Below, in pieces: positions 1-64,000 of a stretch of DNA of 64,000 nucleotides. The notes below the pieces were generated by a model. That model did no database searches, had not been told where the DNA came from, and saw only the letters and a list, made by a program, of their open reading frames with translations. The position numbers and the translations under genes were made by a program. Source of the stretch: an uncultured bacterium (GTDB lineage Bacteria > Krumholzibacteriota > Krumholzibacteriia > LZORAL124-64-63); NCBI GenBank assembly GCA_903912525.1, contig CAIWHK010000040.1, positions 1 through 64,000 on the forward strand. Reading direction: 5' to 3'. Numbering within the stretch: position 1 is the first letter of the stretch; each line of letters opens with the position of its first letter.

Positions 1-36
1 GGGCTATCCGCAGCGCCGAAGGCGCGAGGACTGCCC
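1..36. repeat. Conserved-core hairpin element, copy 1 (partial)
   Basis: The 30-nt core lies at 4-33. It begins CTATCCGCAG and ends GAGGACTG, as in the full copies at 20907-20994 and 24273-24356. The apex here is GCGCC-GAA-GGCGC, a fully paired stem with a GNA triloop. The left arm lies outside the window; only GGG/CCC pairing is visible beyond the core. It sits just downstream of the stop of the secreted endonuclease gene. Confidence 0.75.
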
Positions 37-75
37 GCCGATGTCGTGTGTGGCCCCGGTGCCTGTAGCGCGCCC

Positions 76-1914
76 TTACTTGGCGAGGACGACCGATCGC
101 GTCTCCCCCACCAACCGCCCATCCACCCGCGCGCTCAGCCTGACCATGTACACCCCGGACGCCACCGCGCGCCCGGCCGCATCCCGCCCATCCCAGGTCA
201 CGAAGTGTTCCCCGGCTTCGTACGAAGCCGCCGGGAACGCCCGCACCAGCCGCCCCGCCGCATCGTACACGTTCAGCGCCGCATCCCCCGCACGGTCCAT
301 CACGAAGCGCAGGTTTGTCGAGGGGTTGAACGGGTTCGGCGCATTGGCCAGCAGCCTGGCCGGCCCGACCACCGCGCCGGCGCCCGGCGGCACCGAAGAA
401 ACGTACGTGCCGACGGTGAAGTCGGCCACGCGCGGGGCGTGGTCGCTGGCGCCGGGGATGTCGGTCGCCAGCAGGCCGTTGATCGCGAGCGTGGCCGGCA
501 GCATCGTGCGCGTCTCGACGATGAAGTGGTTGTGCACGGTCAGCGCGCTGTCCGTGTAGAAGATCCAGTCCAGCAGGCCCGGGTAGAAGCTGCTGCTGTC
601 GCTGCGCCAGGTGTAGCTGGCGCGGCCGTCGGGGTGGCGCGACGGCGGCACGGCCAGCGGGGTGCCGTCCCAGTCGGGCGGCGAGTCGGCGCCGTAGGTG
701 ACGTTGTCGACGATGTCGCCGGTCACGATCGTGTCCAGCTGCTGCCGCCAGCCCACAAGGTTCATGTCGCCGGCGATCACGATCGGCGTGTCCTGCGGCA
801 GCGTGATGACGCCGCCGGCCGTGCGCGCGTCGCGGATGAACGCCACGATGCGGTCGGCCTCGATCTGCCGGCTGGCGTCGTCCGTGCAGCAGCGCAAATG
901 CGCCGCGATGAAGAGCAGGTCCTTCGTCTGCGACGGGCCCAGGTCGAGCAGGAACGCCGACTCGCGGTACGACGTGGTGCTGCCGATCAGCCAGGTCTGC
1001 GTGATCGGGTAGCGGCTGCAGACCACGTTCGCCGCATCGACCTTCGCCGTGTACCACGTCTGGCCGGCCCCACTCGGCAGGAACACTTCGACCTGCGTCT
1101 TGACCTGCGCCGCGGTGTGGTTGAAGACCTCGCAGAACAGCAGCACGTCGGGGTTGATCGCGTCGAGGATGCGGTTCTGGGCCGGCTGCTTCGCGGCCGT
1201 GAAGATGCCGTCGCTCAAAATGTTCCAGGTCGCGACGCGGATATCCGATGCGTTCTCGCGCGCCAGCGGGATCGTCGGCGCGATGTCGCTGCCGGCCACG
1301 AACGTGTAGCTGATGCTGCCGGTGTTGGGCGCCAGGTCGCCGCTGGTCGCGTCGCGCAGGATGAAGCGCACCGTCGGGTTCGCCATCAGCACCGACGTGC
1401 CGCCCGGGATGATGTTCCGCTTCAGCGCCACCTCGAATTGGTTGTTGCTGACCGTGGGGCCCATCATCAGGCCGATGTTGTCATGGGCCACCGTGTAGCT
1501 GGTGGCCGTCGGCTTGAACGTGCCGCTGCGCGTGCCGAACTTCCAGGTCAGTTCAGCGCCGATGCCGCCGAACGCCGTGCCGGTCGCCGCGTTCATGTCG
1601 GTATCGAGGTACAGCTCCATGTTCTGTTGCTCGTCCGGCTGCACATCGCCGGTCACCTCGAAGCGGATGTAGAGGTAGTCCTGGTCGTTGGCCACCGCGA
1701 CGTTGCGGAAGTCGACGGCGCCGCCATCGCCGGCGGCGTCCATGTACAGCGGGGTCACGTCGGCCCAGTCGTCGAAGGTCCCGTCCAGCTGGATGGGGCT
1801 CAGGTCGGCGCGGGCGGCGGGAGCCAGGGCAAATAGCGGCAACAGGATGGCTGCCAGGCGGCCGGCCAGGGGCCGCCGGCCGGTGATCATGGTGCGAAAC
1901 GTCACGTCGCTCAT
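76..1914 (-). CDS. Secreted endonuclease/exonuclease/phosphatase-family protein with FlgD-like C-terminus
   Basis: A 612-residue exported protein. A hydrophobic leader (about residues 9-35) is followed by a domain starting LSPIQLDGTFDDWADV, resembling CBM9-like sugar-binding modules. The endonuclease/exonuclease/phosphatase fold follows, with RVATWNILSDG, FCEVF, AAHLRCC, AGDMN and SDHAP motifs that match the metal-binding and catalytic Asn/Asp/His positions of the family. The last 85 residues (NAPNPFNPST through WDGRDAAGRAVASGVYMVRL) form a FlgD-like Ig domain of the kind that acts as a secretion or anchoring tag. The substrate (nucleic acid, lipid or inositol phosphate) cannot be told. An alternative start lies at 1890. 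It is divergent from the GAF-domain gene. Confidence 0.85.
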   Translation of the reverse strand: MSDVTFRTMITGRRPLAGRLAAILLPLFALAPAARADLSPIQLDGTFDDWADVTPLYMDAAGDGGAVDFRNVAVANDQDYLYIRFEVTGDVQPDEQQNMELYLDTDMNAATGTAFGGIGAELTWKFGTRSGTFKPTATSYTVAHDNIGLMMGPTVSNNQFEVALKRNIIPGGTSVLMANPTVRFILRDATSGDLAPNTGSISYTFVAGSDIAPTIPLARENASDIRVATWNILSDGIFTAAKQPAQNRILDAINPDVLLFCEVFNHTAAQVKTQVEVFLPSGAGQTWYTAKVDAANVVCSRYPITQTWLIGSTTSYRESAFLLDLGPSQTKDLLFIAAHLRCCTDDASRQIEADRIVAFIRDARTAGGVITLPQDTPIVIAGDMNLVGWRQQLDTIVTGDIVDNVTYGADSPPDWDGTPLAVPPSRHPDGRASYTWRSDSSSFYPGLLDWIFYTDSALTVHNHFIVETRTMLPATLAINGLLATDIPGASDHAPRVADFTVGTYVSSVPPGAGAVVGPARLLANAPNPFNPSTNLRFVMDRAGDAALNVYDAAGRLVRAFPAASYEAGEHFVTWDGRDAAGRAVASGVYMVRLSARVDGRLVGETRSVVLAK

Positions 1915-2202
1915 TCTCCGGGGTTGGGCGAAGCCAGGGGGGTTTTTGCCATTATATCATACCGGATCCCTTCTGCGCAAAATCTCCGGCGTTCCATCAG
2001 GTGAGCCGGTGGCGGCGGCGGATCTCCGGGGAGGGGCCCCGGCCGCCCGTCATTCCGTAACGGACCCCATGACAGGAATTTTCGGCGCCGCCCCCCATCG
2101 ATCACCAATGGCACCGTTCCTCGTCGTGATTCCAATAAAGACTTTTCTTTTCATCCGCACGTGTCATCATCAATCATTGTGATCGCATTCCTGAGGGTGG
2201 CG
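1915..2202. other. Divergent intergenic region
   Basis: This 288-bp gap separates two divergent genes. It includes a short AT-rich stretch (ATTATATCATACC, near 1952-1964) and another near 2130-2150 that could hold promoters for the two directions. No RNA gene or repeat was seen. Confidence 0.4.
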
Positions 2203-3051
2203 ATGATGGGGCGGAACGATTCCGGGCAACCGCAAGCGTCTGGCGGCGCAGACCATCGCCGCCTGTCCGCCGAGCACGCCCATGACGCCCTGCACACCAC
2301 GCTCAACCTGCTGCAGATGGTCGATGCCTCCTCGCTGGACGACCTCATCCAGCAGGGCCTCGACGATTCGGTCCGCCTGACCGACAGCCGGATCGGCTAC
2401 TTCCACTTCGTCAATGCCGACCAGGCCACCATCCGCCTGCACACCTGGTCCACCGGCACGAAGAAGATCTGCACGACCGTCGAGGCCACGCACTACCCGA
2501 TCGCGCAGGCGGGCATCTGGGTCGACTGCGTGCACCGGCGCGAGCCCGTCATCCACAACGACTACGCCAGCGAACCGCACCGCAAGGGCCTGCCCCAGGG
2601 GCACGCAACAGTGCTGCGCGACCTGGGCGTGCCCGTGTTCGAGGACGGCCAGATCGTCGCCGTGCTGGGCGTGGGCAACAAGGAGGCGCCGTACGACCAG
2701 TACGATGTCGACCTCACGCAACTGCTGGCGAACACGGTGTGGAGCATCGTCCATCGCAAGCGCGTGCAGGAGCACCTGCGCGAGCAGGTCGCTGCGCGCA
2801 CGGCCGAGCTGGAACAGCGGAACCTGGAGCTGCAAGAGGCGCTGAAAGACGTGCAGGTGCTCAGCGGCATCGTGCCGATCTGCTCGTACTGCAAGCAGAT
2901 CCGCGACGACCAGGGCTACTGGAACCACCTGGAGTCGTACCTGTCGGCGCATTCCGACGCGCGCTTCAGCCACGGCATCTGCCCGACGTGCGCCGCGAAG
3001 GAATTCCCGGGCTGGCGCCTCGATGATCCCGACGCGCCCGCGCCCGAATAG
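2203..3051 (+). CDS. GAF-domain sensory protein with C-terminal cysteine motif
   Basis: The GAF domain spans about residues 35-200, including GYFHFVNADQ, the VNKEAPY-like strand GVGNKEAPYDQYDV, and the HATVLRDLGVPVF segment. A predicted coiled coil (RTAELEQRNLELQEALKDVQ) follows. The tail has the widespread sensor motif LSGIVPICSYCKQIRDDQG...FSHGICPTC, with four Cys that may bind metal or act as a redox site. This motif is common in response regulators and GAF/PAS sensors of environmental bacteria. No kinase or cyclase output domain is present, so it may act by protein interaction. The start at 2203 or 2206 follows GAGGGTGG; a GTG at 2161 would add 14 residues with no clear ribosome site. Confidence 0.8.
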   Translation: MMGRNDSGQPQASGGADHRRLSAEHAHDALHTTLNLLQMVDASSLDDLIQQGLDDSVRLTDSRIGYFHFVNADQATIRLHTWSTGTKKICTTVEATHYPIAQAGIWVDCVHRREPVIHNDYASEPHRKGLPQGHATVLRDLGVPVFEDGQIVAVLGVGNKEAPYDQYDVDLTQLLANTVWSIVHRKRVQEHLREQVAARTAELEQRNLELQEALKDVQVLSGIVPICSYCKQIRDDQGYWNHLESYLSAHSDARFSHGICPTCAAKEFPGWRLDDPDAPAPE

Positions 3052-3057
3052 CCCGCC

Positions 3058-5211
3058 CTACTCGACCGCGATCGGGAATCCCGCCGCTTCCCAGGCCAGC
3101 ATGCCGCCGCGCAGTGTGAATGCCTGCGGGTGGCCCAGGTCCAGCATGATGCCGGCGGCCATCGCGCTGCGCCGGCCGATGCGGCTGACGAAGACCAGTT
3201 CGCGATCCTGCGGCAGCGACGTGCCCTCCAGCGCCATCAGCCTCAGCGGCAGGTTGCGGGCCTGGCCGATGTGCCAGCCGCGGAACTCGCCCGGTTCGCC
3301 CACGTCGATGACCAGCGTCGTCGAGTCGGGAGCCTCGAGCCGCGCGCGCAGGTCGCTGGGCGACAGTTCGGCCGGCGTGTGCTCGGGCAGCTGCGCGAAG
3401 TCGGGCAGCCGCGCCAGGTGCGGGTCCTTGGGGATGGCCTGGCATTCGCCGAACACGCGCTCGGTGCACTCGTACACGCAGAAGCCCGGGTTCAGCACCT
3501 TGTGGAACAGGTGGCTGATGGCGTTGTGCTGGTCCAGCACATTGTCGGCGCCCAGCAGCGCATCGAACCCGTACAGCGTGCACATCTGGCGCACGTCCGG
3601 GCGCACGCCTTCCAGGAAGACGTCGCCGCCGCGCCGACGGTACAGCCGCACCACCGACTCGAGCATGTGGATGCCGCTGACGTCGCAGTGGTCGACCATG
3701 TGCAGCCGCAGCAGCAGGAACTTCTGCCGCGGGTGCGCCTCGTGGTTGGCGCGGATGGCGTCCTCGACGTGGTTGACGGCGCCGAAGTAAAGCGGGCCCT
3801 CGATCTCGATGATGCCCAGCTGCGGGCACGACGGGTGGCCCTCGGCCCGCACGAAGTGGCGGAAGTTCTCGTCCGGAACCACCGGGTTGACGCCCGGCGT
3901 CGAGGTCTTCAGCAGGAAACGCCCGAACGAGACCAGCACGCCGGCCAGGATCGCGAACTGCAGCGGCATCGTCAGCGCCGAGACGAACGTGGCGACCATG
4001 ATCGAGGTGTCGCCGCGGCTCGTGCGGATCACCCGCACGATCTCCTTGCGGTCGATCAGGTTCGCGGCCGTCAGGATCAGGATGCCGGCCAGCGCCGCGC
4101 GCGGCAGGTACGCGGCCAGGGGCGCCGCCGCCAGCGTGATCAACAACAGCCAGACGCCGCTGCTGGCCGCGGCGATGGGCGTGCGGCCGCCGGCTTCACG
4201 GTTGGTGGCCGAACGCAGCCACGAACCGGTGCACGCGAAGCCCGAGAACAGGCCGCTGGCCACGCTGGCCAGGCCCTGGCCCACGAACTCCTGGTTGATG
4301 TCCAGCCGCTCGCTGTCGCGCGCCGCCAGCGTGCGCGCCATCGACATCGATTCGACCAGCCCGATGGCCGCCACCGCGACGGCACCCGGCGCCAGCCGCC
4401 AGATCAGCGCCATGTTCACCAGCGGCAGGTGCGCCAGCGGCGGCAACGAACGCGGGATGGCGCCCAGCACCTTCACGCCCTGATCGTCCAGGTTCAGCAG
4501 CGCGGTGGCCGCCGACGCGGCCGCCATCGCCACGAAGGCGCCCGGCACGCGCGGCCCCCCGCGCTTGAACATCAGCATGATCAGCATCGCACCGAGGGTC
4601 ACCAGCACGCTGGTCCAGTGGATGTGGTGGATCTGCAGCAGCAGCATGCGCACCGTCAGGCCGGCCTCGGGCGTGCTGGGGATGTCCACGCGCAGCACAT
4701 GGCGCATCTCGTTCAGGCCGATGAGCACGCCGGCGCCGGCGGCGAACCCGACGATGACGCTGTCGGCCACGAAGTGCACGAGCACGCCCAGGCGCGCCAG
4801 GCCCAGCGTCAGGCGCAACACGCCGACCATCACCGCCAGGTAGCCGGCGGCGCGGATGTACTCGTCGGTGCCGGGGGTGGCCGCCGTCAGCAGCGTCGCG
4901 AAGATCAGCATGCTGCTGGTGTTGGTCGGGCCGGTCTGCAGCAGGCGCGAGCTGCCCCACAGCGCGCCGACGATGGCCGCCACGACGCCGGTGTACAGGC
5001 CCATCTGCGGCGGCAGTTCGGCCAGGGTCGCGAACGCGATCGCCTGCGGCAGCAGCACGACGGCGATCGTCAGGCCGGCCAGGAGGTCGGGCTTCAGGTT
5101 CGCGGGGCGGTCGTAGCCGCGGAAGATGGCCGCGGGCCGGGCAAAGAACACCGACTCGGCGGCGAACCAGCGCCGCACGGGTTGGAGTCGGTCTGCCAGG
5201 CGTGCGTTCAA
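3058..5211 (-). CDS. SulP-family anion transporter with STAS and rhodanese-like domains
   Basis: A 717-residue inner-membrane protein. Residues about 30-430 are the SulP transmembrane core (DLLAGLTIAVVLLPQAIAFA, then GFACTGSWLRSATNREAGGRTPIAA), which carries sulfate, bicarbonate or related anions. A STAS domain follows (about 455-575; GIIEIEGPLYFGAV, HCDVSGIHMLE). The final 95 residues are a rhodanese-like domain. Its active-site loop reads SRIGRRS where catalytic rhodaneses have CxxGxRS, so Ser replaces the sulfur-carrying Cys and the domain is probably a sensor or binding module. The start codon overlaps the glpX stop (ATGA), giving a glpX-sulP transcription unit. The transported anion is unknown; sulfate is suggested only by the rhodanese fusion. 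Confidence 0.88.
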   Translation of the reverse strand: MNARLADRLQPVRRWFAAESVFFARPAAIFRGYDRPANLKPDLLAGLTIAVVLLPQAIAFATLAELPPQMGLYTGVVAAIVGALWGSSRLLQTGPTNTSSMLIFATLLTAATPGTDEYIRAAGYLAVMVGVLRLTLGLARLGVLVHFVADSVIVGFAAGAGVLIGLNEMRHVLRVDIPSTPEAGLTVRMLLLQIHHIHWTSVLVTLGAMLIMLMFKRGGPRVPGAFVAMAAASAATALLNLDDQGVKVLGAIPRSLPPLAHLPLVNMALIWRLAPGAVAVAAIGLVESMSMARTLAARDSERLDINQEFVGQGLASVASGLFSGFACTGSWLRSATNREAGGRTPIAAASSGVWLLLITLAAAPLAAYLPRAALAGILILTAANLIDRKEIVRVIRTSRGDTSIMVATFVSALTMPLQFAILAGVLVSFGRFLLKTSTPGVNPVVPDENFRHFVRAEGHPSCPQLGIIEIEGPLYFGAVNHVEDAIRANHEAHPRQKFLLLRLHMVDHCDVSGIHMLESVVRLYRRRGGDVFLEGVRPDVRQMCTLYGFDALLGADNVLDQHNAISHLFHKVLNPGFCVYECTERVFGECQAIPKDPHLARLPDFAQLPEHTPAELSPSDLRARLEAPDSTTLVIDVGEPGEFRGWHIGQARNLPLRLMALEGTSLPQDRELVFVSRIGRRSAMAAGIMLDLGHPQAFTLRGGMLAWEAAGFPIAVE

Positions 5212-6203
5212 CGCGGGCGGTGCTCCGTGGCCATGAACCGGCGCGTGCCGGTCTCGTAGCGAAGGACCAGTGATTGCGTCTCGGCGGTGTCGCCCAGGTA
5301 GCGCACGCCGCTCAGCAGCGCGCTCTCGGTGACGCCGGTCGCGGAGAAGAATACCTCGTCGCCGCGGATCAGGTCGTCGGTCGTCAGCACCTTCGCCAGG
5401 TCCATGCCGGCGTCCAGGCAGGCGCGGCGCTCATCTTCATCCATCGGCTCGACGCGGCCGAGCATCGCCCCGCCCAGCGCCTTCACGGCGCAGGCCGCGA
5501 GCAGGCCCTCGGCCGCGCCGCCGACGCCGATCATCATGTCGATGTTCGCGCGCGCATCGGCCGCCAGCAGCGAGCCGCCGACGTCGCCGCCCCCGCGCAG
5601 CACGACGCGGGCGCCGGCCTTGCGCAGGTCGATGATCAGCTGCTCGTGGCGCGGGCGGTTGACGACGAACACGGCCAGGTCGCGGATGTCCTTGCCCTTG
5701 GCGCGCGCGACGGCGGCCAGCGTCCAGCCGACGGGCGCATCGAGCGCCTCGGGCCCGAGCGTGCCGGCCACGGTGCGATCGACGACCAGCTTGTACATGT
5801 AGACGGCCGGGCCGGGGCGCCACATCGCCCCGCGCGGGGCCAGCGCCGCGGCGGCCAGCGCGCCGGGCTTGCCCTTGGCCACGAGCGTGGCGCCGTCGAT
5901 GGCGTTGACTTCCACATCCAGTTCGGGTCCATCGCCCGTGCCCACGTCCTGGCCGCTGTCGAGCGGCGAACCGACGTGCAGCCGGCCTTCCTCGCCGCTG
6001 ACGATGCGCCCGCGCATCGGCAGCAGGTTCAGGGCGTGGGCCATCGACTGCTGGGCGGCCTCGTCGGCGGCGTCGCGGTCGCCGCGGCCCATCCAGCGGC
6101 CGGCGGCCAGCGCGGCCGCTTCGGTGACGCGCACCAGGCCGAGCCCGGGGTGATGCGGCGGCTCGCGGTCGCCGAACTGGAAGTCGTGGTGGTTCTGGGT
6201 CAT
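5208..6203 (-). CDS. glpX: Class II fructose-1,6-bisphosphatase
   Basis: The GlpX family hydrolyses fructose 1,6-bisphosphate to fructose 6-phosphate in gluconeogenesis (some members also act on sedoheptulose bisphosphate). Family features are the ATEAAALAAGRWMGRGD-like N-terminus, DGPELDVEVNAIDGATLVAKG, GGDVGGSLLAADARANIDMMIGVGG-type phosphate-binding segments, and LTTDDLIRGDEVFFSATGVTE. The length of 331 residues is usual. The ATG at 6203 was chosen because AGGGAG precedes it by about 10 nt; upstream in-frame ATGs lack support. It is translationally coupled to the SulP gene. Confidence 0.92.
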   Translation of the reverse strand: MTQNHHDFQFGDREPPHHPGLGLVRVTEAAALAAGRWMGRGDRDAADEAAQQSMAHALNLLPMRGRIVSGEEGRLHVGSPLDSGQDVGTGDGPELDVEVNAIDGATLVAKGKPGALAAAALAPRGAMWRPGPAVYMYKLVVDRTVAGTLGPEALDAPVGWTLAAVARAKGKDIRDLAVFVVNRPRHEQLIIDLRKAGARVVLRGGGDVGGSLLAADARANIDMMIGVGGAAEGLLAACAVKALGGAMLGRVEPMDEDERRACLDAGMDLAKVLTTDDLIRGDEVFFSATGVTESALLSGVRYLGDTAETQSLVLRYETGTRRFMATEHRPR

Positions 6204-6337
6204 GGCGGTGTGCTCCCTGGCCGGAGGTTCGCCGCCCATGATACGTCCGCCCGGCCGCAAACGGCAGGGGAAACATGGGCGGCGTCCAGGTCCGAAAACG
6301 GCGAGTCTCGGCGCCGGGCGCGGTGTATCATGGGCCC

Positions 6338-7777
6338 ATGGAACTGGACGACGACATCTGCTACCGCGCCGTGACCAGCCGCGACGCCCGTTTCGACGGT
6401 CGGTTCTTCACCGCCGTGCGCACGACGGGCATCTACTGCCGGCCGGTGTGCCCGGCCGTGACGCCGCGCCGCAAGAACGTCACGTTCTACGCCTGCGCCG
6501 CCGCCGCCGAGCAGGCCGGCTACCGGCCGTGCAAGCGCTGCCGGCCCGAGGCCTCGCCCGGCACGCCGGCCTGGCTGGGCACGTCGTCCACCGTCTCACG
6601 CGCGGTGCGCTGCATCGCCGAGGGCGCGCTGGACGACGGCTCGGTCGACGACCTGGCCGCCCGCCTGGGCCTCGGTCCCCGCCAGTTGACACGGTTGTGC
6701 GAACGTCACCTCGGGACGACGCCCGTGCGCCTGGCCCAGACCCGCCGCGTGCACTTCGCGCGCGGGCTCATCGAACATTCATCGCTGTCGATGACGCAGG
6801 TCGCGCTGGCCGCCGGGTTCGGCTCGCTGCGGCGGTTCAACACGCTGCTGAAGGCGACCTATGGCTGCGCGCCGCGGGAATTGCGCCGGCGCAATTGCCC
6901 GATCTCCGCGCCGGCCGACGCAGCCCTCGCCACGCTGGCCTGCCGCCTCCCCTACCGTCCGCCCTACGACTGGGCGCAACTGGCAGGCTTCCTGCGGGGC
7001 CGCGCCATCCCGGGCGTCGAAGTGGCGGACGATGACCGCTACGCACGCACGCTGGCGCTGCCGGACGGCCGCACCGGCTTCCTGCAGGTGACGCCCGGCG
7101 CGGGCGACTGGCTGGACCTGGAACTGGCCTTGCCCGACCTGACAGGCGCCATCGCGCTGGTGGCGCGCGTGCGGCGGATGTTCGACTGCGGCGCCGACCC
7201 CGCCGCGATCGCCGACCACCTGGCGCGCGATGCGGCACTCAAGCCGCTCGTGAAGCGCCGCCCCGGCCTGCGCCTGCCGTCGGCGTTCGACCCGTTCGAG
7301 CTCGGCGTGCGCGCGATTGTCGGGCAGCAGGTCACCGTGAAGGCGGCGACGACCGTGACCGGGCGCGTGGCGGCCCGCTGCGGCCGGCCACTGGCCGAAC
7401 CGCGCGGCGCGCTGACGCACCTGTTCCCGGCGCCGGGCGCGCTGGCGAACGCCGACCTGGACGGCCTCGGCCTGACGACGCAGCGCGCGCGGACGTTGCG
7501 CACGTTCGCGCAGGCGGTGGCCGATGGCACGCTGGAACTGGACACGCCGCGCGGTCCCGACGAGTTCGCCGCGCGCCTGATGGCCCTGCCGGGCATCGGC
7601 CCCTGGACCGCGCAGTACGTCGCGCTGCGCGCGTTCGGCGAGCCGGATGCGTTCCCGCTGGGCGACCTCGGGCTGAAGCATGCGCTGCCGGGCGTCGACC
7701 TGGCGGCGCGCAGCACAGCGTGGAGCCCGTGGCGCGGCTACGCGGCGCTGCATTTGTGGGCGGGGCTGGGAGACTGA
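6338..7777 (+). CDS. Ada-type regulator fused to AlkA-type DNA-3-methyladenine glycosylase
   Basis: Domain order is Ada zinc domain (about 1-75; CRPVCP and CKRC cysteines, the first being the expected methyl-phosphotriester acceptor), AraC-type HTH (about 80-185; QVALAAGFGSLRRFN), AlkA N-terminal domain (about 205-290) and HhH-GPD glycosylase (about 310-479). The glycosylase hairpin is LPGIGPWTAQY, and the catalytic Asp is likely the one in FPLGDLGL. Such fusions sense methylated DNA backbone, activate the adaptive response and excise alkylated bases. The O6-methylguanine transferase domain of E. coli Ada is absent and is supplied by the next gene. A TTGCGCCGGCGCAA palindrome encodes the linker ELRRRNC between the AraC and AlkA parts. 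Confidence 0.93.
   Translation: MELDDDICYRAVTSRDARFDGRFFTAVRTTGIYCRPVCPAVTPRRKNVTFYACAAAAEQAGYRPCKRCRPEASPGTPAWLGTSSTVSRAVRCIAEGALDDGSVDDLAARLGLGPRQLTRLCERHLGTTPVRLAQTRRVHFARGLIEHSSLSMTQVALAAGFGSLRRFNTLLKATYGCAPRELRRRNCPISAPADAALATLACRLPYRPPYDWAQLAGFLRGRAIPGVEVADDDRYARTLALPDGRTGFLQVTPGAGDWLDLELALPDLTGAIALVARVRRMFDCGADPAAIADHLARDAALKPLVKRRPGLRLPSAFDPFELGVRAIVGQQVTVKAATTVTGRVAARCGRPLAEPRGALTHLFPAPGALANADLDGLGLTTQRARTLRTFAQAVADGTLELDTPRGPDEFAARLMALPGIGPWTAQYVALRAFGEPDAFPLGDLGLKHALPGVDLAARSTAWSPWRGYAALHLWAGLGD
6879..6896. repeat. TTGCGCCGGCGCAA palindrome inside ada-alkA
   Basis: AATTGCGCCGGCGCAATT is a perfect palindrome read as EL-RRR-NC at the junction between the AraC and AlkA domains. It matches the 14-bp core of the repeat family found elsewhere in the window. 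Being alone at this end, it could be chance. Confidence 0.6.
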
Positions 7778-7809
7778 ACCCGAAAGGCACAAGCCAAGGA
7801 GAGTCCGCG

Positions 7810-8301
7810 ATGGCGATCGTCTACGTCACCGATTACAAGTCGCCCCTGGGCAAGCTGGTGCTCGAGAGCGACGGCAAGGCGCTGCTGCGCCTGCGCCTGC
7901 CGGGAGAAAACGAACCCGTCGCAACGGCCGTGGGCCCGGACGACCAGGTCGTGCGCGACCGGCAGCCGTTCGCCGCGGTCATCGCCCAGCTGGATGAGTA
8001 CTTCGCCGGCACGCGGAAGAAGTTCGACGTGCCGCTGAAGCCGCGCGGCACGCCGTTCCAGCTGAAGGTGTGGCAGCAGCTGCGGAAGATCCCCTACGGC
8101 CGCACGATCACGTACGCGACGCTGGCGCACCGCGCCGGCAACGACAGCGCCTGCCGCGCGGTCGGCGCCGCGAACGGGCGCAACCCGCTGCCGATCATCG
8201 TGCCGTGCCACCGCGTCATCGGCTCGAACGGTTCGCTGACGGGGTTCGGGGGCGGGATCGAGGCGAAGCAGAAGCTGCTCACGCTCGAGGGCGCGCTGTA
8301 G
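7810..8301 (+). CDS. ogt: Methylated-DNA--protein-cysteine methyltransferase
   Basis: This enzyme removes methyl groups from O6-methylguanine onto its own cysteine. The 163-residue protein has the family's IPYGRTITYATLAHRAGN segment, the active site PCHRVIGSNGSLTGFGGG (Cys near residue 131) and the RAVGAANGRNPLPIIVPCH core. It lies 32 nt after the Ada-AlkA gene in the same direction. The pair is probably one adaptive-response operon, with AAGGAGAG before the ATG as the ribosome site. Confidence 0.95.
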   Translation: MAIVYVTDYKSPLGKLVLESDGKALLRLRLPGENEPVATAVGPDDQVVRDRQPFAAVIAQLDEYFAGTRKKFDVPLKPRGTPFQLKVWQQLRKIPYGRTITYATLAHRAGNDSACRAVGAANGRNPLPIIVPCHRVIGSNGSLTGFGGGIEAKQKLLTLEGAL

Positions 8302-8314
8302 TCAGCCGCCGACG

Positions 8315-8686
8315 CTACTCGACGCCCGGCGCCGCGTTCCCGGGCGCATGCTGCGTCGCGGCCGTCGTCACGCCGTACTGCGCCGACCAGTCGGCCGTGT
8401 GCACGCGGTACCAGAAGCCGGCCGGCACGCGCAGCACCTGGCCGGGGATCATCGTGGCGATCTCCTCGCCGCCGGGCCCCAGCAGCGTCACCTCGGCGCG
8501 GCCCGAGAGCTGGTGCAGCAATGCGTCGCCGCCCACGTGGCGCGTCCACGGCCCGGTGCCCTTGAAGTGGCCGATCCACAGCTGTCCGTCGTTGAACGGC
8601 GACGGCACCCAGTACTGGGCGCTGCCGTCGTCACTGGTCCACTGTGGCGGGCTCTTGAGGGTCTCGACCAGGTCGATCGGGCGCAC
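8315..8686 (-). CDS. Cupin-domain protein
   Basis: A 123-residue small beta-barrel protein. The second half (HQLSGRAEVTLLGPGGEE, MIPGQVLRVPAGFWYRVHTAD) has the PG...PxGxxH/Y pattern of cupin motif 2. Motif 1 is weak (HVGGDALLHQLSG), so metal binding is uncertain. The start is GTG at 8686, preceded by GGAGG. It lies 52 nt downstream of ugpQ in the same orientation and converges with ogt. The function is unknown. Confidence 0.75.
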   Translation of the reverse strand: MRPIDLVETLKSPPQWTSDDGSAQYWVPSPFNDGQLWIGHFKGTGPWTRHVGGDALLHQLSGRAEVTLLGPGGEEIATMIPGQVLRVPAGFWYRVHTADWSAQYGVTTAATQHAPGNAAPGVE

Positions 8687-8738
8687 GTCGGTTCCTCCGG
8701 TTGCCGGTTCGCGTCGGGCCAGGCCTGCGGGATGGCGG

Positions 8739-9467
8739 TCACCGCGACGATCGCGCCGGGAACCGCTCGGGATGGTTCGTGATCACCGCGTCGACGCCGA
8801 GGTCCACGAAGTGGCGCATGTCGGCGGGTGTGTCGATGGTCCACACGTGCACGGCCTTGTCGGCGGCCGTCGCGAACTCGCAGAACGCGGCGTCGACCAG
8901 CGAGCGCTCGGCGCTCAGCACCTCGACCTTCGCGCTGAACGCCCAGCCCGGCAACTCGCCCTTGCCGAAGATGTAGCCGGCGGCCTGCTGCGGCGCGCGC
9001 GACTTCAATTCGTCGATCAGGTCGGCGTCGAAGCTGGTCACCACGCAATGCTGCGTGAAGTCGTGCAGCGCCAGTTGGCGCAGCAGTTCGTCGAGCATGG
9101 CCTCGGGGCGATCGTCCGGCTTCAGTTCGATGTTCAATCGTGCGCGGCCGCGCACGGCGTCGATGACGTCGACCAGTTCGGGCACATGCTCGTCCGCCCA
9201 CTCCGCGCCGAACCACGAGCCGGCATCCAGCCCGCCCAGTTCGGCCATCGTCCGCGCGCCGACGGGACCGTTGCCGTTGGTCGTGCGCTCGAGGCTGGCG
9301 TCGTGGATGACGGCCAAGCGACCGTCGGCCGTCAGGCGGACGTCGATCTCGATCATGTCCGCGCCCAGCGACAGCGCACGCTCGATCGCGCCGAGTGTGT
9401 TCTCGGGCGCCTGGCCCGAGGCGCCGCGATGCGCGCAGTTGTTGGTCCGGCCATCCGGCACTATCAT
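8739..9467 (-). CDS. ugpQ: Glycerophosphodiester phosphodiesterase
   Basis: The GDPD family hydrolyses glycerophosphodiesters to glycerol 3-phosphate and an alcohol. Hallmarks visible are AHRGASGQAPENTLGA (catalytic His and Glu-Asn), EIDVRLTADGRLAVIHD (metal Glu/Asp and second His), NIELKP, and the C-terminal VWTIDTPADMRHFVDLGVDAVITNHPE. There is no signal peptide from the ATG at 9467, so it is probably cytoplasmic. Longer in-frame upstream starts lack similarity to the family. It is divergent from the DUF309 gene, with only about 50 bp between starts. Confidence 0.92.
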   Translation of the reverse strand: MIVPDGRTNNCAHRGASGQAPENTLGAIERALSLGADMIEIDVRLTADGRLAVIHDASLERTTNGNGPVGARTMAELGGLDAGSWFGAEWADEHVPELVDVIDAVRGRARLNIELKPDDRPEAMLDELLRQLALHDFTQHCVVTSFDADLIDELKSRAPQQAAGYIFGKGELPGWAFSAKVEVLSAERSLVDAAFCEFATAADKAVHVWTIDTPADMRHFVDLGVDAVITNHPERFPARSSR

Positions 9468-9519
9468 GGAACCCGCTTCCGTGCCGGTGCTTCCACACCT
9501 TCTGGCGATCCGGGGACTG

Positions 9520-10026
9520 ATGGGCGACGCAACGCCGGCAAGATACACCGACCGCCCGCTGCCGGACTACCGCCATGTTCCGGGTCGGACCCCTCATCCC
9601 ACCAAGAGCCCTGAGGGCCACTCTTTCGGCCGCCCCGCGGCGCCGGTGCGCGACCTGAACCAGGCGCCGTGGTCCATCTGCCCGGAGTACCTCTACGGCC
9701 TGGACCTGTTCAACGAGGGCTACTGGTGGGAGTGCCACGAGGTCCTGGAGAACCTGTGGCTGGCCGCCGGCCTGGGCACCCCGGCCGGGCACGCCTTGCA
9801 GGCCATCATCCAGTGCGCCGCCGCCCACCTGAAGGTCGTCAGCAGCCAACCGACTGGCGCCAAAAGACTTGTGCAACACGCGCGCGCGCACGCCGAGTGG
9901 GCTGCCGGCCCCCGACTGGGGCTGGACCTTGCCGCCATGGTGGCCGACACCGAGGCGCATGTGCTCGCGGGCGGCCCACCCGCCCGCCTGGACCTGACGG
10001 CGCAGGACAACGACGCGTATTTGTAG
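9520..10026 (+). CDS. DUF309-family protein
   Basis: A 168-residue protein with the DUF309 signature GLDLFNEGYWWECHEVLENLWLAAG followed by ALQAIIQCAAAHLKV; the conserved E, H and W residues form a helical-bundle pocket in this family. The biochemical role is unknown. It carries an N-terminal extension of about 45 residues rich in Pro and Arg. The ATG at 9520 is favoured because similarity and codon pattern begin there. Confidence 0.85.
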   Translation: MGDATPARYTDRPLPDYRHVPGRTPHPTKSPEGHSFGRPAAPVRDLNQAPWSICPEYLYGLDLFNEGYWWECHEVLENLWLAAGLGTPAGHALQAIIQCAAAHLKVVSSQPTGAKRLVQHARAHAEWAAGPRLGLDLAAMVADTEAHVLAGGPPARLDLTAQDNDAYL

Positions 10027-10122
10027 TATCGTATTGGTGGATCTCGCCTTGTGAAGTCCCCCCCGTCCTTGTGGGAAATTCCGGGCAGCTTCCTTCGAGC
10101 CTCATCGGGAGCCGTCGCCGCC

Positions 10123-10674
10123 ATGCGGACGCACCTGTCATTGCTGCTGATGATCATCGCCCTGGCGTCCGCGCCCGTGGACGCGCGCGCGAGCAGCCAC
10201 GTCGGCGACGTCATGGCCGACTTCACGCTGCTGGACACCACCGGCGCTCCTGTCTCCCTGTACCAGTTCGCCGGCGACGTCATCGTCGTGAACTTCTTCG
10301 CCACCTGGTGCCCCGGCTGCAACGAAGAAGCGCAGAGCCTCGAGCACGAGATCTGGCGCACCTACCGCGAGTACGGCGTCACGGTGCTGGCGATCGACCT
10401 GCAGGAACAGCTGGCCGTCGTCATCCCGTGGATCGCCTCCCAGGGTGTGACCTACCGCGTCCTGATGGCCCCCAACTGGAACGTGTTCACACAGTTCCCC
10501 TTCGCCGGCGGCCTGCCCTACAACGCGGTCATCGACCGCGACATGGTGCTGCGCTACGGGCACGTCGGCTATGAGCGCGATGTCCTGCTGCAGCTGCTCG
10601 ACGACCTGACCGACCATTCGGCCGTCCCCGTGCAGGCGACGAGCTGGGGATCGGTGCAGGCTCTCTTCCGCTGA
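10123..10674 (+). CDS. Exported thioredoxin-like (TlpA/redoxin) protein
   Basis: A signal peptide (MRTHLSLLLMIIALASA, cut near VDARA) precedes a thioredoxin fold. MADFTLLDTTGAPVSLYQFAGD is the redoxin entry strand, and the active site is FFATWCPGCNEE (Cys at about 62 and 65). The cis-Pro loop appears near GGLPYNAVID. It is likely a periplasmic or extracytoplasmic thiol-disulfide oxidoreductase. The 183-residue length is normal. A longer start at 10051 would place 24 residues before the signal peptide and is less likely. Confidence 0.87.
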   Translation: MRTHLSLLLMIIALASAPVDARASSHVGDVMADFTLLDTTGAPVSLYQFAGDVIVVNFFATWCPGCNEEAQSLEHEIWRTYREYGVTVLAIDLQEQLAVVIPWIASQGVTYRVLMAPNWNVFTQFPFAGGLPYNAVIDRDMVLRYGHVGYERDVLLQLLDDLTDHSAVPVQATSWGSVQALFR

Positions 10675-10789
10675 ACCGCCTCTGTCGCCACACGCGGGCG
10701 TGACTATCGGCGCGATTGTGCTAGATTTCCGGCGGCCACCGGCCCTTGCGCCGGCGGCAATCGCCCATGTCGTCTTATCCGGGAGTCCC

Positions 10790-12145
10790 ATGAGCCGCCA
10801 CGCCAGGTCCCAGCGAACGATGGGCGCATTCGGCGCCCTTGCCGTCATCGCGGCGGCGTGCGCGTTGGTGGTCGCCGGCTGCAGCGGTCGCGGCGATTCG
10901 ACCGGCTCGGCGCGGGCCGGCCTGGAAGCGCGCGCGGTGCTGCCGGCCGACACGTTCTTCGGCCGGGGCCCGGTCGGCGCCGGCATGGACACCGTGGTCA
11001 ACGGCCGCCGGTTGCCGCTCGAGGCCTCGCCGGTGCAGGGCTTCAGTTCGCTGCTGGTCGATGGCGACGACCTGATCGCCCTGCAGGACAACGGGCTGGG
11101 CACGCTGGACAACAGCCACGACAGCCCCCTGCGCTGGTACCGCCTGCATCCCGACTGGACGACCGGCGCCGTCACCGTGGCGGCCACGGTCGCGATGACC
11201 GACCCCGGTCGCGTGTTGCCGTTCCCGCTGGCCGGCACCGACGAGATGCGGCGCGCGCGCCGGTTGTCGGGCGCCGACCTCGACCCCGAGTCGATGGTGG
11301 CGATGGATGACGGCACGTACTGGATCGGCGAGGAATTCGGCCCTTCGCTCGTCCACGTCGACCGCCAGGGCGTGCTGCTCGAGAAGCCCGTGCCCGTGCC
11401 GGTGCCGTCCATGCTGCGCGCCTTTGCCCGCGGCTCGCCGTTCCTGCGCACGCCCGACCACCCGGACCTGCGCAGCTACAGCTCCGACGCCACCCGCCGC
11501 GACCTGGCGAACCTGCCGCGCAGCGGCGGCATCGAGGGCCTGGCCCGCTCGAATGACGGCAGCCGCCTCTATGCCTCGATCGAGAAGGGCCTGTTCGAGG
11601 ACATCGACCCGGGCCGCCGCCTCATCCTCGAGTTCGACCCGGCGCGCCGCAACTTCACCGGTCGCTGGTGGTCCTACCACGCGACGACGTCCAGCGTCTC
11701 GATCTCATCGCTGGACAGTGACGGCGCCGGCGGCCTGCTCGTGCTTGAACGCGACACCGGCGAAGGCCGCACCGCCGTCATCAAGCGCGTGTACCGCGTG
11801 GTGCCCGACCAGGTCGACGCGGGCGGCTACCTCGTGAAGGTCCTCGTCTGCGACCTGCTGAAGCTGGACGACGACCGGGGCCTGACGCGCCGCGAACACG
11901 GCGCCATCGGGCTGGGGCGCCGCTTCGCGCTGCCGTTCATCACGCCCGAATGCCTGCTCGTGCTCGATGCCTCGACTATCGTCGTGGCCAACGACAACAA
12001 CTACCCGTTCAGCGCCGGGCGACGCGCCGGACAGCCGGACGACAACGAGATCGTCCGCCTGCGCCTGAAGACGCCCATGTATGCGGAGGGGGCGGCCACT
12101 GTCGCGGCCGCCCCCAACGCCTCATTGTCCGCGGCCCATCAATAG
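10790..12145 (+). CDS. Lipoprotein with esterase-like activity of phytase domain
   Basis: A lipoprotein signal with lipobox VVAGC (Cys near residue 31) starts the 451-residue protein. The rest resembles the phytase-like propeller family: GFSSLLVDGDDLIALQDNGLG, SGADLDPESMVAMDDGTYWIGEEFGPSLVHVD, GGIEGLARSNDGSRLYASIEK and VVANDNNYPFSAG are family-type metal and phosphate loops. Substrate is unknown; members include alkaline phosphatase and phytase-like enzymes. Its 3' end overlaps the convergent gene by 7 bp. Confidence 0.85.
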   Translation: MSRHARSQRTMGAFGALAVIAAACALVVAGCSGRGDSTGSARAGLEARAVLPADTFFGRGPVGAGMDTVVNGRRLPLEASPVQGFSSLLVDGDDLIALQDNGLGTLDNSHDSPLRWYRLHPDWTTGAVTVAATVAMTDPGRVLPFPLAGTDEMRRARRLSGADLDPESMVAMDDGTYWIGEEFGPSLVHVDRQGVLLEKPVPVPVPSMLRAFARGSPFLRTPDHPDLRSYSSDATRRDLANLPRSGGIEGLARSNDGSRLYASIEKGLFEDIDPGRRLILEFDPARRNFTGRWWSYHATTSSVSISSLDSDGAGGLLVLERDTGEGRTAVIKRVYRVVPDQVDAGGYLVKVLVCDLLKLDDDRGLTRREHGAIGLGRRFALPFITPECLLVLDASTIVVANDNNYPFSAGRRAGQPDDNEIVRLRLKTPMYAEGAATVAAAPNASLSAAHQ

Positions 12146-12612
12146 GGCGTGGACAGTATCCTGCCGACGGCGGGGTCGCTGTCGCTGACCTCGATTTCCC
12201 TGAGCGGATTGGGCGTGGCCGGGCCGTCGATGGACGTCAATTCCTCGATTCCCCATGCCTCCAGGACGTCGCCGCGCCACGCTCCCATCACGAGAACCTC
12301 GCGCCCCTCCTCGAGCACCAAGAGCTCTTCGCCCGCCTTCGTCATCACGCAGTCCTTGCGCAAGCGCATGGTCGTGCTGTCGACTCTCCACGTCGACAGG
12401 CCGGACTGGTTCAGAGTGCCGCGGACGAACGACATCTCGGGAACCCGTCCGAAACGGCGCGGCCTCGCCTGATCGGCCGTCTTCTCCGTACGCTGTCCTG
12501 CGTTGAGGCGCTTGCCCCGTTCACGACTCGGCCTCCCGGCCTGTGCGTCGGCAACGACCGTGGTGAGCGCGGTCAGGCAAAGCGCAACCGCCAGGTATCT
12601 CCTGAACTTCAT
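12139..12612 (-). CDS. Hypothetical exported protein
   Basis: A 157-residue protein with a signal peptide (KFRRYLAVALCLTALTTVVADAQA). The mature part is basic for 30 residues and then carries repeated short beta-like strands (MSFVRGTLNQ, MTKAGEELLVLEEGREVLVMGAW). I do not recognise a family. A strong ribosome site, GAGGAGG, precedes the ATG. It lies 49 nt downstream of the PilY1-like gene and is probably the last gene of the pilus operon. Confidence 0.7.
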   Translation of the reverse strand: MKFRRYLAVALCLTALTTVVADAQAGRPSRERGKRLNAGQRTEKTADQARPRRFGRVPEMSFVRGTLNQSGLSTWRVDSTTMRLRKDCVMTKAGEELLVLEEGREVLVMGAWRGDVLEAWGIEELTSIDGPATPNPLREIEVSDSDPAVGRILSTPY

Positions 12613-12661
12613 TGGAAGTCCTCCTCATCTGCTTCGGCCCGTCGGCCCCGGGTATTCGGAC

Positions 12662-15400
12662 CTATTGGCGCACGGTCGGCGCGGGGGCCGCATGCACGTG
12701 ATCGTAGTTCTCCTGCCACGCGCGCACGTTCATGCGCTGGAACTGCGAAGCGATCGGCGTAACCGTGATCGTGGCGTCGCTGGACTGGACCACCACGGTG
12801 CCGGTCGACAAGTCGACCACCGGATGCGAGGCCACGCCGCCACCCAGCGTCTGCTCCCGGTCGTCAAGGGAGTTCTGGCTATCGGTATTGCCGCCGTCGC
12901 CATAGCGCATCTGGTACAGGAACGAGGTGCCGCCGGCGACGCAGGTCTCCAGCGTCGGCGCGAAGGCGGTGAAGATGACGGTCTCGGCGACGACGGCGGC
13001 GCGCTCCACGACCCGCAGGCCCGGGGAGCCGTTGAGCGTGTAGTACCAGCCATGGGAGCTGCCGATGACGTTGATCGTCGAGGTCTGGTTAGCCAGGCCG
13101 CTCTTCGTCACGGTCGCCCCGTCATGGCGATCGAATACGCAGATGAAGTCCTGCGTCGTCATCACGTCGATGTCGGCCATGTTCAGGTAGGCCCCGGTGC
13201 CGAAGTACACATAGACGTTTCCGTTGGGGCCATAGGCCGCCGTCGGGTCGGCCGTGATCTCCTGCGTGCCCGAGTACAGCGTCGTCCGGGTCCAGTTGTC
13301 GGGATCCGGCGAGCCATTCACTGCAAAGCGGTGCAGCTTGCCGGTGATGTCCGCGATGTAGACCAGGTCCGAGTTTCCGTCCAGGTCGAGGTCGACCGAC
13401 GCCGGGCGCGTGGCCTTGTTCCTCGTCCCGGCCGCATTCGTGCTCAGTTGCACGGAGCCCAGAAGCGCGCCGTCGCTGATCCGGTATCCGTACAGCCATG
13501 CCAGTTTCGTGGTCGTGTCCAGGCCGCTGCCGACCAGGGCCACTGCTTGGCCGGCGATGGTCGTCATCTCGACGTCGGAATTGAACGAGATACCGTTCGG
13601 CAGCCTGGTCTGCCACATGAAGGCCGGGCTTCCGGGATCCGTCACATCGAGAGCGAAGACGCTGTCCCCGCCCTCGCGACCGCCCGACATCAGGACGGTG
13701 TGCCAAATGCCGTCGAGTTTGACGTCCTGGACAGTGACCGTCTGGTCGACGGAGTACATATGGCAGTAGTTCGTGTCGGCCATGACCTTGAACGAGTTCA
13801 GCGCGAATTCCGGGATGAAGGCCCAGTCTTCGCGGCCGCTCTCCGCGTCGAACGCGTGCATCATGCCGTCGTTGGCGCCGACGTACACCATCCTCTGCCG
13901 CGCGTGGTGGTTCTCGCGGAATGTCTGGTAACTCTCATCCTCGGCGAACTCGGCCGGCGGTCCAACGACGACAGGCGTCGAGTGGATGATGGTCCCCAGC
14001 GACCAACCGGTGCGATCCCGGAGTCCGGTCACGTCGTCGCCGCGAGCCCAGTTGATGAGGTCAATCGCCTGTGCGTCCGTCGTTGCTTCGAGCGCGTTGC
14101 GCAGGTTCGTGGCGTTTCCTGCCGTGAACTCGTACTGGTTGCCCTGGGACACGGTGAAGATGTTGCGCTCGCTCGTGGGGCGGGACGCAAGGACCTGGCC
14201 GGCCTCCCAGATGGGATCGTCGCCGGCCGCATACGGCAACTCGTAGCACTCCAGGAATCCGGTCCAGTCCACGGGCATGAACTTGCCGCGATAGAGCTTG
14301 TTGTCGACGCCGCGCTCGGTGGACACGACGGCGACGGCAGAGCCCGAGGACACCTGGCGGAGAATGTCCTGCAGGGCGAACTCGATGCTCAGGAACAGGT
14401 CGACGGCGTTGGTGGCGCGGAAATAGAGGCCACCGCCGTTGGCCGCTGCCGATTCCAGCAGGGGGTGGTCGATCGAGAATCCGACCACATAGGTCTTGAC
14501 CGACTGCGTTCCGTCCATGTCCGGGCGCAGGTCATGATGCGCCATATAGTACGTAACGTCGTCGAAGTACTCCGAGCAATTGAAGGAATCCGGGTAGGGC
14601 ACCCCGAGGCTCGTGCATGTGCCCGGATCCTGTCCGTCACCGTCGGCATCCCGCAGGTAGGCACTCACATCGACGTCCATGGTCGGCATTCCGTCGGTCA
14701 CCACGAGACAGAAGCTCGACTGGCACGGCATTGTGATCGGCGCGGTCGCGTCCGTCCGCTTGAAGTAGTCCAGGATATCTTCAGCTGTTTCCGCCAGCGG
14801 GGTGTAGGAATCCGACTTCAGGGTGCCGATCGTGGTCAACAGGGTGGCCTTCGGCGTACCGCAAACCGCCTTGATCGTGCCGCCGTTGCTGCCGCTGAAG
14901 ATCGTCAGGCCGAAGTCGAGCCCGGAGGCGCGCGTGACAATCTGGTTCAGGATGCTCTTGAGCGCCGTAATCCGCGTGAACTGGGGAATGGCGGCCCGCT
15001 GGGCGGCCGTCGCGTTGAAGAAGATCCAGTTGAGGTAGTTGCCGTTGTAGACGGCCGAGTTGCCGCCCGCCGACGTCACGAGCGTGACGCTGGGCGTGTT
15101 CACCCAGGTACTCTTGAAGCTGCGCGGTGTGTAGGCCTTCGTGGTGCTCACGTTGTAGTCGGACCCGCGCGTGAATTTCCCCGAATAGACGATGTTGGGG
15201 TTGTACGCATCGCTGTAGACGCACTCGTCCATGGATGCGGACGTGTCGGCCAGGATCATCACCTTGGCCCCGCCGTTGCCCTGCTGGACGAAGAGGGGCA
15301 CCTCGCAGGTCTGGGGCACGACCGGGCTCGCCGCCATAAGGACCGTCGCGCCAATGGTCAACGCCGCGAAAGTTCCGCGATGTTTGATGATCGACTTCAT
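12662..15400 (-). CDS. PilY1-like type IV pilus tip/assembly protein
   Basis: A 912-residue secreted protein. After the signal peptide comes a von Willebrand factor A domain (about 45-350) with a MIDAS motif in MILADTSASMD and VVTDGMPTMD. A PilY1-type beta-propeller covers about 480-820 (MVYVGANDGMMHAFDAESG, GIWHTVLMSGGREGGDSVFALDVTDP) with a calcium-binding loop DLDLDGNSDL near 671. PilY1 proteins prime pilus assembly and act as adhesins or mechanosensors. It follows four minor-pilin genes, the usual context. The ATG at 15400 follows AGGAAG; 13 extra upstream codons are unlikely. Confidence 0.92.
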   Translation of the reverse strand: MKSIIKHRGTFAALTIGATVLMAASPVVPQTCEVPLFVQQGNGGAKVMILADTSASMDECVYSDAYNPNIVYSGKFTRGSDYNVSTTKAYTPRSFKSTWVNTPSVTLVTSAGGNSAVYNGNYLNWIFFNATAAQRAAIPQFTRITALKSILNQIVTRASGLDFGLTIFSGSNGGTIKAVCGTPKATLLTTIGTLKSDSYTPLAETAEDILDYFKRTDATAPITMPCQSSFCLVVTDGMPTMDVDVSAYLRDADGDGQDPGTCTSLGVPYPDSFNCSEYFDDVTYYMAHHDLRPDMDGTQSVKTYVVGFSIDHPLLESAAANGGGLYFRATNAVDLFLSIEFALQDILRQVSSGSAVAVVSTERGVDNKLYRGKFMPVDWTGFLECYELPYAAGDDPIWEAGQVLASRPTSERNIFTVSQGNQYEFTAGNATNLRNALEATTDAQAIDLINWARGDDVTGLRDRTGWSLGTIIHSTPVVVGPPAEFAEDESYQTFRENHHARQRMVYVGANDGMMHAFDAESGREDWAFIPEFALNSFKVMADTNYCHMYSVDQTVTVQDVKLDGIWHTVLMSGGREGGDSVFALDVTDPGSPAFMWQTRLPNGISFNSDVEMTTIAGQAVALVGSGLDTTTKLAWLYGYRISDGALLGSVQLSTNAAGTRNKATRPASVDLDLDGNSDLVYIADITGKLHRFAVNGSPDPDNWTRTTLYSGTQEITADPTAAYGPNGNVYVYFGTGAYLNMADIDVMTTQDFICVFDRHDGATVTKSGLANQTSTINVIGSSHGWYYTLNGSPGLRVVERAAVVAETVIFTAFAPTLETCVAGGTSFLYQMRYGDGGNTDSQNSLDDREQTLGGGVASHPVVDLSTGTVVVQSSDATITVTPIASQFQRMNVRAWQENYDHVHAAPAPTVRQ

Positions 15401-15484
15401 GTCAGCTTCCTTTGCCGGATCTCCGGACTTGTTGGTCACCCGGACACCGCTGTCCCCGCGGGCCGGGCGGGCCCGCAGTGGTTC

Positions 15485-15976
15485 CTAGTACCCGGTCTTG
15501 TACACGCGACTGGCGAGGACCGAGACGCCGCTCTGTCCCTGCGTCCCGGCATCGCCAATGGCTGCGACGCGATAATCGAAGTCGCGGTATTCCCGTCCCC
15601 AGCCCGGCTTGGCGCGCCAGCGGACATACTGGATGTCGTAGCCGTAGGCCTGGCTGCCGTCCAATGCGGTTTCACCCAGCGTTTGCACCGACATCGTGCT
15701 CCAGTCGAGCACCAGCGGCGGATCGTCGGACGTACGGACGAAGTTGATCCCCGCCTCGCCGCCGGCATCCGCCGCGAAGACCGACCGCATGTGCGACGCT
15801 TCGGCCACCGACGTCTTCTTTTCGGACGCGGCAAGCCACGTGGCGCCCACGGCCAGCACGCTGAGGACGAGCACGACGAGAAGGGCCGTCACCATCGCGA
15901 AGCCGTCGCGGTTCGCGGAGCCGGTGGAGTTGGGTGCATTCCGGCTGATCGTGGCCGAGTTCATTGTTTGCTCCAT
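15485..15976 (-). CDS. PilX-like pilus assembly protein
   Basis: The N-terminal hydrophobic helix DGFAMVTALLVVLVLSVLAV, preceded by a basic/polar leader, followed by EKKTSVAEASHMRSVFAADAGGEAGINFV, is characteristic of PilX-type minor pilins. The processing site would be NRDG|FAMV, with a Gly before the mature N-terminus. It lies between pilW and pilY1, as in other type IV pilus minor-pilin operons. The start at 15976 follows a GGAG. Confidence 0.83.
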   Translation of the reverse strand: MEQTMNSATISRNAPNSTGSANRDGFAMVTALLVVLVLSVLAVGATWLAASEKKTSVAEASHMRSVFAADAGGEAGINFVRTSDDPPLVLDWSTMSVQTLGETALDGSQAYGYDIQYVRWRAKPGWGREYRDFDYRVAAIGDAGTQGQSGVSVLASRVYKTGY

Positions 15977-15986
15977 GGTGCTCCGC

Positions 15987-16589
15987 CTAGTTGTTCCGCA
16001 CGGCAACGCGCGTGCTGTAGTGGACGGGATCCTGCCGTTCCGTTTCGCCGGCGATCACGAGATCGACAGCCATGATTCGCGCCCTGTCGGTGGCGTTCAA
16101 CGGGACGTTCCCCAGAACAGCGCCCTGGTTGTCGTAGTAGTTGAACGTGCAGTTCTGGAGGCCTCGCATGATGACTACGGCCGCGCCTCCAGCTACGGCC
16201 CTCGAGAGCTCGCCGGTGTTCGCATCGAAGGTATAGGCGACGTCCTCGTCCGGTCCGGTGTCCGTCACGTCACCATCGCCGTTCAGGTCCATCCGGCAGC
16301 GAAACGCCTGCACGCCCCCTGCAGGAAAGCGCTCGAATCCCGCCCCGGCCGGGTCGCAGCCGGCAGATCTCACGTCGCGCGTCACCAGGGACATGACGGC
16401 CCGAAGGCCCTGTTGGTATTGCGCCTTCTGGCGGGTGCTCTGGTAGCTCCGCCGCGACTCCGTCAGGAAGCCGAAGACGACCGCGATGATCACGCCGAAG
16501 ATCACCAGCGACACCATCAGCTCGACGAGCGTCATGCCACTGCGCCCGCGCTGGTTCACCGGTCGGCTTTCGTCAGTTGCCCTATCCAC
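15987..16589 (-). CDS. PilW-like minor pilin
   Basis: A prepilin peptidase site RSG|MTLVELMVSLVIFGVIIA begins a 200-residue protein whose body (YQSTRQKAQYQQGLRAVMSLVTRDVRSAGCDP) is the usual PilW helix and loop. A DLNGDGDVTDTGPDED stretch could bind calcium. The GTG start at 16589 follows AGGAG. It is part of the fimT-pilV-pilW-pilX-pilY1 order. Confidence 0.88.
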   Translation of the reverse strand: MDRATDESRPVNQRGRSGMTLVELMVSLVIFGVIIAVVFGFLTESRRSYQSTRQKAQYQQGLRAVMSLVTRDVRSAGCDPAGAGFERFPAGGVQAFRCRMDLNGDGDVTDTGPDEDVAYTFDANTGELSRAVAGGAAVVIMRGLQNCTFNYYDNQGAVLGNVPLNATDRARIMAVDLVIAGETERQDPVHYSTRVAVRNN

Positions 16590-16611
16590 GACAGCTCCTT
16601 GAAGTTCGCAG

Positions 16612-17013
16612 TCAGCGCATCGAGACGAGATCGGAAACCGTCAGGGACTCGATGTCGCTCTTGTTGCGCCACGAGGCCGTAACCGTGATGCGGTCGAGCC
16701 CGAAGGACACGTTGTTCACCTGGGCCACCCAGGTCACGTTGTTGGTGGTGCCGTTCTCCGCCGCGATGTTGCCGAACCCGCGTCCCTTGAGCCTCTCCAG
16801 CTGCATCTGCGCCACGGCGATGGCGCGTGTGTGCCAATCGGCCTCGGTGACCTCGGTGCGGGCCCGGTGCTGGATCATCGCGATGGGCAGAACCCCTACC
16901 GTCAGGATCACCATCACCATGATGATCTCGATCAGCGAGAACCCTGACCGGTCGAGGCCCGCCGCGCGTGCCCGGACTGCCTTTCGGACTGCAGCCCACA
17001 TTGTTTTCACCAT
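16612..17013 (-). CDS. PilV-like minor pilin
   Basis: The type IV prepilin motif RSG|FSLIEIIMVMVILTVGVLP (Glu at +5) is followed by the AEADWHTRAIAVAQMQLERLK-type helix (here TEADWHTRAIAVAQMQLERL) of PilV proteins. The 133-residue length is usual. It starts 3 nt after the FimT-like stop. Confidence 0.88.
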   Translation of the reverse strand: MVKTMWAAVRKAVRARAAGLDRSGFSLIEIIMVMVILTVGVLPIAMIQHRARTEVTEADWHTRAIAVAQMQLERLKGRGFGNIAAENGTTNNVTWVAQVNNVSFGLDRITVTASWRNKSDIESLTVSDLVSMR

Positions 17014-17016
17014 GGC

Positions 17017-17433
17017 TCAGTTCACCTCCACAAGACCGGTGGGCATCACGGTGATCTGCTTGGTGCCGGCCTGGTTCGAAAGCGTGAACACGACCGGGTC
17101 CGCCATGCCCCACGGGTAGAAATCGGCAACGCGCGCCGCATCGAGGCCGAGACCCTCGCAGAAATTCGAGTCTCGAATGACCAGTCCCGTCACCGGATTC
17201 GTCAGTTGATAGCCCCCGGTCGTGACCGAAAAACGCAGGATCTGGGAATTTGCTACCGACAGGGAGCGTGCGTATTGCAGGTCGGCGACCATGCGATCCG
17301 CCTGCGTCGCGAGCTTGGTGGACGCCAGGTAGCGGAAGAACGGCGGCGCCGCCATCGAGGCCATGACGCCGACGAGACAGATGACGAGCATCGTCTCGAC
17401 CAGCGTAAACCCTTTATTTGTCGCACGTTTCAT
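17017..17433 (-). CDS. FimT/GspH-like minor pseudopilin
   Basis: A 138-residue protein with prepilin site NKG|FTLVETMLVICLVGVMA followed by APPFFRYLASTKLATQADRMVADLQYARSLSVANSQ, the GspH/FimT signature of a helix leading into a strand rich in small residues. It heads the minor-pilin cluster and lies 158 nt downstream of hflX. Minor pilins prime pilus assembly together with PilY1. Confidence 0.87.
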   Translation of the reverse strand: MKRATNKGFTLVETMLVICLVGVMASMAAPPFFRYLASTKLATQADRMVADLQYARSLSVANSQILRFSVTTGGYQLTNPVTGLVIRDSNFCEGLGLDAARVADFYPWGMADPVVFTLSNQAGTKQITVMPTGLVEVN

Positions 17434-17591
17434 CGCTTGGACCTTCTCCCCGGGGCGCGGCCGACACAAAGGCCACGAGCCGCCATGGGTCGATGGCGGG
17501 GCCTTCCTGCTGCCGGTTATCGGCCGGAAAGCCCACGACCTCAGCGATTTTCTGCAAGGGGTGTGCCCCGGGCGGGGCAATGTGGAGGAAA

Positions 17592-18929
17592 CTAGTCGAC
17601 GATGAGCTCGGCGCCCTCGCGCGACAGCAGGCGGTTCAGTTCGATTTCGCTCAGCCGGAGCGTGGCGCGGCACCATTCGCCGTCGAACTGCTGGTCCAGG
17701 ACGGACTGGGTGCGGTGGAACGAGCTGAGCGCCGCCAGCTTCGTCAGGGGCAGGCGCACGGTGCGGATCATCTCGCCGCCCAGGCGGCGGTCCAGGATGG
17801 CGTCGCGCACCGTCAATCCACCAGCCGGGTCCACGCCCGAGACGAACAGGGCGTCCGGGTACAGGCGGCTGAAGCGGTTGGCGAACAGTTCGGCATCGAC
17901 CAGATCGATCTTGTTGAAGACCATCAGGGTCGGCTTGTCGAACGGAATGGGTGTCTCCTTCGAGCGCACCTTCGGCGCCAGCTCCCGCAGCACCTTGTCC
18001 ACCGACGCAATCTGGTGCTCGGGATCCTCGGCGCTGGCGTCGACCACATGCACCAGCAGGTCGGCCTCGCGCACCTCCTGCAGCGTGGCCTTGAAGCTCT
18101 CGACCAGGTGGTGCGGCAGCTTGCGGATGAACCCGACGGTATCGGTCAGCAGGAACCGCCGCCGCTCGTCGATCTCCACGCGCCGGGTCGTCGCATCGAG
18201 CGTCGCGAACAGCTGGTCCTTCACGTACACGCCGGCCTGCGTGATGCCGTTCATCAGCGTCGACTTGCCGGCGTTCGTGTAGCCGACCAGCGTCGCCTTG
18301 AAGACTTCGTCGCGCGAGGCGGTCTGCGTGCGCCGCGTCGACTCGATGTCCTTCAGTTCTCCGCGCAATACCGCGATACGCCGGCCCAGCAGCTGGCGGT
18401 CGGTCTCCAGCTGCGTCTCGCCGGGGCCGCGCGTGCCGATACCGCCGGCCTGCCTTTCGAGGTGCGTCCACAGCCGGGTCAGGCGCGGCAGCAGGTAGTT
18501 CAGCTGGGCCAGTTCGACCTGCAGCCGCGACTGCCGCGAGCTGGCGTGCTTGGCGAAGATGTCGAGGATGATCTCGGTGCGGTCGAGCACGTTCACGTCG
18601 AGGAACTTCTCGAGGTTGCGCCCCTGCGCCGGCGAGAGGTCGTTGTCGAACACGACCAGCGTCGCCTCGGTCGCGGCGACCAGCTCCTTCAGTTCTTCCA
18701 GCTTGCCTGAACCCAGGAACGTGGCCGACTCCGGCTTGGGTCGCGTCTGCTCGATGCGCCCGACAACATCGGCCCCCGCGGTGTCGGCCAGCTGCGCCAG
18801 TTCGGGCAGGTCGGCCAGGCCGCCCTTGCCGCCCAGCCAGGCGTCCGGCAGGTTGACGCCGACGACGATCGCCCGCTCGCGCGGCACGTCGGTGCTGTGT
18901 CCGGATTCCTCGTCACGCCTGGTCGCCAT
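17592..18929 (-). CDS. hflX: GTPase HflX
   Basis: HflX is a ribosome-associated GTPase that rescues or splits stalled ribosomes. Its N-terminal domain includes TFLGSGKLEELKELV and NDLSPAQGRNLEK. The hinge segment GGIGTRGPGETQLETDRQ is followed by the G domain: G1 GYTNAGKSTL near residue 214, G3 DTVGFIRKLPH and G4 NKIDLVD. The length of 445 residues is usual. The ATG at 18929 starts 2 nt after the ABC-F stop, so the two ribosome-related genes are co-transcribed. Confidence 0.95.
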   Translation of the reverse strand: MATRRDEESGHSTDVPRERAIVVGVNLPDAWLGGKGGLADLPELAQLADTAGADVVGRIEQTRPKPESATFLGSGKLEELKELVAATEATLVVFDNDLSPAQGRNLEKFLDVNVLDRTEIILDIFAKHASSRQSRLQVELAQLNYLLPRLTRLWTHLERQAGGIGTRGPGETQLETDRQLLGRRIAVLRGELKDIESTRRTQTASRDEVFKATLVGYTNAGKSTLMNGITQAGVYVKDQLFATLDATTRRVEIDERRRFLLTDTVGFIRKLPHHLVESFKATLQEVREADLLVHVVDASAEDPEHQIASVDKVLRELAPKVRSKETPIPFDKPTLMVFNKIDLVDAELFANRFSRLYPDALFVSGVDPAGGLTVRDAILDRRLGGEMIRTVRLPLTKLAALSSFHRTQSVLDQQFDGEWCRATLRLSEIELNRLLSREGAELIVD

Positions 18930-18931
18930 CG

Positions 18932-20881
18932 TCAGCCCTCGATCTCGGTGTGCCACTGTTCCCAGTCGGCCATGTGTTGATGCAGTTCCGTATCCACTTC
19001 CAGGATACGGCGACCGGCCTGCGCGCGCTCGTCGCCGCTGGCGGTCGGCGAGGCCATGACCGCGAAGAGCCCGACCTTTTCGTCCTCCAGCCGCGCGATG
19101 GCCTCTTCGGCCTCGGCGATCCACTGGCGGCGGCGGGTCTGCTCGTTCTTGCTGAGGCCGCTGCCGGCGGCGCCCGTCGAGGCGGCTTCCTTCGCCCGCG
19201 TGTCGGTGGCGGCCGCCGGCCCCGAAGAGGCCGTCTGCGTCCGGCCGGCCCGGTCCTTCAGCCACTCGGCCCAGCCGCCGTCGAACAGCGTGATGGGCCC
19301 GGTCGGCAGCCCCGCCGCATCCAGGGGCGGGAACACCAGCAGCTTGTGCACGACCTTGTCCAGGAAGCGGCGGTCGTGGGAGACCACGATCAGCGTCCCG
19401 TCGAACTCGCGCAAGGCCGCTTCCAGCGACTCGCGGCTGCGCACGTCCAGGTGGTTCGTAGGCTCGTCCAGCAGCAGTGTGTTATGGCCTTCCTTGATCA
19501 GGCGCAGCAGGGCCAGCCGCCCGCGCTCGCCGCCCGACAACTGCCCCACGGGCCGATCGTACAGGTCCTCGCCGTAGCCGAACGCCGCCAGGAAGCTGCG
19601 CAATTCGCCCAGGGTGGCGCGCGGGTCCACCGAGCCGATCTCGGCGATCACCGTGTTGTGGTCCGAGACCCCCGACAGCTCCTGGTCGTAGAACCCGAGG
19701 TCGACGTTGTGCCCGATCACGATGCGCCCGTCGTCGGGCACCGTGCGCCCGGCGAGCAGCTTCAGCAGCGTCGACTTGCCGCACCCGTTGGGCCCGAGGA
19801 TGCCCAGCCGCTCGCCCCGCGACACGTGCAGGTCCAGCCCGTTGATCAGCATCCGCCCGCCGAAGCCCTTCGCCAGCCCTCGCAGTTCCAGGACGGTGCC
19901 GCCGCTTGGGCGCGCCGGCTCCATGCGGAAGCGGAACAGCCCCGGCTCGGTCGATGGGCGCTCGAGCTTCTCTTCCCGGTCCAGCAGCTTGCGGCGCCCC
20001 TGCGCCTGCTTCGTGTTCTGGCCCTCGATGTTGCGGCGGATGTAGTCCTCGGCCTGCCGCTGCTTCGCCTGCTGGCGCTGCCAGGCCGCCTCGTCCTGTT
20101 CCCAGCGCAGCTGGCTCTGCTCGTCGAAGAAGGAATAGTTGCCGCTGTAGCTGGTGACGCGGCCGCGGTCCAGGTGCAGCGTGCGCCTGGTGACGCTGTC
20201 CAGGAACCAGCGGTCGTGCGAAACGATGATGGCGGCGCCGCGGTACTGGTCCAGGAAGTTCTCCAGCCACTCGCACGACTCGAGGTCGAGGTGGTTGGTG
20301 GGCTCGTCCAGGAGCAGCAGGTCGGCGTCGCTGAGCAGGACCGAGGCCAGGGCTGCGCGACGGCGTTCGCCACCGCTGAGCCGATCCGGGCCCAACTCCC
20401 ACGTCGAGCGCGGCAAGCCGACGCCCGTCAGCGCCGCCTCGAGGCGCGACGGCATCGTGTAGCCGTGGCGGCGCTCGAACTCGTCCTGCAGTCTTCCCTG
20501 TTCCTTGATGAGCTGGTGCTGCGCCGCTTCGTCGTGCGGCGCGGCCAGCCGGGCGGCGACGTCGTGCAGTTCGCGCTCGAGCTGGCGTTCGCGCGCAAAC
20601 GCCGCGTCGGCCACCGCGTCGACCACGCGCCCGGGCCCGCCGTGGGCGCCGACTTCGAGGGTGGTTTCCTGGCGCAGGTACTTGATGCGGGTGCCACCGA
20701 GCAGCGACCGCGACCCGCCCTGCAGGGCGATCTCCCCGGCGAGGATATTAAGTAGTGTCGTCTTGCCCGCCCCGTTGGGCCCCACCAGGGCGCACTTCTG
20801 CCCGGGGTACACGGCGAAGGAGGCCCCCCGAAGGATGCGCTCCCGGCCAAAATCAAAATTCGCGTCACTCAGCGTCAGCAA
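18932..20881 (-). CDS. ABC-F family ATPase (Uup-like)
   Basis: Two ABC domains without membrane segments. Walker A motifs are GPNGAGKTT (residue ~34) and GPNGCGKST (~355), signatures are LSGGERRR and LSGGERGR, and both Walker B motifs read LLLDEPTNHLD. Between them is the P-site tRNA interaction linker region (about 240-310; YIRRNIEGQNTKQAQGRRKLLDREEKLE). The C-terminal coiled coil (QTRRRQWIAEAEEAIARLEDEK) is of the Uup/EttA type. ABC-F proteins act on the ribosome E site or on DNA-repair intermediates; Uup is the closest type by the C-terminal domain. It heads the unit with hflX. Confidence 0.92.
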   Translation of the reverse strand: MLTLSDANFDFGRERILRGASFAVYPGQKCALVGPNGAGKTTLLNILAGEIALQGGSRSLLGGTRIKYLRQETTLEVGAHGGPGRVVDAVADAAFARERQLERELHDVAARLAAPHDEAAQHQLIKEQGRLQDEFERRHGYTMPSRLEAALTGVGLPRSTWELGPDRLSGGERRRAALASVLLSDADLLLLDEPTNHLDLESCEWLENFLDQYRGAAIIVSHDRWFLDSVTRRTLHLDRGRVTSYSGNYSFFDEQSQLRWEQDEAAWQRQQAKQRQAEDYIRRNIEGQNTKQAQGRRKLLDREEKLERPSTEPGLFRFRMEPARPSGGTVLELRGLAKGFGGRMLINGLDLHVSRGERLGILGPNGCGKSTLLKLLAGRTVPDDGRIVIGHNVDLGFYDQELSGVSDHNTVIAEIGSVDPRATLGELRSFLAAFGYGEDLYDRPVGQLSGGERGRLALLRLIKEGHNTLLLDEPTNHLDVRSRESLEAALREFDGTLIVVSHDRRFLDKVVHKLLVFPPLDAAGLPTGPITLFDGGWAEWLKDRAGRTQTASSGPAAATDTRAKEAASTGAAGSGLSKNEQTRRRQWIAEAEEAIARLEDEKVGLFAVMASPTASGDERAQAGRRILEVDTELHQHMADWEQWHTEIEG

Positions 20882-20901
20882 GTTCCCGTTCCCTGGCGTA
20901 G

Positions 20902-21231
20902 GTGAATGGTGGTCCGGTACAGGCAGGTGGCCGGACTATCCGCAGGAGCGAAGCGACGAGGACTGTCCGGCCACCTGCCCGTACCGGACCACCACGCACC
21001 AAGGACAGGACCCGGAACTGGTTCGCCCCCCTCGGTTGGTTCTACCGGCCCCGCTCAATCGGTGGTGGGGTCATCACCCTTGGCGCCCTGACGTTCTGCG
21101 TGCAGGTCTTCCTGGCCGTCGACCGGAACTCGCATTCGGTCAGCGACACGCTGTACGGAGTCTTCCCGTTCGTCGTCCCCGCCGTTTTGCTAGTCAACTG
21201 GGTGGCCTTCCGGACGAGCGCGCCCCGCTAG
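20902..21231 (+). CDS. Small two-helix membrane protein; N-terminus encoded by a hairpin element
   Basis: Residues about 38-109 (NWFAPLGWFYRP, LTLGALTFCVQVFLAVDRNS, HSVSDTLYGVFPFVVPAVLLV) resemble a widespread small protein with two membrane segments and a conserved HSVSDTLYG loop. Function is unknown. The only in-frame ATG is at 20902, so residues 3-31 are encoded by the conserved-core hairpin at 20907-20994. Either the element was inserted over the original start and its translation is tolerated, or translation begins at a non-standard codon further in. Its stop overlaps the convergent flippase stop. Confidence 0.7.
   Translation: MNGGPVQAGGRTIRRSEATRTVRPPARTGPPRTKDRTRNWFAPLGWFYRPRSIGGGVITLGALTFCVQVFLAVDRNSHSVSDTLYGVFPFVVPAVLLVNWVAFRTSAPR
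20907..20994. repeat. Conserved-core hairpin element, copy A
   Basis: Arms of 29 nt at 20907-20935 and 20966-20994 are complementary with a single T/C difference (a G-U wobble in RNA). They enclose the 30-nt core 20936-20965, CTATCCGCAG...GAGGACTG. Inside the core, TCC/GGA pair and the tip GC-GAA-GC is closed by tandem G-A mismatches. The arms share no sequence with those of copy B. Confidence 0.9.
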
Positions 21232-22766
21232 CCACTCCGCTTCGGCAATACGAACTGCCGGATCTCCATCAGGTCCTCCCGCCAGAACAGCAGGAGCATC
21301 CCCACATACGTGCCGCCGCCCAGCAACGTGGACAGCACCAGGTGCGGCACCATTGCGACCTTGTTGGCCACCAGCAACCGGTCGAGTCCCAGCACCGCGG
21401 CCGACATGGCCAGGCACGAGACCATCGACGGCACGGTCGCCACCAGCAGCGATCGCCACGGCACGTTCACGCGCCGCATCACCTCGGCGCCCAGCGTGAA
21501 GACGACGAAGATCGGCATCGCGCTGCGCGCCAGCACGACACCGTTCAGCCGCCCCAGGTGCGCGCCGGCCAGGATCAGCACCAGGTTGATCGGCAGGTAG
21601 ATCAGCATCCAGCGCATGGGCAGGTGCTGCAGGCCGACGCCGTTGCAGATCGAGTGCATGGGCTGCACATAGAGCAGCAGCACGCCGTACAGGCAGAACA
21701 GCCGGACCGACGGCACGATCGGCGCCCAGGTGTCGCCGTAGGCCAGGACCACGAACTCGGGCGCCACCAGGGCGATGCCGACCAGGATCGGGAACGTCAG
21801 CAGCGAATTGTAACGGTAGAACTTGTGCAGCAGCGCGCTGACCTCGGCCGGGCTGTTCTGCACGCTCGCGAACGTGGTGAAGACGACGCCGTTGAGCACC
21901 TGAGAGATCCGGCTGACGACCTGCATCGGGATGTTGCCGGCGTACTCGTAGAAGCCCAGTTGCGTCGTGCTCAGCATCTTCGCGATGATGAAGCGGTCGG
22001 CGCTCACGTTCACGTAGGTCGTCAGGTTGACGCCCAGGAACCAGCGCCCGTATTTCACGTGCCGGCGCAGGCTTTCCCGGCAGAAGCGGAACGACGGCAG
22101 CCATGGCAAATACGCGATGTTCATGGCCGACATGACGGCGGTCGCCACCACCATGCCGGTCACAAGGCCGTACACGCCCCAATGGAACACCTTCATCAGC
22201 GTGAAGCCGACGACGAAGGTCGTCACGGCGCCGGCGAACTCGACCACCGCCGCCTCGCGGAACTTGAACGTGCGCAGCATCAGCGCCGCGTTCACGCTGC
22301 CGAGGCTGGTAAGGACGAACTGCAGCGCCAGCAGCGCGACAATCGGCAGCAGTTTCGCGTGGTCCGTGAACTGGTCCGAGATCAACGCGACCAGGCAGCA
22401 GGCCAGCGCCGCCGCCGCATCCACAGCGACGTTACCCCACCAGATCGTCGCCAGGTCGCGCCGCTCGAGGTTCTCGTGGTGGACCACCGAGGCGGCGAAG
22501 CCGAAGTTGGCGAAGATGAGGACGAACTGCGTGGAGGCCGCCGCCAGGTTGACGATACCGAAATCTGCCGGCATCAGCAGGCGCGCGAACACCATGCTGC
22601 GCGCCAACTGCAGCAGCGCGCCGGCGGCCACGCCGACGCCGGACCACATCGTGCCCCGGGCCACGCGCGTGCCGATGCCCTCGCCGCCGCGCGCGGGCGG
22701 CAGGTACAACTGGCGCGCGCGGATGCGCCGGGCCAGGGACCAGTTGCGTGTCGAACTGTCGCTCAC
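21228..22766 (-). CDS. Polysaccharide/lipopolysaccharide flippase (MATE-like Wzx type)
   Basis: A 512-residue integral membrane protein starting with ARGTMWSGVGVAAGALLQLARSMVFARLL and MPADFGIVNLAAASTQFV, the standard entry of oligosaccharide flippases of the Wzx/TuaB type, with about 12-14 predicted helices. Residues ISQVLNGVVFTTFASVQNSP and FVVLAYGDTWAPIVPSVRLFC are also family-like. It would move lipid-linked sugar units across the membrane, but no glycosyltransferase genes are adjacent. The stop codon overlaps the convergent small-protein stop, and the start overlaps the end of the upstream hydrolase gene. Confidence 0.87.
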   Translation of the reverse strand: MSDSSTRNWSLARRIRARQLYLPPARGGEGIGTRVARGTMWSGVGVAAGALLQLARSMVFARLLMPADFGIVNLAAASTQFVLIFANFGFAASVVHHENLERRDLATIWWGNVAVDAAAALACCLVALISDQFTDHAKLLPIVALLALQFVLTSLGSVNAALMLRTFKFREAAVVEFAGAVTTFVVGFTLMKVFHWGVYGLVTGMVVATAVMSAMNIAYLPWLPSFRFCRESLRRHVKYGRWFLGVNLTTYVNVSADRFIIAKMLSTTQLGFYEYAGNIPMQVVSRISQVLNGVVFTTFASVQNSPAEVSALLHKFYRYNSLLTFPILVGIALVAPEFVVLAYGDTWAPIVPSVRLFCLYGVLLLYVQPMHSICNGVGLQHLPMRWMLIYLPINLVLILAGAHLGRLNGVVLARSAMPIFVVFTLGAEVMRRVNVPWRSLLVATVPSMVSCLAMSAAVLGLDRLLVANKVAMVPHLVLSTLLGGGTYVGMLLLFWREDLMEIRQFVLPKRSG

Positions 22767-24124
22767 GGGCGGCTTCCGCCAGGGGTGGGCCGGCAGCCCT
22801 CGCGGACGAAGCCGGCAATATCATCGATGACCGCGGGCGCCACCGGCCGCGGCAACGCGTAGTCATCCGGGCTCGACTTGCCCTCCCCGCTGCGCATCAG
22901 GTGATCAAGGTCGTCGTGCAGCTTCAGGCACGCGTTTGACCTCCCCGCGAGCGCCTTCTTCCAGTTCGCGAAGTCCGCCAGGGTCACCTGGTAGTCGCGC
23001 CCGCCCTGCAGCACCAGGATGGGGATGTCCAGTGTCGCGGCGTCGGTCGGCGCATCGTGCGCCTCGAGGTCGGTGTAGTAGCCGACCGGCGCGCCCAGGA
23101 GGCGCGCCGCCGCCGAGGGCGCCCTGGTCGCGTCGCGCTGCGATGCGCGCAGGTCCGCGACGGCCAGTTTCAGTTCGTCCAGCCGGGCCGCCTCGCCGGC
23201 GTCGATCGTGTCGTCCAGTGCAACGAGGTACTGCGTCTGCTCGATCATCACCTCGGGCAGCGGCCGCGTGGCGCCGGCCATGATGATCATCCCGTCGGCC
23301 TTCGCGGCGATCGCGATGCGCGGCGCCAGCATGCCGCCCAGCGAGTGCCCCAGCACGTAGATGCGTTTCGGGTCGATCTCCGGCCGCGTGCGCAGCAGCG
23401 CCACCGCGGCGACGGCGTCGTCGATCACTTCATCCTTCACCGTCAGCGCGTTGCCCTTGTCCATCAACGATTGCGGCGCCGCGAGGCTGCGCTTGTCGTA
23501 GCGCAGCGTGGCGATGCCCTGCGCCGCCAGCCCCCAGGCGATGTCGCGGAAGGGATGGTTGCCCAGGATGTTCTCATCGCGGTCGTTCGGCCCGCTGCCG
23601 TGCACGAGCACGATCGCGGGGAACGGCCCCTTACCTTTGGGCAGCGCCAGGGAACCGGGCAGCATGCTGCCCGCGGGCCCAATGTTCACATCGATTTGTT
23701 TCGGCGTCGCCGCACTGTCGGCCTTCGCCTCGGCCGCCGTCGGCGGCTCCACGTGCGGCAGCAGGCCCAGCCCCACCACCAGCCCGTCCTTGTCGATGAC
23801 GACCTGGAAGTCGGTCGCGCCCTTCGCGCCGTTCACCGGCACGCGGTACCTTCGATAGCCCGCCACCTTGTCGTCATAGCGCGCGGCGCCCACGCCCGTG
23901 ATGTCGCCGACCTGCTCAACGACGCCACCCAGCAACTGGGTGATGGCGGCATCCGTCATTGCGGCCGCCATCTGTCCGTTGCACACGGCGCGCGCGGCCG
24001 CGCCATCCTTCGCCACGACAGACTGCGCGAATGCGTGGGCCGTCTCTTCGGGCGTGGCCGCCGCGTGCGCTTGCGCCGGCGCAAGTGCGAGCACGACCAT
24101 CGCTGCCATCAAAAATCCCCGCAT
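22763..24124 (-). CDS. Exported alpha/beta hydrolase with DUF3887-like N-terminal domain
   Basis: The signal peptide is RGFLMAAMVVLALAPAQAHA; its end is encoded by a TTGCGCCGGCGCAA palindrome. Residues about 25-130 resemble the DUF3887 substrate-entry domain (FAQSVVAKDGAAARAVCNGQM). The hydrolase follows with the oxyanion segment VLVHGSGPNDRDENI, nucleophile elbow GHSLGG (Ser near 260), acid Asp in LQGGRDYQV and His in DDLDHLM. It probably acts on an ester or peptide substrate outside the cytoplasm. The start ATG at 24124 follows GGAGGGTGAG. It overlaps the flippase start by 4 bp (coupled). Confidence 0.88.
   Translation of the reverse strand: MRGFLMAAMVVLALAPAQAHAAATPEETAHAFAQSVVAKDGAAARAVCNGQMAAAMTDAAITQLLGGVVEQVGDITGVGAARYDDKVAGYRRYRVPVNGAKGATDFQVVIDKDGLVVGLGLLPHVEPPTAAEAKADSAATPKQIDVNIGPAGSMLPGSLALPKGKGPFPAIVLVHGSGPNDRDENILGNHPFRDIAWGLAAQGIATLRYDKRSLAAPQSLMDKGNALTVKDEVIDDAVAAVALLRTRPEIDPKRIYVLGHSLGGMLAPRIAIAAKADGMIIMAGATRPLPEVMIEQTQYLVALDDTIDAGEAARLDELKLAVADLRASQRDATRAPSAAARLLGAPVGYYTDLEAHDAPTDAATLDIPILVLQGGRDYQVTLADFANWKKALAGRSNACLKLHDDLDHLMRSGEGKSSPDDYALPRPVAPAVIDDIAGFVREGCRPTPGGSRP
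24070..24085. repeat. TTGCGCCGGCGCAA palindrome in signal-peptide codons
   Basis: CTTGCGCCGGCGCAAG is a perfect palindrome encoding LAPAQ at the end of the signal peptide of the alpha/beta hydrolase. An Ala-rich signal peptide is a natural place for such codons, so recruitment by chance is possible. Confidence 0.6.
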
Positions 24125-24272
24125 CTCACCCTCCGGGTCGGCGTTTCCCGCCAACTTTACTACCGCGACACCCGCCGCACAACCGCTGCACGCCCTGCGC
24201 CGCCACCATTTTGGCCCCCACCCCCAATTTGGCCCACTTGATTCTTTGGTTCCCCCGCCTACATGCGCGGCA

Positions 24273-24356
24273 TGGTTGATCCATCAATGCTTCCGGCGGC
24301 TATCCGCAGGAGCGCAGCGACGAGGACTGCCGCCGGAAGCATTGATGGATCAACCA
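24273..24356. repeat. Conserved-core hairpin element, copy B
   Basis: Arms of 27 nt at 24273-24299 and 24330-24356 are perfectly complementary. The 30-nt core at 24300-24329 differs from copy A at one base, turning the apical triloop from GAA to GCA (both fit GNA). It is intergenic, between the hydrolase start and the AraC-type gene. The outer arm (TGGTTGATCCATCAA) resembles the arm of the hairpin at 54245-54322. Confidence 0.92.
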
Positions 24357-24386
24357 CGCGCCATGTAACAGGGGCGAAACAAAGAA

Positions 24387-24417
24387 AAAGGCCCCCCAGA
24401 CTCAGTGGGAGGCCTTT
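24387..24417 (-). terminator. Rho-independent terminator of the AraC-type gene
   Basis: Read on the minus strand, AAAGGCCTCCCACTGAGTCT is followed by GGGGGGCC and a T-rich TTTTTCTTTG tract. It lies about 25 nt after the stop codon of the AraC-type gene. Confidence 0.8.
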
Positions 24418-24439
24418 ATTCTCTCTGCTCGGGCCCGAT

Positions 24440-25342
24440 CTAAGCCATCGCGTGCGGACTCTTCCTGAACTTCAGGGGAGACATCCCACAGCGATCCTTG
24501 AACGTCCGCGAGAAGTGAGCCAGGCTGTGGAAGCCACAGCGCTTGCTGATCGCATCGACCGAGAGGTCGAAACGGCGCAGCAGGCTCTTCGCGTTCTCGA
24601 CGCGCACCTGGATCAGGTAGTCGCTGAAGCTCATCCCCACTTCCTGCCGGAACAGGTTCGAGAAGTAACCCGGCGACAGGTTGACCGTTTCGGCCATCTT
24701 GTCGCGGTTGATGTTCTCGTGGAAATGCGCCAGCACGAAGCGGCACGCGTACTCGGCCCGGTAATCCTGCAGCGTGTGCGACGCATGGATCGTCGCGCCC
24801 TGCTCGTCAACAAGAGTGATCTCGGGCAGGTTCTCGCTCCACAGATCCTCGTCGCCGGGGATCGAGTGCGGTCCTGCATCCAGCATCGCGCCGCTGGGCT
24901 TTTCACCCATCGGATGCGCGCTGCCGGGCTGTGCGGCGTTCGCCGCGTTGAGGAATTCTGTAACCATGCGCGCGGCCTTGACGACATTCGTCTTTCGGGC
25001 CACGAGCATCGGCGCACCGGCCATCGTAGTCGGACCCACCAGACCAGCCCGCAGCGCATCGGGAGAGTCGGCAGCATAGACGAAGACCAGCGAAGCCGCG
25101 GCGATCGCTTCGGTCGACTCGCCATCCTGCATGCGGTGCATGAGGATCTGCGATCCGAAGAGAGCCAGGCACAGCTCCGTAGTGTTGGTTTCAGCCCGCG
25201 GACAATAGAACAGAATCCGTTGGCTTTCCTCTCGGCCCTGGATCAATTGCTTCGCATACGTCGGAAACTCGATGACGAAACAGGTCCACGGTTCTTTGAG
25301 AGGCTCGTAACGTTCTTCCACAATAAACCCCCAAGCGAGCAC
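24440..25342 (-). CDS. AraC-family transcriptional regulator
   Basis: The C-terminal 100 residues carry the double HTH of the AraC family: KMAETVNLSPGYFSNLFRQEVGMSFSDYL and VDAISKRCGFHSLAHFSRTFKDRCGMSPLKFR. The N-terminal 190 residues include ILFYCPRAETNTTELCLALF and a MVTEFLNA helix; they resemble the PocR-like sensory domain found before some AraC regulators, but a Cys ligand set is not clear. The ligand and targets are unknown. The start chosen is GTG at 25342 after AAGGA. A promoter candidate lies upstream at 25400-25429. Its neighbours give no hint of a regulon. Confidence 0.87.
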   Translation of the reverse strand: MLAWGFIVEERYEPLKEPWTCFVIEFPTYAKQLIQGREESQRILFYCPRAETNTTELCLALFGSQILMHRMQDGESTEAIAAASLVFVYAADSPDALRAGLVGPTTMAGAPMLVARKTNVVKAARMVTEFLNAANAAQPGSAHPMGEKPSGAMLDAGPHSIPGDEDLWSENLPEITLVDEQGATIHASHTLQDYRAEYACRFVLAHFHENINRDKMAETVNLSPGYFSNLFRQEVGMSFSDYLIQVRVENAKSLLRRFDLSVDAISKRCGFHSLAHFSRTFKDRCGMSPLKFRKSPHAMA

Positions 25343-25399
25343 ATCCTTGGGCAGCGCAAAGGTGTACTGAACAACAAATTTTCATGCCGGACGTGATAT

Positions 25400-25429
25400 A
25401 GCATACTAGCCGATGAGCGCGGTTGTCCA
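25400..25429 (-). promoter_or_regulatory. Candidate sigma-70-type promoter for the AraC-type gene
   Basis: On the minus strand TGGACA (25424-25429), an 18-bp spacer and TATGCT (25400-25405) lie about 60 bp before the start codon, in an AT-rich stretch. Confidence 0.45.
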
Positions 25430-25553
25430 TGAAAAAAACAATATGATTACATTTTATTTCTCTCGATAGCTCCACAATGTCGGTAAAAGCGGGTAAATTT
25501 TGTCTCCTTGCGTCACTTACGGGACTGTTCCGGCGCGCATCTCGCACCAACGG

Positions 25554-25579
25554 CCAAAAAAAATGCCGCCTTTGGCGAC
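25554..25579 (-). terminator. Rho-independent terminator after trpF
   Basis: On the minus strand a GTCGCC-AAA-GGCGGC stem-loop is followed by ATTTTTTTTGG. It lies about 95 nt beyond the trpF stop and closes the origin-proximal minus-strand unit. Confidence 0.8.
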
Positions 25580-25673
25580 ACTCTTCCGAGGCCTTGAAAT
25601 CATGTCATTTAGCGTGAAAACCCCTGAAATACAGGTCTTTTGTGTTCCCCACAGTGCTGCGCTGCGGGATTCC

Positions 25674-26351
25674 TTATTGCCCTGCGGCGCCACCCGGGCC
25701 CCCGCGGGCAGCCGTCAGGAACGCGCCCAGTTTTGCGGGGTCGAGGCGGCCGCCGGTGCGCACGCCGCTGCAGACATCGACCCCGAACGGACCAGCCGCA
25801 GCCACCGCCGCGGCCACATTTTCCGCCCGGAGCCCCCCGGCCAGGAACACCGGCACCCCCGCCGCCTCGACAATGCACCGGCTCAGCGCCCAATCGTGCG
25901 TCCGCCCGGTGCCGCCCAGCTCGGGCACGGCGGCGTCCGGGCGACCCGAGTCGAGCAGTAGGGCATCGGCCGTTTCCGCGGCCTCCCGGGCCGCCTCGAG
26001 CGCCTCGGGCCCCGTGACGTGCACCACCTGGACCAGCTTCACCGCCGGCAATGCCGCCCGCACCAGCCGCACTTGCGCCGGCGCAACCGCCGCCACCAGC
26101 TGGATCACCGAAGTCAGGCACCGCCCATGCTGGGCGATGATGGCGTCGGCATCGGTCAGGCAGGTGAGCAAAAAAGTCGCGACCGGCGGGGGTGCGCCGG
26201 TCGCGATCGTGCGGATCAGTTCTTCCGAAATGACCCCCGGCCCGCTCGGCATCGCCGAGACCAGGCCCAGGGCATCGGCGCCGGCCGCGATGGCCAGGCG
26301 CGCCTCGTCGACGCTCTCGATGCAGCACACCTTGACCCGGGGGCCGCACAT
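25674..26351 (-). CDS. trpF: Phosphoribosylanthranilate isomerase family protein
   Basis: TrpF isomerises phosphoribosylanthranilate in tryptophan synthesis. The protein begins VKVCCIESVDEARLAIAAGADALG, matching the K-x-C-G-I entry with the catalytic Cys kept but the following Gly replaced by Cys. LLLDSG supplies the catalytic Asp, and FLAGGLRAENVAAAV and GVDVCSGVRTGGRLD are the phosphate-binding ends. At 225 residues the length is normal. It lies 6 nt after gyrA with no other trp gene nearby, so it may belong to a TrpF-like side family. A TTGCGCCGGCGCAA palindrome encodes APAQ in a middle helix. Confidence 0.78.
   Translation of the reverse strand: MCGPRVKVCCIESVDEARLAIAAGADALGLVSAMPSGPGVISEELIRTIATGAPPPVATFLLTCLTDADAIIAQHGRCLTSVIQLVAAVAPAQVRLVRAALPAVKLVQVVHVTGPEALEAAREAAETADALLLDSGRPDAAVPELGGTGRTHDWALSRCIVEAAGVPVFLAGGLRAENVAAAVAAAGPFGVDVCSGVRTGGRLDPAKLGAFLTAARGGPGGAAGQ
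26073..26086. repeat. TTGCGCCGGCGCAA palindrome inside trpF
   Basis: A perfect 14-bp palindrome (ACTTGCGCCGGCGCAA on the plus strand), read on the minus strand as VAPAQV at about residues 89-94 of the trpF product. Confidence 0.65.
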
Positions 26352-26357
26352 GGGGCG

Positions 26358-29045
26358 TCAGTCCTGCGTCTCGTCGGTGTCGTCCCCCGACTCGTCGGTC
26401 ACATCGTCGTCCACCAACTCGTCGTCCAGGTCCACGTCCAGCTCCGCGTCATCATCCATCTCGCGCAGCGCCCGCGCGCCCGCGCTGGCCGCCTCGGCGT
26501 CCGCCCGCGACAGCTCTTCGCGCGACAGTTCCTCGCGCGAGATCTTCGCGATCGAGGCCACCTTGTCGCCCTCGTTCAGGTTGATGATGCGCACGCCCTG
26601 CGTGTTGCGGCCCAGCTCGCTGACCCCGTCCAGCCCGATGCGGATCATGATGCCGCGCCGGGTGATGACCATCAGTTCCTCGCCCGGGTGCACGTCGCGG
26701 ATGGCCAGCAGCGGCCCGTTGCGGTCGGTGCACTTGATCGTGATCAGGCCCTTGCCGCCGCGGCCCTGCACGCGGTAGTCGGCCAGAGGCGACTTCTTGC
26801 CGTAGCCGTTCTCGGTCACCGCCAGCAGCATCGCCGTCTCGTCCTTCTCGCTGACGACGACCATGCCGATCAGGCTCTCGCCCTCGTCCAGCGCGATGCC
26901 GCGCACGCCGCGGGCCGTGCGGCCCATCGAGCGCGCCTGCTCCTCGGGGAAGCGGATCGCCATGCCGTTGCTGGTCGACAGGATGATGTCGCTCTGGCCG
27001 TCGGTCTCCCGCACCGACACCAGGTGCTCGCCTTCGAGCAGGCTGATGGCGCGGATGCCCGCCGACCGCGGCCGCGCGAACTCGGTCAGCGGCGTCCGCT
27101 TGACCTGGCCCTGGTCGGTCGCGAAGGCCAGGAACGACGTCTCGCTGAACTCGCGCACCGGCACGATGGCGTGGATGCGGTCGCCCGGCTGGATCTGGAT
27201 CAGGTTCACCAGCGGCTGGCCCTTGCTGGTGCGGTTGGTCTTCGGGATGCGGTGCACCTTCAGCCAGTGCAGCTGCCCGTTCTCGGTCAGCACCAGCAGG
27301 TACTGGTGCGTCGTGGCGATGAAGAGGTTGTCGACGAAATCCTCGTCCTTCGTCCCCATCGCCGTGATGCCCTTGCCGCCGCGGCCCTGCTGGCGGTAGG
27401 TGTCGACCGGGATGCGCTTGGCGTAGCCCTGGTTGCTGATCGTGACGACCATCGGCTCGTCGGCGATCAGGTCCTCCAGGTCGATCTCGCCCTCGTCCTC
27501 GACGATCTGCGTGCGCCGCGCGTCGGCGTACGACTCGCGGACCTCGGCGATCTCGGCGCGGATGATGCCCAGCACCAGGTCGCGACTGTCGAGGATCGCC
27601 TTCAGGTGCGCGATCTTGGAGAGCAGCTCGTTGTACTCGTCCTCGATCTTCTGGCGCTCGAGCCCGGTCAGCCGCGCCAGCCGCAGGTCCAGGATGGCCT
27701 GCGCCTGGATCTCCGACAACGCGAAGTTCGCCATCAGGGCCTCGCGCGCGGCCTCGGTCGAGGCGCTCGCGCGGATCAGCGCCACGATGGCGTCGATGTT
27801 GTCCAGCGCGATGCGGTAACCTTCAAGGATGTGGGCGCGCTCCTCGGCCTTCCGCAGCTCGTAGCGCGTGCGGCGGACGACGACTTCCTCGCGGAAGTTG
27901 AGGAACTCCTGCATCGCCTCCTTCAGCGACATCACCTTCGGCTGGTTGCCCACCAGCGCCAGGTTGATCACGCCGAAGGTGCTCTGCATCAGCGTGTGCG
28001 CGTACAGCGCCTTGAGCACGACCTGCGGGAAGGCGTCCTTCTTCAGGACGATGACGATGCGCATCCCTTCGCGGTCGCTCTCGTCGCGCAGGTCGCTGAT
28101 GCCCTCCAGCGTCCCGGCGCGCACCAGGCCGGCGATCTTCTCGATGAGCGTCGCCTTGTTCACCTGGTACGGGATCTCGTGGACGATGATCTGGGCGCGG
28201 CCGCCGTCGAGCATCTCCATCTCGGTGCGCGCGCGCACGATGACGCGGCCGCGGCCGGTCGTCACGTAGTCGAAGATGCCGCGGCGCCCGTGGATGATGC
28301 CGCCGGTCGGGAAGTCGGGACCCTGCACGTACTGCAGCATCTCGTGCGGCTGGCAGTGCGGGTTGTCCAGCAGCGCGACCAGGCCGTCGCAGACCTCGCC
28401 CATGTTGTGGGGCGGGATCTTCGTGGCCATGCCGACCGCGATGCCCTCGGAGCCGTTGACCAGCAGGTTCGGCACGCGCGCCGGCATCACCGACGGCATC
28501 ATGCGCGAACCGTCGTAGTTCGGGACGAAGTCGACGGTTTCCTTGTCGAGGTCGTCCAGAAGCTCGGTGGCGAACTTCTGCAGGCGCGCCTCGGTGTAGC
28601 GCTCGGCCGCGGCGGCGTCGCCGTCCACCGACCCGAAGTTGCCCTGGCCGTCCACCAGTGGGTAGCGCAGCGAGAAATCCTGCGCCATGCGCACCAGCGT
28701 GTCGTACACCGACGTGGTGCCGTGCGGGTGGTAGTTGCCGGTGGTATCGCCCGTGATCTTCGCGGACTTACGGTACGGCCGGCCCGGCTGCAGGTTCAGG
28801 TCGTTCATCGCCGTCAGCGTGCGGCGGTGCACCGGCTTCAGGCCGTCGCGCACGTCAGGCAGCGCGCGGCTGACGATGACGCTCATCGAGTATTCGATGT
28901 AGCTCGTGCGCATCTTGCCGACGATGCCGGCGTCGATGATCGTCTCGCCGCGCGAGGGCATCGGAACCGGGACGTGCGGGGTTTCGGGAGCGCCGCCCTC
29001 GTTCACGTTCTCGTTGCCGTCGCCGGGGATCTGGTCGTCTGCCAT
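26358..29045 (-). CDS. gyrA: DNA gyrase subunit A
   Basis: GyrA forms the DNA breakage-reunion part of gyrase. Of 895 residues, the first 33 are a non-conserved acidic leader. The catalytic Tyr is in AERYTEARL (about residue 150). The quinolone-resistance region reads HPHGTTSVYD, so the E. coli Ser83 position is Thr, while Asp87 is kept. The C-terminal DNA-wrapping propeller includes the GyrA box QGRGGKG. The last 45 residues are extremely acidic (DDDAELDVDLDDELVDDD). It is immediately downstream of gyrB. Confidence 0.97.
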   Translation of the reverse strand: MADDQIPGDGNENVNEGGAPETPHVPVPMPSRGETIIDAGIVGKMRTSYIEYSMSVIVSRALPDVRDGLKPVHRRTLTAMNDLNLQPGRPYRKSAKITGDTTGNYHPHGTTSVYDTLVRMAQDFSLRYPLVDGQGNFGSVDGDAAAAERYTEARLQKFATELLDDLDKETVDFVPNYDGSRMMPSVMPARVPNLLVNGSEGIAVGMATKIPPHNMGEVCDGLVALLDNPHCQPHEMLQYVQGPDFPTGGIIHGRRGIFDYVTTGRGRVIVRARTEMEMLDGGRAQIIVHEIPYQVNKATLIEKIAGLVRAGTLEGISDLRDESDREGMRIVIVLKKDAFPQVVLKALYAHTLMQSTFGVINLALVGNQPKVMSLKEAMQEFLNFREEVVVRRTRYELRKAEERAHILEGYRIALDNIDAIVALIRASASTEAAREALMANFALSEIQAQAILDLRLARLTGLERQKIEDEYNELLSKIAHLKAILDSRDLVLGIIRAEIAEVRESYADARRTQIVEDEGEIDLEDLIADEPMVVTISNQGYAKRIPVDTYRQQGRGGKGITAMGTKDEDFVDNLFIATTHQYLLVLTENGQLHWLKVHRIPKTNRTSKGQPLVNLIQIQPGDRIHAIVPVREFSETSFLAFATDQGQVKRTPLTEFARPRSAGIRAISLLEGEHLVSVRETDGQSDIILSTSNGMAIRFPEEQARSMGRTARGVRGIALDEGESLIGMVVVSEKDETAMLLAVTENGYGKKSPLADYRVQGRGGKGLITIKCTDRNGPLLAIRDVHPGEELMVITRRGIMIRIGLDGVSELGRNTQGVRIINLNEGDKVASIAKISREELSREELSRADAEAASAGARALREMDDDAELDVDLDDELVDDDVTDESGDDTDETQD

Positions 29046-29059
29046 GAGTTCCCTCTGCC

Positions 29060-31448
<2,389 letters not shown>

Positions 31449-31475
31449 GTTGGTCGAATCAGACTCCGCGCCGGG

Positions 31476-32660
31476 TCAGTCCCCGGCCGTTATCGCGTCA
31501 CCCTCGACCGCCGTGAAGCGGCCGCCCTGCACGCGCCACGCGCGCAATCCCTCCGGCCGCCAGCCCGTGATGTCGTCGGACCGCGCCGAGGCGATGAACA
31601 CCTGGTGGTCGCGCGACGACATCTCCTGCAGGCGCCGGGTGCGCTCCCGGTCGAGCTCGCTGAAGATGTCGTCGAAGAACAACACCGGCCGCATCCGGCG
31701 CTGGCCGAACAGCACATCGCTGCGACCGAGGATCATGGCGATGGCCGCGGTGCGCGTCTGCCCCTGCGATCCGTAGGTCCGCAGATCGACCCCTTCGAGC
31801 GTGATGCCGAAGTCGTCGAATTGGGGTCCGGACAGCGGCCGACCACGCCTGATTTCCGAGTCCATAATATAGTCGAATTCGGCGGAAATTGCGCCCGCCA
31901 ATTCATCCTCCGAAGGCAATTTTCCACCCCCGGAAATCAGGTGTTTCATGACGCTCTCGAGCCGCGGTCGGTAGTCGAAATCGACGGTCCCGACGGACCC
32001 CGCCATCGCCTCGTGACCGGTCCGCAGGTAGGGCTCGAGAAGCGCCGCATAGGCGGCCCGACCGCGGCACACGCCCGCCGCGTGGTACGCCAACTCGCGG
32101 TTCCAGGCCGTGAGTTCCTCGCGCCCGCGACCATTGCCGCCGAAGCCCCGCCGCAAATCGTGCAGCAGCCCCGTCTTCTGCTTGAGCACCCGCTGGCAGG
32201 CGCCGAGGTGGGCCAGGAAGGCGGCGTCCAGCTCGGCCATGCCCTGGTCGACGAACTGCCGACGCTGCTGCGGCGCCCCGCGCACCAGGCCGATCGAATC
32301 AGGGTTGAAGACCACCGTCACCAGCCGCCCGATCAGGTCGGCCTTCCCCTTCAGCGGCTCGCCGTCCAGCCGCAGCCGCCGGCCGCCGCTGCGGTCGAGC
32401 CCGAACTCGCAGGCCACGACGGCCCCCGATTCCTCCTCCACGGACAGCGCCACATGCAGGGCGTCCTGGCCAAAAGCGACCAGCTCGTCGGCCTTGGCGC
32501 CCCGGTGCGAGCGGCCCAGCGCGAACCAGTTCAGCGCCTCCAGCAGGTTCGTCTTGCCCTCGCCGTTGCGGCCCAGGAGCAGGTTCACATGGGGCGAAAA
32601 TTCGAGCGTGGTCTCGGCCAGGTTGCGGAAGTTGGTGAGGGTGGCCGAGAGGATGCGCAC
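31476..32660 (-). CDS. recF: DNA replication and repair protein RecF
   Basis: RecF, an SMC-like ATPase, loads RecA at gaps. Visible are the N-terminal MRILSATLTNFRNLAETTLEF, Walker A LGRNGEGKTNLLEAL, the signature-type SQGQTRTAAIAM and Walker B LFFDDIFSELDRER. The length of 394 residues is usual. It is separated from dnaN by two genes and about 2.5 kb, which breaks the common dnaA-dnaN-recF succession. Confidence 0.95.
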   Translation of the reverse strand: MRILSATLTNFRNLAETTLEFSPHVNLLLGRNGEGKTNLLEALNWFALGRSHRGAKADELVAFGQDALHVALSVEEESGAVVACEFGLDRSGGRRLRLDGEPLKGKADLIGRLVTVVFNPDSIGLVRGAPQQRRQFVDQGMAELDAAFLAHLGACQRVLKQKTGLLHDLRRGFGGNGRGREELTAWNRELAYHAAGVCRGRAAYAALLEPYLRTGHEAMAGSVGTVDFDYRPRLESVMKHLISGGGKLPSEDELAGAISAEFDYIMDSEIRRGRPLSGPQFDDFGITLEGVDLRTYGSQGQTRTAAIAMILGRSDVLFGQRRMRPVLFFDDIFSELDRERTRRLQEMSSRDHQVFIASARSDDITGWRPEGLRAWRVQGGRFTAVEGDAITAGD

Positions 32661-32708
32661 GGGCGGGGCTCGCTCCTGGGTTGGCGGCCAATTGGGCCGC
32701 GGCGAGGA

Positions 32709-33878
32709 TCAGTGGGCCGCGGCGAGGATCCGTTCACAGAGTTCGCGCAGGCCGAGCACTTCGACGCCCTCGGCCTTCACGTACCGGTCGGCGCCACCAT
32801 ACACGACAAATGTCCGCGCGGGCCGCAGGTCTTCGCGGGCGCTGTGGAAACCGCGGCCCAGGCTCGGCGCCAGGCTGCGCTTGATCTCGATGGCCCACAC
32901 CTCGCCGCCCGACCATTCGAGCACGAGGTCCATCTCGGCCCCGGCGGCGGTCCGGTAAAAGCTCGCCTGCGCGCGGTGGCCCACGACACGCAGGATGTTC
33001 TCGATCACGAAACCCTCCCAGCTGGCGCCGGCCACGGGATGGCCGAGCAGGGCGTCGCGGTCTTCGAGCCCCAGCAGCGCGTGGACCAGGCCGCTGTCCC
33101 GCACATACACGCGCGGCGACTTCACCAGCCGCTTGCGGACGTTCGCCTGGTGGGGGGGCAGCCGACGCACCAGGAGCAGGTCGGCCAGCAGGTCGACGTA
33201 GCGCGCCACCGCCTTGCTGTCGGTGGCCAGCGCGCGCGCGAACTGCGACGCATTGAGCAGGCCGCCCTGCTCGTGGGCAAGCATCGTCCAGAGGCGGCGC
33301 AACGTCTCGGCCGGGATGCGCGATCCGAACATCGGTACGTCGCGCTCGAGGTACGTGCGCAGGAAGCTCTCCCGCCACGCCGCACCAGCGCGGCCATCGG
33401 GCGCCAGGAAGCTGTCAGGGAAGCCGCCGCGCACCCACAAGGTCTCGAGGTCCGCGGCGTCGACTTCCAGCGCGTCGAGCGGCGCCAGGTCGCAGATGGC
33501 CATGCGGCCGGCGAGGGTCTCGCTTGCCTGCCACAGCAGGTCCAGCGACGCCGAGCCCAGGAGCAGGAACCGCCCGGTCCGCTTCCCCGCGCGCCGGCCT
33601 TCGTCGATGATGCCGCGCAGCTCGCCGAACAATTCCGGCACCCGGTGGATTTCATCGAGGACGACCAGCCGGTCGGCGTTCGGCGCCAGGAAGGCCCGCG
33701 GGTCCTCCAGTTTGGCGCGGTCGGCCGCGGACTCGAGGTCGAGGTAGAGGCCGCCGCGTGCGGCCGTCAGGTTCCGAGCCAGCGTGGTCTTGCCCACCTG
33801 CCGGGGGCCCAGCAGGGCCACGGCCGGGAACTGGTCGAGGCGTTCGGCGATGAGGGCAGTGGCGCGACGGTGAATCAT
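32709..33878 (-). CDS. AAA ATPase with DUF4143 domain
   Basis: A 389-residue protein of the AAA_14/DUF4143 family. Walker A is LLGPRQVGKTTLARNL and Walker B VVLDEIHRVPELF, with the sensor LLLGSASLDLL. The DUF4143 part follows (RTYLERDVPMFG, YVRDSGLVHALLGL, WEGFVIENILRV, EMDLVLEW...WAIEIKRS), whose last segment resembles a nuclease-like E-x-K fold. Such genes are common, mobile and of unclear function. The ATG at 33878 lies 1 nt from a strong inverted repeat that could be its own operator. It sits between recF and dnaN. Confidence 0.88.
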   Translation of the reverse strand: MIHRRATALIAERLDQFPAVALLGPRQVGKTTLARNLTAARGGLYLDLESAADRAKLEDPRAFLAPNADRLVVLDEIHRVPELFGELRGIIDEGRRAGKRTGRFLLLGSASLDLLWQASETLAGRMAICDLAPLDALEVDAADLETLWVRGGFPDSFLAPDGRAGAAWRESFLRTYLERDVPMFGSRIPAETLRRLWTMLAHEQGGLLNASQFARALATDSKAVARYVDLLADLLLVRRLPPHQANVRKRLVKSPRVYVRDSGLVHALLGLEDRDALLGHPVAGASWEGFVIENILRVVGHRAQASFYRTAAGAEMDLVLEWSGGEVWAIEIKRSLAPSLGRGFHSAREDLRPARTFVVYGGADRYVKAEGVEVLGLRELCERILAAAH

Positions 33879-33879
33879 G

Positions 33880-33914
33880 CTTGTATTTTCGGCATGACAA
33901 CCCAAAAATACAAG
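33880..33914. promoter_or_regulatory. Inverted-repeat operator candidate before the DUF4143 ATPase
   Basis: Arms CTTGTATTTTCGG (33880-33892) and CCAAAAATACAAG (33902-33914) match at 12 of 13 positions around a 9-bp spacer. The element is AT-rich, abuts the start codon, and would be bound by a dimer or form a hairpin in the 5' leader. Confidence 0.7.
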
Positions 33915-33936
33915 GATGTTTTGTCAGCCAGCCCCG

Positions 33937-33954
33937 ACTTGCGCCGGCGCAAGT
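33937..33954. repeat. ACTTGCGCCGGCGCAAGT palindrome
   Basis: A perfect 18-bp palindrome in the gap between the DUF4143 ATPase and the aldo/keto reductase. Confidence 0.9.
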
Positions 33955-34031
33955 GGCCCGTGTGTAAATAAGCGGTCGATTTGTCAAGTTGTGGCGCCGC
34001 TTGCCGGTGCGGCCGCGGCGGGCCACTATAA

Positions 34032-35093
<1,062 letters not shown>

Positions 35094-35116
35094 CCTGAGC
35101 CTGCCGGGACGCTGAG

Positions 35117-35130
35117 TTGCGCCGGCGCAA
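35117..35130. repeat. TTGCGCCGGCGCAA palindrome
   Basis: A perfect 14-bp palindrome 24 nt after the aldo/keto reductase stop and before the shared terminator. Confidence 0.85.
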
Positions 35131-35150
35131 GTGCGCCGCCACGAAAAGAA

Positions 35151-35185
35151 AACGGCCCCGCCGTCACGTCGACAGCGGGGCCGTT
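35151..35185. terminator. Bidirectional terminator between the aldo/keto reductase gene and dnaN
   Basis: Stem AACGGCCCCGC / GCGGGGCCGTT with a 13-nt loop, preceded by AAAAGAAA and followed by CTTTC, so it can stop transcripts from both convergent genes. Confidence 0.85.
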
Positions 35186-35210
35186 CTTTCATTCACGAGC
35201 GGTGGCGCTT

Positions 35211-36350
35211 CTAGTCCCCCGCCAACCGCAACGGCATCAGCAAACACAGCACGCCCATATCCTCGCCCGTGTCGTGCACCGGCTTGAGCAGCGCCGCGCT
35301 CTGCGAATCCTTCAGTGACAGCACGACCGACTCGGCCTGCAGGTTCTTCAGGATGTCCTGGAGGTAGCTGTAGTTGAAGCCGATCTCGATCGGGTCGCCC
35401 TGGTAGCTGACCTGGATCTCGTCCTCGGCGGTGCTGCCCTCGGTGCCGCGCGCGGTCAGTTCCATGCGACCGGCCTCGATGCCCAGCTTGATCTGGCTGG
35501 TGACGCGGTCGGCGGTGATGGCGACGCGGCGGATGGCCTGCGCGAAGTCGGCCTTGTCGATGGTGACGTGCTTGTCGTTGTCCTTCGGCAGCACGGCCTG
35601 GTAATCGGGGAAGGGCCCCTCGAGCAGGCGCACCTGCAGCACGGTGCTGCCGGCGCGGAACGACAACTGGCTGCCGCCGACGAAGATGCTGACCTCGGTG
35701 TTGGCGCTGTCCTCGTCGCGCGCGGCCGCCGCGATGCGCGGGATCTGCCGCAGGCCGTTCGTGTCGACGATCAGGTTCTTGTCGCCGCTGACCTTCCACT
35801 CCATCTTGCGCACGCTGCGCGCCAGGCGGTGCGCATCGGTGGCGACCATCGTCAGCGAGGCCGCGCGCACTTCCCACAGGATGCCCATCAGCGCCGGCCG
35901 CGTCTCGTCACGCGACACCGCGTACGCGGTCTCGTTGATCATGTCGATGAGCGTATCGGCCGGGATCGCCAGCGCCGCCTTCTCCTCGGGCTTCTTCAGC
36001 GCCGGGAAATCGCTCACGTTCATCGTGTTCTCGGTCAGGCGTGACTTGCCGCTCGTCAGGGTCAGCTGCTCGCCCTTCTGCGAGATCGTCACGACGCCCG
36101 GCCGCAGGCTGCGCACGAACGGCACGAACTTCACGGCGGGAATCGCGACGCGGCCCGGGTCCTTCACGGTGGCCTTCGTCGTCGACGTCGTGATCGAGAT
36201 GTCCAGGTTCGTCGCCGAGAGCGTCAGGCTCTCCTTCGTGGCCTCCACCAGCACGCAGCTGAGGATGGGCAGGGTGGTCTTGCTCGGGACCACGTTGGCG
36301 ATGACGTCGAGGGCCTTCTGCAGGTCCTCCTGCTGGATTTCGAACTTCAC
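35211..36350 (-). CDS. dnaN: DNA polymerase III beta sliding clamp
   Basis: A 379-residue clamp with three repeats. Typical segments are MKFEIQQEDLQKALDVIANVVPSKTTLPILSCVLVEA-type (first 20 shown as KFEIQQEDLQKALDVIANVV), DFPALKK, RPALMGILWEV, TDAHRLA, and a C-terminal VLCLLMPLRL that ends the clamp (usually YvvMPmrl). The start codon is GTG. It lies in the same direction as dnaA, 506 bp downstream, with the putative unwinding region between them. Confidence 0.96.
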   Translation of the reverse strand: MKFEIQQEDLQKALDVIANVVPSKTTLPILSCVLVEATKESLTLSATNLDISITTSTTKATVKDPGRVAIPAVKFVPFVRSLRPGVVTISQKGEQLTLTSGKSRLTENTMNVSDFPALKKPEEKAALAIPADTLIDMINETAYAVSRDETRPALMGILWEVRAASLTMVATDAHRLARSVRKMEWKVSGDKNLIVDTNGLRQIPRIAAAARDEDSANTEVSIFVGGSQLSFRAGSTVLQVRLLEGPFPDYQAVLPKDNDKHVTIDKADFAQAIRRVAITADRVTSQIKLGIEAGRMELTARGTEGSTAEDEIQVSYQGDPIEIGFNYSYLQDILKNLQAESVVLSLKDSQSAALLKPVHDTGEDMGVLCLLMPLRLAGD

Positions 36351-36856
36351 GACTCGGCCTCCGCGGGGAGTGTGGCAGCCATTATTTCGGGGAGGGCCAT
36401 GATAGGCGATCGCAGGCAGGCAAGCAAGCGTGTGATGGTCCCCCCGTGCGCCCTCCGGATGCCTTCTTCTTCATGGTATTTATATAAAAGGTCGATGTAG
36501 ATATAGAGGGAGTGGATAACCGGGATAACCCGGGGTGGCGCCCGCCCTTGGCCGTCAACCGGCGGTTTCGCGGCGGTGGCCGGCGGGGATAAACCCGGGA
36601 CAGCGGACGGCAAACCCGGCACCTATCCCCCACACTCATTTTGACTCCCGGTTGACCCCGAACGGTCCCCTGGTTGTCCCAAGGACATCCCCGAAGTTAT
36701 CCCACGTTTTCCCCTGCCGATGCACGCCACGCCGCACCCTCCGGGAAAGTTTTGCGCTGCGTGAAACCAGCCTTTGAAACGACCCGCACCAACGACCAAC
36801 GCCGGCCCTTGCGGAGCCGGCGTTGATCTCACTCACGACCGTCTTGATCCCACAGG
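36351..36856. other. dnaA-dnaN intergenic region, candidate oriC
   Basis: This 506-bp gap has an AT-rich stretch (36475-36492, GGTATTTATATAAAAGG) beside a TTATCCACT-type DnaA box at 36511-36519 (minus-strand reading) and CGGTTATCC next to it. More relaxed boxes are TTGTCCCAA at 36674-36682 and TTATCCCAC at 36697-36705. Between box and AT-rich segment is a CTATATCTACAT stretch resembling DnaA-trio repeats. A hairpin lies at 36797-36825. Confidence 0.6.
36797..36825. terminator. Hairpin downstream of dnaA
   Basis: Perfect 10-bp arms CAACGCCGGC / GCCGGCGTTG around a 9-nt loop, about 30 nt after the dnaA stop. It lacks a T-tract, so it may be a pause or RNA-stability hairpin rather than a classic terminator. 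Confidence 0.55.
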
Positions 36857-38260
36857 TCAGTTGCGGCGACCGCGACACTTGTCCTGCAGGTTGAGAACGA
36901 ATCCGCGGAAGCGCGGGTCGTCGCCCATGTCCTTGCCGATCTTCTGGCAGGCATGGGCGACGGTCGAGTGGTCGCGACCGCCGAAGGCGCGGCCGATTTG
37001 GTTGAGGGAGGCGCCGGTCAACTCGCGTGATAGGTACATCGCCATCTGACGGGCCCGGGCCAGGTCCTGGGTGCGTCTTTTGGACTTCAGTTGATCGCAC
37101 GTCACGTCGGTGGCGTCGGCCACCACCTTCATGACGTCGGCGATCTTCACAGGCCCGGAAGAATTCCCCTGGAAAAAGGAGGAGAGGACCTCAGAAGCCA
37201 TTTCCAGTGAGATTTCACGGCCCGTCAGACTGGCGAAAGCAAGCAGGCGGATCAGCGCTCCCTCAAGGCGTCGGATGTTGTCGGTGATGTTCTCCGCGAT
37301 GTAGGAGATGACATCGTCGGTGATGTAGATGTTGTTGGACTCGACCTTCCGTTTCAGGATGGCCATGCGCGTCTCGAGGTTGGGCGGCTGGATGTCGGTG
37401 ATCAGGCCCCACTCGAAACGCGAACGCAAACGCTCCTCCAGCGTCGTGATCTCTTTCGGAGACCGGTCGCTGGTCAGGATGATCTGCTTCTTCAGGTCGT
37501 ACAGCGCGTTGAACGTGTGGAAGAACTCTTCCTGCGTGGACTCCTTGCCGGCCAGGAAGGCCACGTCGTCCACCAGCAGCACGTCGACGCTGCGGTACTT
37601 CATCTTGAAGTCGGGCGTCCGGTTGTCGCGGATCGACCCGATCAGGTCGTTCATGAAGTTCTCGGCCGTCACGTACGAGATGCGGCGCCCTGGGTGCGCG
37701 TCGGCGATGGCGTTGCCCACCGCGTGCATCAGGTGCGTCTTGCCGAGCCCGACCCCGCCGTGGATGAACAGCGGGTTGAAGTGGCTGCCCGGGTTGCGGG
37801 CGACGGCCGTCGCCGCCGCGAACGCCATGTCGGTCCCCGACCCCACCACGAAATTGGCAAACGTGTAGTCGGGATTCAGGTTCACGGTCTGGGCGGCCCG
37901 GGGCAGGTTCGATTCGGCCATGACCGGCCGGACCCCGCCGGCGGCGTCGACTCGACCAGCGGCCGGCCGTTCCTCCGGTTCCGGGGCCAGGGGCGTCAGC
38001 GCACTGGGGGCGCCCTCCTGGATCTTCAGGGAGAACGCCACCTCGCGCCCGAAGCAGGACGTGCCCGCCTCGTTCAGGACGCCCAAATGGTGCTCGCTGA
38101 ACCAGTCCATGAAGAAGTGATTGGGGCAGGCCACCTTGAGGGACCCGTTGCCCGAATTTTCCGGCTGGAGGGGCGCAAACCAGGTGTTAAAGGTCTGCTG
38201 GGCAACCTTCTGGCGGACGATATCCAGGATTTCGGGCCAGTAGGCGTCCAGATTGGACAT
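36857..38260 (-). CDS. dnaA: Chromosomal replication initiator protein DnaA
   Basis: DnaA, 467 residues from the ATG at 38260. Domain I is at the N-terminus (AYWPEILDIVRQKVAQQTFNTW), then a Pro/Ala linker. Domain III (AAA+) has TFANFVVGSGTD, Walker A GGVGLGKTHLMHA and Walker B VLLVDDVAFLAGKE. Domain IV ends with the DnaA-box-binding signature GASLNQIGRAFGGRDHSTVAHA. An upstream in-frame start would add 29 non-conserved residues; GGGGA precedes the chosen ATG. DnaA boxes lie upstream and downstream of the gene. Confidence 0.97.
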   Translation of the reverse strand: MSNLDAYWPEILDIVRQKVAQQTFNTWFAPLQPENSGNGSLKVACPNHFFMDWFSEHHLGVLNEAGTSCFGREVAFSLKIQEGAPSALTPLAPEPEERPAAGRVDAAGGVRPVMAESNLPRAAQTVNLNPDYTFANFVVGSGTDMAFAAATAVARNPGSHFNPLFIHGGVGLGKTHLMHAVGNAIADAHPGRRISYVTAENFMNDLIGSIRDNRTPDFKMKYRSVDVLLVDDVAFLAGKESTQEEFFHTFNALYDLKKQIILTSDRSPKEITTLEERLRSRFEWGLITDIQPPNLETRMAILKRKVESNNIYITDDVISYIAENITDNIRRLEGALIRLLAFASLTGREISLEMASEVLSSFFQGNSSGPVKIADVMKVVADATDVTCDQLKSKRRTQDLARARQMAMYLSRELTGASLNQIGRAFGGRDHSTVAHACQKIGKDMGDDPRFRGFVLNLQDKCRGRRN

Positions 38261-38383
38261 GGATTCCCCATACCCCGAGGGGCAGAATCGCGCCAGCAAG
38301 CCCGGGTTGTCCACAGGGCTCTCCAGCGGCGAAGCCGTTGCCACCAAATAGGATAGGGTTATCCAGCCCGACAGAACAAAAAG

Positions 38384-38413
38384 TTATCCACAAAAACAAA
38401 GCATTGTGGATAA
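38384..38413. promoter_or_regulatory. Facing pair of perfect DnaA boxes
   Basis: TTATCCACA and TGTGGATAA face each other with 12 bp between them, about 125 bp upstream of the dnaA start. They fit both origin function and DnaA autoregulation. Confidence 0.85.
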
Positions 38414-38628
38414 CTTGTTGTGCCGCCCTGTTGAGTTGTTCCCTATCCGGGGGCGAAGCTAGCATGCGATCTCGCGGGCGACCAAGATTTTTCTCCGGAA
38501 AATTCGCAGCACACGCAGGGTGTTAAAAGATAACGGGTTGGAGCCATGGCGAAATTTTTACCGCCGCCACCCCGCGCCCTCCCGGGCGGGTTGGCGATTT
38601 TGGCCCTGTGGATAACCCGGTGTTTTCC

Positions 38629-38657
38629 TTGACACTGCACCCGCAGACGGCTACCAT
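38629..38657 (+). promoter_or_regulatory. rpmH promoter candidate
   Basis: TTGACA (38629-38634), a 17-bp spacer and TACCAT (38652-38657). It lies about 75 bp before the rpmH start and just after the DnaA box at 38607-38615. Confidence 0.75.
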
Positions 38658-38673
38658 ACGGCGCTGTCATCAT

Positions 38674-38722
38674 CTGACCGCAGCCAAGATCTGACCGCAG
38701 CCAAAGGGCTGACTGCATCCAA
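38674..38722 (+). repeat. Triple direct repeat in the rpmH leader
   Basis: CTGACCGCAGCCAA occurs at 38674-38687 and 38691-38704, and as CTGACTGCATCCAA at 38709-38722. The period is 17-18 bp. The last copy runs into the AAGGAGAG ribosome site of rpmH, so all three are likely transcribed. Confidence 0.88.
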
Positions 38723-38732
38723 GGAGAGTTCC

Positions 38733-38867
38733 GTGAAGCGGACGTTCCAACCGAGTCACACCAAGCGCTCCCGCCGGCATGGCTTCCGCAAGCGGATGTC
38801 CACCCGTGGCGGCCGCCTGGTGCTGAGCCGGCGCCGGGCCAAGGGTCGCAAGCGCATTTCCGCCTAG
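38733..38867 (+). CDS. rpmH: Large ribosomal subunit protein bL34
   Basis: A 44-residue basic protein with a GTG start: [20 protein letters not shown] then [17 protein letters not shown], an unmistakable bL34. Ribosome site AAGGAGAG ends 5 nt before the GTG. It heads the rpmH-rnpA-yidD-yidC-jag-mnmE order conserved next to many origins. Confidence 0.97.
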
Positions 38868-38936
38868 TACCGCCCTGGCCCCAGTCTCGCCCCGGTCCTT
38901 CTGATGCGGCCGGCGCAGCGACGCAGGCGGGTGACC

Positions 38937-39353
38937 ATGAGCGGAAACATCGCCTGGCGATCGCTGGCTCGACAGAGTGAGTTCCAAAAGGTCTACACCG
39001 GAGGCGCCAAATCAGTGGGCCGCCTCTTGGTGTTGTACCTGTTGCCCGCCGCCGAGGCCGCCCGGGGCATCGTCGCCAGCCGCAAGGTCGGGGGCGCCGT
39101 CCAGAGAAACCGGGCCAAGCGTTTGTTGCGCGAAGCGTTCCGCAAGGGTACGCTCGGCAACGTCGCCGACCTGAGCGGCATGTCGCTGAGGCTGGTTCCT
39201 GCCGCCGCGCCCGACGCGGGCGCCGCAGATCCGGCGCAGAACCTGTGGGTCGTGCTCGTCGCCCGCCGCAACATCCTCGCGGCCGGCGCCTCTGAAGTGC
39301 AGGACGAGCTCGAAACGCTGCTGCGCGGACTGCTGAGCGATCACACGACGTGA
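38937..39353 (+). CDS. rnpA: Ribonuclease P protein component
   Basis: RnpA helps the RNase P RNA mature tRNA 5' ends. The 138-residue protein includes [43 protein letters not shown] (the RNR motif) and a typical terminal helix. Start ATG 38937 was preferred over an in-frame ATG at 38904, which adds an Arg-rich leader. It lies 69 nt after rpmH. Confidence 0.94.
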
Positions 39354-39477
39354 GTTTGCGCGCCGTCGCGTCCGCAACCGTCGTCATCGCCGCCGCCGGA
39401 TCCCGTCTCGCCATTTAACCGGTGCGCCACGCCCGCCCCTGTATTTCCTGCCAGGGCGAAGCACCACACGGGTTCGT

Positions 39478-39768
39478 ATGTGGCGTTTGCCATACCTGCT
39501 GATCCTGGCCTATCGGCGCCTTGTGTCGCCGTGGCTTCCGAGCGTCTGCCGCTTTCACCCGTCGTGTTCTGCCTACGGTGCGGAAGCCTTCCGCACGCAT
39601 GGCTTCGGGCGCGGCGCGTGGCTGACGCTGCGGCGCCTGGCCCGTTGCCATCCCTGGCATCCGGGCGGCGTCGATCCCGTGCCGCCGCGGCATGACGGCC
39701 GCCCGGCCGGCCACCGCGGCACGCATGCCTGCTGTTCTTTTACCCACGGAGACATTGCCCATGGATAG
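39478..39768 (+). CDS. yidD: Membrane protein insertion efficiency factor YidD
   Basis: A 96-residue protein with the YidD signature: [30 protein letters not shown], then [20 protein letters not shown] and GGVDPVPP. Its amphipathic N-terminal helix assists YidC in membrane protein insertion. A His/Cys-containing tail of 25 residues is not conserved. It overlaps the yidC start by 8 bp. Confidence 0.94.
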
Positions 39769-41548
39769 GCGCCCGGTCATCGGCTTCGCGCTGATTTTCG
39801 TGATGATCATCGGCTACTCCCTCCTGATGAACAAGATGTACCCCAAGCCGCTGCCTTCGAAGCCCGTGGCTGCCGCGACGACGCCGGCAGCGGCGACGCC
39901 CGCCGCGGAGACCGTGCCGGCGACCTCACCGGCGGCCGCCGCGACAGGCATCGGGCAGCAGCAGGTGATCGATCCGCTGGCGCCGGTGGCGCCGCTGACG
40001 ATGGCCGAGATGCTGCAGCCGGTGCCGACCGCGGACGGCTCGACGATCATCACCGTGACCACGCCCCTGTATCGCGCGCGCATCGACACGCGCGGCGGCG
40101 CCGTCGTGGGCTGGGAGCTGCTGCAGCACAAGGCCTGGCAGGGCGGCCCCGTGCAGTTGGTCCCGAAAGAGGCGCCCGCCGATGGCGGCGACGCCATCGT
40201 GTTCCGCGCCGCGCAACTGGACCTGTCGCTGTTCCCGTACACGGCCGACGGAGGCGACCTGCAACTGGCCGCCGGTTCGGGCAAGCGCACGCTGGTGCTG
40301 AAGGGCGCCACGCGCGGCGGCCTCGAGGTGCGCAAGATCTACACGTTCGACCCCGCCGTGTATGGCGTGACGGTGGACATCGAACTGGGTGGCGATGGCG
40401 CCGCGGTCGGCAACATGCTGGTGCAGACGGGCGCGGCCGATGCGGTGCGCTTCGGCTGGAACCACGGCATCGCGCCGATCGAACGCCGCCAGAAGCTGGA
40501 GGAGGCCGCGCTGCGCTCGTTCGCGGGCATCGGCGAGGACATCCACTTCCGCAAGCGGCAGAGCATGAAGAAGGACGTCACGAAGGTGGAGGGGCAGTGG
40601 CGCGGCTCGGCGCGCTTCGCCGGTCTCCAGGACCGCTACTTCACCATCATCGGTATTGTCCCCAAGGGGCAGGGGGGACCGGTCGAGGGCACGGTGCGCA
40701 TCGGCGGAAACAGGGATCGGATGGCCCAGACCTGGGCTGTCGAGCTTCCCGCCCGAAGCAACGAAAGCGGCGCCGTCGCCGCCTCGCGCCTCGAACTGTA
40801 CATCGGCCCGCAGCAGGCCGAACTGCTCAGTGTCTACGGACAGGGTCTGGAAAAGACCATGGATATGGGCTGGAAGTGGGTGCGCCCGCTTTCGACGCTG
40901 GTGCTCAAGGGGATGGAACTGCTGTACAAGGTGATCCCGAACTACGGCGTCGTCATCATCATCTTCTCGGTGCTGACGAAACTGATGTTCTACCCGTTGA
41001 CCAAGACGTCGACCGAATCCATGAAGAAGATGGCGGAACTGCAGCCGAAGATGAAGGCGCTGCAGGAGAAGTACAAGAACGACAAGGAAAAGCTGAACCA
41101 GGCGACGCTGAAGCTGTACCAGGAGGAGAAGGTCAATCCCCTGTCCGGCTGTCTGCCGTTGCTGGTCCAGTCCCCGGTGTTCATCGCGCTGTACCAGGCG
41201 CTGAGCCGCACCATTTCACTGCGCGGGCAGCCGTTCTTCGGCTGGATCAGCGATCTTTCGCAGCCCGACTCGGTGATGACCTTGCCGTTCCTGGGAGGGG
41301 CGGACCTGAACATCCTGCCGTTCCTGATGGGCATCGCCATGTACTACCAGACCAAGTTCACCCCGAACACCGGCGGCGGCCAGATGGCCGCCATGAACAC
41401 AATGATGCCGGTGATCATGGTATTCATCTTCTACAACATGCCGTCCGGACTCGTGCTCTATTGGCTCATCAACAACGTGATGCAGGCCTACCAGAGCTGG
41501 CAGATCCACAGGGCGGCAGTCAAGAGTGGAGGCGTGGCAACTAAATGA
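39761..41548 (+). CDS. yidC: Membrane protein insertase YidC
   Basis: YidC inserts and folds inner-membrane proteins. Of 595 residues, the first helix ([20 protein letters not shown]) is followed by an Ala/Pro/Thr-rich linker and a large periplasmic beta-domain (about 100-370) as in Gram-negative YidC. The C-terminal insertase core has the conserved [59 protein letters not shown] and a terminal helix [13 protein letters not shown]. The large beta-domain indicates a diderm envelope. It overlaps jag by ATGA. Confidence 0.96.
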
Positions 41549-43509
41549 GTGATTCCATCGAAACCAAGGGCAAGACCGTCGACCTGGCGGTGTCCGAAGC
41601 CCTGCTGCAGCTCGGATTGCGGCGGGACGAAGTCGACATCAAGGTTCTGGAGGAGCCCCGGGCCGGGCTCATGGGCTTCATTGGCGCGCGGCAGGCGAAG
41701 GTGTTGGTCAGCAAGCGCCAGTCGACGCGGGGCGGCCGTGGCGGCGGTCGCGACCACCGACGCGACGAGGACCACCGCGCGCACGACCTGTCCGCGAACG
41801 GCGCCTCGGGCCGCGGCCGTGGCGGTCGGGGCGAACCGCGTGGCGAGCCGCGTGGCGACAACCGCGGCGGCGGCCGTGGCGAACCGCGCAGCGACAATCG
41901 CGGCGGCGACAACCGTGGCGGTGGCCGCGGTGGCCGGGATGATGCACGCGGCCCGCGCGATGACAGTCGCGGCGGCGGCCGCGGTGGCCGTGGCGGCCGT
42001 GACGAAGTTCGTCCGACCGAGACGCGTTCGACCGAGACGCGCGCACCCGGCGCGCGCGAAGAGGCGCCGCGCACCCGGCCGGCCGGCGAGGATCGCGACG
42101 GCGCCGGGCGCGAGATGGGCCCGGACGGACAGCGCTCGCGTCGCCGCCGTGGCGGCCGTGGCCGCGGTGGCCGTGGCCGTGGCGGCCAGGGACAGCCGCG
42201 TGACGAGCAGATGAATGCCGCCGGCAGCGTGTCGTTCAATGGACCGGACGAGTTCGAGGTGCCGGCCGTGACCGAGCGCCAGCCGCGGCCCGAGACCGAT
42301 CGTGGCGAGCGCAGTGATCGTGGCGAGCGGGGCGAGCGGGGCGAGCGGGGCGAGCGCGGTGGCCGTGGCGGCCGCGGCGGTCGGGACCGCGGCGATCGTC
42401 CGGCGCGCGACCAGGGCGAGCCGCGCGAGGCGCGCAACGACATCCCGCGTGACGAGTTCGTCGTTGCCGACGAGCAGCCCCGCGGCGATGCGGTACCGCG
42501 TGAGCGGGCCCGCGAGGAGCGGTCGCGCCGCGACCTGCACGTCCCGGTGACGCCGGTCTCGGCGGAGGACGGCGCCGCGGGCGGTGAGCGGATGGCGCCC
42601 CCGGCCATCGAGCCGACCGTGATCGAGACGGCCGTCATCGTCAACACCACGCCGAAGGCCAAGGCGCGCGCGTGGGGTGGATTGGGTGCGCGGCGCGAGA
42701 AGGCGCCGGTGGTCCAACCGCTGGCGCGCGTCGAGGAAGTTTCCCCGTCGACGGCCGGTTCGGTGTTCAAGCCGTCGGCCAAGGCGCTGCGGACGGCCGC
42801 GGCCCGCGCAGCGGCGGCCAACCCGACAGTGAAGCCGTCCCAGATCGGCGAGGTCGACTCGCCGCATTCGGGTTCCGGCGGCTCGACGGGCTACGGCAAC
42901 AGCGGCAGTGGTTCATTCGGCGGCGGCACGACCAGCGGTGGCCGCCACGGCGGTGACGAGGTCATCGCCGCGAACATCGCCGCCACGGACTACGCCAAGC
43001 CGGCGGCCCAGGTCGACGAAGCGGGCCAGCCGGCCCTGCTCGCGGACCTGGCGACCGGGATGCTGGCCCGCGCCGGCTTCCCCTGCGAATGCGAGACCAT
43101 CCCGGGCGAGTACCACGCCGTGAAGGTTTCGGCCGATGAAGACAGCGCCGGGATGCTGATCGGTCGCGGCGGTTCGACCGCCGAGGCCATCGAGCACCTG
43201 GTCGAGCGCATGGCCAGCAACGCCTCGGGTGACCGGGTGCGGATGAACCTGGACATCAATGACTACCGGGTCGGCCGCGAGGAGCAGCTCCGGGAGCACA
43301 CGGCCGAAGCCGTGGCCGAGGTGCGCGCCTCCGGCGAGCCGTACCACATGGAGTCGATGGACGCCCGCGAGCGCCGCATCGTCCACATGGCGACGGAGGA
43401 CCTGCCGGACATCACCACCTACACGGTGGTCGGCGCCGGCGGCAAGCACGTGGTCATCGTGAAGGACGACGGCACCCAGGGCGACGACAGCGGGGACGGC
43501 GAGGACTGA
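41545..43509 (+). CDS. jag: Jag/KhpB-type RNA-binding protein with very long RGG-rich linker
   Basis: Jag_N domain at residues 1-55 (KTVDLAVSEALLQLGLRRDE, GFIGARQAKVLV). Residues about 60-350 are dominated by Arg-Gly-Asp-Glu repeats such as GGRGEPRGEPRGDNRGGG and RGERGERGERGERGGRGG; about 350-490 is Ala/Gly/Ser-rich. The conserved end begins near 490: a KH domain (GMLIGRGGSTAEAIEHLVER) and an R3H domain (ARERRIVHMATEDLPDITTY). Known Jag/KhpB proteins bind RNA broadly and affect division and membrane-protein expression, and are usually 200-330 residues. At 654 residues this one is about twice as long. It is coupled to yidC by an ATGA overlap. Confidence 0.93.
   Translation: MSDSIETKGKTVDLAVSEALLQLGLRRDEVDIKVLEEPRAGLMGFIGARQAKVLVSKRQSTRGGRGGGRDHRRDEDHRAHDLSANGASGRGRGGRGEPRGEPRGDNRGGGRGEPRSDNRGGDNRGGGRGGRDDARGPRDDSRGGGRGGRGGRDEVRPTETRSTETRAPGAREEAPRTRPAGEDRDGAGREMGPDGQRSRRRRGGRGRGGRGRGGQGQPRDEQMNAAGSVSFNGPDEFEVPAVTERQPRPETDRGERSDRGERGERGERGERGGRGGRGGRDRGDRPARDQGEPREARNDIPRDEFVVADEQPRGDAVPRERAREERSRRDLHVPVTPVSAEDGAAGGERMAPPAIEPTVIETAVIVNTTPKAKARAWGGLGARREKAPVVQPLARVEEVSPSTAGSVFKPSAKALRTAAARAAAANPTVKPSQIGEVDSPHSGSGGSTGYGNSGSGSFGGGTTSGGRHGGDEVIAANIAATDYAKPAAQVDEAGQPALLADLATGMLARAGFPCECETIPGEYHAVKVSADEDSAGMLIGRGGSTAEAIEHLVERMASNASGDRVRMNLDINDYRVGREEQLREHTAEAVAEVRASGEPYHMESMDARERRIVHMATEDLPDITTYTVVGAGGKHVVIVKDDGTQGDDSGDGED
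42304..42360 (+). repeat. Tandem 9-bp repeat in jag
   Basis: Runs of GGCGAGCGG-type 9-mers encode RGE-repeats (GERGERGERGERGG). This is the most regular part of the RGG-like linker and a likely site of length change by slippage. Confidence 0.8.
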
Positions 43510-43535
43510 TCGCCTGACCGCCGGTCCGTTTGGGC

Positions 43536-43564
43536 AGGGAGCGGCGCGAGGGCGTCGCTCCTTG
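43536..43564 (+). terminator. Hairpin between jag and mnmE
   Basis: GGAGCGGCGC pairs with GGCGTCGCTCC around a short GAG loop, followed by TTGTC. It may terminate or attenuate the jag transcript before mnmE. Confidence 0.5.
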
Positions 43565-43603
43565 TCATAACTATCGGGACCGGTGATGGGGGAGGTTTCC
43601 GGG

Positions 43604-45127
43604 ATGAATCACCAACGCAGCGCACCGGTCACCGCCACGGTCGTGGCCCGCGCCACCCCCGAGGGCGAGGGTGGCCTGGCTGTCGTGCGCATCAGCGGAC
43701 CCGAGGCGATGAGTATCGCCCGTCGCGTCTTCCTGGGCCCCGGCTTCGGCCCCGCGGCGCCCCTGCCGCCGACCCCCCGCCGCGCTGTATACGGTATACT
43801 ACACGCGCCGGTCGACTTGCAAGACATTGAAGAACAAGCACTTGACATCATCGATGAAGCCCTGGCTTTGCCCATGCCGGGCCCCCACAGCTACACCGGC
43901 GAGGACACCGTCGAGTTCTTCTGCCACGGCGGCCGGCAGGTCGCCGCGGCCGTGGTCCGGGCCTGCCAGGCCGCTGGCGCGGTCGCTGCGCCGCCGGGCG
44001 AGTTCACCCGCCGGGCGTTCCTGAACGGCCGGCTGACCCTGGACCAGGCCGAGGCCGTGGCCGACCTGATCACCGCCGGCAGCGAGCAGGCGGCCCGCGC
44101 CGCGGTCGCCCAGTTGAGGGGCGGGCTCGACGCCGAACTGGGCGCCGTCGAGTGGCCGCTGCTGGACCTGCTGGTCCGCCTCGAGGGCGCGCTCGAGTTC
44201 AGCGACGACGACGGCGTGTCGGTCCCCGTCGCTGAAGTCCGGCTGACCCTGGCTGAGGCCATCGCGGGCATCGACCGCCTGCTGGCCCTGGCCCCGGCCG
44301 GCCGGCTGCTGCGCGAGGGCATCCACATCGCCCTGGCCGGCGCCCCCAACGCGGGGAAAAGTTCACTGTTCAACCGGCTGGTCGGCGACGACCGCGCGCT
44401 GGTCGATGCCGAGCCGGGCACCACCCGCGACGTGGTCGCCGCGTCGGTCCGCCGGGGTGGCCGGCTGTATGTGCTGCACGACACCGCCGGCCTGCGCGAC
44501 GAGGCCGGGCGCGTCGAGTCGATGGGCATCGCGCGGGCGCGCGAGACCGCGGCGGGCGCCGATCTGGTGCTGCTGCTGGCCGAGGCGGGACAGGCGTGGC
44601 CGTCGCTGGCGCTGCCGGCCGTGGGGGCGCCGCCGGTGCTTCGGGTGGCGACGAAGGGCGACCTGGACGGGGCGGCTGCGGGGTCGCGTTGCGCCGGCGC
44701 AAGTCGTGGTGGCGATGGTGCCGCCGGTGGCGCAACCGCACCGCACTCCACTTGCGCCGGCGCAAGTGCATCGGCGCCCATGGCATCGGCGCCCATGGCA
44801 TCGGCGCCCATCATCACTTCGGCCGTAACCGGCGCCGGGTTGGACACGCTCTGGGCCGCCATCGAACACCAGGTCGAAACCTGGAACCTGGACGAAGCCG
44901 TCAGCCTGGGCGTCGTCCTGAACGAGCGCCACCGCCAGCGCCTGCTCGAAGGTCGCGACGAGTTGTCCCAGTTGGTGGCGCTGTACGACGACGGCGCCGA
45001 CCCGGGCGAAGAAGTGGCCGGCACGCTGCTGGCGGCAACGCTGGCGCGGCTGGGCGAGATCTCCGGGCGCGTGTTCTCCGAACAGCTGCTCGACGGCGTG
45101 TTTCGCCGTTTCTGCGTGGGAAAATAG
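43604..45127 (+). CDS. mnmE: tRNA modification GTPase MnmE
   Basis: MnmE works with MnmG to make cmnm5U at tRNA wobble positions. The N-terminal domain begins VTATVVARATPEGEGGLAVVRISG; the G domain has G1 GAPNAGKSSLFNRL, G2 TTRD, G3 DTAG and G5 SAVTG. The G4 motif is TKGD instead of NKxD. The protein ends in the catalytic FCVGK. Between G4 and G5 an insert of about 40 residues contains two copies of the in-frame palindrome (both read CAGAS) and an ASAPM repeat. ATG 43604 follows GGGGGAGG at 8 nt. At 507 residues it is longer than the usual 450-470. Confidence 0.95.
   Translation: MNHQRSAPVTATVVARATPEGEGGLAVVRISGPEAMSIARRVFLGPGFGPAAPLPPTPRRAVYGILHAPVDLQDIEEQALDIIDEALALPMPGPHSYTGEDTVEFFCHGGRQVAAAVVRACQAAGAVAAPPGEFTRRAFLNGRLTLDQAEAVADLITAGSEQAARAAVAQLRGGLDAELGAVEWPLLDLLVRLEGALEFSDDDGVSVPVAEVRLTLAEAIAGIDRLLALAPAGRLLREGIHIALAGAPNAGKSSLFNRLVGDDRALVDAEPGTTRDVVAASVRRGGRLYVLHDTAGLRDEAGRVESMGIARARETAAGADLVLLLAEAGQAWPSLALPAVGAPPVLRVATKGDLDGAAAGSRCAGASRGGDGAAGGATAPHSTCAGASASAPMASAPMASAPIITSAVTGAGLDTLWAAIEHQVETWNLDEAVSLGVVLNERHRQRLLEGRDELSQLVALYDDGADPGEEVAGTLLAATLARLGEISGRVFSEQLLDGVFRRFCVGK
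44689..44702. repeat. TTGCGCCGGCGCAA palindrome in mnmE (first)
   Basis: A perfect 14-bp palindrome read as CAGAS at about residue 363 of MnmE, in the loop between G4 and G5. Confidence 0.85.
44750..44767. repeat. ACTTGCGCCGGCGCAAGT palindrome in mnmE (second)
   Basis: A perfect 18-bp palindrome read as TCAGAS, 47 bp after the first and in the same codon phase. Confidence 0.9.
44768..44812 (+). repeat. 15-bp tandem repeat in mnmE
   Basis: Three successive units of GCATCGGCGCCCATG (the last ends ATC) encode ASAPM-ASAPM-ASAPI directly after the second palindrome. Confidence 0.9.
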
Positions 45128-45138
45128 GGGAATTTGAC

Positions 45139-47193
45139 GTGACCACCGGCAACGGCAGCACCACCACGGCCACCCCGCTCGCGCGCAGCGCGTGGGATGT
45201 CGTCGTGGTCGGCGGCGGCCACGCCGGCCTCGAGGCCGCGCTCGCTGCCGCCCGCCTGGGCGCGCGCTGCGCGCTGGTGACGCATGCCATTTCCGAGATC
45301 GGCCGCATGCCGTGCAATCCCGCAATCGGCGGCCTGGGCAAGGGCCACCTCGTGCGCGAGATCGACGTCCTGGGCGGGCAGATGGGCCAGGCCATCGACC
45401 AGACCGGCATCCAGTTCCGCATGCTCAACACGAAGAAGGGCCCGGCCGTGCAGTCGCCGCGCGCGCAGGCGGACAAGCACGACTACCAGCGCTATATGCG
45501 CGAGGTGGTGCTGGCGCAGCCGGGGCTCGACGTGATTGAGGGCGATGTCGTCGACATCCTGGCTGACATGCTGGTGGGTGATGGTGGTGGCGTCGACAGG
45601 CTGAATTGCGGTGACGCAATTCAGCCTGTCGGCGGCACGCATCACCCGCAAGTATGTCGGCGGGTGCGGGGCGTGCTCCTGGCTGATGGCCGCGACATCA
45701 AGGGCGCCGCGGTCGTGCTCTCATCGGGCACGTTCCTGCGCGGGTTGATGCATGTCGGCGCGCGGCAGACCATCGGCGGGCGCGAGGGCGCTGCGAGTGC
45801 CGAGGGATTGAGCGAAAGCCTGCGCAAACTCGGGCTGCAGTTGCGCCGCCTGAAGACAGGCACGCCGCCGCGGTTGTGGCGCGACTCCATCGACTACACG
45901 CAACTGCAGCCGCAGCCGGGCGATGCCGAGCCCAAGCCGTTCTCGCTGCGCACCGCGGTGTTCGCGCCGGTGCAGGTCGAGTGCCATCAGGTGTGGACCA
46001 ACGCGGCGACGCACGCGGTGATCCGCGCGAACCTGTCGCGGTCGCCGCTGTACGGCGGCATCATCGAGGGGCAGGGGCCGCGCTACTGCCCGTCCATCGA
46101 GGACAAGGTGGTGCGCTTCGCCGACAAGGAGCGGCACCTGCTCTTCCTGGAGCCCGAGGGGCGTGACGATCCCGAGGTGTACGTCAACGGCCTGTCGACG
46201 AGCCTGCCGGACGATGTGCAGGAGGCGATCGTCCACGCATTGCCGGGCCTGGGGCACGCCCGGCTGGCCCGGTACGGCTACGCGGTCGAGTACGACAGCA
46301 TCCCCTCGTGGCAGATTTCCGGCGCTCTTGAGGCGCAACCCGTTGCGGGGCTTTATCTTGCGGGACAAGTGCTCGGCACGTCGGGCTACGAGGAGGCTGC
46401 CGCGCAGGGGCTGGTGGCCGGGGTGAACGCCGTGCGGGGGCTGGCTGGCGACGCGCCGCTGGCGCTGCCGCGCGACACGTCCTATCTGGGTGTGTTGGTC
46501 GATGACCTCGTGACCAAGGACATCACCGAACCGTACCGCATGTTCACCTCGCGCGCCGAGCACCGCCTGCACCTGCGCTGCGACAACGCCGAGGAAAGGC
46601 TGGGGTCGCTGGCGCTGGAGCTGGGCCTGCTCGATGCGCGCGGCCGCGCCGTGCTGCAGGCGCGCACCGCCTATGCCGAAGGCCTGGCCGCGCTGCTGGC
46701 GGCGGCGGCGGTCCGGCCGGCGACGGGCGGCGCGGTCGTCCACGCTTCCCAGTACATGCTCTACCCGGGAGTGGATCTCGAAGGCGCACTGGCGGCAGCC
46801 GTTGCGCACGACCCCGCGGCGGCCGACCGGCTGTCGGCCCTGCGTGGCGCCCTCGCTGTCGCGGCGCCCGCGCCGCCCGGCCGCGCCGGCGCCGAGGCCC
46901 AGGTCGAGAACGGCCTGAAGTATGGCGGCTACATTGCCAAACAGGCGCGCCTGCTGGCGCAGCGCGGCACGCTCGAGGAGTGTGCGATGCCGGACGACCT
47001 CGATTACAACTCCATGTCCGCCTTGAGTTTCGAGGCACGTGAGAAGTTGTCGCGCGTGCGCCCGGCCACGCTGGGACAGGCTGGGCGCATCGATGGCGTC
47101 CGGGCCGGCGACCTCGCCGTGTTGACGGTATTCCTGCGGAGGCATCGGGGCCGCGCGGTTGAGACAGGGGGCGACGATGAAGGCCAGGTTTGA
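45139..47193 (+). CDS. mnmG: tRNA uridine-5-carboxymethylaminomethyl synthesis enzyme MnmG
   Basis: MnmG is the FAD-dependent partner of MnmE. The dinucleotide-binding motif is VVVVGGGHAGLEAALAAARLG; family segments include NPAIGGLGKGHLVREIDVLGG, MLNTKKGPAVQSPRAQADK, TGTPPRL, GTSGYEEAAAQGL and EPYRMFTSRAEHRLHLRCDNA. The start is GTG at 45139, with 684 residues against the usual 620-650. The excess is mostly an insert near residues 145-175, centred on a 38-bp palindrome, in a region that is variable in the family. It starts 11 nt after mnmE. Confidence 0.96.
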   Translation: MTTGNGSTTTATPLARSAWDVVVVGGGHAGLEAALAAARLGARCALVTHAISEIGRMPCNPAIGGLGKGHLVREIDVLGGQMGQAIDQTGIQFRMLNTKKGPAVQSPRAQADKHDYQRYMREVVLAQPGLDVIEGDVVDILADMLVGDGGGVDRLNCGDAIQPVGGTHHPQVCRRVRGVLLADGRDIKGAAVVLSSGTFLRGLMHVGARQTIGGREGAASAEGLSESLRKLGLQLRRLKTGTPPRLWRDSIDYTQLQPQPGDAEPKPFSLRTAVFAPVQVECHQVWTNAATHAVIRANLSRSPLYGGIIEGQGPRYCPSIEDKVVRFADKERHLLFLEPEGRDDPEVYVNGLSTSLPDDVQEAIVHALPGLGHARLARYGYAVEYDSIPSWQISGALEAQPVAGLYLAGQVLGTSGYEEAAAQGLVAGVNAVRGLAGDAPLALPRDTSYLGVLVDDLVTKDITEPYRMFTSRAEHRLHLRCDNAEERLGSLALELGLLDARGRAVLQARTAYAEGLAALLAAAAVRPATGGAVVHASQYMLYPGVDLEGALAAAVAHDPAAADRLSALRGALAVAAPAPPGRAGAEAQVENGLKYGGYIAKQARLLAQRGTLEECAMPDDLDYNSMSALSFEAREKLSRVRPATLGQAGRIDGVRAGDLAVLTVFLRRHRGRAVETGGDDEGQV
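45594..45631. repeat. In-frame 38-bp palindrome in mnmG
   Basis: Perfect 17-bp arms (45594-45610 and 45615-45631; left arm CGACAGGCTGAATTGCG) flank GTGA. It is translated as DRLNCGDAIQPV without breaking the frame. Its inner TTGCG...CGCAA resembles the TTGCGCCGGCGCAA family. Confidence 0.92.
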
Positions 47194-47950
47194 CGCCAGG
47201 TTTGACGCCGGACGGCCGCTGGCCGCCGACACAGTACAGGTGCTGGGCGTCTACCGGGACGAACTGCTGCGCTGGAACCGGCAGATCAACCTGGTGTCGC
47301 GACGCAACCCGGAAGCCATCGCCGAGGGATTGATCCGCCAGTGCGTCGGGGCCTTCGATCGATGGTGGGATGCTTCGGGCGCCGAGCTGGTGGGGTCGAC
47401 GGCCACCTTGCGGGTGTTCGACCTCGGCTCGGGCGGCGGCCTGCCGGCCTTCGTCTGGCTGGCGCTGCTGAAAGAGCGGGGCGTGCGGGCGCGCACCACC
47501 CTGGTGGAGCCGCGGGAAAAGCGGGCCTGGTTCCTGGAGCGACTCGGGCGGCTGCGCGGGGCGCCGGAATACGACGTGATCGCGGCCCGCTGGGGCGAGG
47601 CGGCGATCGCGCCTGTCGCCGAAGAATCGGCAATCTTGTTCACGCTCAAGGCTTTGCGGCTGTCCGAATCAGCCATTTTGGGCGGCCTGGCGGTTGCCGC
47701 GGGTGCGCCGCCGCCGCGGCCGGGCGTCGGGATCGACATCGTGCGCTTCCAGCCGACCGAGGGCGTGACGGTCGCCGGGCTGGCCGCGGTCCTGGAGACG
47801 CCGCCCGCGGGCGCCAGGCACGGGGCCGGGTTCTGGAGCTTCGAGTCTCGGGGCTCGCGGTTGCTGGTGCCGGTCCGTGGGGCGCCGGACGCCAGTTATG
47901 GGGCGGGCCTGTTTGTGTCGCGGCATGTCCTGCTTGGTGAACCGGGCTGA
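47177..47950 (+). CDS. rsmG: 16S rRNA (guanine527-N7)-methyltransferase RsmG
   Basis: RsmG (GidB) methylates G527 of 16S rRNA. Of 257 residues, LRWNRQINLVSRRNPEAIAEGLIRQC is the family entry, FDLGSGGGLPAFVWLAL the SAM motif, LVEPREKRAWFLERL the second motif. The C-terminal half is more divergent than usual and lacks an obvious RAxxxL motif, so similarity is strongest in the first 160 residues. It overlaps the mnmG end by 17 bp, and its first codons include a 12-bp duplication (GCCAGGTTTGAC twice). Confidence 0.85.
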   Translation: MKARFDARFDAGRPLAADTVQVLGVYRDELLRWNRQINLVSRRNPEAIAEGLIRQCVGAFDRWWDASGAELVGSTATLRVFDLGSGGGLPAFVWLALLKERGVRARTTLVEPREKRAWFLERLGRLRGAPEYDVIAARWGEAAIAPVAEESAILFTLKALRLSESAILGGLAVAAGAPPPRPGVGIDIVRFQPTEGVTVAGLAAVLETPPAGARHGAGFWSFESRGSRLLVPVRGAPDASYGAGLFVSRHVLLGEPG

Positions 47951-47971
47951 CCGGGGCCGGGGCCCTGAACA

Positions 47972-47987
47972 TGTTCCACGTGGAACA
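47972..47987. promoter_or_regulatory. parS site 1
   Basis: TGTTCCACGTGGAACA, a perfect 16-bp match to the canonical parS palindrome bound by ParB. It lies 22 bp after rsmG and 258 bp before the parA start. Confidence 0.96.
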
Positions 47988-47999
47988 ATGAATGATTGT

Positions 48000-48030
48000 G
48001 AGGGCGGCGCCGAGGGGGTGCCGCCTTTAT
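48000..48030 (+). terminator. Terminator after rsmG
   Basis: GGCGGC and GCCGCC arms around a G-rich loop, followed by TTTATGTTT, between the two parS sites. Confidence 0.6.
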
Positions 48031-48112
48031 GTTTGGGTGACATATCGCCCCGCCCGAACCCGCCGCCGCGACCCGCCGCGACCGTCACTCCACGGCGTCA
48101 CCCCGTCCCCGG

Positions 48113-48128
48113 TGTTCCACGTGGAACA
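48113..48128. promoter_or_regulatory. parS site 2
   Basis: A second perfect TGTTCCACGTGGAACA, 125 bp from the first and 117 bp upstream of the parA start, where ParB binding could also regulate parAB. Confidence 0.96.
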
Positions 48129-48245
48129 TTCCCGGAGGACAACCGGAGGACAACTCCTGGGGCGTCTTGACGCGCCCGGTCGCCCCCCGGTAGATTGTCA
48201 GTTCCGCAGCGCACCCGCGTCCCAACGGAAAGGCAGCCCACCGCC

Positions 48246-49004
48246 GTGACCAAGATCGTGGCCATCTCGAACCAGAAGGGCGGCGTGGGCAAGACCACGA
48301 CGGCCGTCAACCTGGCCGCCAGCCTGGCGGTTGCCGAACGACGGACCCTCCTGCTCGACTTCGACCCGCAGGGCAACGCCTCCAGTGGCGTGGGCGCATC
48401 TGCTGGAGAAAAAACGAGTTATGAGTTTTTGGTCGGCACCGCCGCCTTTGGCGAAGCCGTCCAAACCACCCACCTGCCGTTCCTGGATATCCTCACCACC
48501 GACCGCCGCCTGGCTGGCGCCGAGATCGAACTGGTGGGAGAGGACGACCGCGAAGGCTTTCTCAAGCGGGCCCTGGCGCCCCTGCGCGGCCGCTACGAAT
48601 TCATCCTCATCGACACCCCGCCGTCGCTGGGCCTGCTGACGCTCAACGCGCTGACGGCGGCCGACTCGGTGCTGATCCCCATCCAGTGCGAATACTATGC
48701 GCTGGAGGGACTTAGCCAGCTTTTGAGCACGGTTCAGCTGGTGCAACGGGGCCTCAACCGCGAACTGCGCCTTGAGGGCGTCCTGTTGACGATGTTTGAC
48801 CGTCGCCTGAAGCTGTCCAACCAGGTCGCCGACGAGGCCACCGACTTTTTCGGCGAGATGGTCTACGAGACCCGCATCCCCCGGAACGTGCGCCTGAGCG
48901 AGGCGCCATCGTTCGGGCAGCCGATCTGTCTCTATGATGTGGAGTGCATCGGCTCGCAGTGTTATCTGGACCTCGCCAAGGAAGTCATCGCGGACAACAC
49001 GTGA
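48246..49004 (+). CDS. parA: Chromosome-partitioning ATPase ParA
   Basis: ParA/Soj, 252 residues. The deviant Walker A KGGVGKTTTAVNLAASLA, DFDPQGNASSGVG and IDTPPSLGLLTLNAL are diagnostic; IPIQCEYYALEGLSQLL and RIPRNVRLSEAPSFGQPI complete the family pattern. The start is GTG at 48246 with GGAAAGG upstream. ParA moves ParB-parS complexes after origin replication. It is in operon with parB, 50 nt away. Confidence 0.97.
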   Translation: MTKIVAISNQKGGVGKTTTAVNLAASLAVAERRTLLLDFDPQGNASSGVGASAGEKTSYEFLVGTAAFGEAVQTTHLPFLDILTTDRRLAGAEIELVGEDDREGFLKRALAPLRGRYEFILIDTPPSLGLLTLNALTAADSVLIPIQCEYYALEGLSQLLSTVQLVQRGLNRELRLEGVLLTMFDRRLKLSNQVADEATDFFGEMVYETRIPRNVRLSEAPSFGQPICLYDVECIGSQCYLDLAKEVIADNT

Positions 49005-49054
49005 TCTTGTAATGTGTTGCGGCGCAACGAACAACGCCGCCAAAGGACGTCGCC

Positions 49055-50002
49055 ATGAGCAAGAACCGCGTATTGGGCAAGGGACTCTCGGCACTTATCC
49101 AGGGAGCCGACCTGACGGGCGTTCCACCACGGCCCACCGAGGCGGCCGGCACTGTCGCCAAGCTGCCCCTGGCGAACATCGGCGTGAATCCCGACCAGCC
49201 GCGTAAGATATTCCACGACAACGAGTTGCATGAATTGGCGGAGTCAATCCGCCAGGTCGGCATCCTGCAGCCCGTACTGGTGCGCCACCTGGGACCCGGC
49301 CAGCGCGCTGTACGCGCGCCTGGCGAGGAAGGCAGCGTCGCCCCGCTGGAATACTGTGTGGTCGCCGGCGAGCGGCGCGTGCGCGCGGCGCGCCTGGCCG
49401 GCCTGGTCGAGGTGCCGGCGCTGGTCGTCTCCTATGAGCAGACCGAGGCGCTGAAGGTCGCGCTGCTGGAGAACATCCAGCGCGAGGACCTCGGCCCCAT
49501 CGAAGAAGCGACGGCGTATCGCCAGTTGATGAACGAGTACGGCGCCACGCAGGAAGAGATCGCCGCGATGCTGGGCAAGAGCCGCAGCGGCGTCGCGAAC
49601 CTGCTGCGTCTGCTGACGCTCGAGGAAGAGATCCTCGACCTGCTGCAGGATGGACACCTGTCGACGGGCCACGGCAAGGTGCTGCTCGGGTTGCCGCCCG
49701 GGCCGGCGCGCGTGCAGTTGGCAAAGCTGTGTCGCACGCGCGGACTGAGCGTGCGCGATTGCGAACGTCGCGTGCAGGCCGGCGGCGCGAAGCCGCGCAA
49801 GGGTGCGGCGAAGAAGCGCGCCGCCGCCGGCGATGATCCCGCGCTGCGCGCCCTCGCGTCGCGCGCCGAGTCGGTGTACGGTTCACCGGTGTCGATCGAA
49901 CGCGATGCACGCTCGGGCAAGGGTACGGTGTCAGTGCGATTCTTCTCGGACAACGACCTGATCCGCCTGCTGCAGATCATGGGCGTGGACACGGAGCTGT
50001 GA
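49055..50002 (+). CDS. parB: Chromosome-partitioning protein ParB
   Basis: ParB/Spo0J, 315 residues. The N-terminal CTPase domain has NPDQPRKIF, LAESIRQVGILQPVLVR and the GERRVRAARLAG box; LLENIQREDLGPIEEATAYRQL leads to the HTH (ATQEEIAAMLGKSRSGVANLLRLL). The C-terminal dimer domain ends FFSDNDLIRLLQIMG. An insertion of roughly 18 residues (GPGQRAVRAPGEEGSVAP) splits the strands before the GERR box. Two parS sites lie just upstream of parA. Confidence 0.97.
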   Translation: MSKNRVLGKGLSALIQGADLTGVPPRPTEAAGTVAKLPLANIGVNPDQPRKIFHDNELHELAESIRQVGILQPVLVRHLGPGQRAVRAPGEEGSVAPLEYCVVAGERRVRAARLAGLVEVPALVVSYEQTEALKVALLENIQREDLGPIEEATAYRQLMNEYGATQEEIAAMLGKSRSGVANLLRLLTLEEEILDLLQDGHLSTGHGKVLLGLPPGPARVQLAKLCRTRGLSVRDCERRVQAGGAKPRKGAAKKRAAAGDDPALRALASRAESVYGSPVSIERDARSGKGTVSVRFFSDNDLIRLLQIMGVDTEL

Positions 50003-50043
50003 GGACGACGGCCACATGAGCGTCAAGTGAGCAAACTGGTGGC

Positions 50044-51447
50044 ATGACCAAACTGGCGAAATGGGTTGGCCGCGTGCTGCTCCTGCGCCTGCTGCTGTGG
50101 GTGCTGGTCGCCGCGTCGCTGGCGTTCATCGTCGCCACGCTGGTCGAGCTCAACGGCGACTACCTGGCCACCGGCTCGCTGCCCGGCCTGCTCGAGGCCG
50201 AATGGCATCGCGGCCACATCCTGCGCGACATCTTCGGCAGCGGCGTCTTCCAGTTCCTGATCCTGATCGTCGGCTGGAGCTCGTACTTCCGCCTGCGCAC
50301 GCGCGAGCTGGGCCAACTGCGCCTGCGCCGCTCCGAGCAGAAGTACCGCAACATCATCAACCACGCCGGCGAGGCCATCTTCCTGCTGGATGACCGCGGC
50401 CGCGTGCTGGAGTGGAACAAGAAGTCCGAGGACCTCTTCCACCAGCCGCGCCGCAACGTGCTGGGCCACCGGCTGCAGGACGTGGTGCCGCAGCTGGCCC
50501 TGGACGCCGAGCAGATCTTTGCCGACGTCGTCAAGGCGCACCGCAGCCTGGCCTTCGAATTGACGCTGCCGATCGAGGGCGCCGCGCCGCGCCAGTTGAC
50601 GATGATCTTCTCGGGCGTGCTTCCGGGCGGCGGGCCGCTGGCCGACAAGGAGATGACGTTCGTCGTCATCGCGCGCGACATCACTTCCGAGAAGCAGTTC
50701 GAGAGCCGCCTCAGCGAAACCGAGAAGCTGGTGGGCATCGGCCAGCTGGCGGCCGGCATTGCGCACCAGCTGAATACGCCGCTGGGCGCTATCCTGTTGT
50801 CGGCGCAGATGCTCGAGGATGCGGCGCGCACCGAGGACGAACAGGACGACATCCGCCGCATCATCCGGCAGACCGAGCAGTGCCGCGGCATCATCAAGGG
50901 GCTGCTGAACTTTGCGCGGCCGACCGGCACCGAGCGCGGGCGCCTGGACCTGGCCGAGACCGTGCGCGACACCGTCTACCTGATGGAGAAGAACCTGACG
51001 GTGGCGGGCGTCGAGGTGGTCGTGACGGCGACGACCGAACCGTGGGTCTTCGGCAACCGCAACGAACTGGAGCAGGTGATCTTCAACCTGCTGGTCAACG
51101 CGATGGATGCGCTGGAAGCCGGCGGCAAGGGCGGGCGCGTGGACCTCGAGGTGGCCGATGGCGGCTCCGGCGAGCTGCGCCTGACCATCGCTGACAACGG
51201 CTCGGGCATTCCCGCGGCCACGCGCGCGAACATCTTCCTGCCGTTCTTCACGACGAAGGACTACGGCAAGGGGACGGGTCTGGGGCTGTCGATCGTCGCG
51301 CGCATCGTGCACGAGCACGGCGGGCGCATCGAACTGCGCGAGCAAAGCGGCCACGGCGCTATCTTCGACGTGTGGCTGCCGCGCGCGCGCGAGGGCAGCA
51401 AGCATGTCGCGTTGATCGAGGACGGCGACGGCGAGACGGATATCTAG
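50044..51447 (+). CDS. PAS-domain sensor histidine kinase
   Basis: A 467-residue membrane kinase. Two helices lie at about 10-33 and 70-85 with a short extracytoplasmic loop. A PAS domain follows (about 97-215; IINHAGEAIFLLDDRGRVLEWNKKSEDLF). The dimerisation helix has the phospho-acceptor His in AAGIAHQLNTPLGAI (about residue 240). The ATPase domain has N box NLLVNAMDALEAGG, G1 DNGSGIP, F box FLPFFTTK and G2 GTGLGLSI. No response regulator gene is adjacent. It sits between parB and the M23-bactofilin pair. Confidence 0.92.
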   Translation: MTKLAKWVGRVLLLRLLLWVLVAASLAFIVATLVELNGDYLATGSLPGLLEAEWHRGHILRDIFGSGVFQFLILIVGWSSYFRLRTRELGQLRLRRSEQKYRNIINHAGEAIFLLDDRGRVLEWNKKSEDLFHQPRRNVLGHRLQDVVPQLALDAEQIFADVVKAHRSLAFELTLPIEGAAPRQLTMIFSGVLPGGGPLADKEMTFVVIARDITSEKQFESRLSETEKLVGIGQLAAGIAHQLNTPLGAILLSAQMLEDAARTEDEQDDIRRIIRQTEQCRGIIKGLLNFARPTGTERGRLDLAETVRDTVYLMEKNLTVAGVEVVVTATTEPWVFGNRNELEQVIFNLLVNAMDALEAGGKGGRVDLEVADGGSGELRLTIADNGSGIPAATRANIFLPFFTTKDYGKGTGLGLSIVARIVHEHGGRIELREQSGHGAIFDVWLPRAREGSKHVALIEDGDGETDI

Positions 51448-51492
51448 GCGGTTTCCCGGCCCGCGGGCAACGCCGGCGAAGGAGGAGGGACC

Positions 51493-52305
51493 ATGCGCTT
51501 TCCCGGACGCACCCGCGTGACGGTGATCGACGAGAAGACCGGCACCCCGTGCCGCGAGTTCTGCGTCTCGCGCACGGTCATGCTGCTGGTGCTGGGCGCG
51601 CTCGTGGTGCTGGCCCTGGTGGTCGTACTGATGGCGCTGGAAGTCGCCTCGCACCGCGACCAGACCGCGACCATCAAAAAACTGGACCAACAACTGGCCG
51701 ATGCGAAGCTCGACGCCCTGAGCGCGCACGTTGCGAAGGCCGAACTGGAGCAGTCGCGCCGGCTGCAGAAGCAACTGCTCGAGATGCTCGGCGTGCCCAA
51801 GCCCGACTCGTCCGTCAGCGACATCGCCGACACGGTGGCGGGCGTGCCGGCCAGCCGCGCCCGGACGCCGCTGACCACGTCGGCCGACGGGACGACCATC
51901 CCAAACCGGCCACCCTCGCGCTGGCCCGCGACCGGGGTCATCGTCGAAGGGTTCGCGAAGGGCGACGCCGCGAACGACATCGAACCGCACCTGGGCGTCG
52001 ACATCGCGGGCGTGGCCGACCAGCCGGTGTTCACGGTGGCCGAGGGCATCGTCGAGTTCATCGGCAAGGACGACGTGCTCGGCAACCACGTCGAGATCCG
52101 CCACGGTCCCGACTGGCTGACCATCTACGGGCACTGCAACAAGATCCTGGTCGGCCCGGGGATGCACGTGCGCGCCGGCGAACAGGTGGCGAAGATGGGC
52201 CGCACCGGCCGCGCCACCTCGACGCAGCTCCATTTCGAAGTGTGGCAACAGGGCGAACCGGTGGACCCGCGGAAACTTATTGCTGGCGACCCGGCGCCCA
52301 GGTAA
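51493..52305 (+). CDS. Membrane-anchored M23 (LytM)-like protein, probably lacking full catalytic site
   Basis: An N-terminal membrane helix (TVMLLVLGALVVLALVVVLM, about 29-50), a coiled coil (about 55-100) and a C-terminal LytM domain (about 150-265). Zn ligands appear in HLGVDIAG (H-xxx-D) and the LHFE His; the catalytic YGH is present. The usual HxH pair reads QLH, so the first His is Gln. LytM proteins with such changes often act as regulators of cell-wall amidases rather than enzymes. It lies directly before a bactofilin gene; M23 peptidase-bactofilin pairs shape the cell wall in several bacteria. Confidence 0.88.
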   Translation: MRFPGRTRVTVIDEKTGTPCREFCVSRTVMLLVLGALVVLALVVVLMALEVASHRDQTATIKKLDQQLADAKLDALSAHVAKAELEQSRRLQKQLLEMLGVPKPDSSVSDIADTVAGVPASRARTPLTTSADGTTIPNRPPSRWPATGVIVEGFAKGDAANDIEPHLGVDIAGVADQPVFTVAEGIVEFIGKDDVLGNHVEIRHGPDWLTIYGHCNKILVGPGMHVRAGEQVAKMGRTGRATSTQLHFEVWQQGEPVDPRKLIAGDPAPR

Positions 52306-52361
52306 GGCATAGTACCCCCATCGTCCCGACGACCACCGCCGGGAGCCCAAGGAGGACGTCC

Positions 52362-52799
52362 ATGTTCGGGAAAGAACCGGAAAATCAGGTCATCGCCGGC
52401 GGCCAGACCTCGATCATCGCGCAGGGCTGCAAGTTCGACGGCAAGATCGACGTCCGCGGCACGCTGCGGATCGAGGGCGAGTACCGGGGCACCATTGGCA
52501 CCCCCGAGAGCCTGGTCATCGGCAAGACCGGCGTCGTGCACGCCAACTGCAACGTGAAGAACGCCATCATCGGCGGCCAGCTGTTCGGCAACATCATCGC
52601 CGAGAACAAGATCGAGCTGCAGAGCGGCTCCCACGTCGAGGGCGACATCAAGACCAAGCGCCTGGTCATCGACGAGGGCGTCTTCTTCGAGGGCAACTGC
52701 TCGATGGGCGCCGGCACGAAGCGCACGCCGCTGGCAGGCGAGGCGCCGGCTGCGGCCGCGGCCGCTTCGGGGCAGTCGGTGGAGCCGTTGCGGAAGTAG
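52362..52799 (+). CDS. Bactofilin
   Basis: A 145-residue cytoskeletal protein. The beta-helical core has short repeats typical of DUF583/bactofilin: IIAQGCKFDGKIDVRGTLRI, EGEYRGTI, ESLVIGKTGVVHANCNVKNA, GQLFGNIIAENKIELQ, GSHVEGDIKTKRLVIDEGV, FFEGNCSMG. The tail is Ala-rich. Bactofilins polymerise without nucleotide and localise wall enzymes. It has a GGAGG ribosome site and follows the M23 gene by 56 nt. A TTGCGCCGGCGCAA palindrome touches its stop codon. Confidence 0.94.
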   Translation: MFGKEPENQVIAGGQTSIIAQGCKFDGKIDVRGTLRIEGEYRGTIGTPESLVIGKTGVVHANCNVKNAIIGGQLFGNIIAENKIELQSGSHVEGDIKTKRLVIDEGVFFEGNCSMGAGTKRTPLAGEAPAAAAAASGQSVEPLRK

Positions 52800-52813
52800 T
52801 TGCGCCGGCGCAA
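52800..52813. repeat. TTGCGCCGGCGCAA palindrome
   Basis: A perfect 14-bp palindrome beginning at the base after the bactofilin stop codon. Confidence 0.85.
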
Positions 52814-52846
52814 GTGCGGGCGGCGTGATGCATGGCAACAAAGAAG

Positions 52847-52877
52847 ACACCCCGGCGCCGTCCGGGGTGTTTTCGTT
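52847..52877 (+). terminator. Terminator after bactofilin
   Basis: ACACCCCGG / CCGGGGTGT (9-bp perfect stem, 6-nt loop) followed by TTTCGTT. Confidence 0.85.
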
Positions 52878-52908
52878 CCGGCCGCGGCCGGGAAACCGGG
52901 AGTGAACG

Positions 52909-53259
52909 ATGACCAGCTGCGGCAAGCGCATCCTCGAACGCGACGGCCACTTCATGAACATCGCCGACGCCTCGGACGGCAAGTTGATCCTGCTGATCAC
53001 GACCACCGAGGCCGGCATCGCCGACGGTTTCACCATCGGCCTGAACCCCGCCTCGCTGGCCGACCTGCGCGCGGCCGCGCATGCGGGCACGTTCACGTGG
53101 GAGAATCGCGACGGCTCGCTCCGCATCGAGGGCCACGAAACGGGCTGGATACTGGTGTTCGCGATGACCTCGCCGCCGTACTCGCGTGCCCAGATCACCC
53201 TGACGGCAACCGAGACAGCGCACTTCCGGGCCGAGATCCTCGGCGGGTCGGTCCATTGA
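52909..53259 (+). CDS. Hypothetical small protein
   Basis: A 116-residue protein without signal peptide or membrane segment. It has alternating beta-like strands (LILLITTTEAGIADGFTIGL, GSLRIEGHETGWILVFAM, AQITLTATETAHFRAEIL) resembling a small beta-sandwich. I do not recognise a family. Its TGA stop overlaps the TTG start of the following ADP-ribosylglycohydrolase gene, so the two are probably expressed together and might act together. Confidence 0.7.
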   Translation: MTSCGKRILERDGHFMNIADASDGKLILLITTTEAGIADGFTIGLNPASLADLRAAAHAGTFTWENRDGSLRIEGHETGWILVFAMTSPPYSRAQITLTATETAHFRAEILGGSVH

Positions 53260-54218
53260 GCGCGCCGCGCGATCCCGCACTTGCGCCGGCGCAAGTTTCC
53301 CGCGCCCAGGCTGCTCTCATCGCCCACCTCTCGGGCGACGCACTCGGTTCGCTTGTAGAATTCGTGCCCGTCGCGGAGATCCATCGCGTCTACCCCGACG
53401 GCGTCCGCGCCATGGCCGACGGCGGCACCTTCAAGACCCTGGCTGGCCAACCCACCGACGACGGCGAGATGACCCTCGCCCTGGCCCGTTCGCTGGTCGA
53501 GCGCGGCGCCTACGACGCGGCCCACGCCAAGGCCGCCTACCTGCGCTGGATCAACTCAAACCCGTTCGACCGCGGCACCACCATCGCCAACGCGCTGGCC
53601 GGCGTGCCGACGCCAAACAGTCAGGCCAACGGCGCGTTGATGCGCGTGGCGCCCATCGGCATCTTCGGCGCCCGCCGCGCCACCCTGGATGAGGTCGCCA
53701 CCTGGGCCGAGCGCGACGCCGCGATCACCCACCCGCACCTGGTCTGCCGGCAGGCGAACGCGCTCTACGCGATGGCCATCGCGCATGCGATCAAAACGGG
53801 CCCAACGCCGGCCGAGCTCCACGATTTCATCAGCGCGCAGGCGGCCGCGCGCAGCGTCGACCCGTCTTTGACGGAAGTCATCGCGCTTTCAACCACCCAG
53901 CCGCCGGCCACTTACACCGAGCAGATCGGCTGGGTGCTCATCGCGTTTCACAATGTGCTGTGGCAACTGCTTCATGCGCCGTCGCTGGAGGAGGGGATCG
54001 TCGGCACGATCATGCGCGGCGGCGATACCGACACGAATGCGGCGATTGCGGGGGCTTTGCTGGGCTCTGTGTACGGTATGCACGCGGTGCCGGAACGCTG
54101 GACGACCACGCTGGCGAACTGCCGCGCGGATCAGGGCGAGCCGCGGTCGTCGCGGCGCCGTCCGCCGGAGTACTGGCCGGTCGATGCGCTGGAGTTGGCG
54201 GCGAAGCTGCTTGGCTGA
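53256..54218 (+). CDS. ADP-ribosylglycohydrolase-family protein
   Basis: The DraG/ARH family removes ADP-ribose from proteins, nucleic acids or small molecules. The 320-residue protein has the entry AALIAHLSGDALGSLVEF, metal site TDDGEMTLALA, NGALMRVAPIGIF, and the second metal site GGDTDTNAAIAGALLGSVYG. The TTG start at 53256 overlaps the previous stop (TTGA). A palindrome encodes LAPAQV at residues 9-14, directly before the conserved domain. No ADP-ribosyltransferase partner is recognisable nearby; the preceding 116-residue protein is the only coupled gene. Confidence 0.88.
   Translation: MSAPRDPALAPAQVSRAQAALIAHLSGDALGSLVEFVPVAEIHRVYPDGVRAMADGGTFKTLAGQPTDDGEMTLALARSLVERGAYDAAHAKAAYLRWINSNPFDRGTTIANALAGVPTPNSQANGALMRVAPIGIFGARRATLDEVATWAERDAAITHPHLVCRQANALYAMAIAHAIKTGPTPAELHDFISAQAAARSVDPSLTEVIALSTTQPPATYTEQIGWVLIAFHNVLWQLLHAPSLEEGIVGTIMRGGDTDTNAAIAGALLGSVYGMHAVPERWTTTLANCRADQGEPRSSRRRPPEYWPVDALELAAKLLG
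53279..53296. repeat. ACTTGCGCCGGCGCAAGT palindrome at the ADP-ribosylglycohydrolase N-terminus
   Basis: A perfect 18-bp palindrome starting 23 nt into the gene and read as ALAPAQV. Confidence 0.9.
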
Positions 54219-54244
54219 GGGCGCGCGGTGATGTCGTGGCGGGA

Positions 54245-54322
54245 GATGGTTGATCTATCAACCAATTTTCGAAGCCGAAAGGCTCCTTTGGGCGGTGAGA
54301 AATAGTTGATAGATCAACCATC
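54245..54322. repeat. Long hairpin element with GAAA-tipped core
   Basis: Perfect 18-nt arms at 54245-54262 (GATGGTTGATCTATCAAC) and 54305-54322 enclose a 42-nt core. The core contains AGCC-GAAA-GGCT at 54273-54284 and TTTC/GAAA pairing outside it. The core differs from the CTATCCGCAG class, but the arm resembles the outer arm of copy B (TGGTTGATCCATCAA). Confidence 0.9.
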
Positions 54323-54368
54323 CGCCGCAAAGACATGTGTGTTCCGCAGCGGCCAGACCAAAACCGGC

Positions 54369-54386
54369 ACTTGCGCCGGCGCAAGT
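54369..54386. repeat. ACTTGCGCCGGCGCAAGT palindrome
   Basis: A perfect 18-bp palindrome in the intergenic region, 46 bp after the long hairpin. Confidence 0.9.
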
Positions 54387-54420
54387 CGCCGAACCGGGCA
54401 CCGGTCGCACGCGGCCGGCT

Positions 54421-54711
54421 TCAGTCCTGGTCGTCCCGGGGATACAGCGTGTTGAGAAGCTCATAGGTCAGTTGGAAGACGGCCTCCGCGGCCGGCGGCG
54501 GATCGGCCTGGGGGTGGCAGAGCAAGAGCCCCGTGATTCGCTGCGTTTCCTCCGGGGTGATGTCGGCCACGATGCGACCATCCTCGCCGATCAACTGCCG
54601 CAAGACCGCCATGTCGCGCCACCAACCGGACTTGAAGAACGCGCGACACGAATCCCGCCCCGCCAAGGCGAGCACAGAATCAAGAAGGGCGACCGTTTCG
54701 TCTCTTCCCAC
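54421..54711 (-). CDS. Hypothetical protein
   Basis: A 96-residue soluble, mostly helical protein (FFKSGWWRDMAVLRQLIGED, ITPEETQRITGLLLC, AEAVFQLTYELLNTLYPRDD). I do not recognise a family. The GTG start at 54711 follows AAGGGG at about 5 nt. It stands alone on the minus strand between two plus-strand genes. Confidence 0.6.
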   Translation of the reverse strand: MGRDETVALLDSVLALAGRDSCRAFFKSGWWRDMAVLRQLIGEDGRIVADITPEETQRITGLLLCHPQADPPPAAEAVFQLTYELLNTLYPRDDQD

Positions 54712-54871
54712 GCGCGCCCCTTCGCGTTGGCAAAGCGCCCTCGCCTCTCACCGTGAGCCGCCATGATCGACACTACAATACCACGGGGCGGGCGCCGCGA
54801 CAGCCGCGCGGCTCTTGACGCGCACCCCGCCGCCGTGGTCCCATCCCATCCAACGGGGGAGGTCTCATACC

Positions 54872-55309
54872 ATGACACGCCAAGCTCGCCTGCCCATCGC
54901 CCTGCCGATCCTGCTCGCCGCCCTGACCCTGCTGCCAGCCTGCGCCTCGACGCGCGGCGCTCTCGACGGCGCCTGGGAGTGCATCCAGCCGGCCCCGCGC
55001 TCGCCGGAGCAGCGCGAGATCAAGGTCATCGCCAACGGCCACTTCGCGTTCGGGGTCCCGGGGGCCGGCCTGCAGTTGACCGCCGGCGGCGGCACCTGCG
55101 CCTACGATGGCCGCCAGTACACCGAAACGGTGGAGTACCACTGGGTGCCCGCCCTGGTCGGCCGGACCATCGTCTTCGACTGCTCCCTGAAAGATGACCT
55201 CTGGACCCACCGGGCGGTCTTCGAGGCCGGGGGCCAGCGCTTCAACATCGACGAGGTGTGGCGGCGCGTGGGGACGCCGAAGCCGGACGGCTCCAGCGGC
55301 GGCGACTAG
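54872..55309 (+). CDS. Small lipoprotein
   Basis: A 145-residue lipoprotein: basic start TRQARLPIALPILLAALTLL and lipobox LLPAC. The mature part has an even number of beta-like strands (EIKVIANGHFAFGV, GGGTCAYDGRQYTETVEYHW, RTIVFDCSLKDDLW, WRRVGTPKP) and two Cys that may pair, a pattern like small lipocalin-type folds. Function is unknown. GGGGGAGG lies 9 nt before the ATG at 54872. Confidence 0.8.
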   Translation: MTRQARLPIALPILLAALTLLPACASTRGALDGAWECIQPAPRSPEQREIKVIANGHFAFGVPGAGLQLTAGGGTCAYDGRQYTETVEYHWVPALVGRTIVFDCSLKDDLWTHRAVFEAGGQRFNIDEVWRRVGTPKPDGSSGGD

Positions 55310-55314
55310 GGGCG

Positions 55315-55332
55315 ACTTGCGCCGGCGCCAGT
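55315..55332. repeat. Imperfect ACTTGCGCCGGCGCCAGT palindrome
   Basis: An 18-bp copy with one substitution (CAAGT to CCAGT) 5 nt after the lipoprotein stop. Confidence 0.8.
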
Positions 55333-55363
55333 CTGCAACACAAAGCAAAACAACAGATTAACC

Positions 55364-55405
55364 AAAGGCCCCCGTGGCGCAACGCCACCCCCGGGGGCCT
55401 TTTCG
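55364..55405 (+). terminator. Terminator after the lipoprotein gene
   Basis: AAAGGCCCCCG pairs with CGGGGGCCTTT, with an inner TGGCG-CAA-CGCCA hairpin, followed by TTTT. Confidence 0.85.
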
Positions 55406-55422
55406 CCGCGCAAGGCGGCACA

Positions 55423-55436
55423 TATCTTATGATATA
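55423..55436. promoter_or_regulatory. Small AT-rich inverted repeat before the MqsA/Panacea gene
   Basis: ATATCTTATGATAT, with 5-bp arms, lies 70 bp before the start codon in an otherwise GC-rich region and includes a TATGAT -10-like element. It could be the autoregulatory site of the encoded HTH protein. Confidence 0.45.
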
Positions 55437-55505
55437 TTATTGATCGCAAGTGGATCTTAAAATACCATCGCCCCAGCGGTCCCCGAAACCAACCACCGAG
55501 GCTCC

Positions 55506-56462
55506 ATGGCCCAGATCTTCTGCCCCCACTGCGAAACGACGCGCCAGGTGCAGTCGACCACGGCGACCGAGCACGTCGTCGTGCGCGGCGAGGCCATCCC
55601 CGTCACCCGCGAGCACCGGGCCTGCCAGGCCTGCGGCGCCAGCTTCGACCAGCCGGGAGCCCCCGACACCGCGGCCCTCGCCCACGAGGCGTATCGCCGG
55701 AAGGCCGGCCTGCTGTCTCCCGACGAGATCCGCGCCTTTCGGACGGCGCACGACCTGACGCAGCACGAGCTCGGCCGCCTGCTGGGTTGGGGCGGCGCCA
55801 CCGTCAGCCGGTACGAGAACGGGGCGCTGCAGGATGATGCGCACGATCGCGCGCTGCGCCTGCTGATGCGGGCGGGCAACCTGCCGGCATTGATCGAAAG
55901 GTATCCCGAGGCGCTGGCGGCGGACAAATGCCGCGCGATCCTCGCCCGACTGCACGAGGCCACCGCGCCGGGCCCCGGGCTGCTGGCGGACCTCGAGGCG
56001 TTGCTGATCACGCCCGAACCCGACGAAACCAGCGGATTCCGGCGGTTTTCACTCACGAAGTTCTTCGGCGCGACGCTGTTCCTCTGCCGTGACGAGGCCG
56101 TCTCACGCCCCGACCTGAACGGTCTGCTCTGGCGCGCCGACTTCACGCACTATCGCGAGCATAAGACGTCCATCACCGGCGCCCGCTACCTGCGCGGCCC
56201 CTGGGGCCCGGTCGCCGACCGCCACCATCTCCTGTTCGCCTACCTGCTGGAATGCACCAGCCAACTGGTTGAAGGCCCCGCCCCCGAGACCCTGCGCGCC
56301 GCCGCACCGCCCGACCTGGCGATGTTCACGGACCCTGAGCTGCAATCCCTGCTGGCCGCGAAGGCAAGCGCGGCCCCACCACAGGACGACCGCGCCTATC
56401 GCGAAACCGCCCCCGGCCAGCCCATCTCCTACCGTTACGCCCAATACCTGCAGCAGCCCTGA
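55506..56462 (+). CDS. MqsA-type zinc-finger/HTH regulator fused to a Panacea (DUF4065) domain
   Basis: The N-terminus has two CxxC pairs (FCPHC, CQACG) as in YgiT/MqsA zinc fingers. An XRE-type HTH follows (about 78-125; LTQHELGRLLGWGGATVSRYENG). Residues about 170-280 resemble the Panacea/SocA antitoxin domain (SLTKFFGATLFLCRDEAV, HKTSITGARYLRGPWGPVAD). Such proteins are antitoxins or proteolytic adaptors, usually beside a toxin gene. Here no toxin-like gene of convincing quality is adjacent: upstream is a terminator and downstream a GH16 gene. Length is 318 residues. Orphan antitoxin or regulator is the best reading. Confidence 0.83.
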   Translation: MAQIFCPHCETTRQVQSTTATEHVVVRGEAIPVTREHRACQACGASFDQPGAPDTAALAHEAYRRKAGLLSPDEIRAFRTAHDLTQHELGRLLGWGGATVSRYENGALQDDAHDRALRLLMRAGNLPALIERYPEALAADKCRAILARLHEATAPGPGLLADLEALLITPEPDETSGFRRFSLTKFFGATLFLCRDEAVSRPDLNGLLWRADFTHYREHKTSITGARYLRGPWGPVADRHHLLFAYLLECTSQLVEGPAPETLRAAAPPDLAMFTDPELQSLLAAKASAAPPQDDRAYRETAPGQPISYRYAQYLQQP

Positions 56463-56491
56463 AAATCGGCCCCGCGAAAGACGCTTTATCA

Positions 56492-56520
56492 TTGTGCGGC
56501 GACCGCACAAAGTATATGAT
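56492..56520 (+). promoter_or_regulatory. Promoter with overlapping inverted repeat before the GH16 gene
   Basis: TTGTGCGG-CGA-CCGCACAA (56492-56510) overlaps a possible -35 TTGTGC, and TATGAT at 56515-56520 follows at a 17-bp spacing. The arrangement is typical of a repressor operator on a promoter, about 95 bp before the GH16 start. Confidence 0.65.
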
Positions 56521-56615
56521 CTTCCTGCAAAAAAGACGACGCCTTCTGTCCTGGCTCCCCGCCAGTTCTGTCCGCGCCGCCCAACGGCGATCGCCACTGC
56601 CGAAGGAATGAAGCC

Positions 56616-58415
56616 ATGCGCAAGCCCGCCCTGCTGCTCGCCCTCCTGATGATCCTCACGCTCGCCGGCTCGGCCCGCGCCCAGGTTGGTTCCCTTCTCT
56701 GGGAAGACAACTTCGACACGCTGGACAACTGGCTGAAGATCACCGGCAACGGCAGCTGGGGCTGGGGCAACGGCGAGCTCGAGTACTACCACAACGACAA
56801 CGTGTCGATTGCCGACGTGCCGGGCGAGACGGGCAACAAGGCGCTGCGCATCATCGCCAAGGCGCAGAGCGGCGCCGGCATCGTCGACCAGTGGGGCAAC
56901 CCGCTCAGCTACACGTCGGGCAAGGTGACGACCGAGTCGTTCGTGTCGGTGAAGTACGGCATGATCGAGGCGCGCGTGCGCGTGCCCAACCTGAACAACG
57001 GCGGCTGGCCCGCGCTGTGGATGCTGGGCACGACGACGTACAACTGGCCCATGAGCGGCGAAGTCGACCTGTTCGAGATGGGCGCCTCGAAGGCGTTCCG
57101 CGACCTGCACGACACGCACAACGGCGGCAACGGGCTGAACAACTCGACGGTCAACCAGATGACGGGCGCGAATCTCATCTATTACTCGCCGGGCGCGGTC
57201 AATGCGGGCAATCCGTCGGGCGCCGCGAGCATCGCCTACGACCCGACCGACATCTACGATCGCCCCTACTACAGCATGACCACGCCGCTGAACGACCGCT
57301 TCGTCATCTATCGCCTGTACTGGGACGACGCGACGATGCGCATGACCGTCACCGACGGCGGCGTCGAGCGCGACCTGTACGAGTATCCGTTCACGATCAC
57401 GGCCGACTCGGACGAGTTCCAGAAGCCGTTCTACCTGATCGCGAACCTGGCCATCGGCGGCGCCTACACCGACTGCTACCGCCTGGGCGACCCGGGCAGC
57501 GGCTTGCCGATCTCGATGCCGCTGCCGGCGACGATGTACGTCGACTACGTGCGCGTCTACGAGTGGAACGGCAAGGGCGAGGTGCGCATGGGGCCGCCCG
57601 TCGCCAAGCACGGCAAGTACGGCCTGTACACCGACATGACGCCGACGAACGAACAGGTCACCATCGGCACCGACGCCAACATCTACGTGTGGGAGAGCAC
57701 GCTCATCAACGGCACCACCACGCCGTACGAGGGCAGCAACGTCCTGGCCTGGAAGACCAACGGCAAGGGCTGGTTCGGCGCCGGCATCATGAACGTGCAA
57801 CCGCTGAACCTGTTCGACTTCGGTGCGGGTTGGCTCAAGTTCCGCATCAAGATCCCGGCCAACGTCACGTTCAAGATCGGCATCATCGACAAGTGGGGGA
57901 ACCAGAACTACGTCGAGTTCCCCGCGAACACGACGAAGTACGGCCTGGTGCGCAACGGCCAGTGGGGCCAGGCGGCGATCCCGGTGATCGACATCCGCGG
58001 CACCGCGATGGACCTGCGCATGCTGAGCTACTCGTTCGTGATCCTCGAGCAGTACGGCGCCAACTGCGAGTTCGGCCTCGACGACATCTACTGGGATGCC
58101 GGCTACGTCGCGGGCACCGACCAGCCGACCGGCACGCCCGGCTCCTCGCTGCTGATGAGCAACTCGCCGAACCCGTTCAACGCCTCGACCGAACTGCGCT
58201 TCGAAATGCCGGCCGACGCCCAGTACGTCATCAACGTGTACGACGCCGCGGGCGCGCGGGTGCGCACGTTCAGCGGGCTGGGCCGCGCGGGCATCAACAC
58301 GGTGCCCTGGGACGGTCGCGACGAGCAGGGCGCCAACGCCGCGTCGGGCGTCTACTACTACCGCCTCGAGACCGGCGGGGGCGCGGACAGCGGGAAGATG
58401 GTGTTGATCAAGTAG
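56616..58415 (+). CDS. Secreted GH16 beta-glucanase with FlgD-like C-terminus
   Basis: Signal peptide at 1-22 (LLLALLMILTLAGSARA). The GH16 domain covers about 25-315: FVSVKYGMIEARVRVPN, WPALWMLG, and the catalytic motif GEVDLFEMG with Glu149, Asp151 and Glu154. It ends with VDYVRVYEWN. This fits laminarinase-type endo-beta-1,3-glucanases. Residues about 325-500 form a second beta-domain (GSNVLAWKTNGKGWFGAGIM, KFRIKIPANVTFKIGI) resembling a carbohydrate-binding module. The last 85 are a FlgD-like domain (NSPNPFNAST, WDGRDEQGANAASGVYYYRL). It suggests use of algal or fungal glucans. Confidence 0.93.
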   Translation: MRKPALLLALLMILTLAGSARAQVGSLLWEDNFDTLDNWLKITGNGSWGWGNGELEYYHNDNVSIADVPGETGNKALRIIAKAQSGAGIVDQWGNPLSYTSGKVTTESFVSVKYGMIEARVRVPNLNNGGWPALWMLGTTTYNWPMSGEVDLFEMGASKAFRDLHDTHNGGNGLNNSTVNQMTGANLIYYSPGAVNAGNPSGAASIAYDPTDIYDRPYYSMTTPLNDRFVIYRLYWDDATMRMTVTDGGVERDLYEYPFTITADSDEFQKPFYLIANLAIGGAYTDCYRLGDPGSGLPISMPLPATMYVDYVRVYEWNGKGEVRMGPPVAKHGKYGLYTDMTPTNEQVTIGTDANIYVWESTLINGTTTPYEGSNVLAWKTNGKGWFGAGIMNVQPLNLFDFGAGWLKFRIKIPANVTFKIGIIDKWGNQNYVEFPANTTKYGLVRNGQWGQAAIPVIDIRGTAMDLRMLSYSFVILEQYGANCEFGLDDIYWDAGYVAGTDQPTGTPGSSLLMSNSPNPFNASTELRFEMPADAQYVINVYDAAGARVRTFSGLGRAGINTVPWDGRDEQGANAASGVYYYRLETGGGADSGKMVLIK

Positions 58416-58420
58416 GCGCG

Positions 58421-58438
58421 ACTTGCGCCGGCGCAAGT
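58421..58438. repeat. ACTTGCGCCGGCGCAAGT palindrome
   Basis: A perfect 18-bp palindrome 5 nt after the GH16 stop codon. Confidence 0.9.
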
Positions 58439-58500
58439 GACGGCCGGCAATCGGCGTCGGGCGCGGCGGTCGTCCGCATCTGCGTGTGTGTTTGTGTTAG

Positions 58501-58547
58501 CGAGGTCTGCCTAACCCGTCGCCTGATGGCGGGTGCGGCAGGCCTCG
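58501..58547. repeat. Intergenic stem-loop
   Basis: CGAGGTCTGCC and GGCAGGCCTCG form an 11-bp stem with one T-G wobble; inside, CCCG..GCC can pair with GGCGGG around TGAT. No T-tract follows. It could be a terminator-like or RNA-stability element. Confidence 0.6.
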
Positions 58548-58589
58548 TTGCGTTGGGTGCCGGGCGACTTGCCATTGCACCCGACCCGC

Positions 58590-58607
58590 ACTTGCGCCGG
58601 CACAAGT
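58590..58607. repeat. Imperfect ACTTGCGCCGGCACAAGT palindrome
   Basis: An 18-bp copy with one substitution (GCGCAAGT to GCACAAGT). Confidence 0.8.
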
Positions 58608-58729
58608 CGACTCATCCGCCCCCTTTCATCACCGTCGTCGATTGACCCATACGGGCGGTCGTGCCACAATCGCCGGGATTCAAGTCACACGGGCGCCCGG
58701 ATTTCCGCAGGACAGGGGGGAAAGCAGAC

Positions 58730-58954
58730 ATGTCGTTCATGACGTCGCTCGCCCTGGTCCTGCTCATCGCCGCCGTCCTGTTCCCCGCCCCGGCCCACGC
58801 CTACGTCGATCCCGGCACCGGCAGCATGGTCCTGCAGGGCATCATCGCCGCGGTCCTGGGCCTCGGCCTGACCCTCAAGCTCACGTGGCGCCGGATCCGC
58901 AGGCGGTTGACCGGAAAATCTTCCCGGGACAATGAGACCGATGCCGACCAGTGA
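58730..58954 (+). CDS. Small YVDPGTGS-motif membrane protein
   Basis: A 74-residue protein: a hydrophobic leader (MTSLALVLLIAAVLFPAPAH, possibly cut after AHA), then YVDPGTGSMVLQG, a second hydrophobic helix (IIAAVLGLGLTLKL) and a basic tail (RRIRRRLTGK). I recall small proteins with this motif beside genes for surface-glycan modification, but function is not established. The ATG at 58730 follows GGGGGGAAAG. It overlaps the methyltransferase gene by 23 bp. Confidence 0.8.
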   Translation: MSFMTSLALVLLIAAVLFPAPAHAYVDPGTGSMVLQGIIAAVLGLGLTLKLTWRRIRRRLTGKSSRDNETDADQ

Positions 58955-60326
58955 CGGCCGCCTCGCCTCGTCGTTCCGCGACCCCAGCGGATTCCTGTTC
59001 ACGCACGACGGCCGCCTCTACCGCCAGGTGAACCGCGTCTACGCGGACGACTTCCGGCTCCTCAACGACTCCGGCCTGTGCAAAACGCTCACCGAAAAAG
59101 GCCTGCTGGTCCCCCATCGCGAAGCGCCGCTGGCGCTGGCCCGCACGGCCGACGCCATCGCCGTTCTCGAGCCCGGGCCCATCCCGTTCATCAGCTACCC
59201 GTACGAGTGGTGCTTCACGCAACTGAAGGATGCCGCGCTGGCCACGCTGCGGATCCAGTCGCTGGCGCTGGAGCGGGGGATGGTGCTGAAGGATGCCTCG
59301 GCCTACAACGTGCAGTTCCATCAAGCGCGGCCCGTGTTCATCGACACGCTCTCGTTCGCGGCGTATCGCGAGGGCGAGCCGTGGGTGGCCTACCGCCAGT
59401 TCTGCCAGCACTTCCTGGCCCCGCTCGCGCTGATGGCGCGGTGCGATGTCCGGCTGGGCGCCCTGCTGCGCGAGCACATCGACGGCGTGCCGCTGGACCT
59501 GGCCGCGCGCCTGCTGCCCTGGCGGACGCGGCTGCAACCGGCGCTGCTCATGCACATCCATGCGCATGCGGCGAGCCAGAAGAAGCATGCCGATCGCGGG
59601 GGCTCCGCGCGTGCAGTCAATGTGTCGCGGCGCGCGATGGAGGGCCTCGTCGACAACCTGCGCCAGGCCGTGCAGCGACTGCATTGGCGCGCCGGCGCCA
59701 CCGAGTGGGGCGACTACTACAGCGACACGAACTACTCCGACGCCGCGCTCGAGCACAAGAAGACGCTGGTCGCGGCGTTCCTGGACGAAACAGACGAAGG
59801 CATCGTCTGGGACCTCGGCGCCAACAACGGCCTGTTCAGCCGACTGGCCGTCGAAAGGGGCCGCCTCGTCATCGCCGCCGATGTCGACCCGGTGGCCGTC
59901 GAGTTGAACTGGCAGGCCTGTCGGCAGGGGCAACAACCGCTGATGCTGCCGCTGCTGGCGGACCTGACGAACCCCAGCCCGGCGCTGGGCTGGGCGCACG
60001 CCGAGCGGATGTCGCTGCTGCAGCGCGGGCCCGCCGACACCGTCATGGCGCTGGCGCTGGTGCACCACCTGGCGATCAGCAACAACGTGCCGCTGCCGGT
60101 GCTGGCGTCGTTCTTCGCGGCGGCCGGCCGCCATCTCATCGTCGAGTTCGTCCCCAAAGCCGACTCGCAGGTGCAGCGCCTGCTGGCCACGCGCGCCGAC
60201 ATCTTCCCCGACTACCACCTCGAGGGCTTCCGCGCCGCCTTCGGCGAGCACTTCGCGATCGTGAAGGAAGCGCCCATCGCCGACACTGAGCGGACGCTGC
60301 TTCTCATGCGCCGGAAGAACGCATGA
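58932..60326 (+). CDS. NoeA-like class I SAM-dependent methyltransferase
   Basis: A 464-residue protein. The first 280 residues contain the NoeA-type arrangement: DPSGFLFTHDGRLYRQVN, SYPYEWCFTQLKDAALATL, LKDASAYNVQFHQARPVFID and PWVAYRQFCQHFLAPLAL, partly reminiscent of a kinase-like fold. The methyltransferase domain follows, with motif I VWDLGANNGLFSRLA near residue 293 and motif II AADVDPVAVELNW. Relatives were named for rhizobial nodulation factor modification. Substrate here is unknown, probably a glycan or lipid headgroup given its neighbours. It is coupled at both ends (23-bp overlap before, ATGA after). Confidence 0.82.
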   Translation: MRPMPTSDGRLASSFRDPSGFLFTHDGRLYRQVNRVYADDFRLLNDSGLCKTLTEKGLLVPHREAPLALARTADAIAVLEPGPIPFISYPYEWCFTQLKDAALATLRIQSLALERGMVLKDASAYNVQFHQARPVFIDTLSFAAYREGEPWVAYRQFCQHFLAPLALMARCDVRLGALLREHIDGVPLDLAARLLPWRTRLQPALLMHIHAHAASQKKHADRGGSARAVNVSRRAMEGLVDNLRQAVQRLHWRAGATEWGDYYSDTNYSDAALEHKKTLVAAFLDETDEGIVWDLGANNGLFSRLAVERGRLVIAADVDPVAVELNWQACRQGQQPLMLPLLADLTNPSPALGWAHAERMSLLQRGPADTVMALALVHHLAISNNVPLPVLASFFAAAGRHLIVEFVPKADSQVQRLLATRADIFPDYHLEGFRAAFGEHFAIVKEAPIADTERTLLLMRRKNA

Positions 60327-62077
60327 CCCGGCGCGATGGGTGGCTGCCGCTGGCCGCGGCGACATTTGCCTTCATGACGGGCGCCTTCTATGCCGCGCCC
60401 GCCACCGTCTACCTCTTCAACGCCAGCGAGGTGACCACGCCGCTGGGCGCGGTGATCGGCGCCTCCTGGCCGCTGCAGGCCGGCGTGCTGGCGTTCGTCG
60501 CGATCGTCGGCGTGCTCGGCCGCGCGCGCGGGCGCATGATCCTGGCCGCGGTGCTGCTCGCGCTGGCCGCGCTGCTGTACGTGCAGGGCAACGTCCTGGT
60601 CCGCGACTACGGCAAGTTCGACGGCAGCGACATCGCCTGGTCGCGGCATCGCCTGGCCGGCGCGCTGGAGGTTGCGGCGTGGCTGGGCGTGCTGGCGGCG
60701 GCGGTGGCGATGCACCGGCGGTTGTGGAAAGCGGCGACGGCGGTTTCCCTGGCGCTGGTCGTGCTGTGCGGCGTGTCGCTGGGCGGCCACCTGCTGGCGG
60801 GCCGCACGTTTGCGCACGCCACCGCGTCGGGCCTCGACGACCGGTTCACGCAGTTCTCGCCCGAGCGCAACGCCCTGGTCATCGTCCTGGACGCGTTTGC
60901 CTCGCCGGTGTTCGAGCAGATGCTGGCCGATGATCCGCAGTGGCGCACGCGGCTGGACGGCTTCACCTGGTATCGCGACGCGTTGGCGGCGTACCCGACC
61001 ACGCTGCCGTCGATCCCCGCCATCCTGTCGGGGCGCACCACCGACAATGCGCAACCGGTGAAGGCCTTCCTGCGCGAGAGCCTGTCGCAGGCGTCGCTGC
61101 CGGTGGTGCTGCAGCAGCACGGCTTCGCCACCACCACGATCACAGAGCCCATCTACGGCGAGTACCTGGCGAACGTGCCCTGCGCGAGCACGGTCTCGTT
61201 CCTCGACGCGCTGCCGCAGAACCGCAGCCGGCGCGACGCGCTGCTGGTCTGGAACGTGGCGCTGTTCCGGTATGCGCCGCACCACCTGAAGATGCGCGTG
61301 TACCGCGACCAGCGCTGGCTGTTGCGCGGGGGCGAGGCGTCGTCGTCAGCATCCCTGCCGTACGCCGCGGCCGAGCCCTGGTGCGCGCCCTCGCCCAACC
61401 AGCAGGCCGGCCGCATCCTGCAGCAGCAGCTGCTGGCGAAGGCGACGGCCGGCAGCCCGCGCCCCACGTTCAAGTTCCTGCACTTCTTCACCACCCACAT
61501 GCCGTACTTCCTGGCGGCCGACGGCACGCAGCTGACGCAGCAGCAGTCCCAGGCGATGACCGAGGCGCAGGCGGTGGGGCCGCAGAGTGCGGCCGGGCTG
61601 GACCAGGTGCTGGAGATCCTCGACCGGCTCGAGGCCCTCGGCATCCGCGACGAGACCCTTGTGATCCTGACCGGCGACCACGGCAGCCACCTCGAGCTGA
61701 TCCCCGGCGCCGCCGAAGCCGCGGCCGCTGCGGGGCGTCCCTCGCCCACCCGGATGCTGCCGCTGCTGCTGGTGCGGCCGCTGAAGGCGACCGGCACGCT
61801 GAAGGTGTCCGAGGCGCCCGTGAGCCTGACGGACATCCCGGCGACCGTCGCGCAGGCGATGGGTGTGGCGGCTCCGTTCCCGGGCGTCGCGCTGGGGGAT
61901 GTTCCGGAGGCCGCGCCCAGGCTGCGCACCTGCTACGACTACACCTGGATGCACGATTACTGGTGGGAGGAGTACTTGCCGCCCATGACGGCGTTCGAGG
62001 TGAACGGGGCGGTCCGGGATCCGGCCTCGTGGGGCGAGGGCAGTCTTCTGACGACCGGCGTATCTTCAACAAAATAA
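60323..62077 (+). CDS. Membrane-bound sulfatase/phosphatase-superfamily protein
   Basis: A 584-residue protein with 4-5 N-terminal membrane helices (about 8-170) and an alkaline-phosphatase-superfamily domain outside. Metal and catalytic sites are visible: VIVLDAFASP (Asp), AAYPTTLPSIPAILSG (nucleophile Thr), FLHFFTTHMPYFL (His) and LTGDHGSH (Asp-His). This layout is shared by phosphoethanolamine or phosphoglycerol transferases such as LtaS/EptA and membrane sulfatases. With Thr and no Cys/Ser-x-Pro-x-Arg motif it is more likely a transferase or phosphatase than a sulfatase. It forms an operon with the YVDPGTGS protein and the methyltransferase. Confidence 0.85.
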   Translation: MTRRDGWLPLAAATFAFMTGAFYAAPATVYLFNASEVTTPLGAVIGASWPLQAGVLAFVAIVGVLGRARGRMILAAVLLALAALLYVQGNVLVRDYGKFDGSDIAWSRHRLAGALEVAAWLGVLAAAVAMHRRLWKAATAVSLALVVLCGVSLGGHLLAGRTFAHATASGLDDRFTQFSPERNALVIVLDAFASPVFEQMLADDPQWRTRLDGFTWYRDALAAYPTTLPSIPAILSGRTTDNAQPVKAFLRESLSQASLPVVLQQHGFATTTITEPIYGEYLANVPCASTVSFLDALPQNRSRRDALLVWNVALFRYAPHHLKMRVYRDQRWLLRGGEASSSASLPYAAAEPWCAPSPNQQAGRILQQQLLAKATAGSPRPTFKFLHFFTTHMPYFLAADGTQLTQQQSQAMTEAQAVGPQSAAGLDQVLEILDRLEALGIRDETLVILTGDHGSHLELIPGAAEAAAAAGRPSPTRMLPLLLVRPLKATGTLKVSEAPVSLTDIPATVAQAMGVAAPFPGVALGDVPEAAPRLRTCYDYTWMHDYWWEEYLPPMTAFEVNGAVRDPASWGEGSLLTTGVSSTK

Positions 62078-62141
62078 ATACGTTATATCCATCGCCGGCC
62101 GGGTGCGGCCGGGCCGCCGATCCCACCTTCCTAATCCCGAC

Positions 62142-62170
62142 TTGAATCACTCGGGATCATTTGTTATGCT
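62142..62170 (+). promoter_or_regulatory. Candidate sigma-70-type promoter
   Basis: TTGAAT (62142-62147), a 17-bp spacer and TATGCT (62165-62170), 41 bp before the start of the final gene. Confidence 0.6.
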
Positions 62171-62210
62171 CAATAGAACCATTTTTTGACACCACCTGAG
62201 GAGTCGCCCC

Positions 62211-64000
62211 ATGCCTCGTCGCCTCTCCGTCTGCCTGGTCCTCGGACTTCTGGCCGCCGCCACGCCCAGCCTGGCCGCCAAGAAGGCTCTCTTCGACAAC
62301 ACCCACCAGCAGACCGCCGGCAACGCCGACTGGATCATCGATACCGACCAGCCCCTGCCGGTCCCCGCGCAGAGCACCGTCAAGCCGGGCACCGCGCGCA
62401 CCATCTGGCTGGGCGCCATCTCCTCGTGGGCGGTCGACCTGGTCAAGCGCGGCTACGAGGTGGCCACGCTGACGACGGCGTACGGCATCACCTACGGGAA
62501 CGCGAGCAACGCCTACGACCTGTCGAAGTACGACGTCTTCATCGTCGACGAGCCGAACACGCGCTTCACGCGCGCCGAGTCGACGGCGATCTTCAACTAC
62601 GTGCGCGACGGTGGCGGCCTGGTCGCGGTCAGCGATCACGCCATCTCCGACCGCAACGGCGACGGCGTCGACTCGCCCAAGGCCTGGGGACGCCTCGACC
62701 GGTTGCACCTGTTCGGCGCCCACTTCGACAGCACGGGCGAGGGCACCAGCGCCACCAACAACTTCGTCCAGGACAGCTACAACATCGACACGGCCCTGGA
62801 CAACCCCGTCATCCGCGGCGCTGTCGGCAACGCCGCCGCGGTCTCGTTCCATAACGGCACGTCAATGCACCTGTACCCCGCCGCGAACCCCAGCGTGCGC
62901 GGCGACATCTGGATGACCGGCCTCGCGCACGGCAACGCCGGCGTGATGGTGGCCCACTCCACCTACGGCAGCGGCCGCGTGTTCTTCATCGGCGACAGCT
63001 CGCCCTGCGACGACGGCAGCGCCCAGCCCGGCAACAGCAGCATCTACGACGGCTGGGCCGAAGCGGCGGGCAACGACAGCATCCTGATCATGAACGGGAC
63101 GATGTGGGCCACCCGCGTCGCAGGCGACACGCAGGCGCCGTCGGTGACGGTCAGCGCCGCCAACGGCAGCGAGACGTGGGCGTGCGGCAGCGTGCACAAC
63201 ATCACCTGGACCGCGACCGACAACGTGGCCGTCGTCTCGGTCACCGTCGAGTTCTCGGTGAACAACGGCGGGTCCTGGACCACGCTCGGCAGCGGGCTGG
63301 CCAACAGCGGCACTTACGCCTGGACCGTGCCCAACACGCCGACATCGCAGGGCCTGGTCCGCGTGACGGCGTATGACGCGGTGCCGTTGTCGGCGGGCGA
63401 CGTGAGCAACGCGGCGTTCACCATCGCCGACCAGACGGCGCCCACCGCGACGCTGAGCGCGCCCAACGGCGGCGAGACCATCCCTTCGGGCAGCACGCAG
63501 GCCATCACCTGGTCGGCCGCCGACAACGTGGCCGTGACGGCCGTCGACATCTATCTCTCCACCGACAACGGCGCCAACTACAGCCCGATCGCCAGCGGCG
63601 AGGCCAATGACGGCAGCTACAGTTGGCTGGTCCCGAGCGCGTCGACGTCCGAGGCGCGGGTGCGCGTGGTGGCCCGCGATGCCGCTGGCGCGGCCGCGCA
63701 GGATGAGAGCAACGCCGTCTTCTACATCGGCTCGAGCACGGGTGTGGGCGACCTGCCGGCCTCGTTCGGCCGCGCGCTCGTGATGCAGAACCGCCCGAAC
63801 CCGTTCAACCCGTCGACCCTCATCGGCTACGGGCTGCCCGCGGCGGGCCTCGCCACGATCACCATCTACTCGGTGCGCGGCGAAGTCGTGCGCCACCTGC
63901 TCGACGCCGACTGCCCGCAGGGCTACGGCGAAGTGCGCTGGGACGGCCGCGACGACGCGGGCCAGGGCGTGCCGAGCGGCCCCTACTTCTACCGCCTGCA
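62211..64000 (+). CDS. Secreted multidomain protein with Ig-like repeats and FlgD-like C-terminus (cut by the window end)
   Basis: No stop codon is reached, so only the first 596 codons are seen. A signal peptide (about 1-21) precedes a domain that looks like a class I glutamine-amidotransferase-like or DUF4350-type fold: KKALFDNTHQQTAGNADWII, YDVFIVDEPNTRFT, VRDGGGLVAVSDHAI, GRVFFIGDSSPCDDG. Two Ig-like repeats follow (about 305-400 and 405-505), each of the type SGSTQAITWSAADNVAVTAV and GSYSWLVPSASTSEARVRV. The end is a FlgD-like domain (NRPNPFNPST, WDGRDDAGQGVPSGPYFYRL). It is probably a surface or exported hydrolase of unknown substrate. Confidence 0.85.
   Translation, partial: MPRRLSVCLVLGLLAAATPSLAAKKALFDNTHQQTAGNADWIIDTDQPLPVPAQSTVKPGTARTIWLGAISSWAVDLVKRGYEVATLTTAYGITYGNASNAYDLSKYDVFIVDEPNTRFTRAESTAIFNYVRDGGGLVAVSDHAISDRNGDGVDSPKAWGRLDRLHLFGAHFDSTGEGTSATNNFVQDSYNIDTALDNPVIRGAVGNAAAVSFHNGTSMHLYPAANPSVRGDIWMTGLAHGNAGVMVAHSTYGSGRVFFIGDSSPCDDGSAQPGNSSIYDGWAEAAGNDSILIMNGTMWATRVAGDTQAPSVTVSAANGSETWACGSVHNITWTATDNVAVVSVTVEFSVNNGGSWTTLGSGLANSGTYAWTVPNTPTSQGLVRVTAYDAVPLSAGDVSNAAFTIADQTAPTATLSAPNGGETIPSGSTQAITWSAADNVAVTAVDIYLSTDNGANYSPIASGEANDGSYSWLVPSASTSEARVRVVARDAAGAAAQDESNAVFYIGSSTGVGDLPASFGRALVMQNRPNPFNPSTLIGYGLPAAGLATITIYSVRGEVVRHLLDADCPQGYGEVRWDGRDDAGQGVPSGPYFYRL

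Follow-up and report, generated by a model that had tools for sequence, protein, structure and literature searches.

Hairpin copies and neighbouring genes in the window

The window, the whole 64,000-nucleotide stretch of DNA analysed here, is the start of contig C40 of its genome (G000; 4.29 Mb in 72 contigs). It carries two complete copies and one partial copy of a hairpin element, which lie among the following features:

1-36, minus strand: third copy, partial, consisting of the core (4-33) and the first 3 bp of each arm
76-1914, minus strand: gene with FlgD_ig and Exo_endo_phos domains
18932-20881, minus strand: ABC ATPase gene, flanking copy A
20907-20994, minus strand: complete copy A, arms 20907-20935 and 20966-20994, core 20936-20965
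21228-22766, minus strand: polysaccharide-biosynthesis gene, flanking copy A
22763-24151, minus strand: alpha/beta-hydrolase gene, flanking copy B
24273-24356, minus strand: complete copy B, arms 24273-24299 and 24330-24356, core 24300-24329
24385-24421, minus strand: ordinary intrinsic terminator of the AraC-type gene
24440-25342, minus strand: AraC-type regulator gene, flanking copy B

When recounted, the arms pair at 28 of 29 positions in copy A, which is on the minus strand when read in the family orientation (CAGTCCTC..CTGCGGATAG), and at 27 of 27 positions in copy B; the two copies score 92 and 78 bits, respectively, with covariance model R1. The copy at 1-36 is incomplete because the window begins where the contig begins. 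Its tip is a paired GCGCC-GAA-GGCGC, and the tips of the full copies are GC-GAA-GC and GC-GCA-GC, both closed by tandem G.A mismatches. The first-pass annotation of this DNA had described the two complete copies with their paired arms, the partial copy and both kinds of tip (the latter as GC-GNA-GC in the full copies), and in all of this it was accurate.

The truncated copy sits 42 nt past the stop of the gene with FlgD_ig and Exo_endo_phos domains, a placement that is typical of the element. Copies A and B are placed atypically: the nearest stop upstream is 262 nt away for A and 110 nt for B, and most copies abut one. Between copy B and the AraC-type gene there is a GC hairpin that is followed, in gene sense, by a T run; this is an ordinary intrinsic terminator, and its presence beside copy B shows that normal terminators coexist with the element.

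A scan of the window for long hairpins returned three, two of which are copies A and B, compared with none in each of three Markov-shuffled controls. The third hairpin (54245-54322) lies 27 nt after a plus-strand gene (53364-54218) and has 18 bp arms that start with GATGGTTGATC, as copy B does, and a 42-nt inner part containing AAGCCGAAAGGCTCC. This inner part is unrelated to the element and, with up to 3 mismatches allowed, occurs once among four congeneric genomes.

A conserved internal loop joins two variable helices

Read in gene sense, the element runs from a 5′ arm through xxGTCCTC, a tip hairpin and CTGCGGAxxx to the 3′ arm. The conserved unit is an asymmetric internal loop (GUCCUC / CUGCGGA in gene sense) that joins two freely varying helices, and the bases that are invariant family-wide are GTCC.C and CTG.GGA. 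An invariant core at the apex of the hairpin had been proposed at first pass; tip length, mostly 11 or 13 nt, ranges from 5 to 45 nt among relatives, so the invariant unit is the internal loop and not the apex. The long stem comprises ~25-40 bp of locus-specific sequence between the stop codon and the internal loop. Column information is low past the first 6 bp of the arms, leaving the outer arms as the least conserved part of the element, and the core variants are uniform within genus g1 (56 of 59 have CA..TAG) and different between genera.

Given this fold, 92.9% of pairs are standard in 39 g1 sequences, compared with 55.5% when these are shuffled and 35-43% in slid versions, and the same sequences hold 683 double-change cells versus 216 in controls. 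A family-wide alignment of 47 sequences has 96.2% standard pairs versus 54.7% in its control. The paired arms seen in the window recur throughout: Watson-Crick pairs make up ~95% of whole arms across 123 copies and 98% of the inner 22 bp in well-paired copies. Two loci, L087 (G001:C349:8477) and L062 (G002:C83:316), have an intact core between arms that do not match each other, and may be chimeras produced by assembly or recombination. L087 combines single arms of two loci that lie apart in G000, and may have arisen as an assembly chimera or through recombination within the core.

The element is dispersed within a single family of the phylum

The exact core CTATCCGCAG-N-GAGGACTG occurs 26 times in G000, where the reversed pattern occurs 0 times, and 16, 15 and 17 times in three congeners; one exact-core match in G003 (L045) was discarded as a chance core inside a coding gene. 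These 26 cores bear out the original suggestion that the copies belong to a dispersed family, in which the core is invariant and the arms are paired but otherwise unconstrained, with further members in the genome. Eighteen of these cores have a contig end no more than ~60 nt away. Since palindromes break assembly, copies are partly split or undercounted, and the element explains assembly breaks in G000.

Covariance model R1 recovered full-length copies in other genera of the family, with alignments that show a common core. Across 80 genomes of the phylum, model R2 found copies in 30 of the 38 that belong to the same family (f1) and in none of the 42 from other families, and the element is thus restricted to one family within the phylum. 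No Rfam family matched in the window at the gathering threshold, and locus L063 gave sub-threshold matches only, mostly to miRNA-precursor hairpins. Scans for the exact core found no paired copies outside the genus in viral contigs, nor among the matches listed for general genomes, and blastn returned no plasmid relatives of copy A and no phage relatives of copy B.

Dispersal of this kind recalls REP elements and RAYT-associated palindromes (PMC2817692, PMC3733652, PMC12306157). In REPs it is the palindrome itself that is conserved as a consensus, a GTAG or CGTC tag often marks one of its ends, and there is an associated Y1 transposase. The element resembles REPs as a dispersed extragenic palindrome in tens of copies (26 in G000, 15-17 in congeners), often near stops and sometimes in inverted pairs. 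Unlike REPs, it is conserved only in the internal loop, with free arms and tip (outer-arm identity is 0.32 over 670 pairs of paralogues) and no GTAG/CGTC end tag, and a Y1 transposase is nearly always missing. RAYT (Y1_Tnp, PF01797) has matches in 4 of the 80 genomes, three of them carriers, and none in G000, G001 or G003; an IS200-like Y1 transposase is absent from 27 of the 30 carrier genomes. Identity with REP/RAYT systems was rejected because there is no conserved palindrome and Y1 is missing from these 27 carriers.

Copies follow stop codons in a fixed orientation

Genes were placed with a codon-usage gene caller trained on GC3-ordered ORFs. Of the 116 copies that could be classified relative to these genes, 95 follow a stop codon in the same, sense orientation, with the core 12-57 nt (median 37) downstream of it; the 116 divide into 79 with a sense-only stop, 16 at convergent gene ends, 8 antisense-only and 13 with neither. 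The gap between the stop and the base of the stem has a median of 0, a mean of 0.2 and an sd of 8.2 nt (33 copies), and at L051, L063, L086 and infB the stem includes the stop codon itself. In the 28 cases with a same-strand gene downstream, none of these genes begins closer than 88 nt, placing the element between operons and not within them. Convergent genes sometimes have one copy each, forming inverted pairs 200-280 bp apart. The genes concerned are diverse and often housekeeping, and many copies are orthologous, standing at the same genes across species; a copy stands at the end of infB, for example, in each of the four g1 species and also in G009 and G012.

Intrinsic terminators offer one comparison for such placement. 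Like them, the element is a stable, GC-rich hairpin just after a gene, which here lies outside operons, and in a relative hairpins of the terminator kind take its place. Unlike them, it has no T run (T makes up 16% of the 12 nt following the stem, and 0 of 37 copies have more than 4 T in any 8), and it has a much longer stem, an invariant internal loop and, probably, a fold on the opposite strand. For the missing T run, its identification as an intrinsic terminator was rejected.

A second comparison is with attC sites, which stand after a stop codon, fold on the bottom strand, and have unpaired bases and a variable tip; the element is likewise a hairpin, probably of the bottom strand, directly after the stop, with unpaired stem bases and a tip of variable length. 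Two reports describe attC as a folded hairpin (PMC5371416, PMC11641012). The integron integrase IntI (TIGR02249 over cut-off) is found in most genomes of the family and in several other families of the phylum, and its loci L416, L417, L418, L419 and L420 (G003, G001, G028, G009, G000) were examined. The likeness in anatomy and the frequency of IntI in the family would suit an attC-like site of the family's integrase, folded from the bottom strand downstream of gene cassettes. Conservation in attC, however, lies in the outer boxes, whereas the element is conserved internally, and its long variable outer arms lack the R boxes RYYYAAC / GTTRRRY. No attC-like site, by a simple R-box pattern, and no paired element was found around IntI in the five genomes; IntI is also encoded in genera and families that lack the element, and the genes adjacent to the element are often housekeeping and vertically inherited. 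With the outer boxes missing, no array at IntI and no link to it, identity with attC was rejected, and we regard an attC-like site as highly improbable.

Residual pairs point to a fold on the strand opposite the mRNA

A first count over g1 arms showed no bias in residual pairs (19 G.T versus 21 A.C in sense). In the well-paired inner arms of a larger set, A.C in sense, which is G.U on the opposite strand, is found 24 times versus 6 for G.U in sense, or 22 versus 6 once orthologous events are counted as one (p=0.004); for whole arms the counts are 68 versus 49. Distinct tips favour opposite-strand G.U by 12 to 1 (p=0.003), a count that the fixed C of CTGCGGA may bias. Most copies have the loop GAA, AAA or GCA on the opposite strand, and DNA folding energy is better on that strand in 103 of 120 copies. 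Deamination of coding-strand cytosines linked to transcription would bias the pairs the other way. The folding strand is therefore probably the one opposite the upstream mRNA, as judged from a strand asymmetry that comprises a few dozen mismatches in all. Some selection for folding of a single strand, which the first-pass annotation had seen in the compensatory pairing, is likely on the grounds of these biased residual pairs and GNA-type loops; arm covariation alone is insufficient for it.

The direction of this bias bears on the possibility of an mRNA 3′-UTR element that acts in the sense transcript, as a block to 3′ exonucleases or as a hairpin disturbing the terminating ribosome, an action of the kind reported for E. 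coli REPs that lie no more than 15 nt from a stop codon. The base of the stem at the stop codon and the sense orientation bias would fit such a role, as would the infB 3′ ends with the element, which are predicted to fold at -66 to -79 kcal/mol as sense RNA. There is also an analogy with E. coli REPs near stop codons, as those fewer than 16 nt from the stop codon down-regulate translation (recounted in PMC12306157). The wobble-type pairs and the loop sequences nevertheless point to the opposite strand, and a sense 3′-UTR element seems improbable to us.

Arm changes carry a template-switching signature

Orthologous 5′ arms differ by 0.30 per site, compared with 0.28 at four-fold sites, and the differences between orthologous arms consist of 139 complementary double versus 35 single changes, with zero single differences in groups 1, 2, 3, 6 and 9. 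The orthologue of copy B in G001 (L089:2307) has arms of different sequence that are still paired; the difference is 0.58 ungapped, partly via a one-base indel mirrored in both arms, at a four-fold divergence of 0.083. G-U pairs are few in orthologous arms, and the core is inverted between the orthologues L041/L079 and L037/L057.

The described footprint of DNA template switching comprises homogenisation of the arms, inversion of the spacer and a lack of G-U intermediates (PMC8794818, PMC8604942). As read from the aligned sequences, the arm changes carry this signature: like hairpins and inverted repeats maintained by template switching, the element has arms that change together, in paired double changes free of intermediates, with arm homogenisation and inversion of the loop or spacer. 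Because template switching can account for the paired arms, arm pairing is weak evidence of function. Template switching is a mutational process rather than a function, and leaves the invariant core and the position unexplained; the internal loop, position and orientation are stronger evidence of function than arm pairing. The step from arm covariation by itself to selection on the fold, taken at first pass, is not supported, since orthologous arms change nearly neutrally, mostly by double changes, and the core flips.

Gain and replacement of the element at gene ends

At gene ends of G003 that lack the element and whose orthologues carry it, short hairpins are found instead, most of them terminator-like; among these replacements, L306 and L307 have a T run and L303 has only a weak pyrimidine tract. 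Across genera, the element alternates at infB with other strong hairpins. These other post-infB hairpins are likewise perfectly paired, indicating that near-perfect arms are not special to the element's family. The infB ends of genera g8 and g9 share one such perfect hairpin, GCCGGCC..GGGAC-CTCCT-GTCCC..GGCCGGC (L325, L326, L328-L331, in G028, G020, G011, G010, G033 and G027), the stems of which covary too, without G-U pairs. It is possibly a second lineage-specific terminator type.

At locus L081 of G001, a whole hairpin follows directly after the stop, and G000, G002 and G003 have the same flank with no hairpin, so that L081 looks like the insertion of a whole hairpin into an empty site. A search of four genomes that allowed up to 3 mismatches over 21 nt returned no donor for its arm. 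An origin of arms as inverted copies of the local target was rejected as the sole origin, neither L081 arm being present in the empty site. Copying from a donor element was also rejected, there being no L081 donor in the four genomes and no similar paralogues; within a genome, no arms are shared between paralogues except by the split-contig halves of one element and by one pair with similar flanks.

The L081 site raises the possibility of a mobile, REP- or MITE-like hairpin that inserts beside stops, with folded single-stranded DNA read by a putative transposase, in which case the location at gene ends would reflect toleration or targeting rather than a function. The matching flanks at L081 favour mobility, and so do the patchy presence of the element in the family and at infB, the uniform core variant within g1 and the resemblance of the inverted pairs to BIMEs. 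However, most carriers have no IS200-like Y1 transposase, many copies have orthologues at the same genes in other species, and the paralogues, apart from the exceptions given above, lack common arms, so that recent copying of whole elements is not visible. We consider a mobile hairpin a serious rival, though a somewhat unlikely one.

A candidate boundary element at gene ends

The copies form a real, lineage-restricted hairpin family that is best read, tentatively and with a probability of roughly 0.45, as a boundary element of gene ends whose internal loop is recognised. This reading draws on the placement after stops and between operons, the other hairpins in its place in G003 and, at infB, across genera, the uniform core variant within g1, the pair counts versus controls, the strand asymmetry, the template-switching signature and the confinement to one family. 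Its candidate function, as predicted from sequence, would be that of a lineage-specific cis-acting hairpin marking the 3′ boundary of genes or transcription units. The long stem starts at the stop codon (median) and leads to the invariant internal loop, with the variable stem-loop as a cap, and the loop would be the recognition site of a putative dedicated host protein, such that the element would end or insulate transcription at the gene end. The fold would form on the strand opposite the upstream mRNA, either in single-stranded DNA or in an RNA whose transcription enters the gene from its downstream side. No particular sequence would be needed in the arms, whose complementarity would be kept mainly by template switching during replication, which may also occasionally invert the core.

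Against this boundary reading stand the stem with no T run following it, the presence of the element at only ~1% of genes, and the position of copies A and B off stop codons, together with the small number of mismatches behind the strand asymmetry and the perfect pairing of other hairpins after infB. The apparent insertion of the whole hairpin at L081, with arms found nowhere else in four genomes, argues against a purely resident element. A fuller version of the boundary reading, in which a putative protein would read the internal loop opposite the mRNA at stops and set transcription boundaries that replace intrinsic terminators, with template switching repairing the arms, would amount to an undescribed system of one family; this fuller version we think unlikely.

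The element offers a natural case in which stems of 25-40 bp diverge nearly neutrally while remaining almost perfectly paired. It separates features maintained by template switching from those maintained by selection, namely the internal loop, the orientation and the place, and so bears on how covariation is read as evidence for RNA structure. For the family that carries it, the element looks like an undescribed kind of gene-end signal of predicted function and, if it is such a signal, it would be a new class, marked by an internal loop of specific sequence and by the lack of a T run.
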